From Parapristionchus giblindavisi (Eukaryota > Nematoda > Chromadorea > Rhabditida > Diplogasteridae): DNA of 64,000 nt. The notes below the pieces were generated by a model. The model had not been told where the DNA came from. It ran no database searches and saw only the letters and a program-made list of their open reading frames with translations. Below are positions 1-64,000 of the stretch, in pieces (within the stretch, counting starts at the first letter, position 1; the number at the start of each line of letters is the position of its first letter). The translations under genes and the position numbers were made by a program. The stretch spans positions 106,721 through 170,720 of the forward strand of contig CALSFV010000123.1 in NCBI GenBank assembly GCA_943737045.1, read 5' to 3'.

Positions 1-2319
1 TCACCCAGAAGTGCTCCAGCTACTGTAATAAGAAAGAAATATAAGATCAAAGATCAAAGTCTGACTTGACGATATCATTCCATGCATAGCTGGAATGAGA
101 ATCGACACGACACGACTAACAAATGATGTAATGGTGGATTCCGACAGGGCTGGTAACTGAAAGATCAAGGATCAAAGATCGATCTGTTGGATTAGATCAT
201 GCTACCTCGTCAAACTTTTTGCTTTGTTTCTTTTGTAGCTTCATAAGATGTACTCGGCGAACCCTTAATAATAAGAAAAATAAAAATATTTACAAATGAA
301 AATAATAAAAATAAAATAAACCTCTTGACGATGACAACAGTTAATTGGGCTAGAAGATTCGCAATGAGAACCGTTGCTGTATCTGTTGATCCTAGATAAT
401 CATTGTCGATCAATAATGTTATTTAGATCAATCGATATTCTTCATTCGATTACCATACCTTGTCTAGATGGATGAGTATGTGATTCAACTAATGATAGAA
501 GATGAAGTAGATAGGTCTCCACACTGAATAGGAAATTACAGTAACACTGGAGACTAATACCTCCAGTCTACAGTGTTCCCGTAGACTATCGTATTCTCTG
601 TATCCAACAGTAACCCTCACCTTTCATCTGCCCCAAGCATATACGCTATCCATTTACCATAATGGTCATAAGCATGACACGAAGAGTCAGAGGATACTGT
701 AAGTAGTCATATATTGATTAATCGATATCAGTGATTAGAATACCGTATACTTTGCCCTCTCTCGCAGTGAGACCAAGAGATCGAAAAAGTCGAGAAAATA
801 TGAATGGAATACGAGGAATGAAGAATGGAAGAACAGCGGAAGGAGAATCTTTTGTTAATCTAAAAATAGAATTATTGATTGATTAACGATAGATTATTGA
901 TCTATTATACCTAGCAAATAGACCAATGACAGAATCTGTCCAGCTATCGTTCATTTCTTCTTTCTCTAAGAAATGCCATAGAACAGGAAGAAAGAAGTCA
1001 TCAATGCATTCATCTGAAACATCGATTGGAATCAATCGATATCTCCATAGGTACCGTACCCTTCTTTGGTTCGAGTTCTCCCTTCAGGAATCCATGAGTG
1101 GGAAGACATCGAGCGGCCATACGTGCCATTAAAGACATTGTCGATGGAGATAATAGATCTCTAATCTGCAATTTAAATATTATTGATTATTTCTATTAAA
1201 TTAATGTTTCATACATTTCTCCAGATCTCCTTTTCAGCTCCTTTTACAAAGAAATAAGTTGAAGCAGTCATAGCCTATGATTGAATTGATTATTAATATT
1301 CTTTATAAATATCAAAAGTACGGCTTGTATAGACGAAAGTGTGATATATCGATCTTTTCCTATAGAAACACGATAGAATTGATCAAAGGCTAATTTCCAA
1401 TCGAGAATTACATCATCACGAGTGAATCTTGATCCCCTACAAATATTGATTGATTATCGATTATTAATCACTAATAGTCTAAAATTTGGCCGAATCATTT
1501 TATGGGACGGAATAGTAAATGACCAATCGATCACTAACTTGACAACTTGAACGAATGAACTCGCAGCGCTACCGACAGCTTTAGCATTCAATTTATGTCG
1601 TGTCCATAATCCATATAGAAGTTTGATCAAATTGATATGTTGATCTTTAGTGAATCGAAGACCATACTTGTCTATATACCTAAATTAATCAATAATTAGA
1701 AATCAATCGATATTGGGGCAATACTTGTGGAGACTATGGATATGCATGCAGAGTGCAGAGCCCATGTCTTCTATCAAAATACATGCGGTTAGAGATGATA
1801 TTGTCTAAATTATTTTACAAATTAATATTATTAAATAGCGTTTACTTCATTAAGTATTTCATCAGCCTCGATATCTGGATAGAATGGAAGAAGATAAGGC
1901 CATCTATAAAAACGTTTGATATTAATTTCTTGATCTTTGATCATTTAAAGCCATATGTAGCTACAAAATATTGCTGCTATGGATTAATCGAAAGTTTCCA
2001 CTGACGGTTTGGCTTTCGTGAATTTTCTCGAATTAATGAGAGACATTCTTTCAGATGATCTAACATTTATGTACTGTTGAGCACTCTGAACGAAATATTG
2101 ATTGATTATGCTCTTTTTCAAAGTAACGAAAAGAAAAGAAAAACGAAGAAAACCATCCTCCTCTGGTCTATTGTTCTTTTCATTGGGTAATATTTGAAGG
2201 GGACCAACCTTATCATTATCATTGAGATTAGTCTGACTACGACTATTCTCTGAATTAACAGTCGATGTATCATTGTCACTGTATACATCTTCTTCCTCTT
2301 TATCCGGATCATCACACAT
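1..2319 (-). CDS. psme-4: Proteasome activator PA200/BLM10 (PSME4 family), 5' part, cut by window edge
   Basis: PA200 caps the 20S proteasome in the nucleus and opens its gate. Translating spliced minus-strand exons gives a series matching the N-terminal HEAT-like region of PSME4 in order: PYLLPFYPDIEADEI (about 1853-1917), KYIDKYGLRFTKDQH (about 1630-1680), RFTRDDVILDWKLAF (about 1340-1430), RPxF-like YFFVKGAEKEIWRN (1220-1275), LPVLWHFLEKEEMND and IGLFAR (about 915-1010), KWIAYMLGAD (600-680), RRVHLMKLQKKQS (about 208-268). Exons are 50-150 bases with introns of 40-60 bases. The ATG at 2319 (MCDDPDKEEE) follows an acidic stretch and I chose it as first in the open frame; an upstream GTAAG...TTTTTAG pair at 2356-2384 would be an unusually short 5' UTR intron (29 bases). 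The rest of the roughly 1,800-residue protein lies outside the window. Family assignment is from remembered motifs, fairly sure; exact exon ends are not. Confidence 0.82.
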
Positions 2320-2550
2320 TCTTCAATCCTTTACTTCAAATATCATGTTTTATTCCTAAAAATATCGAAAAGAGGAAAACTTACCGTCCGTTGACGGTTT
2401 CGATAGGAGAAATGAAGATAAAATGTGAGAGTGAGAGTTGTTGAAAAGAACTTTTACTCGATTTGAATATAAACAAATTATACTGTGATATGAGAAAGGC
2501 TTTGTTCGTGAAAGTAAAATCAAATTAATTCATAGGGATTTCTGAATGGC

Positions 2551-2639
2551 ACAGTGAACCTCTACCCAATGGGGTTGGCCATCTTCAGTAGAACCCCCAT
2601 TGAGTTAGTTTACATAAAAGTTTATTATGATAGTTCTAT
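2551..2639 (-). repeat. Downstream terminal direct repeat (pseudo-LTR) of the Penelope-like element
   Basis: Base-for-base identical to 6968-7056. On the minus strand it holds one stem I strand (GGTTCTA), a CTGAAGAT core, GGCC, and ends with TTCACTGT. The copy ends exactly where a hammerhead would cleave (one base short of position 17), so the 3' end of the element coincides with the predicted cleavage site. Confidence 0.85.
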
Positions 2640-3052
2640 AGCAAAATCATGCAAAATCTCATTTCTAATGTTAATAATAATACAATAACGTGAACGTATA
2701 CATGAAAACAATACAAATCAAAACTGTATGAAAAATATTAGTCTAATATTACCAAAATTCATGCATATATCTTTTAGCGAAAGTGACACTAATATGTATA
2801 TTGTAATCCATACTTACGTATCCTTGAGCCGAATCGATTGAATCCTTATTCCCTGGGTAGTTGTCCCTCTCATATCGATTGATGCGAGTCGACAGGGATA
2901 GAATGAGAGAAGAATGGATAGAGTGAGAGAGGCGCATGTGTGTCTCTGTTCAGGTAGATCACTAGGTTGCGCTGTCATTATCGATCGTCTGGGAAGTGGT
3001 CTGTCTACTTCTACCTCTTATTTGAAACATTGACTATACCAAAGCACGTTTA

Positions 3053-5815
3053 TCATAGACAACGCATGCAAATATCGCTATTACTAGTTGCATATTTAAT
3101 GGATATTGATGGATTAGTATTCAATGTTCTGAATATTCTTTTATGCACTAAGTATATAGGGTAGTCAATCGATACAAAGTATTTTGTCAATGATTTCATT
3201 CTGTTAACGAAGTCTTTATATTCAGAACAATTCCTGTATATGCGAATAGTTTCACCATGCAGTGTATTTAGACCAATATTAACAGGAGAATTTGATTGAT
3301 AATGGGGATATCGAATTACGTTGAATTGATAATCATCTGTTTTATTATAAAGTGAGGTTTTAACTTGACCGCTATTAATTATATCTATTTGTAGATCAAG
3401 AAAAGCGCAGTTATTATCCTGATTGTTAGTTCGTTCTAAAGATAAAGATTTGTGGTACATTTTACTAGTTAATTTTATGAAATCCTTGCATTTACTGGAT
3501 ATATGGAATAAATCATCAATATATCTATACGTTCTATTTAGTGAATATGCTAATGCATGACCACCTTTGACTTTCTTAGATAGATATTGAAATTCCATTA
3601 CAGCAAGGGTAAGATCTGCTATTTGTGGCGATGCATTATTTCCTTGTGGTATTCCTCGCTCTTGTTTGTAATATGTTCCACCATAAAAAGCATAACTGTT
3701 CTTTAATATATAATCCAACATAAGTTTAATATCATTTTTGTGATAAGTGATGCCTTTTTCTAAACTATTAGTTTTATCATAACGAACAAAGGTTCCTTGA
3801 ACATTAATAAATTCTGAATTAGCATTTTTGAATAGTAAATCAATGAGATAATATAATTTTTCTTTAACAACTTTATGTGGTAAGTTAGTAAATAGTGATG
3901 CAAAATCAGCACAGAATATCTCATTTTTCCCGTTTGTAATGTTTTTAAAATCGTTTAACACTTTAAAAGTATTTTGAACAGAGAAGTAAACGTTAATCCC
4001 ATTATGTCTAGAAGTAAAGTTACAGTATGATTTAAAGTGGTTTTGTAAGAACTTAAGGATTCTTTGAAGTCGAATTGATAATGGTTTAAGACTACTATTA
4101 TGTGCACCAGTGATAAATCGGAATTTTATTGGTGTTTTGTGCATTTTCGGTATTCCGTATATACGAGGGAGAGCACATTCCATATTTCTGGGAATTGACA
4201 TACTGAGTGTGAACTGTAAGTGATCTTTGATCTTTGATTCGTAATCGAGGTCATTAACTTGTACATAAGTTCTTTCATTACCATTGGATGTATTCATCTC
4301 TTGTTCCATCATCATGACATATAACTTTTTACAAGTGAATGCATAATTTCCAGATGCTTTGTCTACCATAGTAATTACAAAGTCATTTTTTAGTTGTTTT
4401 AACTGATCAGTATATCGTGTTACGTCTTTTGCGTCAATATTTAAATTCAATTTATTAAGCTTTTCCTTTAGTCTAGGAATAATATGTTCAATGACTTTAT
4501 TGACAGTGGCATTGATCAAAGTCGGCGATTTTCGGTGTTTCTTTCCGACAATTGATACAGTGTTCTCTATTGAAACAGTAATATCGTTGATTACTTTGCT
4601 GACAGTAGTAGGTCTTTGTATTCTATATTTGGTGCCTTTCATGAATATATTAGCTAGTTCTTTATTTTGTATGATATCAATGTTACCAGTACATACATGT
4701 CCATAATGTTTATCAACATATCTGTGATATTTGAAACAAGAACAAGGAGAAGACAATATCCTATCTATATCATGTCTAGTTAGGGTTTTGAGAAACTGTC
4801 CGTAATTGCAGAATATTGAAGATACTGGATTATCTAAAGAATATGAAAGTTGAATTCTCGTTTTATCTTCTTCTGTAAGAGTTTTAAATGAATCTTTCAT
4901 GGTTGCTGAGTTCATCATCTTGCTCAAACCTATTTTCTCCATGAATTTTCCCAAAAATGGTAGTTTCAAAATGACCTTGTTACTATTATCATATTGTCTC
5001 TCCTTGAAATTTCTCCAGTAGTGAGGACATACAACACTATATATTTTGTATTTCATTTCATGTGATAACTGACTAAACTCGTTAGTTGCTGTGAATATTT
5101 CTATCCTGGAAAGAGTATGATGTGGCAGTTTTCTACTGTACATGAAAAGTTCTCTTGTTTCGATAATTTCTATTTCACGAACGATTTCTTCAATAGATTT
5201 GGTACATTTGTATTTTGGCTTTCTTCGTTTTCTATTTCGAGCTCTATTACCGCGGTTTTTAATGTTACCTTCGATATGTAGAGAGTAATATGGATGAGAT
5301 CGTTTCTCCAATGGATTAATACCTTCTGAAATGTATCCAAAGTTTTTAATTGAGTCATTCAGTCCAAGTGGATATGCACTGTTTAGAGCTTTAATCCATA
5401 GTAATTCTTTTTCTCGGAGTTCACTCTTGCCCTTTCCGTAGTCTAATATATCGATTGTGAAAGATTCTTTATCATGACCTACTTCTTTGAAATGCCTACT
5501 TAGAAAGGTTTTCAATTTGTTGTTTGAAAAGGAGTAACGATGTTGACTCATTCTTGCTTTGACAGTTTGAGTAGTTTCTCCAACATATTGCATACCACAA
5601 ATTTCACAAGTGATCATATATATTACATTCTTTGTTTTACATGATAGATTCTCAGGTTTATTTGTGAGGAAAACGTCATTAGTAATGTTGCTAAGAGCTG
5701 CTGTCTTCCATTTCATTTTAGGACAGATAACACATCTTGCTTTATTACACGACGATCCTGTATGATCTGAATAATTTCCCAGTGAGATAATACTTTTTCC
5801 TTCTTCCCGGCTCAT
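3053..5815 (-). CDS. GIY-YIG endonuclease / reverse transcriptase of a Penelope-like element (920 aa)
   Basis: Single uninterrupted ORF. Residues 23-31 carry closely spaced cysteines (C23, C28, C31), then a GIY-YIG-like core at about 64-79 (NVIYMITC...MQYVGET) with R88, a Glu in the LREKELLW helix near 135-138 and GLND near 151-154. After a linker rich in basic residues the RT follows: FVITMVDKASGNYAF (fingers), PRIYGIPKMHKTPIKFRF, motif A DFASLFTNLP (about 638), motif B RGIPQGNNASP (about 720), motif C YRYIDD (about 765), then CAFLDLQI and a thumb. PLEs normally carry GIY-YIG at the C-terminus; the N-terminal position defines the Naiad/Chlamys clade. The ORF has no internal stops and all catalytic motifs look intact, so the element may be active. 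The ATG at 5815 starts right before the Cys cluster. Clade placement within PLEs is inference. Confidence 0.88.
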   Translation of the reverse strand: MSREEGKSIISLGNYSDHTGSSCNKARCVICPKMKWKTAALSNITNDVFLTNKPENLSCKTKNVIYMITCEICGMQYVGETTQTVKARMSQHRYSFSNNKLKTFLSRHFKEVGHDKESFTIDILDYGKGKSELREKELLWIKALNSAYPLGLNDSIKNFGYISEGINPLEKRSHPYYSLHIEGNIKNRGNRARNRKRRKPKYKCTKSIEEIVREIEIIETRELFMYSRKLPHHTLSRIEIFTATNEFSQLSHEMKYKIYSVVCPHYWRNFKERQYDNSNKVILKLPFLGKFMEKIGLSKMMNSATMKDSFKTLTEEDKTRIQLSYSLDNPVSSIFCNYGQFLKTLTRHDIDRILSSPCSCFKYHRYVDKHYGHVCTGNIDIIQNKELANIFMKGTKYRIQRPTTVSKVINDITVSIENTVSIVGKKHRKSPTLINATVNKVIEHIIPRLKEKLNKLNLNIDAKDVTRYTDQLKQLKNDFVITMVDKASGNYAFTCKKLYVMMMEQEMNTSNGNERTYVQVNDLDYESKIKDHLQFTLSMSIPRNMECALPRIYGIPKMHKTPIKFRFITGAHNSSLKPLSIRLQRILKFLQNHFKSYCNFTSRHNGINVYFSVQNTFKVLNDFKNITNGKNEIFCADFASLFTNLPHKVVKEKLYYLIDLLFKNANSEFINVQGTFVRYDKTNSLEKGITYHKNDIKLMLDYILKNSYAFYGGTYYKQERGIPQGNNASPQIADLTLAVMEFQYLSKKVKGGHALAYSLNRTYRYIDDLFHISSKCKDFIKLTSKMYHKSLSLERTNNQDNNCAFLDLQIDIINSGQVKTSLYNKTDDYQFNVIRYPHYQSNSPVNIGLNTLHGETIRIYRNCSEYKDFVNRMKSLTKYFVSIDYPIYLVHKRIFRTLNTNPSISIKYATSNSDICMRCL

Positions 5816-5839
5816 TATATTATAGAGAGTTAATGGAGA

Positions 5840-6060
5840 GGAGGCTGTTTTGGCGTTAGGTTTTGCGAGCTGGTTAAGGGATGCTCATCCCGAGGCTTTG
5901 TGGGCCGGTCGAACGGACAATATGGTGGGGCTGCCACCGAGGTGCGACTCCCTAAATAGGGAACCTCTACTAGCCGGACCGCTTTACACCCCCACACTCC
6001 GCCCGACCTTTCGTCGGTGTGGTAGGGTGGTCACTGCCGTCCTTATCAATAAAATATTAT
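5840..6060 (-). other. GC-rich, hairpin-rich leader of the Penelope-like element
   Basis: This block upstream of the RT start is far more GC-rich than its surroundings and holds many short perfect inverted repeats: GGGATG/CATCCC (5878-5890), CCCTAAATAGGG (about 5951-5962), CCGAC-GAAA-GGTCGG near 6003-6018 and GGTCCGG/CCGGACC-like pieces. This suggests a structured RNA leader (translation or packaging), but I could not fit it to a known ribozyme. Confidence 0.45.
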
Positions 6061-6940
6061 GTATATGAATAGTTTATTATAGAGATATAAGCTAGGTTGT
6101 ATAGTTACTCAAGTAAAATGAGCTAAGTTATTAATAAAAAGTTTATTATAAAAGAAAGGAGTTCAAAATGCAGTCAAACAAAAGAGCGATGCATAGTTAG
6201 TTACGACTAACTAGTCTAGAGGGGGGTTTTGACAAACTGATTTGTCATAATGTTTTATTTTGGGAAGAAGTATATTATATAAATCTAGACAGTTATGCAA
6301 CTGGGAATTATAATAAGCAAATGATGTGGAAAACCTTGATACCGTTATGTTATTAGTGAATGTGATTGTGTGTTGTGTGTATAACAATTAAAATGAATGA
6401 AGCTTGATATGTATGTGTATGAACTGTGTAATAGAATAACATGAAAATGCGATTAACAGTATTTACATTTATTTAATGCTATTTAATAAAGTTTATTTAA
6501 GAAAGTTTATTATGATAAGAAATGAGATATCTAACTGTCCAACGTCGCTAACGCTAATTATGTGGGACAGAAGACAATAGTTATACGTCCACCGTGGTAC
6601 TAGACCACGATGGGTCGCCAGCTGAAGTTATGCCGGCCCGGTGTCGCACAGAGTGCTGAGTTATTTCGAGATAATATATAGAAAAGTTAATCAGAGAGTA
6701 CATGATAACGTATATGATAGAAGAGGAAAAGCAAAATAATAAGCATGAATAGAAAGATAAGGATAAATAGTGATTGATGATAATCCCCACCATCTGTGGA
6801 GCGGAGCTAGGCTCTCACATACACACAGAACGGAGGAGACATAGACAAATTATAAGCGAAATATGAAATAGTTAAACATGCAAATGTACTCATAAAATTA
6901 GATAATAATGAATCTAAAGTAGTTATTAGTAGAGGCGAGA

Positions 6941-7056
6941 TTCACTGTTTCGGCCATTAGGTTCTAGACAGTGAACCTCTACCCAATGGGGTTGGCCATC
7001 TTCAGTAGAACCCCCATTGAGTTAGTTTACATAAAAGTTTATTATGATAGTTCTAT
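6941..7056 (-). ncRNA. Upstream pseudo-LTR with hammerhead-ribozyme segments in permuted order
   Basis: On the minus strand, all parts of a hammerhead are present. Stem I: TAGAACC/GGTTCTA (6960-6966 with 7006-7012, 7 bp). Stem II: GGCC/GGCC (6952-6955 with 6994-6997). Stem III: TTCACTGT/ACAGTGAA (6941-6948 with 6968-6975, 8 bp). Core: CTGAAGAT (7005-6998), GAA (6951-6949) and the cleavage-site C (6967). All three helices are perfect. However the substrate strand (stem III 3', C17, stem I 5') lies between the CTGA and GAA strands, instead of outside them, and one extra T follows CTGAAGA. So it must act as a pseudoknot, in trans, or between the two element ends. Hammerheads are known in Penelope-like elements; this order is the odd part. 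Confidence 0.6.
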
Positions 7057-7059
7057 GTG

Positions 7060-8003
7060 GACGTCGATGTGTCATCCATGGCAGTGAAAGTTAGCGAGAC
7101 TATTCATCAATCCCATGTCAAATGAGGGCTCGAATCCTATTAAAATCGCGATCTATATATGTACTTTTTAATGTTTGCGGGAGTCTAAGGATGAATTTCA
7201 ACAAATCAGTGTCATTTACACTATCATTTATGTTATTTTTATTGAGATCAGTGTTAATTGAAACGAGTGATAAATTAAAATATCTTTATCAAAATTATTT
7301 ACTTCAACAGTTTAACAGGATAAGATGGAGTTGGAAATGATACGTGCTTCTCAGGAGACACGCCTGAAATTCAATATCACATTTGTACATCAATTTTTTT
7401 CATTCGAATCAGCAACCAAAGTACATTTGATAATAATGCACAATAAAATTGAATTAGCATGACTGATATGAATAGCTAATTAAGAATACATCGTAATTAT
7501 CGTTCTATTCATTTGTTATCATTTCATTTCATAGTCGACCTCATTCTGATTGGTGGTCTTGTCTTCGATTCATCCACTCTGATCAAACATCCACGCTCTC
7601 TTATATTATGTTGAAGGTATCTTTAAAGAAGGGGACCCATGAGTTGGCATGACTGACTCCCGCCACGATAAGCATGTTGGCTATTGTTAATATTATATGG
7701 TAATTGACGTAAGGGACAATGAGAAAATGAGAGAGAAAGTATGCAAATTACATGAGCACTCTCTACATGCCTTGAAAGTTGTACTTTCAATGCGCATAGT
7801 GAGCTTTAAACATATCGGGAATCAATATCAGATATGTCTTCCGATTCGTATGATGAATCTCTATTATTCTATCCGAACAGTCTTATTACGAAAAAACTCG
7901 TGGGTCTCCATCTTTAACCCTCTCTTCTTTTCTCTAAAACCCAGAAATATTATAAATCATTAAACCTTTTAAGAAAGTAATCTTTCCTAACTTTCCTAAT
8001 CCT
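7060..8003. other. Intergenic, no gene recognised
   Basis: Short ORFs at 7122-7340 and 7697-7963 have no recognisable motif, no good splice context and AT-biased composition. I see nothing else here. Confidence 0.5.
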
Positions 8004-9793
8004 ATGATATTTAAGATAGATACAAGTTTGTTTATCGGAACGTCTCCGTTTATCGCTCTCTCATTCGCAACGGTATGGATCATTGTCAAATGTGGAGGCA
8101 AAAAGGCCAAGAATGATCCATCTAAGAAGGTACAGTAATCTATGGAAACAATCAATCATACAGTAAAGTTAATCTCATTTGAGGATGTATCCAAGAGTCC
8201 AGCACCGAAACCCAGTCCACCTCCTAAACCATTCTCAACTGAAGGAGGAACTAAACTAATGCCACCTTCCCCTCCTGCACCCACCCCTGTAGAGACAGTC
8301 AAAACTGATGAGAAGAAGGAAGAAATACAGAAAGAAGAGAATAAGAAAGAAGAAGAAAAGAAAGATGAAGTTAGTTAAATCATTGATCGATCAATCTCTC
8401 AATCGATAATTGTAGCCAGAAAAGAAGGAAGAAAAGAAGGAAGAGGAAAAGAAGAAGACTAGTGAAGAAGAAAAGAAAACGACTAATACAGAAGATAAAG
8501 AGAAAGAGAAGGATAAGAAGGAGGAAAAGGGTACTGTAATGATATAACGATTACGGTAGAATATCGATTGATTCTATTATAGAGGATGAAATTGATAAGC
8601 TCAAGCCTCGTGATATGGGTATGGATGACAAACAGGTACAGTAGCGTTCATATTGATCCAATCGATAATGATTACAGTAATCCATAATCCAAACTATATA
8701 CAGTATTCCTACAGTAATCTCCGGTAATTTCAGAAAGAAATTGCTAAAGGCTGTGTGAGGAACAAGGCAGATTATCCTACTATGAAGGATATTGAAAGTG
8801 ATTGGGATTCGGTTAAAGAAAAGGTAAGTGATCTTTGATCTTTGATCTTTGATCTCTCGAATATGCCAATTGTTTAGAAGAAAGAAGAAGAAAAGAAGGA
8901 TAATGAGAAGAAGGAAGATGATAAGAAAGAAGAAGATGCTGATTCTAGATTGAAGGTAAGTTGAATATGGATCAATATTGGTTGAAGATTATTGAATTCA
9001 GTCTGCCAAGGACACTGAAAACGAGAAGAAGAGTGCAAAGGATGAAGAGAAGAAAGAAGAGGAGAAGAAGGTTCAACTAATCGATATTCCATAGAGATAA
9101 TCAATAGTTTCAGTCCCAATCAAAAAAGGAAGGGAAGAAGGAGAAGTCGAAGAAGGAATCTGAAGATAAGAAGGAGAAGAAGAGTGAGAAGGATGGAGAA
9201 AAAGATGAAGAGAAGAAAGTAAAAGTGAGTAAAATATCGATTGATATTGATTGATGATTGATGAATTCAGTCTGCTAAGGATGAGAACAAGAAAAAGAGT
9301 GAAAAGAAGGTAAAGTCGAAGAAATCGGAAAAGCAAAAGGAGAAGAAGAAGAGTGAAAAGGAAGGAGAAAAGAAAGATGATGAGAAAAAAGTTTATTAAA
9401 ACAATATTGTATGAAGTTAATGAATCAGTTTCAGACTCCATCAAAGAAGTCGAAGAAAGAGAAAGAAAAGAAAAAAGAAGAAAAGGTAACGAAAAAGAGA
9501 AGAATAGACGTAATATTGATTGATTGAAGGAATCAACGAAGGATAATAAGGAGGGAACGACTCAGACTGAAACTAATGAAAAGAAGAATGATTCTATAGA
9601 TGAGAAGAAAGAAGAGAAAGAAAAGAAGAAAGAGGTAATCAATAATATTGATTGAATCGATAGAACAATGATGATTCAGGGTGATAAAGAGAAGGAGAAG
9701 ACGGAAGAGGAGAATAAAGATGGAGTAAATCGATAGAAATATGATATCGATTGAATCTTTCAATTTCAGGATGCTGAGAAGAAGGCAGAATAA
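8004..9793 (+). CDS. Single-pass membrane protein with long Lys/Glu-rich tail, unknown function
   Basis: ATG at 8004 opens MIFKIDTSLFIGTSPFIAL followed by SFATVWIIVKCGGKKAKN: a hydrophobic segment at about residues 8-29 followed by basic residues, so a signal anchor. Then a Pro-rich stretch (SPAPKPSPPPKPFST), then many exons of KKEEEKK-type sequence interrupted by two ordered pieces, DEIDKLKPRDMGMDDKQ (8584-8634) and KEIAKGCVRNKADYPTMKDI (8735-8820 exon). About 12 exons; introns are 44-100 bases with GT-AG ends, and the reading frame stays open across all of them to TAA at 9791-9793. AATAAA at 9819-9824. The second exon needs the acceptor at about 8180, because the earlier AG is followed by TAA. 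I do not recognise the family. Highly charged tails of this type are found in many unrelated proteins, so no function is claimed. Confidence 0.7.
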
Positions 9794-9824
9794 ACGACTT
9801 TCCCCCTCCTATTCTCTAAATAAA

Positions 9825-10790
9825 TATGATGATATTGGAGATATTGTTACACATTTTCAGTAATAAAGCAACACAATGAGAATTGAATCTTTTACAAGCT
9901 ATAAGTTGACAATAGTTGTAAAGAAAATGGAACTATACTATTAAAGTATTTTAGCGTGAAAATATCTTCCAAAATGAAAGTTCAGTCCAGCTAGATCGTC
10001 CTTCCTAAAGTCGACACGCTTATTCCGCTTTTCGTTTTACGGGCTGAATTTTTTTATATTAAAACTGTACTGATCAATGTCCAATATTATTCATAAAGAA
10101 GCAGAAAATAAAAATATTGCTTGACTCTAGATAATGCAACACAATTTGCTGCATATCGTATGTACTGTAATGCTGCCGTATGCAATGTTCATTTTTAATT
10201 TCAATCAATTTTTATTCATCGTGCCATATCAATTGATTCCAGTTTTCGCGTTTTGCACGTTTCTGAAAAAAATTAAGGAAGTTTAAGATTTTAACATTGC
10301 CTACAGAAGTTTTACAGTACCTACGAAATTGCGGAAATTGCGTCGCACTATTTAAATAAGCAATATTTTTCATTTGTGTAGCTTCCGTGAAATAAGCATG
10401 AATTGTACGTCCTTAAACTAAAATTATTACATTTATTACTATTGAATGAAGAAAAATTATTATTTTGAGTATTGATTACATGCATGGCATAAATCTGACC
10501 TATTGAGATTACTGTAGTTTCCTTTAAAATATTTTAAATGTGTTCAAATGATGTGCATGATATGCATTACAATTGACATACTGTAGAATAAATACGTTAC
10601 ATTTTGCTTTTTCTTTTCAGCATTCTTCACTTTCGTTTGGTTTACTGCGTCTTGCTCGAATTTTCGTCACTAATTTTTCGAAATGCCGTCCGTTGAATCA
10701 ACTTCAGCTTCCAACTGGGACATTGCTTGAAAGGTAAATCGGCTTCTATTCTAATATATTCTTGTTTCATTCCTTCTTACAAAAAGCACT
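9825..10790. other. AT-rich intergenic DNA
   Basis: No ORF, RNA gene or clear repeat structure seen. A pyrimidine stretch ending in TTTTCAG at about 10620 precedes the eIF4A-derived region. Confidence 0.45.
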
Positions 10791-10799
10791 GGCGTTACG

Positions 10800-11850
10800 T
10801 AAATACGTTTCCCTGTCGTTCATGGAAGGTAAAGTAAAGAGAGGTCGTGGGTGAGTTTTGAAGGACCATAATTCAAGTCTCAAACGAACTCTGACATGTA
10901 TTTGAAAATTATACATTTTTATTATTATTCAGGGTTACTATCTTCGAAGGAACGAGAATCTGAAGGATGCTCGCCTACCTTCACCACGGGTTGGTTTGTT
11001 TTCCAAAATATGTGTATACTCTTCATGCCCCGGATCAGAGCTACGCCTACGGAATGCTCAAGGTCCCACATATGCGGAGTTAGAATATATGACGTGGAAG
11101 GGGGACACGTGAACTGTTTCTCTTGTCCATAATTGCACCCGGCTACATTTAGCAATCTAAAACAAGACTTGATAGTTCTACGTTGATTGATTGTTTTAAA
11201 CATAGCTAAGTTATGAATTTGCAGAACGTGCATCACTGCTCCATCTCGGAATCGAGATTCGCTGACACCTCGCTTCTGCGTTTGCGTGGACAAGCATCAT
11301 GTCTATACTTTGATTTATGTTGGCAGGTTTGCAGTCTATTTTTATTCATGTACTGGCTCTTCATGCCCCGGATTAGAGCTACGCCTTTGGAATGCTCTAG
11401 ATCCCACATATGCGGAGCAAGAATGTCTGACGTGGAAGGGGGACACGTGAACTGTTTCTCTTGTCCATAATTGCACCCGTCTACATATAAACTTTTCTGA
11501 TCTCATGATTTGTATTTCAGTCCAGAAGATGGTAACTCTCGGTGAAGGTGTTTGTATCGGACACACCTCAATTCTTGGCGATATGAGAAAGCTCGAGGAT
11601 GGAGTCGATGTCATCGTCGGAACCCTTGGTCGTCCCAACATGATTCTCCGTAAGTTGTCCTGCACTCTTACTTTCCCCTTCTCAAAAGCACCTGTATCTG
11701 TCTATACGGTTGCACGGCTGTCGTATGAAGGTAGATGATCTAGTTTCCGATTGGGTGAGATTTGAACGATATAAAGTTCAAGTCTCAAACGGATACTTAC
11801 ATACACTACTTTTACTTTAGTACTAATGGTTTCATTTCAGATACAAGATG
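10800..11850 (+). pseudogene. Decayed eIF4A copy that retains introns
   Basis: Parts match the functional eIF4A gene at 47700-49885 in order but with deletions. 10930-11000 resembles the exon starting GGTAACTATGA and its CACCACTGG end. 11015-11165 and 11357-11490 both resemble the intron at 48452-48602. 11521-11648 matches the exon [12 protein letters not shown]...TPGRV with deletions that remove the residues between VTLGEG and VCIGHTS and change TPGRVND to TLGRPN. 11649-11820 matches the next intron almost base for base. Exons carry indels and the DEAD-box exon is absent, so no helicase can be made. Retained introns show it arose by DNA duplication, not retrotransposition. A further partial intron copy lies at 10838-10895. 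Confidence 0.75.
11685..11804 (+). ncRNA. Copy of the intronic H/ACA-like snoRNA candidate in the eIF4A pseudogene
   Basis: Nearly identical to 48804-48922. The lower stem ACCT/AGGT, upper stem ATACG/CGTAT, box H AGATGA, the 11-bp stem GAGATTTGAAC/GTTCAAGTCTC and the ACA box (11799-11801) are all kept; the differences fall in the terminal loop (GATATAAA in place of GATTCAA) and outside the helices. May be expressed only if the pseudogene is still transcribed. Confidence 0.45.
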
Positions 11851-12587
11851 GCTCATTCTTTCCATGATGAAGTTCTACTACCATTTCATGTGACTCGTCG
11901 ATGTAGTAATTTCGTGTGAATTTTGTTTGTAAATGTATTTTTGCGATAAAGATGTTTGAGAATTATTTACTACTGGATCCAAGCATTTCCATTACGCAAA
12001 GAATCACAATTTTTAAATCTTACAATTAGTAATGAGATAATTTTTAGTCTTATGTATTTGGTGCTTTTTCTTTTGTGGGTAGGGGGTTAAATTTAAATTG
12101 ACTAGTTACGTTGTGATTTGTTGTGAATCGATGACTCATTTATCAATCATTCTGTTGGAAGATGACATGTCTGAAGAGAAGTGAATGTTTTGTAAAAGAA
12201 TTGGTACGATGGATGGATGGATACACGAATGATCACTATTTTACACCGCGACGATGACTAGAACACGAGATTATTGACGCAGAGATTACTGTGATCAGAG
12301 AGTAATCCATCTATGGGTAGAGGATATGAAGGGATAAAATGAGTCGACGAGTGCAGTTGGTACATTTCCTCTTGTTATTAGTGTCATCGTTTTCTTTTTA
12401 ATGGATGTATTGACTATACATAGTATCTTCTCGCTAGTTGAGATTGTTTAATTATTTTCCTATCGAAATCCAAAAATTGAAAAAAATAGAAACATTGCTT
12501 TTGATGTTTTTTTTTGTGTAAACATTGTGTAATCACTGCCCTATTCGTCTCCAATTAGCTTTTAAAATCCAACGTGCTCATTTTAGA

Positions 12588-13712
12588 ATGATGTACCGAT
12601 CGATAATTGCCCTTGCCTTTGTCTCTTTCGCCTTAGCTGTTAATTCTACGGTAAGATACAGTATCCACTAGCAACCGTAGTTCATGTAATCCGTTCAGGA
12701 TGCCCCACAGAACGGAACTGAGCATCATGGAGGCATTTCTGGGTACGATCAATGATATTTTTGTTCATTCCAAATGAACATATACTAAAATTGGAACAAT
12801 ACAGAGAAGATTAGCATGGCCCATGCGCAAGGATGACACGCAAATTCGTGAAGCGTTCCAAATTTTTTTTCGCACCTGTCACGGGTGTATCAAATAAATA
12901 AATAAATATTTCTATCTACTCGTAAAGTCTGATTGCAGTTTTTTCGAAGGTATCAAGGACAATGTTGTGAAGACTTGGAATAATGTCAAACACAGTTTCG
13001 GTAATGAAACTTATGATCTTTGATCTTTATAACCAAATAGCAATTATGAGTCATGATAAGTTGTGATTTATAAAAGACTTCTCTAAACATATTATAGTAA
13101 TTCTATTGTTGTAGACAGTTGTATTATTATCCACCATGATACAATGTGTTCTCGGTGAAATCGTGAATTTTGCGAAAACATAGAAAATCATGTGGTAAAA
13201 AGAAATCTTTGTTCGTAAAATGATACACTCACGGCAAATTCTCTCAGATATAGGATGTCTAACTGTTCAGCTATAAAGGTTAGCTTACTCAAAACTCTCT
13301 CAAAAAGACGCGTTAGATAATACTCTCTCGCTCGAGATATTTAGTAATGGGGACTGGAGTAAGCTTACTAACAATAAGTTTTCTCACATATGAGATAACG
13401 TTTCTCTAATTGTCACATCTTAGATAACGTATACGTTTTTTCATATATGAGAGAGTTTGCCGTGAGTGTAACTTGGAGTGAATCAATGAAATACTTCCCA
13501 TTACAGAACACAATGTGGAGAATTTGAGAAACGAGACGAATCATACTCTTGACAATGTAAGTTATGTCATACTTACGATTATTATTTAAAGAATATTGAA
13601 AATAATATAAATGCATTTATATTATTTTCAATATTCTTTTTTAATGATTAAGGTGGAAGGATTCGTAATCAATCGTATGGCTGAACTCCGTAATCATACC
13701 GATCATGTCTAA
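12588..13712 (+). CDS. Small secreted protein, five exons, unknown function
   Basis: Exons 12588-12650, 12699-12742, 12939-13000, 13507-13556 and 13653-13712 join in frame with GT-AG introns. The product starts MMYRSIIALAFVSFALAVNS, a clear signal peptide cleaved near AVN-ST, followed by a hydrophilic mature part of about 70 residues, including GGISGFFEGIKDNVVKTWN, NETNHTLDN and a C-terminus RMAELRNHTDHV. Several N-x-T sites (NGT, NET, NHT twice) suggest glycosylation. The mature region could form amphipathic helices. Intron 2 holds a U6 snRNA on the same strand; intron 3 holds a TA-flanked MITE; intron 4 holds a 52-base perfect palindrome. No family recognised. Two adjacent ATGs at 12588 and 12591; I took the first. 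Confidence 0.7.
12763..12868 (+). ncRNA. U6 spliceosomal snRNA
   Basis: Contains the 5' stem-loop GTTCAT-TCCAA-ATGAAC, the ACAGAGA box (in CAATACAGAGAAGATTAGC), the catalytic AGC triad, the internal stem region GATGACACGCAAATTCGTG and the 3' part AAGCGTTCCAAATTTTTTTT with a Pol III terminator. It matches the C. elegans U6 sequence as I remember it except in the 5' stem-loop and at GGCCCATG. It lies in intron 2 of the small secreted protein gene, same strand, only 20 bases after exon 2. A normal upstream Pol III promoter element (roughly -45 to -65) would therefore overlap that exon; this could be a functional nested gene or a dispersed copy. Confidence 0.93.
13226..13468. mobile_element. MITE with Tc1/mariner-like TA target site
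   Basis: Terminal inverted repeats CACTCACGGCAAA...TTTGCCGTGAGTG, extended imperfectly to about 25 bases, flanked by TA on both sides (13224-13225 and 13469-13470). 243 bases, no coding capacity. Internal CTCTCTCAAAAAGACG-type sequence recurs at 42112-42245. Confidence 0.8.
13588..13639. repeat. 52-base perfect palindrome in an intron
   Basis: AAAGAATATTGAAAATAATA...is followed without spacer by its exact reverse complement, centre at ATGCAT (13611-13616). It can form a cruciform or a hairpin RNA in intron 4 of the small secreted protein gene. Confidence 0.85.
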
Positions 13713-14083
13713 CTTCATTAGAAGATTTCATTATTCTAATAAAATAATTGCTTTAATACATACTAATTACTGCCTATTTTTAATATTGGATTATTTTTAC
13801 ATATTGGTTTTTTTGGATGATGATAAACCTTTCATGGTACACCGTTAATCGTCTTTACATATTCACGTTTACTGAATGTGCTAGCCGTTTCCACGTAATC
13901 TTTCATTATTATCATGAGATGATCCATGAGATATAAAGGGATTATGGTCATTATAACGTGTTCATAAATATAATTCTTTATCCCAATGTTTGGTAAAGTT
14001 GCTCGACTGTCCTCTAATTCTTTCGGTACATACGACCCATACAATCAATAATGTTGCTTTCAATCGATGCATAGTTAGTACAT

Positions 14084-16833
14084 TCATTTCCTATTGATTA
14101 GCTCCAACTGTAGCTTGAGAGTGCTGTAAAGATAAAATCAATAATCAATCAATAAAAGATACCGTACCCTGTCATGATCTGATCGTGGTCCCATTTATTA
14201 TATACAAATTCTTCATCCGCATGTGGTAAGAACGAACAGTTAGTACCACAACAATCATGACCAACCTATCGAAAGATCAAATTAAAGTTCAAAGATCAAA
14301 GATCAACTTTATTATCAGTAGTAGTGTATATAGAGTATGTTCGTCTTCCTTCATACTTGATTGGTTGTGCGTTCAATTCGTGCTAAATGATCTATGATAA
14401 TCAATAATAATCAATCGATAATATGAGACCAAAAATTCGGAATCGCAATGTAGTCCATTTCTGTCATTGCAGATTCCAATAGGTACAAAACAGAGAAATG
14501 AGCCAAAGTTGGCTCCCGCAACGGACACGAACGATTCTACCTGATCATTACTGTATTATCGATTGATTTGTATCTATCCACGCCTACCAAGTCAGTGAGT
14601 GGGTCTCCCAGTTCACTTTCTTCACAAGTTCCTCCAAGCATTGCTTTCCTTGCTACGGGTGATCCCATTGAATATGCGAGCACATCGACCTCAAACATTA
14701 CTTCATAAACATTTACCCCCTTAGAGTTTGTACATTCGAATAATTCTCTGATTAGCTAAAGACAGATGGAAGAAAGGTCATTTCATCGTTCCTCTTCAAA
14801 TAGTCTCTATCTCCTACGTAGACATCATTATGTATTCTACTCTTATACGTCGTTTCCTTCTCCAAATGCATTCTCTTACCCTTCTCAACCCCTTTCCTTT
14901 CTAAATTAACCTTCCACATTATGTGTATTAATGTGACCATAATGATGATCTTTTCGGGGTGGTTGACTAAATCAACCGAAGAACGACAACGGGTTATAAC
15001 TCGGACAGAAATGATCCTAGCGATTTGTTCAACATGCGTTGTACTATCTGTTCCTAACATAATCTTTGATCTTTACCTGATTTATTTATTTATTTATTCC
15101 GTTAAATATATTCATAAACATTTTACTGGAAAAGGGAAAGATTGGAGATCAATTTTCGTCACTATCAAAGATGAATTTTGGAATGGATAGAGCAACTCAT
15201 GTTCAATAAACAAAACCACTAGGGTGAGTGGCAACCATTTGCGCTTTTGTCATGGTCCCGATCTTCGAAAAAAAAACATTGTAAAAAATACCTTAGATCG
15301 AGTGTATTTTGACACTGCACTGATCAGAACTCGAATCTGAAAGAATCTTAAATATAGGGACAGCATCACTAGTATCATACTAAGAAATTGATACTGAATG
15401 GGGTCTCAATACACAAACATTTTTGCCACCCCACCAATTTCTACTATTTCAAGTATGTTTTTCTTTGAAAATTTCTTCCCAAATGAAAGTTATGAATTAG
15501 AAGCTTAGGGAGAGTATGCAACATGCATATCTTTTGCATCCATGTGGTCGGTAGAATTCATTACTTGTAATTTCACCAATTTGCATCTATTTTATTCAGA
15601 AAATTTTCCTCTATGATCAAATAAAATGAATCGGAGTTGTTGAATTAAGAGGAAAAATAGAGATAACAAAATTTGATAATGCTCTGGTAACCATTGCGGT
15701 CCCTACTTATATTATATTATTTTGTTTCTGTTCATTCAGTAAAAAAATAGACGCATTGTTAACGAATCCAGCCATTTTGTGTATTATAAAAAATGAAAGC
15801 GTGGAATGGATAAATATGGACAATGATTCAAGTTTTGTATTTTCCATTCGAAGACTCAATAAACGTTAGACAATTCATTCAATTAAAATTTTCTTTTCTT
15901 GATTCGTAGTCTTTTTTTCATTCATCTCGACACAACAAAAGAATAAAGAGAATCAACGATTATTATTCCATGAGATTTTATATTTCAAACGGAAAATGGT
16001 TCCTTGAGAAAAAGGAGCGAACGTTGAATAGAGTTTGGATAAGAAATGAAAGAGATATGGGATGAAGATAAGGATACCTGTCTTATGAATTGACATTCAA
16101 TATGAACGAAGACAATGAAACGTTTAGGACCTTCTCCATATGTTGTCCCATAGATCTGATATGATTACTTTATTACATAAATATTTATTATATATCTAAT
16201 CTTTGATCTAGATAATATAAGGAAAATGGACAGTATTTGTTGTATGTGAAAGATTGAATGTAACTACTTATAAGAAGGAAAAGACCATATATCATTGGAA
16301 AGAAATACAAAGAATTGTCTGAGAAAGAAAAAGAATAATGATTGTAACTTCCATTCGTTCAATTATTATCTCCCACGTATTTTCATTAAATCATTTTCCT
16401 TTTCTTGCTGAGAATACTTTCCATTTTTTTTATTTCTCCTTTGCTAAATCTTTCCTTGCAAAGTCAGTGAGGCAATATTAGGTAATGGTGCTATCCACTC
16501 CCGTAGACTTATAAAGTGAGAGTGTGTGGTCAGAGGTTTTCAATGGTCATGAGATTGTCCCCCATCAATGGTCAATTCTCACCTCATCATTCGTGTAGTT
16601 GTTCATGAGTAGAAAATTACGAACAAAATTAAATTTCCCAGCAGTATTCGTGACTCCATGCACTATTATCACTGGCTATAATCATGATTTCGAATTGTAA
16701 AGAAATGGTTATTTACTCGTTTATGAATGATAATATTAGTATTATTTGTTCCTCCAAAACTTCCTCCACTCCCAAAATCTGGTCTAGCAATGACTCTCGC
16801 TGCTTGAATTCCATATGAACTGAATAATTTCAT
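14084..16833 (-). CDS. Lipase_2 family triacylglycerol lipase ('lips'-like), possibly interrupted
   Basis: Minus-strand exons show, in order: RPDFGSGGSFGG (near 16750), PVIIVHGVTNTAGKF (about 16630-16675, oxyanion-side HG), then after a 1.7 kb gap LIRELFECTNSKG, VDVLAYSMGSPVARKAMLGG (nucleophile Ser in YSMGS, near 14670), SFVSVAGANFGS, YEGRRTYSIYTTTDNKV (acid Asp), and HDQIMTGTLKLQLELINRK ending with TGA at 14084-14086 (catalytic His in DHD). This is the secreted lipase family known in C. elegans as lips genes. Exons from 14757 down splice cleanly. The conserved VYGTTYGD segment expected after the second exon is not intact: near 16510 there is VYGSG followed by TAG. A signal-peptide exon upstream of 16833 was not found. 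So this is either a gene with a long intron plus unrecognised exons, or a pseudogene. A 27-base GT...AG stretch within the LFECTNSKG-VDVLAY exon could be an in-frame insertion. Confidence 0.68.
14921..15190 (+). other. Orphan ORF with receptor-like hydrophobic segment
   Basis: 89 codons inside the large gap of the lipase gene, opposite strand. It has a basic stretch STEERQRVITRTE followed by a hydrophobic helix MILAICSTCVVLSVPNIIF and a second apolar run. The layout resembles the TM6 region of nematode serpentine chemoreceptors, but one helix is not enough to call a family, and it may be chance. Confidence 0.2.
15200..16430. other. Non-coding stretch within or between lipase exons
   Basis: AT-rich, with no exon or repeat structure I can support. 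It separates the two recognisable blocks of the lipase. Confidence 0.4.
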
Positions 16834-16839
16834 TTATAC

Positions 16840-18860
16840 TTTTAAATAAATTAACTATTTATTTACGAATGTTTGAATCTATCAAGTAACAAAACATATT
16901 ATGCACTAGCTAACATTAATGTCATAGTTAACTTAATTCCGATGATTAACAGTTCAACACGTGATCAAATATGTCACGTTCTCCTTACTTTATCAGATAA
17001 TTGTAGAATGGTTCTGAAAATGTCTGATAGGTGAGTCTTCCATTATAGAATAGAAGAAGTAATAGAATGAATCTCATCTCATTCCTATCTACGATATTAG
17101 ACTTCACTTTTACATTCAAGTCAATTCATTTCTTCTGAAAATATATGAAAGTATTGTTGCGGAAAGAATATTCGTAAAGGTTGGTAGGAAATATTCCCAA
17201 TTGAAAATATTTTTAGACATGTGAAAACGATAAGAATCATCATCATTATCTAATATCTAAAGAATGTTAACGAACAATGACCTTCTTCTCACTCCCACTC
17301 GTGAGAATTCTAGTCAAGATTATGAGATAATAATGAAAACACAAAGTAAATAAGTCATTTCACGATCACATTTCATTCTTGTTATGTGTACACTTTCATA
17401 CTTCTATCGTTTAGTATTTATGATGAGTTGGGATAATCCATCTATCCATTCGTTATTGTATTGTGTTCACAACTAAATCTCTCTCCTATATGTAGTATAG
17501 ATACATCGAACCCCCATGCACTTTCACCCTACTCTTTTGCACAAAAAGTCCATTAACCTCCATAGTCCCTTGCAGCCTACTCATACCCCCTCTACTCTTC
17601 TTATTCGTCCCCTTTTCGACTAATTCTCACCACCCCCTTGACATCTTATCTTCAATATAGCTAATGAAGTCGAAAAAGGTAGTCATTATCATGAAATTAT
17701 TCATAGTTTGAGAGTGAGAATGATGATAGAAATGAATGGTATATGAATGAATGACTGTTATGAGAATAAAAAGAGGAATAATTAAGGTCTATGAAAGAGT
17801 AAGTGAGATCTAATGGAGAATATTGAAATGAAGGGTGAGAATGAAGAGTAAGGAAGGGCTATGAGAGAGGAAGAAGAAAAGGAAGAACTCAAGGGCAGAT
17901 TGAATATAAACCAGAATGATTTGTATAGAGAAGTATTGCTTTCCACTCTCATGTAAACTATTCTAATCATGTTGAATGAACTATCATTGTTTCTGGAAGT
18001 CATCGATACAATGACCGTATTTCACTGATTATTGATTCATTTTACAAAAAAATCTAACTCAGTTTTCTATTAATTTTCTTCTGTAAAATGATGATCATTA
18101 GATGTAACTGTTAAAAGTGTAAAAAGTACTAATAAATGTCATGGATTCATCTGGAAAGGGGGAAATAGTAGATAGAAAACAATCGTAAAATGAATGATGT
18201 TTCAGTATTCTCTAGAGTATTTCGATTGTGAGGGAGGATGTAATAGATGGCTCATTCTCGGAATTCTCGGATTCCTTCACAGACTTCTTCTCAAGGAGTT
18301 CAATCTCGTTTTTCCTTCATCTCCTAAGGGGATATAATACACTTTGGATGAGTACACAACAATTATGACGTCGTCTACACTCAGATCTACCTTTGAGATT
18401 AGGTTAGTTTCAAGTTCACGAACCCTTCCCAAGGAGTGGTATGGGGTTAAAGATCAAATTGCGTAGAACCATAAATATTATTGAATATAAGCCAAAACAC
18501 TAGGGACCACCCCCGTGACTTAGTTATAGTAAAACTAATTAAGCTTCTTTCTTCTTCTTGACCATTTTCATTTTTGGGGTGTACTTTTCGTTGTTTTCTT
18601 CCCTTTCTTCTCCGGTATTCCATTTCGACCTTTTCTTCATTAAAATATCATAATTAATGTAGACAAATGATATTATGTCTTCTATTAACAAACTTTTTCT
18701 GTTTTCGAAGAAATAGGATACTTGACATTCACTTAATTGGGGAAATAATGGTGTGTACAAGTGTTTCATCAACAAAAAAACGTAATTTTTCTCAATGTCT
18801 ATGAGTAATCTCTGACGGTGGTCTCTTCGTTTCTCACGCTATTTCTTGTTCTTAGTCGTT
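16840..18860. other. Intergenic, no convincing gene
   Basis: Minus-strand ORFs at 17782-18003 and 18539-18775 lack recognisable motifs. A pyrimidine-rich tract lies at 17490-17650. Nothing else supported. Confidence 0.4.
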
Positions 18861-18867
18861 AAGAGAG

Positions 18868-21347
18868 ACTATCTGGCTCAAGTGACATTCTCTTGGCACT
18901 TGGCCAAAAAGTGACCAGAACCGATCGGGCCCAAATTGTGCACAGCTGTAGTATGGGGTGGCATAAGCTCGCAGGCGGAGTTTGGGTTCGTCATATCTAC
19001 ATCCTCGCTAAATAACGTAAGTTCGATGAAGTGGCATCAAAATTTCAAAGTTTACGGATTCGTTCGATATGTGTATGTGACGATGGGCAATAATAAGCAG
19101 GTAAATCCCACCAAGTGTCATCCCGATCCAAAACCGTGAGGCCCAGAAATAATCAAAAAACCAATAAAAATATTGGTTTTTTGATTGTTTTATTTTTCCT
19201 ACAATTGCCTCTCGGTGGGGGTCATTTTTTATTGATTCAATTTGACGAGTATTCATTAGTGTAACTACTGTACGAAAATGAACTGAAACACAATCGTGGA
19301 AGTTTGCCTTATTCCCGAAAAACCACGACCAATTCGCCTTTTTATCGCGCACTGACCGAATAACCATATGCCGGTTACGGTTATTCAAATTTGGACATTC
19401 AAAATTCTTAATTGTTTTCGAAAAATACTGTCATATTATACCTCAGATATTCAAACAACAAATAAATGATAAAATAAAACAATAGCATAATACCGAAATC
19501 GTATGATAAATAATACAACGATGGTCGCATTTTTAATTTCCGCATTGGGATTACGGTAGGGCGCACGATAATTCCTTTCAGTTTGCGATCTAAAAGGCGA
19601 ATTGGTCGTGGTTTTTCGGGAATAAGGCAAACTTCCACGATTGTGTTTCAGTTCATTTTCGTACAGTAGTTACACTAATGAATACTCGTCAAATTGAATC
19701 AATAAAAAATGACCCTCACCGAGAGGCAATTGTAGGAAAAATAAAACAATCAAAAAACCAATATTATTATTGGTTTTTTGATTATTTCTGGGCCTCACGG
19801 TTTTGGATCGGGATGACACTTGGTGGGATTTACCTGCTTATTATTGCCCATCGTCGCATACACATATCGAACGAATCCGTAAACTTTGAAATTTTGATGC
19901 CACTTCATCGAACTTACGTTATTTAGCGAAGGAGCAGATATGACGAACCCTAACTCCGTCTGTGATCTCATGCCACTCCATACTACACCTATGCACAATT
20001 TGGGCCCGATCGGTTCTTATCACTTTTTGGCCAAGTGCCAAGCCATAAGCAAGATATGTTCACTGAGTCAGATAATCTTTCTTAAATACTTTGAAATACT
20101 GAATATACCATTCTTGAACCAATTACAAGGTGTTCCACTACAAAGTTCACTGTACAGTCATAATTTCATTCCACTTTAAATCTGTCAATAAGACAAATCA
20201 AATTTGATTGTTCTAATATATAAGATCATGTTATTCACTATATCTCCCACGTTATTAAGCCACTTTACGAAAGATTATCTGACTCAGTGAACATATCTTG
20301 CTTATGGCTTGGCACTTGGCCAAAAAGTGATAAGAACCGATCGGGCCCAAATTGTGCATAGGTGTAGTATGGAGTGGCATGAGATCACAGACGGAGTTAG
20401 GGTTCGTCATATCTGCTCCTTCGCTAAATAACGTAAGTTCGATGAAGTGGCATCAAAATTTCAAAGTTTACGGATTCGTTCGATATGTGTATGCGACGAT
20501 GGGCAATAATAAGCAGGTAAATCCCACCAAGTGTCATCCCGATCCAAAACCGTGAGGCCCAGAAATAATCAAAAAACCAATAATAATATTGGTTTTTTGA
20601 TTGTTTTATTTTTCCTACAATTGCCTCTCGGTGAGGGTCATTTTTTATTGATTCAATTTGACGAGTATTCATTAGTGTAACTACTGTACGAAAATGAACT
20701 GAAACACAATCGTGGAAGTTTGCCTTATTCCCGAAAAACCACGACCAATTCGCCTTTTAGATCGCAAACTGAAAGGAATTATCGTGCGCCCTACCGTAAT
20801 CCCAATGCGGAAATTAAAAATGCGACCATCGTTGTATTATTTATCATACGATTTCGGTATTATGCTATTGTTTTATTTTATCACTTATTTGTTGTTTGAA
20901 TATCTGAGGTATAATATGACAGTATTTTTCGAAAACAATTAAGAATTTTGAATGTCCAAATTTGAATAACCGTAACCGGCATATGGTTATTCGGTCAGTG
21001 CGCGATAAAAAGGCGAATTGGTCGTGGTTTTTCGGGAATAAGGCAAACTTCCACGATTGTGTTTCAGTTCATTTTCGTACAGTAGTTACACTAATGAATA
21101 CTCGTCAAATTGAATCAATAAAAAATGACCCCCACCGAGAGGCAATTGTAGGAAAAATAAAACAATCAAAAAACCAATATTTTTATTGGTTTTTTGATTA
21201 TTTCTGGGCCTCACGGTTTTGGATCGGGATGACACTTGGTGGGATTTACCTGCTTATTATTGCCCATCGTCACATACACATATCGAACGAATCCGTAAAC
21301 TTTGAAATTTTGATGCCACTTCATCGAACTTACGTTATTTAGCGAGT
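18868..21347. repeat. Nested giant palindrome (inverted repeat of two inverted repeats)
   Basis: 18868-20078 and 20268-21347 are inverted copies of each other around a spacer of about 190 bases (20079-20267). Each arm is itself palindromic: an outer block (for example 19009-19345) and its inverted copy (19591-19926) flank a central block of about 245 bases. The outer block thus occurs four times (19009-19345, 19591-19926, 20426-20755, 21001-21345), nearly identical. The left arm carries an extra 140 bases (18868-19008) absent at the right end. This is the layout of a foldback transposon or of successive inverted duplications. Confidence 0.85.
20962..21342 (+). other. ORF conserved in four copies within the palindrome
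   Basis: 126 codons with one hydrophobic segment (FWIGMTLGGIYLLIIAHR) and C-terminus MPLHRTYVI. The same frame is open in all four outer blocks (minus 19008-19388, plus 19678-19926, minus 20424-20672, plus 20962-21342), ending at the same stop. The few differences between copies include Y to F, R to H and synonymous changes. Whether it is translated is unknown; near-identical copies keep frames open regardless of function. An ORF in the central block (minus 19408-19638, plus 20712-20942) is also kept. Confidence 0.25.
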
Positions 21348-21349
21348 TA

Positions 21350-22100
21350 CAATGTTTATCATTTATTCTAATTCTAGGAAAGCTCGAAACTTCTTTAATT
21401 TGTCTGTTGCTATGTCAAATATATATATCTTTATCTTTTTGTCTATTCCAGAACAAAAACGTTCCATATTTCCTCTGTCAGACGACTTTACTTATGTACA
21501 GACAACAATAACTTCATTTCTCTCTAAGATATCCTTTATTCATGACTATTTTGTCCCATTATAGACTTCATTTACTAGACTCAACTGTTTTATCCATTAA
21601 GTATCTCCATCTCTTCATCGTCACCCATCATGCCACCCACTCATTAGACCTTTCAACATACGATGAATTAGAGCGAATATAGTATCTAAAGATCGAATCT
21701 CCATTTACTAATCTCTTTTTGTAAGTATGATATTTAGCTTTTGAATACCTTCAAAGACCTTTATTTTGCTTCAGAAATAACTACTAGATGATATAAAATG
21801 AATGAATAGGAAGAGATCATTGAATCTTCAACTGTTTTCCATTCTCCGGTGTACATGGTACCCTGTAATTCCAGAGAATCCTCCATTCTTCAGTCCATTT
21901 TCTTCCAAATAATGAATGACAAACTCTCGTCATTATCCTTTTTCTCTTTTCCTTCTTAGTCCCAACCCCCTCTATCCATTAGAGAAAGAATAACTGTTTG
22001 AAGTCACATTACAAGTAGACACGTTTACGAGGTTACTAACATGTTAGATACTAAATGACCCATGACGTTGCTTAGCAATACAACGAATCTAATCATCAGT
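21350..22100. other. Intergenic
   Basis: Only short unsupported ORFs (for example 21352-21564). No RNA gene or repeat seen. Confidence 0.4.
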
Positions 22101-22106
22101 GACGTC

Positions 22107-22177
22107 ACCGATCTGGTATAATGGTTATGATTCACGGCTCTCACCCGCCAGTCCATGGTTCGGTTTCCCGCATCGGA
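22107..22177 (+). pseudogene. tRNA-Glu (CTC) pseudogene
   Basis: GGTATAATGGTTATGATTC (D arm, box A-like), CACGGCTCTCACCCGCC (anticodon arm, anticodon CTC) and ATGGTTCGGTTTCCCGCA (T arm, box B-like) follow the tRNA-Glu pattern, closed by CCGAT/ATCGG. The T stem is broken and the acceptor stem has a mismatch, so a functional tRNA is unlikely. Confidence 0.65.
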
Positions 22178-22449
22178 ATTTGCTTTTGTAGCTCCATCTG
22201 AAACATATCTACGTTGTTCCCAGAAACCTTTGTCGTCATCGACGCCCTCACAGAGATTCATTAATTTTTTCACAGCCTCAGGGCTAAATATACTATTGCA
22301 ACATCTATTTGAGTCCTTCTACTTCCATCATCATTTTTGTTTCATTTTGCACGTCTGCATTCACATTTACGAGTATGATTTCAATGATCTTTTCTTACTA
22401 GTTATCTCCTTAATCTTCAGGATTATGATATTAATTTAAACTGATAGTA

Positions 22450-23760
22450 GAATCACGTATTGAAAACAGCATGTCTATCACATAAGGAAGTAGAATAGTA
22501 ATAGCCGTAACTAGATACCTCCTTCAAATCTTTAATCATTTTATTTTCTCCTCCTGTGGTCCTCTTTGTAAGTATGATAAATAAATATTGAACCACTATA
22601 ACAGTCAACTATTATTTCATGTTCTCGTCTTATCCATGTCTTATCCTTTCACATTCCTTCTTTCTCTTCTAAAAACAATGAAACAATCCCATTCATTTAA
22701 ATTGGCCTTTTCTCTCCTTTTCTGATTCCAACACACAACAGCTGTAATCTAGTCTACATCTTAGTCTACACTTTCATTCTCAACGTTGACGTCCGTCTGA
22801 GAAGGTCGTCTATCAATCAAATACTTCATTTAATTGATTATAAACATTCCTTGACGTCTAATGTCTGAGTTTAGTGAAAGATGAGGAAGATAATGAGTCG
22901 TCTTAATTGACAAATACTGTCAATCGTAAACAATCGTTTCGTTTTACTCCAGGGAAAGAGTGTTGTATGAGAGATCTTTACTCTTTTTCAATACAGAACT
23001 TATTTTATCACATTCATAGTGATAGATTCATATAAATATCCTATTATAATGACTCCTCCCCGTTTCATAAGGTACTTATAGCCCTCCTATTCATTTCATC
23101 TCTCCACCCACTCTTCCTCTCTCCTCCCCCTCCCTCTCCCTCCCTCTACCTCTCCCTCTCCCTCTATCCTCCTCCCTCTTCTCCCTCTCCTCCTCCCTCC
23201 CCACCTCCCCTCTCCGTCATTTCTCCCTTGATTATCTCACGTCTGAGTCCGCAAACAATCATCTCCAACTGTCTAATATCTATGCTAATCATTCTTCATT
23301 ATCATTCCCTTCCTCATTCTTCATGTATATAAGACCTACCTCCTCTAAGTCCCTCCCACTTTTTTCCTCTTTTCATTTATCTCTTACGTATGAGCATCTC
23401 TTTGTCTCCTCTGATCATACAGTACCCTTGCACTTAGGGATACCCCAGGGTAATTAAACCTCTCCGCGTTCACCATTCCGAGAGTGTGGTCATAGGGGGC
23501 ATTCCATTCATTCATCATTCCTTCTCAGTATATCCTTATCTTAATCCTCCATACGCCCTTCAACGTATCTTCTCTTTCTCACTATTTCCTCATGCCTTTC
23601 TCACGTATCCACACCAAAACACTATAAATGTTTGATTTTGTCTTTCTGTACGCTCCATTTGACTACAGTAATACTTTCATACAATAATACCGTAATCTTT
23701 AACAATAGTAATACCGTAATCTCAGGTAATCCACTTAGGAGTCACTACTCCACTTACAAT
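22450..23760. other. Intergenic with pyrimidine-rich tract
   Basis: 23095-23225 is a CT-rich low-complexity tract built from CCTCTCCCTCC-like units; a similar tract is at 63780-63870. The remainder probably holds the upstream region of the neuropeptide gene, but no promoter element can be defended. Confidence 0.4.
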
Positions 23761-23761
23761 A

Positions 23762-25977
<2,216 letters not shown>

Positions 25978-26249
25978 GTAAGTATTTGAATGACTTAAAT
26001 GACTTAGTGGCTAAGTCCATCTAAGGATATTTACATTGAACTAAATTAGAAGTCATTAGAAATTATGAAAATTGAGAACTCCCGTAGTCTGAAACTTTGA
26101 TGTAGATAACTATAGTCTAGTCTCTGACCGTGTTCATAGAGATAAATGAAGTAGTCTGTCTATAAAGATGCGTCGATTATAGACCAAAGATCAATTACAG
26201 CTGAAATATTGTTTAAATGAAATAGACTTTATATATACTTTTTTATGCA

Positions 26250-26440
26250 CAATAAACATTTGGTAGTCCAACTTAATGGGGTTCTACTGAAGATATCAAG
26301 CCACATTGAGTCGAGGTTCACTATCAAGAATCTAATGGCCAAAACAGTTCATCTCGCCGCTACTAATAACTACTTTTGTTTCACTATTTCCCAATTCCAT
26401 GACTACATTTTCATGTTTATGATGATCTATTTACCACAGC
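26250..26440 (+). mobile_element. Diverged fragment of the Penelope-like element terminus
   Basis: Matches the minus-strand sequence of about 7045-6870: GGGGTTCTACTGAAGAT, GAGGTTCACTAT, TAATGGCC, ATCTCGCCGCTACTAATAAC. So the copy lies in the opposite orientation to the full element. The ribozyme core CTGAAGAT is kept, but GAA has become AAA and stem III no longer pairs, so this copy should be dead. It shows that the head sequence upstream of the ORF belongs to the element family. Confidence 0.75.
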
Positions 26441-26444
26441 GTTC

Positions 26445-27630
26445 TCATGACTTTCAAAGCAAGAACGACCGCTCAACATACAAACTCTCTCGAATACAAT
26501 GGTCTCTCCTTTGTCTTGCTTTGGAAGAAAAATGGCTTGGACCAGAATACTGTGTTACTAGACTAAACGATAGAACTGAACTCAAAGTACAGATTAATTA
26601 TTAAAGATACAAACGATAGTACACTGCTATTGTATTAAAGCAAGCATAGTACAGTTCATGGTTTGTAGTTTCCAAAGAAAAACATTCAAGAGAAATGAGA
26701 ATATGATTAAGTAATGAAGACATAGATAATTTCTTTTCATTATTTCCCCTATTCTTATTCCCGTTATATTCGCATAAAACTTTGAAAAATACATGTAAAT
26801 GAAATTTAAAGAGGAAAGAATGCATTTCATTGACCTCCATGGTCGTTATTTTATCTCCATTATATGATGAATACATCTTCTATTTCCATTATAATTCGTC
26901 TCATTAAGAATAAGATTAAGCCTCAAATAGAATTGACGAGAAAATGATGAAGAACAAAAATGAAGCAGAAATATGACGTAAATGTTATTTCAAGAAGATG
27001 ACATAAGAGAAAAACCCAATTAGAAGAAGAATATATCTTATCTTGCAGTGTGCATAAGAAAGAGTAAATCCTTAAGTACACTGCTAAGTAATCCTGTGCG
27101 CTATTAGGTCACTGCAATCCTAACTATTACCCCACGCTCTCTCATTTACTTGTTCTTCGAATGTTGTTGCATCTTTTTTTATGTATGATATATAAAATAA
27201 AATACAAATTACAATTAAGTAAGATTGATTAATTTCAGTTGGCCGATCCTTGATGCACAATCGTCATCACTAGACACTACTTCAACTTTCTTCTAGTTTC
27301 AATCATTTGATCTTTGATCTTTTCCCTTTCCCCTTTCTCTATCATCAGTATAGTCTCGACCATATATCCTCAGGCTCATTCAATCCATCAATCGATCGGT
27401 TTATCTCATTCATTTTTTATTTATATTTGATCTCATTTATTATTATTATTTTTAAATATTTAGTCTATTTCTGTCTTCGTCTCTCTTCATATTCTCATTC
27501 ATTCTCTTCATATACCGATAAACGAGTCTGTTATGTTGTTTCATTCAATCAAATCACATTAAAGGAAACACCGAGCTAATTTGAAGTTCTCCGCTCTGGC
27601 CACACTCTCTCGCTTTCTTTGTCTACATTG
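26445..27630. other. Intergenic, no gene supported
   Basis: ORFs at 26601-26876 (-) and 27307-27579 (+) lack motifs. A GATCTTTGATCTTT unit is at 27307-27321. Confidence 0.4.
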
Positions 27631-27633
27631 CCA

Positions 27634-27791
27634 ATGCGAAGAGTAAAATTAGCTTGGGATGTACGTTTGACTCTTTCAAGACATTTTCCATTTCATTTTT
27701 TATCATCGATTTGCCAAAACAGGTGAAAGAGGCAAGGAAAAAATTGGAAAAGTCAGCAGTCTGGGTGGCACGTCTGGGACCTCTATTTTGA
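27634..27791 (+). CDS. Possible very small two-exon ORF
   Basis: ATG at 27634 (MRRVKLAWD), GTACGT donor at 27661, CAAAACAG acceptor at 27722, then VKEARKKLEKSAVWVARLGP and LF before TGA at 27789. 31 residues, basic and helical, phase 0. Consensus splice sites are the only support; could be chance. Confidence 0.2.
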
Positions 27792-28029
27792 GTCTTTTTT
27801 TTGTCAAAAGGGCGGCCGCAATTTTCAGACTGGATACTGAGAAGAACTATTTAACTAGACAACATGTTAGAGAACCAAATAGAAAAAGACATAGTCACAG
27901 TTATAAATAATATTGTTATTCTTGGAAACATTAAAAATGAGATACAGAAGTAGACAGAAGAAGTAGAAGAAGTATGAATCATATTCCAAATGAAAGAATG
28001 AATACGAAATATTTCTGCTCAATGGTAAA

Positions 28030-28265
28030 AGGTAAGGTGCAACCCGTTATTCAAAGCACATGAAGTCCTGCGGGTTATCACTGCTAGGCCAGTGATAACT
28101 CAAAGCCAATTCAGTCCGGAGGGCCTAATCTTTTCTTCGGACCTACTTTACTGCATGATCTAGTCACTACCAATTCCCTTTGGTGGTGGGGAGGCGGTGT
28201 CACGACCGGGAATCGAACCCAGGAGAGATGGAATGGAGGAGTGCGCCATAGACTACGTGGTCTCA
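28030..28265 (-). mobile_element. tRNA-derived SINE-like element
   Basis: On the minus strand a tRNA-like head (28265-28195) has box A-like TAGTCTATGGCGCAC and a perfect box B GGTTCGATTCC within a T arm CCTGGGTTCGATTCCCGG. The body downstream contains strong hairpins: GTTATCACT/AGTGATAAC (28074-28098) and AACCCG/CGGGTT (28041-28075). A head-plus-structured-body unit fits a Pol III SINE; no second copy in the window, so mobility is inferred. Confidence 0.55.
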
Positions 28266-28660
28266 ATTCTCAATGGAATGACATCAAGTCTGGAGAACAC
28301 TTCCGTGTACTTGAATAAGGGGGTTATCGCACTAATTTGAAGGGACGCATGAGTCTCGCGAGACTCGAGATCTCGAGTATCCGTGTCAAACCCCCGAGTC
28401 TAGATAGAGCTAGGTCAATTTAATTTACTATTTTTATTTTTGAGATAAGATATAATTTACAATTTGATTGTAATACATATAGGGTGATGTAAACAATAAA
28501 TTGTGGCAAACTTGTGCTTTTTGCAGGTGCGTGACAAGGATTGACAACTTTATCGCACCCAATTGCAGTCAGACATCAAATTTAATACAGATTGTTGTCA
28601 ATGTGTCTAATAAATATTAGTGGTCGCAATTAATGAATGAACTGTTGACAGACAAGAAAA

Positions 28661-28862
28661 ATGAGGATGATACAAGTCATGACCAGAGAAATGTGCTTCT
28701 TTCTAGTCAGACAACAAAAAATCTTCTTTTTGATGTCAATCGATTCTTGCCTTCTCATTGACATCAAAACGAATATTTTTTGTTGTCTGAATAGAAAGAA
28801 GCACATTTCTCTAGTCATTCCATTTTTTGGTGCATTTTCACATCCTCATAATAATGAGACGA
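28661..28862. repeat. Long imperfect hairpin (foldback)
   Basis: GAGAAATGTGCTTCTTTCTA (28688-28707) and its inverted partner TAGAAAGAAGCACATTTCTC (28793-28812) close a stem that continues inward through GACAACAAAAAAT / ATTTTTTGTTGTC and TTGATGTCAAT / ATTGACATCAA to a loop of about 18 bases near 28750. The outer ends ATGAGGATG (28660-28668) and CATCCTCAT (28841-28849) also pair. About 60 bp of near-continuous stem. Confidence 0.8.
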
Positions 28863-28884
28863 TAGTTCATTAGTCAAAGCGGCG

Positions 28885-29000
28885 CACCTCAGACGGGTTT
28901 GGTGACGCGGCGGAGAGTGTGACATAGAGAATCATTTGATGCCATCTCGCACGCGCACCCTCTCTAATGCAGCCCACCAAACCCGCCTGGCATCCGCCTC
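28885..29000. repeat. GC-rich inverted repeat
   Basis: ACGGGTTTGGTG near 28893 pairs with CACCAAACCCGC near 28976, with GAGAGTG/CACCCTCTC inside. GC content well above the surroundings. Confidence 0.6.
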
Positions 29001-29770
29001 GCCCTCTTTATAAGTTGGAAAACGTGATTAGCCATTCATTGTTGCCTCGCTATTACAGAGGCTGAACTAACGTGTTCTGACATGTATCATCCTCAGTTTT
29101 CTTGTCTGTCTACATATCACGATGTACTTCATATCTCTTATTTCAAATATAATCTTTTATATACAATCCTTGTTAGTACAGTTACAAGTTCATCTCCACA
29201 AAATTCCTTTTAATTTAAATCAATTGATCATTAGTCATGTACTATATTTAAATATATTTGATTATCCCACTCAGACTCATAAACTTCCTCCCATATGCTG
29301 CATATGATATGCATCTAACAGATCAATTCATTTAAATTACGAATGACATCCATTCTTTTCAAATCTATATCCAAAATTGTTCTCCGATTTGTGATATCGT
29401 AATTGTAACTCTAATTATAAAATGTAGTAATAACGTGAAGTGTTATATAAAAAACTCTATTTAGCTTATCCATCGTAAATACGACAAAGTGAACAATAAA
29501 TAAAGGAGGAAATATATTAAATGAAGAACTATCAAAGAGAAAAAAGGGATTGAGTATGAGGTTGAAATAAATGAAAGTGACTCGAAATGATATTAGAAAG
29601 CTCTCCCATTGAAATTATGTATTGGAACACTTACAATTATTTGTAAAAGAAGAAGAATAACAACAAATTGGTGTGATAATTTAAGTTTTTACTACACAAA
29701 GGAGAATCATGGGAGACAGTCATCAGTTGAATTCAATCAATAAATCGATTGATTGATACAATTACAGTAT
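29000..29770. other. Intergenic 3' of prolyl oligopeptidase
   Basis: No feature supported. Confidence 0.4.
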
Positions 29771-29772
29771 CC

Positions 29773-32700
29773 TTAGTTAATCCACTTGAGACCGAGAACT
29801 CGTTGAATGAACGCGTACATGTCGACCTGTTCCGCAATCTGCAAGTGATGGATTACGGTAGTTGTGACGTTTGAAATGAGAGCCGGGATATAAATCACGG
29901 ATGAGAGAGATGAAAAGAGAAGAAGGGCTCCGTGTGGAAATTGGTGAGTAGAAGAAGATGAGTGATAGATGGATACCAATTTCCATTCCTATTCAGTTTC
30001 ATTCGAGACCATTCTATATTCTCTTTAGATTCTCATCCATAGATGAGAAAGATCAAATCAACTAGAAGACATTCCAATTTCATAAGTAAATAGTTTCTAA
30101 GAACCGAAAGTTCAGTCCAAAGCAAGCAATCAATCATTTCATACTTTTTCATAGCCTCATAATGCGAGGATTGACCCATCACATATGGCTCATTTTCAGT
30201 CACGTGACGCAAAAATAAGCTAAAATGACGATTTTTAATAGAGAAATAACGAATTTTCTAAATCGACCCACCATATTTCGAAAATTGCCCACTATATAAA
30301 AAATAACGGCGAGGGTACCAAGAATGCATAAGTCATTTCATCCATCCATCTATTCACTTATTCTTTACTTCTATCAATATACAATCCATCCACTCATCTC
30401 TTCATTATTAATCACTCCATATTACTCATCCAATTGCATACTACACATATTCCATCTCATATTCCATAACTATCGCTAAAATCCTTGGCGATGATAATAG
30501 TAAAGAATAAACGCTATAAACTATTTAAAACCAAAATACTCTTAACGTGTTCATCATTTCATGAAACAAGACTCTATGCACTGAATTGAACGGAGAGAGT
30601 GAAAAAAGGACAAAAAGAGCCGTATTCAGTTCGCAGAATTAAACTAATTAATTAAGAGCAGAGAACGAGCATTCAAAAGGGAATACTGGGAATTGGTTCA
30701 TCTTTTGAAATAAACTCCTACTAAATGATTCATGAAACGAGAAACACCATGGTGTAGACAGAAAATGAGGGAGAAATAACATAGACAAGTATAAAGATCA
30801 AAGATCAAAGACGCAAACCATCTTCGATGTAGGTTTTCCTGCTCCGTGACCTGCTTTAACCTCCACTCGAGCAATTACGGGCTGCAACAGATCAAAATCA
30901 GAAAAGTTCAAAGATCAAAGATCAAGCAACTCACATTGGTTTGTTTTCCGTGTTGTTGGGCAATCTCGTAGAATTTGGCAATATACTTGAGAGTGTGCGA
31001 TGGAACGACCTAAACATATCCAATCAATAAATCAATAATGTCTGATCTACCGTACTCTATCATCGTGATCGGCAGTCATGAGAAGAGTGGCAGGCCATTG
31101 ACCATCAGAAGGAATCGATAGATTGTGAAGGGGAGAATATCTGAAACGAACTCCTTATCGATTTATTGATTTTCCGTACAAGGACTGTGCACTAAAAAAA
31201 TTTTGCAAAATTTTCCTTAAAACAAAAAAAACGTAAAACGTAAGCACAGCCCAGTTCCGTACACAAGAGTACACAGTTACATTAATACGCACCTAGGCTT
31301 ACTTAACCGTATCCATTCTAATCTATTCTACTTTAATCTAAGGAATAGATTGCCCGTAGCTTCATCGGTCACTTTTTGTCCTCATCATCTCATAAAAAGA
31401 TCTCCCACTCATTCCATTTCTCATTCTCTCACTCCTTTGGGGACATATTTTATGCAGAAACATTCTCCCCATTCTGACACATAAAAAGATCTTGCAAAGG
31501 ACTTTGCAAGTGTTTATGAGTCGTACCCAAATGGACCGACATATCGAAATGAATAATAATAATTTTATTAATAATAATGTTCTTACTTGATTATATGCTC
31601 ATAGTCTTCCTTATGATCAGGACATCCATACTCGGGAACCCATGCTCCTCCAATTGTGAACTTGTGGAAACGAAGCATATCAAGAACACTGAAAAGAGGA
31701 ATAGATCAAAGATCACACTAACTTAATCAATATCATTCAATAAAAGATCAGTGGTCAATATACCGATCAACTAGAAAAGAATAGTAATATTCATGGATGA
31801 AAGATATAATTACAGCAATAAATTTTAAAAAGTTCAAAGGTCAAAGCATAGGTCGAATAGCTAGGTTATCGGTTTTCAAAATGCGGTTAGGTTTTTCGAT
31901 TTTTGGCAAATTTGGCTCAAAATGCGGTCAGGTTTTTCGATTTTTGTGAAATTTTGGCTCAAAATGCGGTCAGGTTTTACGATTTTTTTTGGAAATTTTG
32001 GCTCAAAATGCGGTCAGGCGTTGTGCTTTGTAACATACTTTTCGACCTATGGGTCAAAGTATCATACCCGACTCTATTGATAGCACATCCCCACAGATCT
32101 GGTCGTTGTTGAGATACAGCTGCTACGAGAAGACCACCATTGCTACCTCCATGAATGGCCATTCTGATAGTCAATACGTATATAAAGGTAATCTTTATAC
32201 GCAAGGTTTAGGTCATTTGAATTATTTCTGCGTATACTGTATCCCGTATCCATATATTTAAGAGACAACTCATTGTCAACACCAAACTATACTCTCAACT
32301 GTATGAAGAAAGAACAGACAATAAACAGATTAGATCATTAATATTTAATATCTCATTGTAATTTATTTCTTCATCCATCCACCCTCACATTCATTATCTA
32401 TTATAATACACCAAAGATCTCAAAACTCATCTATGGACTAGACACAATAAATAAATAAATCATCAATCTAAGAATATTCCAACTAATGTCTGTATTCGCA
32501 TCTTCCAAACTTGAGAATCCTACAGTAATGGGAGAAATGGAAAGATCAAGAATCAAATTCCTCCTTACTTGGATGGTTTAGTGATCTTCTCCCGTACAAG
32601 ATATTCTCCAGCAGATATGAAATCATCAAATACATTCTGCTTCTTCGACTTCATTCCAGCCTCGTGCCATGATTCACCGTATTCACTGAAAGTAAACACA

Positions 32701-35700
32701 ATTGGAACGAGATAAGAAATGAAAGATCAAAGATCGAATATCGATTACCTTCCTCCTCTGAGATTGGCACACGCGTAGACTCCTCCAAAGTGACGAACAA
32801 ATAGCAATCGACTTACGGAGAAATAGGGCATATCTGAAATCAATATCAATCAATTCCATTATCGATTAGATTTAAAATTTTCCAAATTGTTCAATAACAC
32901 TGAATAAATTTTAAAAATGGACAAATCAATATCGAATATGGAATGAATCAATACTGACCGGCAACATTGAATCCACCGTATCCATTTAATATCACAGGAT
33001 TCTCTCCATTCTTCTCCATTGATGCATTCGAAATCAAATACATCGGAATCTAGAAATATTATTATTGTTGCTATTGTGATTATCGATTACTCAGTGGTGA
33101 ACAATCAATTATTGATTGATTGAGGTAATCGATACAATTCCCTCACCTTAGTTCCATCTTTACTCGGATAGAATACTTGTTCAACCTTGAATGATTCCTT
33201 CTCCATTCCACTGATACCCACTCGACGTAGTTCCTGTAATAGATAAGACATGACCAAACCCGTCTGGGATACGCCGATGACTTACCGTCATTGGTGGCAT
33301 GACATCTAGAGGAACACCAGTGAAGTCCATTCTATATTCGATCATTGGAACGAGGAATGATTCGAACGAAAGGAAGACCTGAGATGAACAAAATGAGAAC
33401 TGGGAGTCCATACTTGGGTGTTAGGAGTGCCCCCGGCCCTTATTACACAATACGGCTGAAATTTCCTGTTTGTGCCCTCAGGCTATTAGAAAAAATAATT
33501 TTTAAAAAAACTTTAAAAAATCATAATTTCTCAAATTGTTGAGATGAAGTCTAAATATCATCTGCGATGCGTCTATAGTACACAGTGCTTGCTAATTCAC
33601 TATTAGCATCGAATGTGCGTTGATTCCTAAACCACTTTTTTGACTCAAAATTTTGGTTTTTTCGGACAAATCATCCCTTGTTTTAGTGAGTGCCCAAAAT
33701 TTCCGACCAGGTATTGTAGCCTAAGCAATTTTGCATTGATTTAACTTAAAACTGGGTTCTTCCCGATCGACCATTTTGTCGAATTTTTGGCTCGAACTTC
33801 CGTCATCGATGGTTTTCAAGAACAAATGCTGTATTTTCCAAACGATTGGTGCGGAAATGTGGTCTGCTCAAAGTTTAGAGGTGAGTCGAGTAAAATGGCA
33901 CAAGAAGCCCATCACTTGGATCAACTTGAAAATTTCGATTTTCATGACCCGTCATGGTCCGAAAATTTCAAAATTTCTCAAGTTTGAAATGTTTTCATTT
34001 ATGTGGCTTATTGTAAAGTACTAATGATGTGAATAATATTCAGCCAATGCTCAATGGCCGATCTCTCCTTTCAACCATTTTTTCGAAAATTTTCATTCTG
34101 ATTGCGTGCGAAAAATCAGAATTGTGTTTGAATCAGATTCCAACTTGCTTTCTGTAACATCCTATCTAAGTGCTTTGCAATGTACACAATCAATATGAAA
34201 ATCGTTGATTTTCGAAAATTCATATTTTTTTACCATGACCCCGGGGTCATGGAAATCGATTTTTCAGAAGTGAGCCGAATGCCGGGATTCCAGTTCTACT
34301 ACGTTTACTCATCATGAAACTTCACATTGCCATTGTCATTTGCTCATTGTCGCAGCATTCGAGTCGAAAAACTGCAATATTATAGAAATTTGTCATGAAA
34401 GTAGGCACTCAAATTGAATTTTTTTGAATTTTCGAAAATGAACGATTTTCATATTGATTATGTACATTGCATAGTACTATGACAGAATGTTACTGAAAGC
34501 AAGTTGGAAACTGATTCAAACACAACTCTGATTTTTCGCACACATTCAGAATGAAAATTTTCGAAAAAATGGTTGAAAAGAGAGATCAGCCATTGAGCAT
34601 TGGCTGAATATTATTCACATCATTAGTACTTCACAATAAGCCACATAAATAAAAAGATATCAAACTTGAGAAATTTTGAAATTTTCAGACCATGAACCCT
34701 GGGTCAAGAAAATCGAAATTTTCAAGTTGATCCAAGTGATGGGCTACTTGTGTCATTTTACTCGACTCACCTCTAAACTTTGAGCAGACCACATTTCCGC
34801 ACCAACCGTTTGGAAAATACAGCATTTGTGCGGGAAAACCATCGATGACGGAAGTTCGAGCACAAAATTCGACAAAATGGTCGATCGGGATTAATATTAA
34901 GTTTAGGTCTCAAATGGAATTCTACCGTATACCTCATTCTCATCTTTCTCAGCAAAGAATCCAGATACTGTACCAATGTCAAGAGGAACCTGATAGAGAC
35001 TACGACCTGATGACTTCTCATGCATGTACAGTGTAGCCTGGAATACATATTAGAGATCAAAGATCAGTCAGTTACAGTACCTTGACATCTTCAATGTACG
35101 ATACAACTAGTCTTCCATCGACAACAGGGTGGGCCCAATCAAGATTAGCTCGAGGATTCTCAGGAATAAGATCTTTTGCTGATGATGGTCCTTGGTTTAG
35201 ATCGATCGAGATCAACTAAATCAATCAATTATCGATTACATATACAATATAATAATAATATTATTGCTATACCTTGAACATGGGAGCCTTCTCATTTGTT
35301 CTAATGTACATAATGTCTCCTTCATGATCGACATACTGAAGAAGGATGAAATATAATAATTTATAATATACTTGACATATTCAATATGTATTACGGTTTC
35401 AACACAACATAATATTGTTGAACAATTTTTGCTATTAAATTTATATGATCGTAATGTTAGAAAAGTATGATCAACAATTTTTTCTCCTAATGGTTATACA
35501 ATAATAGTGAAACAAGAAATCACTTACATCATATTTCGCATCCAATTTATCATACAGAGGAATGGCATCGATTTGTCCAGTGATCTACAACAAATACCGT
35601 ATACAGTAATCAATATTATTGATTAACACAAAGGGATTATCGATTGGATACAGTACCTTATTATCGACAGCTTTGAGATCATAATAGTACAACATATTGT

Positions 35701-37439
35701 ATGGATCACATCCTCGTGCCACATCAATAATGAGAAATCGTCCATCTGAAGTGACTGAACCAGAACTGAAAAGATATTAATGAGAGAAATAAAGATATAG
35801 AAGATATATGAGGATACGAATCAAAGATTGATACCAGACATTGAACTATCAAGAATATCAGAGACATTGATTCAATAGGACATCATAACTATTCAAAATA
35901 CGGAAAAATATATAACATATCGACATAGCTTTCATAAAGCAATATTGCAATATATAATCTACTACGATCGATAGATATCGAACGATTCGTAAAGGCCAAA
36001 CTATCAACTAATCAATAATAGGTCAGCACTTACATCATATAATCAGGATTCTCTTTTCTCTGATAGACGAGAATATCTTCATCAGCCTTCGTTCCCATCT
36101 TATGGTAGTACAATGAATGGAACTCATGCTTATCAGCTACAGTACCCTCCGTCGCTCCCTACAATCATCAATGAATCAATAATCGATATCGACTACAGTA
36201 TACCTTATGCTGAGGGTATCTTGAGTAGAATACACCAGATTTGTCTCCAGCCCATGAGATATCAGAGAACTTCGCGCCGGGAATCACATCAGGTAGATCT
36301 TCTCCTTCTGCTGTTTTGAACTTAAAACAGAACCAATTATCAACGAGTGAATCAATCAATATTCATATAAAATAGTAGAAAAATCAATAAAAGTAAAGAT
36401 TTAATTTACAGCAATAGGAAAGATAATTAATCAATAAATCACCTTAATGGTGACCCAATCCGATCCCTTCTCACTCAATCCATAGGCGTACAGAGTACCA
36501 TCCTTAGTGAATGATCCAGTCCTGAATGGAAGAGTGTAGATAACGGTAATTACTCAATCAATATCTGCCGTATACCTCAAATGAGTGGTTCCATCCTCAG
36601 CGAGTACATTAGGATCAAAGAAGACCTTTCCCTTCTCTCCCAGCGCATTCTGTTGGTAGGTTACACTGAAACAAAATCAATCGATATCTATCAGTTCCTA
36701 TCAATCAATAAACCCAATAATCAATCAATAATCTGCTTACTATTGATTTTGCAGTCCGGAATTGTACTTGTAGTAGTAGTACTTGCCCCTCTTTGATGAG
36801 CAGGAAAACTTCTCATAATTCCACAACTCGGTCAGACTGAAAATCAATAAATACAAGATTACGGTAGTCAATCAATCAATCAATAATATCAATTCAGTTA
36901 CCGTTTCCTGCATTCCTCTCGTGACTCGCTCTTTTCAATGAAAGGAGCAGAGATGGCATTGAGTTTATCTACAAACTCCTTTGTTTCAGTCGCATCCGGA
37001 TTCTCCATCCACCGATATGGATCACAGATCTATATAGTCATTATAATTATTCAACGGAATTAAAAATTAACTATGATCGAGACGATCGAGGATAACTACA
37101 CCATACGATATCTATCTCTCATATCATCTTTTTATAGGCATATACTCACTCAGGTCAATAGTACACCATATTCCCTGTCATAATACAAAATTGTTACAAT
37201 TAGAAATCTGGAAGGCATAAACGCCCATTAACTTTCATAGATCGACGACTACATTCATATGAGAAACACAAATTATCATACTTCCTTCTAATCACTCTAA
37301 CTCATATTTTGTAATTCCGATTAATTTAATTCTAGTGAATAAATAATGAATATACCTTATGTCCATGATAATCATCTACTACACTTTCATCCTTTCTAGC
37401 ACATGGATACATACACGCATTGATTGAAGTTGAACACAT
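29773..37439 (-). CDS. PREP: Prolyl oligopeptidase (prolyl endopeptidase, S9A)
   Basis: Cytosolic serine peptidase cutting after Pro in short peptides such as neuropeptides. Minus-strand exons give the family's order: [13 protein letters not shown] (37373-37439), [17 protein letters not shown] (about 36985-37035), the propeller ([20 protein letters not shown] near 36270; [17 protein letters not shown] near 35690), then the hydrolase domain: [20 protein letters not shown] (32070-32160, nucleophile Ser in GGSNGG), [15 protein letters not shown] (31610-31680), ADHDDRV (about 31060, Asp), [14 protein letters not shown] (30818-30875, His), and [14 protein letters not shown] with stop at 29773. About 17-20 exons. 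The first coding exon starts right after an AG (TTTCAG-AATG), which fits a spliced-leader site or an upstream exon. Introns hold a foldback element, a tandem repeat and a MITE, making the gene unusually long for this window. Confidence 0.9.
30152..30316. mobile_element. MITE, ACCCTCGC family, copy 1
   Basis: About 165 bases in the last intron of the prolyl oligopeptidase gene. Right end GGCGAGGGTACC, degenerate left end. Shares GCGAGGATTGACCCA, AAAATGACGATTTTTA, AATAACGAATTTT and ATTGCCCACTATATAAA with the copy at 45895-46060. Confidence 0.65.
31862..32025. repeat. Tandem repeat, about 50-base unit, four copies
   Basis: Units contain CAAAATGCGGT-AGG-TTTTTCGATTTTT-(G)AAATTTTGGCT. They lie in the intron next to the exon carrying the catalytic serine of prolyl oligopeptidase. 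Confidence 0.9.
33761..34890. mobile_element. 1.13 kb foldback element in a prolyl oligopeptidase intron
   Basis: The left arm from TCCCGATCGACCATTTTGTC (33761) to about 34230 is the inverted copy of about 34410 to GACAAAATGGTCGATCGGGA (34890), with imperfect matches throughout and a unique centre of about 180 bases that includes a CCCCGGGG-type palindrome at 34239-34250. No transposase ORF. Adjacent 33415-33760 is further non-coding repeat-like DNA that I cannot classify. Confidence 0.85.
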
Positions 37440-37699
37440 TCTGAAATATCCGATCAATCAATACAATCCCTCAAATCAATCAATAACATCTCTCAAATCA
37501 ATCAATAACCTGAATCCGTGCGGATATCGTGCAGATGATCCAGAAAGTGGCTGACAGGTGCGAAGCAACGACGACCCCTGAATTATATTACGGTAACTAC
37601 AGTAATCAATGCAAGATATCTGAGGACGTAGACTGGATGAGTGATTTGGAACAATGGAGTAGACTACACAACTATAATGGGCGTGGTGTACAATCAAAA

Positions 37700-38760
37700 A
37701 AAAATAAATAAAGACTATTGCAACCTTATTAGAGTGATAGAGATAAGGTCTACGAATGTGTCAGAGAGGAGGAGTGGAGAGATAAAAAGAGTGAAAGGTA
37801 ATCAGTTAGTAAATGAATGAGTGATAAGAAGTCATCACGAGAAATGAATAACTGATGGATCGTCAAAAAAAGAGCGAAAGTTTCCAAGCTTTAAAAAACA
37901 CAAGCTAGCTAGATTGAGTACGCGGACGCGAAAATGAGCGGGAATTCAAATTTCTACTGTGAGTTTTCGAGGTATGAACGTGATGTAAAGTCGGAATTGC
38001 TAAAAAAAAAGCTAAATTGCTTCCTGATTGCTAAAAAAAAGTGTGAAAAAATAATAAAATTCCAGCTTTACTTATTTCTAAGACCTCGGAAATTCGGATT
38101 TTAATTTCCCACGCCTTTTCCGCGCCCGCGAATTCAAATTTCGATTTTTAGGTCCTTAAAACTCGTCGATTTCGGTATTGTTTTTTTACCCTTTTTAACG
38201 AGTCGTGAAAGTTATAGCAAATAAATGAGGAGATGGAATAGAATAGATGAAGGTGAAGAGATGAGATCAATTGAGATTGAACACATCGACCTCGATTTAG
38301 AATGAATGAGAGATATTATGGATAGAGAAATAAAGAAAGAAAAGAATTGAATGAATTCCAATAGAATCAGAAGGAACACTTTCACTTTTATCAAACAGGT
38401 TCCAATCAAAGAATTCCCAATCAGAATGAATAGTCTAAAGAATGGGGAAAAGTGTGAATCAGTAAACCATTATGATAACGAACGAGAGTGAAATTACACC
38501 CATGACTGATTAGTCAACTGATTACAAATAGTCCATTATATGAATGTGATAGAAAGTATAAGAACAAACAAAATGACAACTATGATCAATGGAAGGAACA
38601 GATTATCTTTAAAATGTTAGTAAACTACAGTGATCCGCTTGACATAGACAGTGAATGTGACAAGGGAACAAACCGTGCCATGATTAGAAGATAGGGAAGA
38701 ACGTGCAAGACCGATTATACACATAACTGAAGGTTATCATTGGTATATATCATACACACA
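37700..38760. other. Intergenic, some repeat debris
   Basis: 37925-38130 contains a loose inverted repeat (GCGGGAATTCAAATTT region against CCCGCGAATTCAAATTT and CCTCGGAAAT) and two short GCTAAAAAAAA units. No gene seen. Confidence 0.4.
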
Positions 38761-38775
38761 CAACATGCATCACTA

Positions 38776-38982
38776 ATGTGGTGTTAAAATATTGGAAAAG
38801 TAGATGGAAAAGTGAAAAGTAGTGTTAATTTTGTGGCAGTAAAAGCAGTTGGAAAAGCAGCATTGACAAACTAATCGACAAACTCTTTCAACGAAATTAT
38901 GAAGCTATGGTACTTTTCAAACTATTTTTACAATCACAAAATTAACACTACTTTTCACTTTTCCAAGATTTTAACACCACAT
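38776..38982. mobile_element. MITE with TA target site
   Basis: Inverted ends ATGTGGTGTTAAAAT / ATTTTAACACCACAT flanked by TA on both sides. A second inner inverted repeat, AGTGAAAAGTAGTGTTAATT with AATTAACACTACTTTTCACT, is perfect. No coding capacity. Confidence 0.8.
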
Positions 38983-39225
38983 TAATAACTAGTCATGCTC
39001 CTTTCAAATAATGCGAAAAGAAAAGCGAACAAACTCTCCTCTTTTTGCATACTCTCTCGAATTTTTCTTTTTTTTTCGCAACTTTCTTAATATTACATAA
39101 TCATGTGTAATATTAACCTCAGTTGTGATTCGAAAGCCACTGGAAAGCGATCGACCAGCGAAGATGAGCAAACGACCCGCAATCTATAATATGACATAAA
39201 GCAAAGTACCGTAATCCACACATTC

Positions 39226-39362
39226 CCATACTGTAAGAAGGGTGCTACCATTACCATAAAACTAATGTAATTCACTCAAGGCGTAAGTAAGAGGTGCTAC
39301 CGTAAGCAGAAAGTTATTTTAAGAAAAAGGCATACTGTAAGAGGAGTGCTACCGTAACCAAT
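39226..39362. repeat. Three short repeats of ACTGTAAGARG-GTGCTACC
   Basis: Copies near 39231, 39285 and 39332, spaced about 50 bases, each ending in GTGCTACCRTA. Confidence 0.65.
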
Positions 39363-39364
39363 AT

Positions 39365-40280
39365 ATGAAAAGAAGTGACTGGAGACAAATACAAATAGAC
39401 TTAATGGTAGGAGACGTCAACCAATTCAAAGTATACACAAATAGTATTTAGAAAAAATGTTTATAATCATTATATAATTAGCGATGTGAAATATGAACAA
39501 TGGAGTAAGTAGCACCAATATGAATATCAATCTTGTAAGCAGTGAAGGGGAAAGGGATGGGATAGTAGGGGCAGATGAGCAAATCCTAAGTATGTGGTAA
39601 GGCAAAATGAGTGAACGGAGGCATAAACCGACCTGTCGATTCGGAGAAGAAAGGCACGAATGAAGAGATACTACTATAGACAAATGAATGAGAGAAGGGA
39701 GAAGAAAAATACAATCGATCGATAATGTATGACAAAACGAATATCAATCACATAATCAATATTGAGAAGAAGAGAAAACAGTGAAATCAAATATATGTAT
39801 GGCCTCCTGATTGTATTGCGAAAGTGAATAAAAAGTGTATGTCAAGGATACGGTGCTCATAAAACTATACAAAATCTGTGTTAATCAATAAATTATGTAA
39901 ACTATAAAACTAGACAGCGTATACGGTATATTCTGAAAACATGTGAATAATAAATCTTCTAAATTACAGTAGTCAATTCAAGTTATAATGGGAATGGGAG
40001 ATTCTGGAAGGATTATCGATTATTACAAGAGATTACGGTAGAATTATCGATTACCACTTCTAATTCTGATGTGATCTTTAGCAGGGAGAACTAATCAATT
40101 AACAACAATAACGAATCAAATCATGAAGAATCGATAATATCTGATGAATTAAGACATAGTGAACATGAGTATACTGTATCAAGTAATATAAAGTACCGTA
40201 TACCGGATAGGGGGTACTGTAGATTACTGTAGAATTACGTACTAGTATCTAGAAGTGGTTTAGGAGTTGACGTATTGAGA
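39365..40280. other. Intergenic, upstream of MSP-domain gene
   Basis: Rich in TACNGTA-type motifs (for example TACCGTA, TACGGTA, TACTGTA at 40195-40235) but no gene recognised. Confidence 0.4.
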
Positions 40281-40503
40281 TGAAGTGATGATCTCTTCAT
40301 ACTATCTTCCAATCGTCTTCGTGCTCTTTGCTCTTTCTCCACTAATAATCGAAGTGCTGCCATGTCCTGAAACGAATACTTCAATATGGCATACTGTACA
40401 TCCTATTGATCGACTATACAATGTGAATAAAGTAAATTGGATGATTTTTTTTTCATTTTCCAACTTCTTTTGTATACTAGGCGGTCGTGTAGGAGGAGGA
40501 AGA

Positions 40504-41175
40504 ATGAGAGAAGGATTGAAGGTTAATCCTCAGAGTAATATTACATTCTCAGGAGATCTCACCAAAGAGGTACACCCCCTTCCCTTTATCATTACCGTAA
40601 TCAACTACTTATTGATTGCATCATGACAGATAAGAACAACGTTCGCCATAACGAACAAATCTGACCAGAAGATTGCGTATAAGGTAACCCAATATTGGTA
40701 AAAAAAGAATATTTTAACTTAATTAAATTGAGATAAAATGTACGAAGAACGATACATTCAAGATCTCAAGTTCCATGGATCTTCTCCCTTCAGGACAAAC
40801 TAAAACTGTCACCATTTTGTATAGGTAAGCAAAAGTTACAAATTCATTCCATTCCAATTCGATTTATCATACATTAAAATGCACTTTTTTCAACAAGTCA
40901 GAGATTCAATGAGATGTAGAATTTTAGCAATTGTAATTGGTAGTTCCAATACTATCAATACTAATGTCTGACTGTTCAGACCATCGATAGAAATGGTAGA
41001 CAATCGTCATCATGTTGGAGTATATTCAATACCCGCCCCTGAGGGATGCACTGCTGCCTCTGCATGGTGTGAACACTATGGACCACCCGTAGGAGAACAT
41101 CGATTGAAGGTCAGTTCATGATACCTCCTCCCCCTCTACAGTATCCCTTTACAGATTAATTTTGAAGATCGATAA
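40504..41175 (+). CDS. Major sperm protein (MSP) domain protein
   Basis: Exons give REGLKVNPQSNITFSGDLTK, IRTTFAITNKSDQKIAYK, IKCTKNDTFKISSS, MDLLPSGQTKTVTILYR, RPSIEMVDNRHHVGVYSIPA, PEGCTAASAWCEHYGPP and a C-terminus KINFEDR ending with TAA at 41173. This is the immunoglobulin-like MSP fold (LxVxP, F.g..t, TN.S.. .AFK, cx.P..G.l.pg), about 120-130 residues, typical of small nematode MSP-domain proteins. I start at ATG 40504, just before the domain. Upstream, 40280-40430 encodes a signal-peptide-like stretch (MISSYYLPIVFVLFALSPLI), but no splice pair joins it in frame; it could be a separate 5' exon or chance. The domain is usually cytosolic, arguing for the short form. Confidence 0.8.
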
Positions 41176-41441
41176 ATGAATCGATATGAGAAAAGGAAGG
41201 GGCAGATATCGATTGATCGATATAAATTGCCAAACATATCAACTAGCCATTATTTTCATTCCTATCATACGTATACATTCAATAATCGATCATATCACAC
41301 TACGAGATAAAGTATTGTGATTATGAAGATAAATAATCAATCACAGACAAATACACCCCAATGATCTGTTCAAAAGTTACAGAAAAGAAAAGAAAATCAG
41401 AGCAAACTCTCCTCATTTTACACATTCTCTCGCCACTTTCT

Positions 41442-44400
41442 CTACTTTTGAATAGCACATAAGATTATAATAAAACAGCTTACTTTAGCCATCGAATCCA
41501 TTTGATCTTTGAGAGCGTACACCACATCGACCAGACTTCTTAAATCAGAAATCGATTAATTTAAATAATTTTAAATTAAAAGAAAAGAAAATGTAAATTG
41601 CTTACTTCTCAGTCATTACAGTCTGTCCATCAATGATCTCTTCAATCAATAATTTCTCTTCATCAGCAACAATCAATTGAGGTACATCATTCCTCATCGA
41701 TCCTTCTCCTCCTCTTCCTCTTCTATCATTATCATCTCCTCCTACTCCTAGATATCCTTCTACTATCGATAGAAGAGTTGCATCTCCTTGATCACGAGAT
41801 ATTCCTTGTTCTCAACAACGTCAATTAAGAAATATCACAATGTACATGAAACAGTCTTTTTGTATTGGGTTGGAGCCAGGGCTGTGCATTTTTCGTTTTT
41901 CGATTTTTCGAATTTTTCGATTTTTCGACTTTTTTCAAACAATTTTTTCGACGAAAAATTTTTCGACTTTTTTCGAAAAAAATGAGACAAAAAATAACAC
42001 TGAAAATTGATTATTTTATTGATTCATTAATATTTTAAAGTTCTTTAGTTGTATTCCAGGCAACGTTTTTAATAATTTAATCATTTTCTGACACTGTAAT
42101 TGTCATATTTTGTCTGGAAAATTCTCTTAGGGATAGGTTGTCTAACTCAACTACCATAGATTAATCCATACTCTCTCAAAAAGACACTTTAGATAGTACT
42201 CTTTCGCTTGATATAGTAACGGAGACTGGTGTAATCCAACGAAGTCGCGAGAAATCAAAAGAAAAAGCATTTAAACATTTTTCTACAACATTTTTCGTTT
42301 TTTTTTCGAAATTTTTCGAATTTTTCGACTTTTATTTCCGAAAAATTTCGTTTTTCGAATTTTTCTCGATTTGACTATTGGATATAACTCTTAACCATTT
42401 ACAATTCGGAAAATTCAAGGAGTACTTATTAACATTTGCAAACTCCTTTGAGGACCACCAACAATGACTGGGAGAAACCAGCTCAAGGGCAAAATCGAAT
42501 AGGATATACTTAGACCACCCATGTCTTGAAGGTTACCCGTGGGGCATGTCATTCGACCATAGTCACATAATAATGCAGTAACCTAATAATTTTCATTATA
42601 GTGAAATAAGTCATGTATATATATTCCTCATTAGATCGTTTTACCTTAATCATATTTATAATTCTACTGCATCTCAAAAAAATTCACAAAACTATTGCAA
42701 AGAAAGGAATTTCTCTCATTAAAATAGTTGCTATCAATAACCCGCATAAGATCAATCAATAAATGTAAACTGACGATCTTTCCTCATCTTGACTGCCTTC
42801 TTTCCAAGATCTACATTATTATTGGGGATACGGTAGGGAGGATAATGTCTGCAATTGGAAAATCATTCAAATGATTATCTAGTCTTGATAGTCAATTAAA
42901 TCTATAATTATATTAATCATCAACTTGATATCTGATACCTTATATAGAATGAGGATTCATTCCTTCTATTTCTATCATCATTTTCTTCAGAATCATCAAA
43001 TCCATCAGGAAGAATCATTTCTAATTCGTGATTTACACGGAATGGAAGAGAATCGTCCAATCTATAATGGACAATTCATTCATTGATACAGTCCATATGC
43101 TACAGTATTCATAATATGCATATTTTGACAGTCTCCTGGAAGGAAGGAAAACAATCATAATTTGACATTAAAAATTTTTAAATTTAAAATCATGACTGAA
43201 AAAAACGTAAAGTTAGAGCTAGATCATTGATCCAAATAGAATTAGATTAATAGAAAGAATGACTAGATGGAAAAATAAGGAAGAATGGGGGGGGGGGGGG
43301 TGAAAGCACCTGGTGATTTCATGTGCATGATAAACCATAACAGGAACCTATGAAGGGGGGGGGGGTGATAATGAGTGGCTCGGATCAATGGCAAAATAAT
43401 ATAAAGGCAAAGAATGAGTAGGCAATCTGATCAGTGATAGATGAACAATTGAGAGAGGGAGAGGAGGGATTAACTTGGGGTAATGTGTACGAAAGAAAAG
43501 AAATGAATGAACAAAGTCGAATTAGTTCTACGCTCTCTCTGTAGGTAGAAGAGAGAGAGAGGGAGAGGAGATGGAATTAGATGAAAGAAGAAGAAGTTTA
43601 GATGGATTAATGTAAACAGGGAAGACAAGAGAGGAGAGAGAACTCATGAGAAATAGATCAGATGGAGAATCAATGAATGAATGAACAAAGATGATTTCAA
43701 GTTAATCACAAATCATAAATGACACATCGAAGAGTTGAAAGATACTATGAATTAATCTTGGATAATTAAGCCGATCAATAATTACATTGTATGGAGTCCT
43801 GCTAAGCTCTATGTTTCCTTTAATATAAACTACGGACAAATGAGAGAAACATAGGGAGAGTATATACACGATCGACTAGAAGCAGGTGATTTGGTGTATC
43901 AGAGTACTATAATACAATCTATTCCAGAACTCATATTGATGATTCAGCATCACACTTGAATAAACTAATCAATGATAAGTACTTACGAATTCTTTGGTTT
44001 TCTCATAGATGATGAAGAGGTCGATGATGTAGGTGTAGATCCGATATTCGTCTGTTGTTTATTACGAAGACGAGCAAATTCAAATGATTGGGAGGCTAGA
44101 GCTGCCTGTAACTATTAGTGTTCAGACAAAAAAATCAATAATACTGGTTTCAAAAAACAGCCTCATTTCCCATGAATTTCTGCACAACTAATCGATAACC
44201 CGATTGTTTAATCGAGAGAGGAAAAAAACATGAAAAAATAGAAGTACCGTACATCAATCATATCAAGGGCTTCCTCTCCACTTTCTTTCCTTACTCTTTT
44301 CTTCACTTCGTATGGTACAGTTGATGGAGATGAAACTGTAATCAAATCAATCGATAATAAGTCATAAATCGATATATCCAAATTATCGACTGATCATAAT

Positions 44401-47386
44401 AGGGTATCACGTATGCTTCAAAACATTGTTTTGAAATATCTACATTTCATTAGGATGAAGGGATAATGTTAAATTTTCATATCTTTATGATAGCCCAGCA
44501 CTTAGTCTTTCTTGTATTTTACAATAGCTTCAATTCGCGTTGTTAGTTGTTAAAACACGGCCAAACATTGACAGTCTAATACAACAGATGAATATACCGT
44601 ACCTTGTTCATTATTCTCTTCATCAATCGATACTCCACACTTAATGAATGCTTCTATCCATCTATCAAGATCATACGATGACGAAAACTCCAATGTTATC
44701 TCCTCTGGTACTGAACACATTAGTCATATTTAATGGAATAAAGAAATAAAATAAAATGAAATATTAACTAACACCATTACAATACCAAATTACAATCATG
44801 TAAGCATATTTGAAAATCGTCTACCCAACCAAAATACTAATCAAAATTCACTTTTTACATGATCAGCAAAAAAAGTTATAAATACAAACCTTTATTAGTA
44901 ATCAGTACATTCTTTCCATCAATGGTAGTCTTTCTCATTCTCAATCGATCAATCGATATCAATTCATGCAATGTGTAATCGATAGCATCGGGAGATAATT
45001 CGAATAGGGCAAGATATGAGGGAAATAGAGCGAGAGTTCTGAAATACGTTTCTTGAAAGAAGATTTTGTAAACGAAAGTTACCTGTCCTCCTGTAGTTCA
45101 TCTCCTCTACTAACACTAGCCACGCCCATTCTACATATATCCCCTGGTACTTCTTCATCCACAAATCTCTTCACTCGAGGAGCAGCTAAGAAGTCTATCT
45201 GCATCTCTCGTTGACGACGAGTCCACTCACACAATTCCTGAATATGAGATATCCATGAAACTAAAAATCACCAGGTACGGTAACGTATATGGGCAACGTT
45301 TCTGGCTGGAAATTTAAATCGGGTGTGTCGGACACAAAAATCGCATGGGCACGACGCAAAAAATTCATTTCTGCATGAATTTTGGCCATAGGTGGGCGCG
45401 AGAAAACGAATTCTTTTTGCAAACAGCCTTGCCTTCCCCTGCGGGTCCTTGCGCATAGCTTTGCCTCGCAAAAATTGGGAAATTTCCAGTCAAATCTGCA
45501 AAAAATGGCCATGCGCATAGCCTTGCCTTACAATTCTCCGTTTGCGCACAGTCTTTCCCCCAGTGCGCCCACCTATGATTTTGGCAAAATCGTTTTCATT
45601 TTGAGTGAATTTTGAATAAATCGGGTGGGTCTTGTCGCTAGTGACAATGGAGCCCACGCATGGTTGAATATGGTACAATAAAGAAATACCTTGATATCTC
45701 TGAAGACAGCACACGATCGATGGATATCTCCTCTATCCGGATGAGTCTCCTATAATAGAACGAGTAAAGAGGATGTAGGTAGGGATGGGGGGGGGGGTGT
45801 AAATGGCCCTCGTTCCATGCAATTGGTAGCCATACAAAGGATTGTGATGACTCATGACTTTACGCTTACTCTCATCTTAATCATACATTGCCATACCCTC
45901 GCAGTGCGAGGAATGACCCACTATATAATGTCTATTTTAGGCCACTTGATAACAAAAGGAAGCTAAAAATGACGATTTTTAAGCGAAAATAACGAATTTT
46001 GTGAACGTACCCACCCTATTTCGAGAATTGACCCACTATATAAAAATAAACGGCGAGGGTACCGAAAATGTATGATCTTAATTGAAAGTAACACAATAAA
46101 GGATTTAGTAATATACGACTTTTAGATTTATAATTGTAAAAGTACTTTTCAAAATTGGTTTTACTCCATCGCCATCAATGATAAACCAGAAGTAAAAGTG
46201 ACTCACAGGCATGTTTCTGTGTAGTTCTTGTAGTGTACCCGGATAGGCTTTGAGATGACGGAAAGGTTCACTGAGACCTTGAATGAATGTACGCATATCA
46301 CCACCACGAGAAGTGAAGAAGGATGCGAGGTCCTCACTGGAAAATAAAAGGATATGGTGAGATGGAATATATCAACAGCATCATTACAATGAGAAAATCA
46401 ATCGATTTATGCCCTAGAGTATTCAAGTAAGAGTAAACTTTTTTTAAAAGAGGATATTTCGTACTTTTTGTCAGTGATAACTTGTACTGCATCGGGATGA
46501 TTGGAACAGTATCCTGTCAGAAGTTCCTTTAGTTCAGGAGCAGATGTGATGAAAAGACCTCCGATACGTTGATCAGCCAGATCGACACTAAATACAGTAA
46601 GTCCGCATGATTAGGAGTAACAAAATAAGTGAATATTTCATAATGAGAATAGATCATTAAAACAATGGAACATACTCTTTCATGTCGACGATCTTCTTGA
46701 AAACACTTGCTTGATGGGCAAAGATCTTGCTCACTTCACCTTCGATCGTATTGAATTCATTTTCAGATACACTGGAATACAATATAATCGGAATAATTAG
46801 ATTAAAATAAACATGTTTTAGAATGACTCACATATCAGAAGAAGAGAGAGGAGCAAGATAATCTTCAACAATCTTTTTCAGATTCAAAATGTATTCAGTT
46901 TCAGATTTGATAAATGAATCTAGCACTTGAACAATAAACTGCTTTTTCGTAGAAAATGCATCGGATGAATTACCATTCACTGAAAGTTAATAACTTTTAA
47001 AAAATAATACAACAACAGTGCCACCTGCCGGACTATCAACTGAAGAATTCGGAATTGACCGCGAACGAAGAAGTTTATCTAAACATTGAGACATAGATTG
47101 ATTATAATTTCCAAAGCGATTACCTTTCTCTGTGATTATATTGACATATGCGGATGGAAACCATCCAGTTTCCCCATTCAAAGTCCCTTCCCACCATCCA
47201 CCTTCGACTTGTTGAGTTATAGCAATCACATCTCCGACGTTGAATGATAACTATAAAATAAGGTACACAATTTAGAAGCGCAGTACAAGGAAAAACATTT
47301 ACTTCGTCGTTATTTTTGCCTCTGAAGACATGCTGTGCACGAACATAAAGGACTCCATTGCCCGATGTTCGGTTTGAAGAATCCAT
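41442..47386 (-). CDS. pix-1: PIX-type Rho guanine nucleotide exchange factor (SH3-DH-PH-coiled coil)
   Basis: Order of domains on the minus strand: SH3 ([17 protein letters not shown], then [20 protein letters not shown] and [16 protein letters not shown], 47386-47130), DH ([20 protein letters not shown] at 46860-46975; [54 protein letters not shown] near 46230-46310), PH ([19 protein letters not shown] near 44990-45080; [19 protein letters not shown] near 44640-44710), Ser-rich linker ([22 protein letters not shown]) and a C-terminal [18 protein letters not shown] (about 41480-41540), the PIX coiled-coil start. This is the beta-PIX (ARHGEF7) layout: GEF for Rac/Cdc42, binding PAK via SH3 and GIT via the coiled coil. 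The last exon either reads through to TAG at 41442 or continues; that end is unsure. Several introns hold repeats. Confidence 0.9.
41880..42380. repeat. TTTTTCG-rich repeat enclosing a MITE remnant
   Basis: 41887-41985 and 42283-42375 are built of TTTTTCGAATTTTTCGAC-like units. Between them, 42112-42245 resembles the inner part of the MITE at 13226-13468 (TAGGTTGTCTAACT, CTCTCTCAAAAAGACRC, TAATGGGGACTGG-like). It lies in a 3' intron of the PIX gene. Confidence 0.65.
43287..43370. repeat. Poly-G runs in a PIX intron
   Basis: 12 G near 43290-43301 and 10 G near 43357-43366. Similar runs at 45786-45797 and, in TBCK, near 53504-53513. They could form G-quadruplexes only in combination, since each is a single run. 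Confidence 0.8.
45290..45640. repeat. Repeat-like intron insertion in PIX
   Basis: GC-richer than flanking intron; contains CATAGGTGGGCGC (45392-45404) with its inverted partner GCGCCCACCTATG (45565-45577), repeated GCGCATAGC-TTGCC units, and AAATCGGGTG at both ends (45317 and 45617). Looks like a decayed transposable element. Confidence 0.5.
45895..46060. mobile_element. MITE, ACCCTCGC family, copy 2
   Basis: Ends ACCCTCGC / GCGAGGGT are perfect inverted repeats. About 166 bases, in a PIX intron. Same family as 30152-30316. Confidence 0.75.
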
Positions 47387-47699
47387 TTATACAAGTAACG
47401 GATACTGGAGAGTAAGAAGCAATGAAAACCAATTTTCGTTCATGTACAGAGAACTATCGTAAACTGATAAAGTTGTATGAGTTTATGTACAGTATACTAA
47501 CTACCTTTTACTTGCACCAATTTGGCATTTTGCCAAAGTAACACGGTAGTTTTCGTGGTAGGAGTATTATTTGGAATGGACAAAATTCTTCCTTGCAGCT
47601 CTCCCGGACTCCCTGTTCTCACTTCTTTTACCTTTCCTTCGGAGAGGCTCAACCTATTTTCCTACGCTCGAAACACGCTTCCAAACCGTCATCTCTGTC

Positions 47700-49885
47700 A
47701 TGACTGATGCGAACAACCAGTGAGTAATCGATTTGTTCATTTTCATATGTTTAGTTGGCTTGGTTTTGTTAGTAGGTATGCTGACGAAATTCTTCATTTT
47801 CAATGATTTCTGTTTTTGAGGAACAAGAATGTGAATAACGGCGCTACTGGCGAGGCTCCTGCCGTCGGAGTCGACTCCGATGGTGTTATTGAGGTAAGAA
47901 ATGTTTAAATTTTCGTTATTTACCCCGGGGAATGAAACTAGTGCTCTAAAAAGAAACGTTCGTTTCTATTTTTTACAAATTATCCCATGTAAGAAAAATC
48001 TAAGAATCTTAACGAATACTATTTAGGGTAACTATGATACCGTTGTCGAATCTTTCGACAACATGGATCTGAAGGAAGATCTTCTTCGTGGAATCTACGC
48101 ATTCGGTTTTGAGAAGCCTTCTGCAATCCAGCAGCGTGCCATCGTGCCCTGCACCACTGGTTAGTTATTTACAATTACGTTATTCACATTCAGCGTTATC
48201 GACCTCATTGTCAATATGTTTTATCCAGGGTAGTAGTGCATGGCAATGTGTAGGTCTCCGTTTACGAGGTCGCAGTCCCAGTTGTAGCTTTTTAATGCAA
48301 TATTTTAAGGTCGCGATATTATCGCTCAAGCCCAGTCCGGAACTGGAAAGACTGCTACCTTCTCGATCTCGATTCTGCAGAGAATCGATGAGAACTCTAA
48401 TCATCTCCAAGCTCTCGTTATGGCTCCCACTCGTGAATTGGCTCAACAAGTAATATTTTTTGGCATTTTTGGATTCTTGACCCAGGATTAGAGCTACGCC
48501 TTTGGAATGATCGAGGTCCCACATGAGTGGGAATTTATGATGTGGAAGGGGGGCACGTGAGCTGCACTTATGCTCTTTTTGGCTCTCATGATTTGCATTT
48601 CAGATCCAGAAGGTTATGGTAGCTCTCGGTGACTACATGAAGGTCAAGGTTCATGCTTGCATTGGAGGTACCTCCATTCGTGACGATCTAAGAAAGCTCG
48701 AGGATGGAGTTCACGTCATCGTCGGAACTCCTGGCCGTGTCAACGACATGATCAACCGCGGAGTTCTCCGTAAGTTTTTTGCACTCTTACTGTTCCCTTC
48801 TCAAAAGCACCTGTATCTGTCTATACGGTTGCACGGCTGTCGTATGAAGGTAGATGATCTAGTTTCCGATTGGGTGAGATTTGAACGATTCAAGTTCAAG
48901 TCTCAAACGGATGCTCACATTCATTGTACTTTAGTTTGTTCTGTAGTAATCCAAATTGTGGTTCAGGTACTGATGGAATCAAGATGTTCGTTCTTGATGA
49001 GGCTGACGAAATGCTTTCCCGTGGTTTCAAGGACCAAATCTACGAGGCTTTCAAGACTATGCCCCAAGAAGTTCAAGTCGTACTTCTCTCCGCTACCATG
49101 CCCGCTGAAGTATTGGATGTAACTCATCGATTCATGAGAGATCCAATCAGAATTCTCGTCAAGAAGGAGGAGCTTACCCTTGAGGGTATCAGACAGTTCT
49201 ACGTCAACGTAGACAAGGATGTAAGTATTCATATTTGATTACTGATTGCTTTCAAATACCTCCGGTTTGAGCCTTGTTTGTATGCTTATTTCGGTAGTCA
49301 GAGAAAGCGACATAAAAATTTGCCGGAAAGGGATTTACGAATTTCTATCTTTCGTAAATATAATTCTGACAATACAATATCAATAAATATAGAAAATGCA
49401 TTCATTTTCAAAGAAATATTGTTCTTTTATAGGAATGGAAGTTCGGAACTCTCTGTGATCTGTACGATGCTGTCAACGTCACACAAGCTGTAATCTTCAG
49501 CAACACCCGTAGACGTGTCGAGCAGCTCACTGATCAGATGACCAAGAAACAGTTCACTGTATCATGCCTCCACGGAGATATGGAACAAGCAGAGCGAGAC
49601 CAGATTATGAGGGAGTTCCGATCTGGATCTTCTCGTGTTCTCATCACAACCGATTTGCTCGCTCGTGGTATTGACGTGCAACAAGTTTCCCTCGTAATCA
49701 ATTATGATCTCCCATCCAACCGTGAAAACTACATCCATCGTATCGGACGATCTGGTCGTTTCGGTCGTAAGGGTGTTGCTATCAACTTCGTCACTGAACA
49801 GGACAAGCGCCAACTCCAAGATATTGAAACTTTCTATACCACTATTATCGAGGAGATGCCCATGAACATTGCTGATCTCCTTTAA
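47700..49885 (+). CDS. inf-1: Translation initiation factor eIF4A (DEAD-box RNA helicase)
   Basis: Unwinds 5' UTR structure as part of eIF4F. The spliced product starts MTDANNQNKNVNNG, then [34 protein letters not shown] (Q motif), [11 protein letters not shown] (motif I), PTRELAQQ (Ia), TPGRV (Ib), VLDEADEML (II), LLSATMP (III), [12 protein letters not shown] (IV), [20 protein letters not shown] (V), [13 protein letters not shown] (VI), and ends [11 protein letters not shown] at 49885. Seven exons with GT-AG introns, full family length of about 400 residues. The fourth-to-fifth exon intron (48773-48966) holds an H/ACA-like snoRNA candidate; the preceding intron (48452-48602) holds another element conserved in the pseudogene at 10800-11850. 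Start chosen at the first ATG after a leader without upstream ATGs nearby. Confidence 0.97.
48478..48592. other. Conserved intronic element of eIF4A, unknown nature
   Basis: GGATTAGAGCTACGCCTTTG, GGTCCCACATG, GATGTGGAAGGGGG-CACGTGA recur at 11022-11110 and 11363-11450, and a weak match (GCTGAGGTCCCATACAAGGG) is at 61173-61192. Could be a SINE fragment or a second structured RNA. On the minus strand GCGTAGCTCTAATCC...GGGTCAAGAATCC loosely recalls Pol III boxes. Confidence 0.4.
48804..48922 (+). ncRNA. Candidate H/ACA snoRNA in eIF4A intron
   Basis: Two hairpins with box H and box ACA can be drawn. 5' hairpin: lower stem ACCT/AGGT, pocket, upper stem ATACG/CGTAT. Then AGATGA (48852-48857) fits ANANNA. 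3' hairpin: lower stem TCCG/CGGA, pocket ATTGGGT/AAA, upper 11-bp stem GAGATTTGAAC/GTTCAAGTCTC. ACA lies at 48917-48919, five bases after the lower stem. The pseudogene copy (11685-11804) keeps all paired parts while its exons have decayed. In vertebrates eIF4A genes host H/ACA snoRNAs in introns. Hand-folded only; target rRNA site not identified. Confidence 0.5.
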
Positions 49886-50279
49886 ACTGAGTAGCTAATA
49901 TCCAATTATTCCTTTCCCTTTACCTCACTTCTAGTGCACCCGATTTCCTTTTTTTTTTGTTGTTATCTCTATAAAGATGTCCGTTCTATCCCTCAACGTG
50001 TTTTTTGCTAATATAATTTCGCATTCGTCGTTGATTTACTACTTGCTTAAATTGTTTGATGCCACTTCACTGTATTTACGTGATTATATTCAATTCTTCG
50101 ACCATTCGGACTTCTTTGGTTTTGTACTCTTTGTACGGTACATTAATTTCCCGGCTGTTTTCCGTTTGTCTGGGATGGGAAACTACAAAAAAATAAATAA
50201 TTTTTTTAAATCTTCTTGATCGTAGTTTACATAAACATCGTTGGTGCGGTGGCTAGTATTGAGAGAGATGACAGTATAG

Positions 50280-53200
50280 ATGGCATTGATTAGTGACGCA
50301 GGGCTGTTTGAAATGGGGAGAAGACTGGGTGAAGCCTCTCTTGGATGTATCGTTCTTGCTGGATCAGAGAATGGAGCGACATGTTTCAATGGAATGCCTG
50401 TTGCCCCCGGTGCAGTTAGGATGATTGGCAGATTGGGAAGACTACAGGAATTAGAGGAGCATCCATTACTCACTCGAGATGTGGCCATTATAAGATGTAC
50501 TACGGGTAAATATTATTTTATTTTTACATTATTATTTGCACTTTAACAGTACCCAATGCTGCTATTCTCATCTCTGAGCATTACGAGACTAGTCTGGAAG
50601 ATCTAGTATTCCTTGAAAGGTTTTATCCTTCTCCATTATCTTTAAATCTTCAGCTCTATCATTCAGATTACAAATAGCCAGTATTCCATCTGTCGCCTCA
50701 CAAGTTTGTACAGCACTGTACCATCTCCATGAGAAGAGAATCGTGGTGGGACTATTAGATGTAAGGGCATACTGTAGCTCATGGTGTATTATTGATCGAT
50801 TATTTATACAGTTGGCACAAGTACTCGTTCTACCGGCAACCGAGAATGATTCATTACGAGTGAGACTGGCACACTTTGGTCTATCGTTAGTTTGTTTAGA
50901 TTATCGATTAGTTGATTGCAGTTTATGTTTCATCACTCCTACAATTGTTAATATATTGATTTCTTCATTACCGTAATCCTTACATACAGATTCTTATCGG
51001 ATGATGGTCGAGATCTGGCCAATTCTATAGGATCAGCCTACACACTATCACCAGAGAGACTACTTACCGTAACCCAACACACCCACCGTATACCGTCATC
51101 TACCTCAGAACGTATTGCTCCGTGCTCTCGAAAGAGTGATGTGTGGGCATACGGTATCGTACTCTTGCAGATGATTTCGGTGCGTTATATGGATTCTGTA
51201 AAATTATCGATTGATTTATTCACTTACTCATTAATGGATGTTTAGGGTGCAAGTTTCTCACACATGTGGACAGTAGAAGAATGGCTTGTCTTGATGAAAG
51301 AATCGATCGATACTGCAGGTACATCAATTTCCAGCTACAGTAATCAGTACTCCAATCAGACATGGCCCATGGTTATCCCATGGGATAGACCCACCCGCAA
51401 TTTTTTTAAAAAGTAGGTAACCCACCCGCAAAAAAAGTTGACTTGAAAAAATTATTAATTAATCAATCATGTCGAAAAAAAAATTAAGAAAAGAGTATGG
51501 TAGCAAACTGAATAAATGAGTACGAATATGAGAAGAGTACGATCTTTAAGTTCAGTGAAGTGATACTAGTACGCTGTGTCGGAATTTAACGTTAACAAGA
51601 ACTGGAATATTACTTTATTCAAAAAAATTGATTTTTCGTTTAGAGAGTCGTGTACCGACAGAGAACACAGTGGACAATAAGAAATATGAAAATTATAGTG
51701 GGAAAGTGTTGTTTGGAGGGGTGCATTTTCAGGCATCATTATCGCGTACTGAATTTATTTTTTCTATTTCCTTGGTCTTAGCATATAAAAATTACTTTTT
51801 TTTGCGTCATTTCTCGTCGCGTACCGACAGAGATTCCAATTTTCCACATGGAAATGTAAAACGAACGCGTCAAACTCATTTGCCAGAGCGTTATCCCACC
51901 GTAGGTACCATGGGATAACGCGCTGGAAATCCTCTTAAACGCAATGATCACTAAATTTCTTGAGTTTCATGTTTTTCTCTGTCGGTACCCGATCAGATTG
52001 AGATACTATGCATGTAATATAGTGCAGTATTGAACGAAAACGCATATTATTAAAATCAGTTCTCGTTCTTACTGTACGAAAAATAGTCTAACTGTCAACT
52101 GAAATAATAACGCAGTTTAAAAAAAGTTTTAATTTCCCCCTTTTTTTGTGTACCCACCCGCATTTTTGGCCGAAAATCTACGTTACCCACCCGCATTTTT
52201 TGGCTGTGGGATTACCATTGACCATGTCTGACTCAAAAAAAATGTTACAGTAACCACTCCTGATTGCTCATTGTATGATATCCTTATCGATCGTATCATT
52301 CAATCACAATCATCGACTCGTGGCCGAATCGATACCGTAACAAAGGAATACGGTAGCTTAGTGGCCTTGACTACAGAATGCCTCCGTTTGAGACCCAAAC
52401 TGCGACCATCTATCGAGAGAGTGAAGGACCTATTGGATGAGGCAGGCTACGAATGGGAGGTATACGGTATTCTGAATATTGATTGAATTATCGATTGATT
52501 TGAGAATGATGAAGATGATTGGTCGAACAAGAGTGTTCCAGAGATGCAGAGGGATGTCGAGAATGAAGACGATGATTGGGTACTGTAATTACACGTTTGA
52601 ATATCAATCAATAATGTTCCGATTACGGTAGGTTCTCAAGTCACTGCCAATCGATGATGCCTTCTTCCTATGCACCCTCTCTGGTAGTAGTATCGAGAAG
52701 ATTCTGCTGGATCGAGGAGTAGTCAAGGTATACTGTAGTTTGACTTGTGGAGTGATATAGCTGTAGAGAACTATGGTATACGGTAGTTGGAATACGGCAG
52801 TATGATTCAGACGAAACCATCAGTGGTGGCAAGTGCAGTGATGGCGGTGGATGATCTGGATATGATAGGAAATGAACAAGGAAGATTATTTGATGCGAGT
52901 ATGAAGACAACGATAATACCTATGAGTAATCTAAGAGAGGTAATCAGAGAAATATTGTGATCTATCATTTTATTGTTTTTGGTATATTACTACATTGATG
53001 ACAGATTGGTGATTGTTCGAAATTATGCTATTTTGGCAGAATAGTGAAACATACAATCAACGTGTAGCTATTGAGAAAATATGCCTTCATTGTTAGAAAT
53101 TTCGTAGTGCTGATAACAGTAGTAATAAAATGTCACAATATTTAATTACTGTTTATATCGATGCACATTTATTGGGCTTTGTATTGCCCGTGTTTGTATC

Positions 53201-56200
53201 AAGTATTGTTCAAAATACTATGACTTTTGTATTGATAGAAGAGTGAAAGATGTAATCACCTTTCAGTTACTGATTCTCAACCTATTCATCCATTTCAGAA
53301 ACTTCGTAGTGTCGATGCACTTTCGCTTCTTCTTCATTCATTTGAATTGAATGATAGACATATTCCATCAATCGATGCTGATCTACCTGTTGTTGTGAAG
53401 GAGAAGGTATTGATTTATTCATTGATCAGCTTGATACGGTATCGATAAGACATCGATATTTATTCGTTATCGTATCTAAAAGGAGGCATATATGGATAGA
53501 AAGGGGGGGGGGCAATGATAGGGATATGATAATAACTAATCTAGGATGTATCATATCAAGCATCTCGTATGTCAATGTTATCTCATCTTCTATCATCTAA
53601 TGCATTCATATCCAATGATCTACTTCCATCTGCTGTGATTGATGATGTTCCTCCATTGAGGTAAGTATTGATTAATTACTGACCTACTCTATTACATATA
53701 GGAAATTAACTGGAATGTGGGTTAGCTTATTTTACTGATAAAATAATGAATTAGTTCTTATTCGGAGTCAGTTCCTCAATTAAATCGAGCCTTCATTATG
53801 ATTAGGAGTAATACTTCATCAATCAAACATAAATCACCCATCTCAATTCAGACGTGCTGCAGTATGGCGTGCCCTCCTCTCCGTATCTCCACTCGATGGA
53901 TCGATATTCGATGAACTTGATACCGTATCCCCTCATACAAGTGATCGACAATTGGATGTCGATATACCAAGGTATACGGCAGATTATTGATTACTGTTGA
54001 TCGTATTGATTAAGATGCCATCAGTACGAGGAAATCATGACATCGCCGTCTGCTCATTACAAACTGAAAAGACTTCTCAAGGTATGCTAGAGGAATTGAT
54101 GATGGATTACGGTAGTTGATGGATACTGTAGTTATTGAGTACGATATTTATCGGATACGGTATCTGACCCTGATTCAGGCATGGCTTCATGCTCATCCTC
54201 GATATGTGTACTGGCAGGGACTTGATTCACTCGCAGCTCCATTTCTATTATTGAACTTTGAGAATCTACGTGTGTTTATTCTATTGATTTAATGTATTGA
54301 TTATTGATTGATTTATCTCTTCAGCGATGGCTCTAGCGTGTATGTCATCATTCATCGATCGATATCTCAAAGATTTCTTTCTGAAAGACAACTCGAATGT
54401 CATTCAAGGTATAGGGATACTTGGTGGATTCATGTTTATCATTCGATATAAGACGAGATCTGTATTATCATTGTCCGATTCAGTTCCTATTTTCTAGAGT
54501 ATCTAGCAGTATTCAATCATTTACTCTCATATGTCGATGCTTCATTGTACACTTGTCTGACTGATATGGATTTCTTCCCTGAGGTTAGACTACATCTATG
54601 AATGTAAAGAAGCATATAAAAATATTTAAAAAATGGAAATAAGAAATATATTTATTGAAAAAAAGAGTAAAGTAAAAGAAAGATGATGGAATGATGAACT
54701 ATCACTGACTATTCATGATAGTGGATCAGATTATTGTAGATAGATGAACTAGTTGATAATCAATCAGTATAGTCAGTCAATAATTCGATCAAATAAATCG
54801 ATATTCCATTCAGTTATTCGCCATTCCATGGTTTCTCACTTGCTTCGCTCATGTTCTTCCCCTACACAAACTTCTACACGTATGGGATGCACTTCTAAGA
54901 GCGGAAACTAGTTTCCCTCTCTTCGTGGGTATGGTATACTTTATTGATTGGTGAATATCGATTAGACTCCATTTGATTATCGATTGATGGGTACTGTATT
55001 GTGTTCGTTATAGGAGTCTCAGTACTTCTGCAGATGCGACCATCTCTCATTGGAGCTTCATTCAATGATGTCATTCTCTTATTCTCTGATCTACCTGGTA
55101 TCGATTGATTTCGCCTTCACACTGTAACTTAAATTATTGATTTGTAGATCTCCAAATAGATCGTATTCTATCTGATACGATGGAATTGTACACGACAGTT
55201 CCACGTAGTTGTGTGCATCTAGCACAGCGAAAGGATGAAGGTACGGTAGATATTGATTAATTATTTTGATAACATTTTATTGATTGATCGACTTGTGGGA
55301 GCTACTGAGACTATTGGATCTTGTTTGATGTATTTTGCGAAGATGATTGATAAGCATGGCTTACATGTGGGGCGAGATGAAAAGAGGTAGAGAGGAGTGT
55401 GAGATAGACGGATCAAAGATTAGATATATCCTTTGATTGATGTGATAAGGAAGAATGATAACGATGTCTATTCATATTTTGTCTTAATATGTTTGGTAAG
55501 AGTGACACAATGATAATAGATTCTTCATATCACCAGGTGAAATCATGTTCCACAAATTCTTCATCACTTGTAGTTCTTTGATATATTTGATTCTGACATT
55601 CTCTTAATTCAAGGTAGTGATTCAATGGAAGAATTGAGTGTATCTGAGTTGAAGTCCTTCTCATGTCCTCGTCTATCAACTAAAGATCTTATTAGATTAG
55701 TTAAGAATGAACAAATTGCTATTATCGATGTACGATCCACACCTGAGTATGTTTACTCTATTTATTGATTGATCTTGTTTAAATTTGATCATTTCTTCAG
55801 ATTCTATCGAGGAAGTGTGGTTCGAAGTGTAAACTATCCTAATGTAGATGATGTTACTCTGTCTACGATCAGGTTTGATCTTTGATCTCCAAGTAGAATT
55901 TGGTTTAGATGGGTAAACTGATGATATTTTATCTTACATCTTGTTATGCTTTTGGCTTACGGTGTTTTTCATAATCAACGTTTATACATCAATAATGATT
56001 CCTTTTAATGAATATTTGATTGTAGAACTATCCTGGAGACAGCTCAGAATAACAAACATCCTATATGTATTGTAGATGTGAAGACACTCATATCTGCTAA
56101 GAAGGTATATATTATTGTTGTTTTGCATCTCAAGGAGCCTGAATATCAACTTTTTAATATCATATAGTTCATTCATTCATTCATTCATTCATTCATTCAT

Positions 56201-56749
56201 TCATTCATTCATTCATTTATTCATTCATTCATTCATTCATTCATTCATTCATTTATTCATTCATTCATTCATTCATTCATTCATTTATTCATTCATTCAT
56301 TCATTCATTTATTCATTCATTTATTCATTCATTCATTCATTCATTCATTCATTCATTCATTCATTCATTCATTTATTCATTCATTCATTCATTCATTCAT
56401 TCATTCATTCATTTATTCATTCATTTATTCATTCATTCATTCATTCATTCATTCATTCATTCATTCATTCATTCATTCATTCATTCATTCATTCATTTAT
56501 TCATTCATTTATTCATTCATTCATTCATTCATTCATTCATTCATTCATTCATTCATTCATTCATTCATTCATTCATTTATTCATTCATTCATTCATTCAT
56601 TTATTCATTCATTCATTCATTCATTCATTTAGTTTTCATCTCTTCTGGTTCGTAATGGAGTGTGTGGTGTATGCATCCTCGATGGTGGATATGATGCAAT
56701 CAGAACTGTATCTACCGTAATCCATGTACGTTCAGCTAATACTTTATGA
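50280..56749 (+). CDS. tbck-1: TBCK: pseudokinase, TBC (Rab-GAP) and rhodanese-like domains
   Basis: Starts [20 protein letters not shown] at 50280. Kinase-like part: [25 protein letters not shown] in place of a HRD loop, LAHFGLS in place of [29 protein letters not shown], so a pseudokinase. TBC domain: [88 protein letters not shown] (53950-55090). Rhodanese-like: [20 protein letters not shown] and [13 protein letters not shown], then [15 protein letters not shown], ending [14 protein letters not shown] with TGA at 56747; no CxxxxxR active-site loop. This is the full TBCK layout of about 900 residues. A transposon (51357-52230) sits in a kinase-region intron and a 460-base ATTC repeat in the last intron. 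TBCK acts in endosome-mTOR signalling in animals; nothing here tests that. Confidence 0.92.
51357..52230. mobile_element. Non-autonomous DNA transposon in a TBCK intron
   Basis: Ends CAGACATGGCCCATGGTTAT and (reverse complement of right end) CAGACATGGTCAATGGTAAT form terminal inverted repeats of about 24 bases. Inside, ACCCACCCGCA units occur near both ends (51391, 51421, 52152, 52186) and a second inverted pair GTACCGACAGAG / CTCTGTCGGTAC (51651, 51824 against 51975) marks a nested or composite structure. 51628-51918 is an ORF without motifs. No target-site duplication that I can defend. Confidence 0.75.
56167..56632. repeat. (ATTC)n tetranucleotide repeat, about 465 bases
   Basis: ATTC units with scattered ATTT variants, filling the last intron of TBCK between the two rhodanese-like exons. 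The 201-codon ORF of repeated FIHS residues is a repeat artefact. Confidence 0.97.
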
Positions 56750-56754
56750 GAGTA

Positions 56755-57340
56755 ATGTAGCTAACAAGTTCTGTACTCTTATCGATTATTATAATATATC
56801 TATTGTATTATGTGATATAACTAAACATTTATGTAAGTAGCTGGTTGAGATATTGTACATATTTATATGTTGTATAGAATATTGATATTGTTTATCGATT
56901 GGTGTCAGAAGATGTAATAATAGGAGCATAATATAATACATTCTAACTTTGTGAATATATTCTCTGTCATATAGTTTTGATAATTGTGATAAATACTTAT
57001 TATTGCTTATGTTCATTGTTGACCTACAGTAATCCATATATGAATACATTGATTGTCTATCTATTTCTACTGGCACAGAGATAATATCTAGAGGGGATAT
57101 ACTTATCTATATTGATAGTAGAGTCTTTGTTTCTTATCTCTAGATGTCTTCTCCAACAAATGTACTCCTCTTTCTATGTACTCGTTTGGTCATATACCTT
57201 GTAGAGTTAGCGAATTTAATAAATAGAATGTCTATCATTTAACCAGGTTCATCCGCGTTTCATCTATCTCATATATCGCTTAATTTGATTAAAATTTTGA
57301 TGTGAAGTGGGATGCTAAGCATTCATATCATTACTGTTCC
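56755..57340. other. Intergenic; start of duplicated upstream region of GATA gene 1
   Basis: From about 57080 it is alignable by eye to about 60240-60480 upstream of GATA gene 2 (AATATCTA, TTTCTTATCTCTA, AGGTTCAT, CGTTTCATCTAT, TATATGTCG-like), so the duplication unit included several hundred bases of upstream DNA. Confidence 0.5.
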
Positions 57341-57342
57341 TA

Positions 57343-57470
57343 TTGCCATTGGGCACGTAATCTGTCTTATCTCTTTCTATCTCTTCTTTTATCGTTTGAA
57401 GACGCCCGCATTCCGCCCGCGCCGCCAAAGAAAGAAAGAGATAGAGAAAGAGGAAATGGGCGGAGTCATA
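57343..57470 (+). promoter_or_regulatory. Conserved GC-rich promoter block of GATA gene 1
   Basis: TGCCATTGGGCACGT, TTATCT sites, ATCGTTTGAAGACGCCCGCA, TTCCGCCCGCGCCGCCAAAG, AAAGAGATAGAGAAAGAGGA, AATGGGCGGAGTCAT. Almost identical to 60499-60619 although surrounding DNA has diverged. Contains GATA sites (TTATCT, AGATAG) and GC boxes (CCGCCC, GGGCGG), lying 75-200 bases before the ATG. Confidence 0.65.
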
Positions 57471-57545
57471 AAGGGGAAGGGGCATGATTATGGTTAATTA
57501 TATCTATCATTCATTGTCAGTTGTCATCTCTTCTACTTCTCTAAA

Positions 57546-59264
57546 ATGGAATCATCTTCATCTCAATTCTACAATGATACGTGTAATATCTGTCAAATGC
57601 CCGAATGTTACGGTAGCTGCACCAATGAGGTATACTGTACTTTCACTTATTCATTCATTTCATAGCTTAACCGTTTGATGTTTGGAACAAATTAGGTTCA
57701 AGTAAATGTAGAGTAACGCATTTCAGAATAGTTTCTTCGTGTCTGGACCGGCAGCCGAAGCCGAAGCACGAATGGGTTAGTTATATCATTAATCATTAAT
57801 TATTAGTCATAGATGATTATGAAATAACTTATATAATAAACTTTTATATTTCAATGATCATTCCATTGTTTTAGGTACGAACAATTATGTGTATGATCCT
57901 ATTCCGAATGCAGATCCGTCGTTTAATTATTATAATCAGGTTATTTATTTACTTTATATTTATTAATTTAATATCTATATATTACAATTCAGACTGCATA
58001 CACTGAAGTGGAAGACAAACCGTTGATGAATTACTCTTATCCAGGATGGACTTATCCTATCAATCAATACTACTCTACAGTACCCTCTCCCGATCAATTC
58101 AATCAACAGGTTACGGTAGTATTCGATCAATAATATGTTATAATCTCGTTTCAGATGTATGCTCAATCGTTCACAGAAAACTTCACCATCTTCAGTATCT
58201 TCGATATCGATTGAGAGAATTCATCTCCATTCTCCTTATTTAGCAACGTCGTCATCTATTCCATCCCCACCATATGAGGTTTTGGCACAAATAAAAAACT
58301 TTTGTACACGATTTGCCCACATTGTATGTGGTCGGAAAAAAACAGCTTTTGGAAAATACAAGAAGCGTTTGCCAGAATACCGGAAAATCGTTCGTAAACG
58401 ATCCCTACTCGGCCAAATTTAAACGATACGGCTATATACGGTATATACGGCCGCAATTTTCATGATCAACTTTGGTATCTCGGTGTTCGTCAAGTCAAAT
58501 GAAGCCCGTATCATTTCGATTCTATATCAATTTGGTGTTTTTCGCTACTAGATAAAAATGTAGAAAGCAACCAAACCGATGATGGCATTTTCTGTTTTTT
58601 CTGCTTTTTTGAAAACAGAAATTTCTGTTTTCTGATTTCAGAAAAAAAATAATTTTCTGTCCCAGCAATGCCGATGACATAGTTGATATCTATAAAGCGT
58701 CTAGATTAAAATATATATATATATATATATATAAATTCCTAATCAACAATATTCAGACTAAATCTCCTTCATCTCTTCACTCATCATCAGTTCAATCATC
58801 AATATTATCATCTCTTCTTTCTACTCCTTCTACTTCTTCTTCTTCTACTTCCATCATCACTCCTCCACTACACAACACTCAAACCAAGAAACGCAAACAG
58901 GTACTGTATTCTAGTATTATTGATTAAACCTATATTATTGATTATTTAAAATCATTCACTTATTGATTGATGTATTACCGTAATTTTACCGATTCAGGCT
59001 GTCACTTGTCATTCAAACTCAAAGTGTGCCAATTGTGGAACTCGAGAAACATCGTTATGGAGAAGAAGTGATAGTGGTGAAGTTGAGTGCAAGTGAGTTC
59101 ATATTAGAATTAATCTTTGATCTTTGATCTTTACATGATCTATCCGTTGATCTTTGATCTTTTTCAGTGCATGCAACCTCTATTTCGCCAAAAGAGGTCA
59201 CAAGAGACCAATGCATATGGTCAAAAATGTTATTCTGAAGAGAAACAGAAAGAACAAGGAATAA
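57546..59264 (+). CDS. GATA transcription factor, ELT-3-like, paralogue 1
   Basis: Exons give MESSSSQFYNDTCNICQMPE, NSFFVSGPAAEAEARMG, GTNNYVYDPIPNADPSFN, MNYSYPGWTYPINQYYS, a Ser-rich region, TKKRKQ, then a single GATA finger: CANCGTRETSLWRRSDSGEV followed by ECN, split by an intron, and ACNLYFAKRGHKRPMHM. Spacing C-x2-C-x17-C-x2-C is correct, with the LWRR and RP tail seen in C. elegans ELT-3. About 280 residues; stop TAA at 59262. Start at ATG 57546. The exon after NQQ needs an internal acceptor near 58180; a 440-base intron at 58285-58745 holds a TA microsatellite. Nematode ELT-3/END factors act in epidermis or endoderm; which role applies here cannot be told. Confidence 0.88.
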
Positions 59265-59269
59265 ATCAA

Positions 59270-60235
59270 TCGATATTGTAGATATAATCATCTAAAGATC
59301 AAAGATCATTTGCAATAATTAATCTAATTCTCATTAGCTTGGTCTTTGATCTTTGCATGCGCCTTAACAAAAATAATTAGAATCTTTATCACATTGTCTA
59401 ATTTTTATATGCATTGCGTTATGTTCACTTTTTCCTAGTCTTTCAATCGATAGAATCTAATCTAATTCATTATCGATTTCATATTTCATTTGTATTCTTT
59501 CATCTTCTTTCTCGCCATAATTTGTACAATATCGATTTACACAGAGTAATAAACCTTTATTCAAAATCTATTATACTAATTTTTGTTGTTAATTAGACGA
59601 CTCATGACACCACAGATAGGATTTAAACCCTTCATTTTTAAAGTTAAAACTTTCAAAAGTTGATCTCTTCTTTTATACATCGATGAAATTTTGTGCAATC
59701 ACTCCATCATATCATAAAAAGATCGGCAGAATCGGAATGAGGAGGAAAAAATTCTTTAAAACTCACTTTTATGAGAAAAAAAATCAATTTCAAATATAAA
59801 ATAATGAGATTGTCATCGAGTATTAGCAGAATGGAGCAAAATGACCATTTTCATGCGTATTCCATAGTGATCATTATTTACAAAATTAAAACATGAAAAT
59901 ATAGAGAAAGTTTCGTGTGCACATATTTCGAACGAAGAAAGCTTATTTAAAGATGGTTTTTCAAATGAAATATAACTATTCAGTAGTAGGATAGTGATGG
60001 GGTGAGATGTGCGGATGGGCAAATTCGTATTCCGAGGAGAACTAGCGAAATCGAAAGATCAAAGATCAACGTGAGATTTTGCAGACTAATAAGTCTGCAA
60101 GTGAATCATACATATTTCTTCTACAAATTTTCATGTATTTTAATTTAATTTAAATTAATATAATATTATCAATCAAACAGTAATCAATACTATTTTGATA
60201 TTATACATTTACCATCTATTCCTAATGGCATTATG
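59270..60235. other. Spacer between GATA paralogues
   Basis: Several GATCTTTGATC/GATCAAAGATC units (59108-59162 in the upstream intron, 59294-59310, 60055-60068). No gene or RNA seen. Confidence 0.4.
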
Positions 60236-60498
60236 ATAATATCTAAAATGCTTATTTCCATTGATTGTAGAGCTTTTCTTTCATGATCTCTATCTGTAAT
60301 GATGTAGAAACATATTTCTTATTGTTACATATCACGTCATCTCCATTATTGGAATTACAAATCTCCCCTTATATTCTTCTCTCATCATCTGCTAATTTCT
60401 ATTAGGTTCATATGTGTTTCATCTATATTATATGTCGTTTACATTAATGAATCTTTTGATGTCACCAGTGATGCTAGTGTCTATCAATCTTCTTCCTA

Positions 60499-60619
60499 CT
60501 GCCATTGGGCACGTGTTATCTCTATCTCTCTCTTCCTTTATCGTTTGAAGACGCCCGCATTCCGCCCGCGCCGCCAAAGAACGAAAGAGATAGAGAAAGA
60601 GGAAATGGGCGGAGTCATG
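60499..60619 (+). promoter_or_regulatory. Conserved GC-rich promoter block of GATA gene 2
   Basis: Near-identical to 57343-57470, including ATCGTTTGAAGACGCCCGCA, TTCCGCCCGCGCCGCCAAAG and AATGGGCGGAGTCAT, 60-180 bases before the ATG at 60678. Confidence 0.65.
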
Positions 60620-60677
60620 AATGAGTAATTGTGCGCGATTATGATTGAATCATTCAGAATATCTGTTCGCGATCAAA

Positions 60678-62083
60678 ATGACTTCATCATCATCTTCAAT
60701 ACATTTCTCTGAATATTTCGATGGCTACAGTAGTAATGAGGTATGTATTATAATTTATTATATTCTTCTTCTATTTATTTTGGCATAAAAAATGCAGAAT
60801 ATAGATTTCTTTCAGTTGTTCCACTTTGGAACTGATACTGCAGTAGAAGCATTCTTAAATTATGGTTAGTATTTAGCAGAAATCTACCTTTTAAATTTAA
60901 TTAATGAATCAAAACTTTGAAACTCATAGATGCCGAGCAGTATTCGTATCGATATGAGCCCATTCCTACCGTATCTACTATGAATTACCCCGTCGGATAC
61001 TGTAATCAGGTGACTCAATAGATTAAAATAATCGAATACGAAATTTACAATTCCAGCCAAACTATCCACAATTTGACCAAACTGGTACCCATTATCCAAC
61101 CAATCCTTATCCAGTTTCGAACGATGTACAATATCATCAAGAGGTACGGTTACACGACAGATTAGTCTGGGCGTGCTGAGGTCCCATACAAGGGGCATAA
61201 TTCTCTTCATCTTCTTCATCCTCTGATCAGCAATTAAGATGTTCTTCAGAATCAAAGCCGCTACACTTGATCGTTTTCGAATAGTGAATCATGGAACAGA
61301 ATTGAGAAAAATTAGATAGAGATAACCCACGAAGTCCTCGCTCAATACTTCGTCAACAATTGCTTGATGATAGGCATACCACTCCTGACTTGCCTATAGT
61401 CTTCTAGGAGGGGATCCTTTTACGTTGTTGATGATAATTCGGTAAGAGTAGAACAGACGAACGAGAGATGGACCGCTCACAACCGAGACAAACGCAAAGA
61501 ATGAGGTACGGTAACAAGTCAAATTTTATAGTGTTGTTACATCATCATCAATCTATATAATTTATTTATCTATTATGTTTTCTTGAAAAACGCATAAAAT
61601 CATTATTATTATTACATTCAAATCTTTTTAAATATTCAGTCGTATGAGCAGTCTTTGTCATTGTCTTCATCGTCTCCTATGACAATTCCTTCTTCATCTT
61701 ATTCTTCTTCCACATCCTCAACTCATCAAGATTATTCATACAAGAAGACATCTTTGACTACTCGCAAACAGGTATTATATTGATTATTCTTCCCATTTCA
61801 TATTTTACCGAAATCATCTAACATCATAAACAACACATATATGTTATCAACGTTATGCCCGAAAAACGACAAATAATGATTTTAAGAGGAAAAGGATCAA
61901 ATTCTTTTGATGATGATTGTTATTGATCTTTTTCTTATCTATGATTATCGATTTTCCAACACTACAAGATCATGCATTTTCAGTGCGTGTAATCGATATT
62001 TCGCCAAGACTGGAAAGAATCGTCCACGTGAAATGTGGAAGAATGGACCAATTATGAAAAGAATTAGAAAGCCTCGATTGTGA
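60678..62083 (+). pseudogene. GATA factor paralogue 2 lacking the first half of its zinc finger
   Basis: Same exon plan as paralogue 1: MTSSSSSIHFSEYFDGYSSN, DAEQYSYRYEPIPTVSTMNY, PNYPQFDQTGTHYP, a Ser-rich exon SYEQSLSLSSSSPMT...SLTTRKQ (61641-61770), and a last exon ACNRYFAKTGKNRPREMWK...RKPRL with TGA at 62081. The exon that should carry CxNCxTRETxLWRR between 61770 and 61990 is absent; no sequence there encodes it. Joining the flanking exons directly changes frame (TGC GTG TAA) and stops after two codons. So as sequenced it cannot make a GATA finger. It may be a young pseudogene, or make a truncated protein. The intron at 61143-61640 is also enlarged by about 360 bases ending in a repeated GTACGGTWAC donor-like sequence. 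Assembly loss of the exon cannot be excluded. Confidence 0.75.
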
Positions 62084-62099
62084 ATAGATATCATATACA

Positions 62100-63290
62100 A
62101 TATTAATCCCCTTTTGTATCTAATTTTGTATTCTTCACTTCCCCAAATTTTCCGTCGTTTACTTTAATCACTTTCGACACAATGGCTTTAATTTTTGTCT
62201 TTTCTGATAGTCGTTGTTGTTGTTAAAGTCAAAATATATGTAATAGTACCGTATTCAGTGTTCTTTTATGGTATCGATTAGTCGTTCCCTTGTTCATCTT
62301 CTTCTCTGATTGATAAGAAGACTGTGTTCATAATGGAGAAGAATAAGAATAAGAAGGGATTGATGATGAGAATGAATAAAGAGGTCGAGATTGATAACAA
62401 TGTTTGTATAGAATCAAATGAATTATGATCGATATTAGAAGTTAATGAAAGGAAAACTAATTATTATGGCTGTTCATAACAATTAAAATAGTAAAATTAA
62501 TAGATCGACAAAGTTTTGTTTGCATGCACTTTGAACGTAAAAACTTTGAATGGGAAATGTACGAGGTCTGAAAAAAAATGTGAGAATCAAAGTGAATTTC
62601 TCTGACAATGAGGTATTTCGAAGATGATATTAATGATCGGATTAAGCTACTTTACGGGGGGTGCAGGGGAAAATTATTCGAAATTTCTTATTCTCCCGTC
62701 TCTGATGTTAGAGAAATTTTTCTACATTCAGGAAAACTCGAAGTTGTTGAGTTAGTTTATCGCAAGTTAGCTAAGGAAGTAAACTAACTGTTGAACCGAG
62801 GAAATAGATCATGGAGAGATTTTTTTAATCGCAAATCACATACGAAACGAAAAAAAGAAAAAAAATCATCGCTATTATCAATATCATCATATCATCATAA
62901 TATCATCATCATTATCATAAATATCATCATTGTCGAAATTAAATTTAAAAAAAAGGTATATTTTGCTAGAAGAAACAGGTTGGAAAACGAATGAGTGCGG
63001 AGATATGATATTGTTGGGAAAGTTTGAATGGTTAAGAAGGTATAGATTGATATGATGAATCGATATCTAATGATATGATATTGAATGTATCGTTGATATC
63101 ATTATATCAATCCACAATCAATTCAGTCTCTATTCTCATTCATTCTAGATCATCATCGTCATCTACTTCTCCTATAATTAATCGATAGTCATCCTTTATT
63201 CTTGATCCTACGTTGTCTCTTTTCATAATTATTCGTATGAAATATTCTAAGATTCTTCATTTTTCTATTCGATTCAGGATCTCATCCATA
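62100..63290. other. Intergenic, no gene supported
   Basis: Short basic ORF at 62791-62994 is low complexity. A GAAATTTC-containing patch at 62580-62780 resembles repeat debris. Confidence 0.4.
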
Positions 63291-63350
63291 GAGATGCCAC
63301 TTTATCATTAATATTATAGGAATAAACATGATAGATATTTCATAGGAATC

Positions 63351-63570
63351 GTCAAGCCCCGATAACAGTTCAGGCACTCATCTCTTTCATTGTATACAAG
63401 AGAGTTCAGTTCAACAACGTTTCATCATCTCAATAACTAAGAAAGAGAATGTCACTATGAGTATGATTCACACTTTACTTCTTCAATATTTGTATACATT
63501 GCAGAACTTGATAAAGCATGAGACAATCCAAGATTTCGACGTTATTCTTGATGATGAAGAAGAAAGGTGT
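63351..63570 (+). CDS. Possible exons of an unidentified gene
   Basis: Two stretches look coding between plausible splice sites: ESSSPDNSSGTHLFHCIQES and SVQQRFIISITKKENVTM after TTTCATAG (about 63346), and NLIKHETIQDFDVILDDEEE after ACATTGCAG (63504), ending at an AAAG-GTGTGT donor. The phases I tried do not join, so the model is incomplete. Family unknown. Confidence 0.25.
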
Positions 63571-63774
63571 GTATAGCGTCATTTCAACCTTGATTTTTTT
63601 AAAGTTCTGTATTTTTCTCAACATTTACCCCCAAAAATGCACAGTCTAGTTTTTTTTCTTGTAACTCTCAATATTAATGTGGTTAAAATGAGTGATATTC
63701 CCCTTTTATCTTTTTTTCTGTCTTTCCCTAAAGCATCTCTGATAAGGTGACCTGTCCGTTATGCACCACCAGGA

Positions 63775-63875
63775 CTTCATCGACCCTCCCTCTCCTTATG
63801 TCTACCTCTCCCTCTCCCTCTCCCTCTACCTCTACTTTTCTCCCTGTCCCTCTCTAACCATTCCCCCTTCATCGT
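63775..63875. repeat. CT-rich low-complexity tract
   Basis: CCTCTCCCTCTCC-like units, as at 23095-23225; plus-strand pyrimidine bias. Confidence 0.7.
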
Positions 63876-64000
63876 CTCCTCCGATTGATAAGACATGATC
63901 CTCCTCTTCTACCGTACTCTTCTCTCATTGTCTGCACTCTCTTCATTCTCTATACTCTCTCATCTTCTCATCATCTTCATTCATATTCTTCATCTGTTAT

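Follow-up and report, generated by a model that had tools for sequence, protein, structure and literature searches.

The question raised by this locus is whether the minus strand of the window (the whole stretch of 64,000 nucleotides analyzed here) encodes a hammerhead ribozyme whose conserved strands come in a permuted order, as the first-pass annotation had proposed, and what such an RNA does in the mobile element that carries it. A complete hammerhead core is present on the minus strand at 7022-6937, with its strands in the order CUGAAGA, cleavage strand, GAA. Our best explanation, which we hold with high confidence, is a non-circularly permuted hammerhead of type CSG, located within the pseudo-LTR of a Penelope-like retrotransposon that looks young and has an N-terminal GIY-YIG domain. 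Judged from sequence, this RNA is very probably a self-cleaving ribozyme.

When the minus strand was read, all core and helix parts that had been proposed were found at their coordinates (Table 1). The three helices, given earlier as 7, 4 and 8 bp, are all present, but stem III has in reality 12 bp (one of them G-U) and stem II has 5 bp. Stems I-III of the earlier inventory stand, whereas an 11-bp helix that joins the tips of stems I and II, here termed P4, had been overlooked. Stems I, II and III are mutually crossing. We know of no tested precedent for the extra U between the core and stem II.

Table 1. Features of the putative ribozyme and of its host element (positions in the window).
Feature	Position	Strand	Basis or remark
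Stem I strand GGTTCTA	7012-7006	-	
CTGAAGA (CUGAAGA core), block C	6999-7005	-	sequence
GGCC of stem II, first strand	6997-6994	-	
TTCACTGT, part of stem III	6975-6968	-	
Predicted cleavage C17	6967	-	scissile bond 6967/6966; placed by comparison with the hammerhead core
Stem I 3' strand TAGAACC	6960-6966	-	pairing
Link TAAT	6959-6956	-	as given in the first-pass annotation
GGCC of stem II, second strand	6955-6952	-	
GAA core	6949-6951	-	sequence
ACAGTGAA, part of stem III	6948-6941	-	
P4 5' strand ACTCAATGGGG	7012-7022	-	11 bp with 6991-6981; covaries between families
P4 3' strand CCCCATTGGGT	6981-6991	-	pairs with 7022-7012
Stem I 5' strand GTTCTA	7006-7011	-	pairs with 6966-6961; possible further pair at G7012
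Extra U between core and stem II	6998	-	also in families B and J; missing in D, E and F
Stem II 5' strand GGCCA	6993-6997	-	pairs with 6956-6952
Stem II 3' strand TGGCC, block G	6952-6956	-	pairing
Stem III 3' strand GAGGTTCACTGT, block S	6968-6979	-	pairs with 6948-6937, 12 bp
Stem III 5' strand ACAGTGAATCTC	6937-6948	-	pairing
5' terminal-repeat segment, unit positions 1-208	6849-7056	-	upstream of the ORF; contains the ribozyme
920-aa ORF	3053-5815	-	GIY-YIG at aa 63-146, then reverse transcriptase at aa 563-786
3' partial repeat	2551-2639	-	identical to 7056-6968; stops one base before the predicted cleavage C
Decayed ribozyme segment, ~81% similar	26263-26359	+	stems broken

Such a set of helices might reflect chance complementarity, a reading to which the self-complementary GGCC of stem II lends something, or a diverged canonical hammerhead in the ordinary order. 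A descriptor of the CSG order (minimum lengths 5, 4 and 6 bp for stems I, II and III, G-U allowed) gave one match in the window versus none in 7.68 Mb of first-order Markov sequence. In a scan of all six block orders with stems of at least 5, 4 and 5 bp, this CSG site was the sole match in the window, and 5.12 Mb of null sequence yielded one match, of the order SCG. The circularly permuted orders CGS, GSC and SCG (types I-III) had no match in the window at these thresholds. No Rfam hammerhead reached the gathering score in the window, and a search of the region 2400-7200 up to E = 5 returned nothing from Rfam. Rfam (2400-7200) and the six-order scan (window) thus rule out that the element has a canonical hammerhead, and the two Rfam results rule out a known Rfam family. 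The null scans and the covariation described below rule out a chance match at the sequence level; taken together, these results leave the two readings with next to no probability.

Comparison of copies was the check that the first-pass annotation had asked for, and it went in favor of the permuted hammerhead: two-sided changes occur in all four helices, namely stems I, II (outermost pair only) and III and P4. In the genome (251 Mb, 703 contigs), a pattern for the window-type ribozyme (family A) had 209 matches (control, 5). A second pattern, which fixes CTGANGA, GTCV (GTC plus a non-T) and GGCCGAAAC, and hence four stem II letters too, occurred at 217 places (control, 0); the two sets share at least one place. 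Families D, E, F and J were obtained from some of these 217 matches, read with their flanks, and family B from an element group with 64% protein identity. Stem I is identical in A and B (GGTTCTA/TAGAACC) and reads TCCTA/TAGGA in D, GTCTA/TAGAC in E, TTCCA/TGGAA in F, and TATACCCAG/CTGGGTATA in J; the sequences of stem III and P4 likewise differ among families, with pairing kept. Among 21 ribozyme segments, 14 were compared (L012, L031, L034, L060, two of L059, and L077 were excluded). Seven of the 14 entered the pair count, which excluded near-duplicates of A (L024, L065) and five segments with broken helices (div, L075, L076, L080, L082), read as decayed copies. After trimming of the helices by hand to a common register, 198 of 200 helix cells are paired in these seven representatives (P4, 60/60 in six families; stem I, 35/35; stem II, 35/35; stem III, 68/70). 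Swapping whole 3' strands among families gave mean pairings of 72% (P4), 80% (I), 90% (II) and 73% (III), and the observed pairing was reached in 3, 1, 59 and 1 of 2000 swaps, respectively. Stem II lends little to the case because one pair alone varies in it and the pattern fixes four of its letters. P4 has 10-12 bp in eight of the nine intact sequences and is missing in J, a single intact sequence with no known host element. The exact family-A pattern had no match in viral contigs, and the D/E/F-type pattern none in viral contigs or prokaryote genomes.

Six block orders of the hammerhead were defined by Eckert et al. 2023 (PMC10085705). The first-pass annotation, which knew of no described hammerhead with this order, was wrong on that point, as C-S-G is type CSG of that paper and cleaves in vitro; its idea of a permuted hammerhead is borne out by the block order and the covarying helices. 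Order, tip-joining helix (P4) and helix covariation all place the RNA of the window in type CSG. In the accessible part of PMC10085705, the type comprises two similar sequences with modest covariation and no stated genomic setting. Their rates of in vitro cleavage are 0.004 and 0.026 per minute, and the tested RNAs cleave co-transcriptionally; the biological support of the type was judged by the authors to be weaker than that of type SGC. Our RNA resembles these sequences, likened here by order and description rather than letter by letter, in block order, core letters, the helix joining stems I and II, and the predicted cleavage site. Unlike what that part of the paper describes, it occurs in several families, some of them in retrotransposons, with covariation of four helices and with insertion ends at the site. 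As far as described there, type SGC is likewise non-circularly permuted, with two pseudoknots and with stems I and II joined by a short link, but has the order S-G-C instead of C-S-G. Penelope-like hammerheads, in the accessible parts of the review by de la Pena 2017 (PMC6155905) and of PMC11167929, also lie in the pseudo-LTR; they are usually minimal, without helix III and tertiary contacts, in contrast to the CSG order, long stem III and P4 found here. No title or abstract placing the CSG order in a retrotransposon was found in a literature search that took in few of the subscription papers. CSG is a known but very rare order, and the retrotransposon setting and the genome evidence look new.

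The host was examined through its ORF, which encodes a GIY-YIG domain and a reverse transcriptase; the match to RVT_1 (Pfam) scores 24.1, below the curated cut-off of 29.6, with E = 3.3e-5. Both domains in one ORF, together with terminal repeats or tandem units, identify a Penelope-like element, and the domains of the ORF confirm the N-terminal GIY-YIG proposed earlier. GIY-YIG N-terminal to the reverse transcriptase is the Naiad-type order; the element shares it with the Naiad clade of Penelope-like elements, reportedly described by Craig et al. in 2021, and the putative Naiad label is based on this domain order. The best 20 of 50 scored protein matches in the genome are full-length with 98-100% identity, so the family looks young, and 17 of the 20 have no stop; viral contigs held no relatives of the ORF. 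There are 115 GIY-YIG matches genome-wide, 58 of which (contigs C1-C204) were compared with 97 A-type and 86 fixed-letter places, a chance match to the A-type pattern (C202:1777474) being left out of these places. A ribozyme pattern lies on the same strand at element distance in 31 of the 58 (21 of A type and 10 of fixed-letter type). In plus-strand cases, family A lies 1378-1380 nt upstream of GIY-YIG (three cases) and the fixed-letter type 1458-1459 nt upstream (four cases). Families D and E are in the same kind of element as A; neither F nor J yielded a placement of this kind. Within the 701-nt 3' regions of L070 and L071 (from the group at 64% protein identity), two family-A queries match the ribozyme and nothing else. 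No pattern match was found near the other 27 GIY-YIG matches, which include C92 and C51, where a ribozyme was read separately, and a group of 938-aa proteins. This group (in G000, C16:1027578, C37:430684, C49:401357 and C2:1231443) has no ribozyme found by pattern and may carry another ribozyme form.

Traces of cutting were sought at the insertion ends. Among the 30 loci L039-L068, 28 have a mapped 3' end (L062 and L066 show none). In 27 of these 28 family-A copies the ribozyme at the 3' side is uncut, and the copy extends 118-131 nt beyond the predicted cut, its last base corresponding to 6849 or lying at most 13 nt further on. Insertion 3' ends downstream of the ribozyme are also a feature of the PAc element of Anolis, in which, according to the accessible part of PMC11167929, reverse transcription is initiated at an internal site of the RNA, 3' of the ribozyme. 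The window copy alone ends at the predicted cut less one base (2551); its 5' flank holds TTTCACTGCCAT, and microhomology may explain this end, so we place no weight on it. The exact family-A pattern has three genome matches with a non-C at the cleavage base, one of which (C39) is a point change in a complete ribozyme, and no exact family-A copy in the genome ends at GTC. With 27 of 28 copies uncut and none ending at GTC, cutting would be inefficient, regulated or dispensable.

At the other end of the insertions, the first base of 15 copies (six of family A and nine of family D) is, by this kind of count, the one immediately 3' of the predicted cut, and no CTGANGA was seen upstream of them. The count was made at the cut position alone, with upstream bases read for two of the 15, and required a non-C before the stem I 3' strand (TAGAACC in A), which misses C-flanked starts. 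All six non-C matches of family A lack CTGANGA 15-45 bases upstream, and one has a chance CTGAATGA; the C28 pair among them may be one event. Two further copies have C17 changed and TTCACTGT intact, and neither is among these six. Family D has 12 non-C matches: nine without CTGANGA upstream (one of them with a chance CTGA), two C17-to-T changes with block C in place, and one unclassed (C252). These 15 starts suggest that the ribozyme cuts in vivo. The cut position (unit 91) is not found among 19 distinct mapped family-A starts (positions -358 to 1303, at least 93% identity), which were counted by hand from a list of 46 rows that covers several families and repeats some lines; some of the 19 may be rearrangements rather than insertion starts. 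A cluster of family-A starts lies at unit -6 to 18, about 73-97 nt upstream of the cut (L010, L015, L039, L026 and L016), with an identical start base in L010 and L015. TCACTG-like words, which resemble the stem III strand, occur in the 5' flanks of L040, G000:C3:306503 and the window copy (7057-7100), and five other 5' flanks have none; these words may reflect target preference, strand transfer or chance.

Folding was computed with a program that handles no pseudoknots. The window RNA folds at -34.8 kcal/mol (shuffle mean -24, z -3.3), a value reached by none of 200 shuffles, and its minimum-energy fold contains a nested skeleton, the P4 hairpin followed by the stem III hairpin. The z values of families B, D, E and F are -2.9, -3.4, -4.3 and -2.1 (2, 0, 0 and 6 of 200 shuffles as good). 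Four of the five minimum-energy folds have the two-hairpin skeleton and all five have P4; in family F, stem III is paired differently. All five also have some extra pairs within the hairpin loops, which must give way if stems I and II are to form. The nested skeleton allows the ribozyme to be read as two adjacent hairpins whose loops could kiss via stems I and II; the pseudoknotted cis form that had been thought sterically conceivable is supported. The tips of these two stems would be bound to each other by the link and, on the opposite side, by P4, as the hammerhead fold needs.

From these data we infer the following fold, catalysis and order of events. The RNA would first fold into the P4 and stem III hairpins. 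The loop of the former would present block C, in which CUGANGA stands between one strand of stem I and one of stem II; that of the latter would hold the cleavage C, followed by the partner strand of stem I, the short link, the partner strand of stem II, and GAA. Kissing of the two loops would place stems I and II side by side, and the usual hammerhead core would form and cut after C6967. Part of the element's transcripts would be cut in this way. Reverse transcription would usually start ~118 nt downstream of the cut site; on a cut template the cDNA would stop at the new 5' end of the RNA, giving an insertion that begins exactly at the cut, and on an uncut template it would continue through the site.

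The same parts could act otherwise. Two separable hairpins joined only by loop-loop helices also suit pairing in trans, in which the P4 hairpin of one repeat or tandem unit would supply block C to a stem III hairpin that lies in another one or in a separate RNA molecule. Two repeats ~4.4 kb apart are present in many elements, and minimal Penelope-like hammerheads reportedly cleave as dimers (Luense 2017). However, no more than ~1 base separates the P4 and stem III hairpins in families A, B, D, E and F, which favors cis action, and the CSG RNAs tested in the accessible part of PMC10085705 cleave co-transcriptionally; we consider a mainly trans-acting ribozyme improbable. We consider it a shade less probable still that the element's protein recognizes the fold as a conserved structure, for instance to place reverse transcription, with catalysis weak or lost. 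The apparent start of reverse transcription ~118 nt downstream of the site would fit such a role, as would the PAc element, whose ribozyme mutants still insert and whose cleavage needs protein, according to the part of PMC11167929 available. Against it, insertions begin exactly at the cut in two families, and the catalytic letters are kept despite differing stems, although the search pattern itself demanded most of these letters.

The ribozyme might also make RNA circles, by cutting and ligation of units, as templates, as proposed for retrozymes. This idea, which is unlikely though not far-fetched, is compatible with a CSG ribozyme acting in cis and draws on scattered 5' ends and on copies that exceed one unit and contain intact ribozymes internally, both of which a tandem template fits equally well, and on L052 and L055, which span almost exactly one unit. 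Tandem genomic arrays (such as that in C48) account for the same copies. Returning to the preferred reading of a type-CSG ribozyme that cuts some transcripts, its boldest extension has, in our view, slightly less than an even chance: CSG would be the standard ribozyme of the whole permuted-ORF branch of Penelope-like elements, having evolved with it from a minimal canonical ribozyme, would act by kissing of two hairpins, and its cut would set the 5' end of some insertions.

Hundreds of pattern matches in a single genome, several families, covariation of four helices and starts at the predicted cut site would make CSG a real biological ribozyme. Its presence in many copies of an abundant element, some of which begin at the predicted cut, provides a natural home and, probably, a job, and the host element is a setting in which its role is testable. 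It would also exemplify the re-wiring of a functional RNA, with a double loop-loop pseudoknot in place of a three-way junction.

Several other features were observed in the window. A complete U6 spliceosomal RNA gene is located at 12763-12867 on the plus strand (109.9 bits), from which the DNA is that of a eukaryote. An exon of a DEAD-box helicase (Pfam DEAD), which looks like eIF4A, was detected at 48616-49122 on the plus strand, with a stretch of 86% similarity at 11565-11802 on the same strand. Long simple repeats, of GA/CT type and with a short TCATT-like unit, were recognized from repetitive ORF translations at 24437-24952 and 56115-56720.
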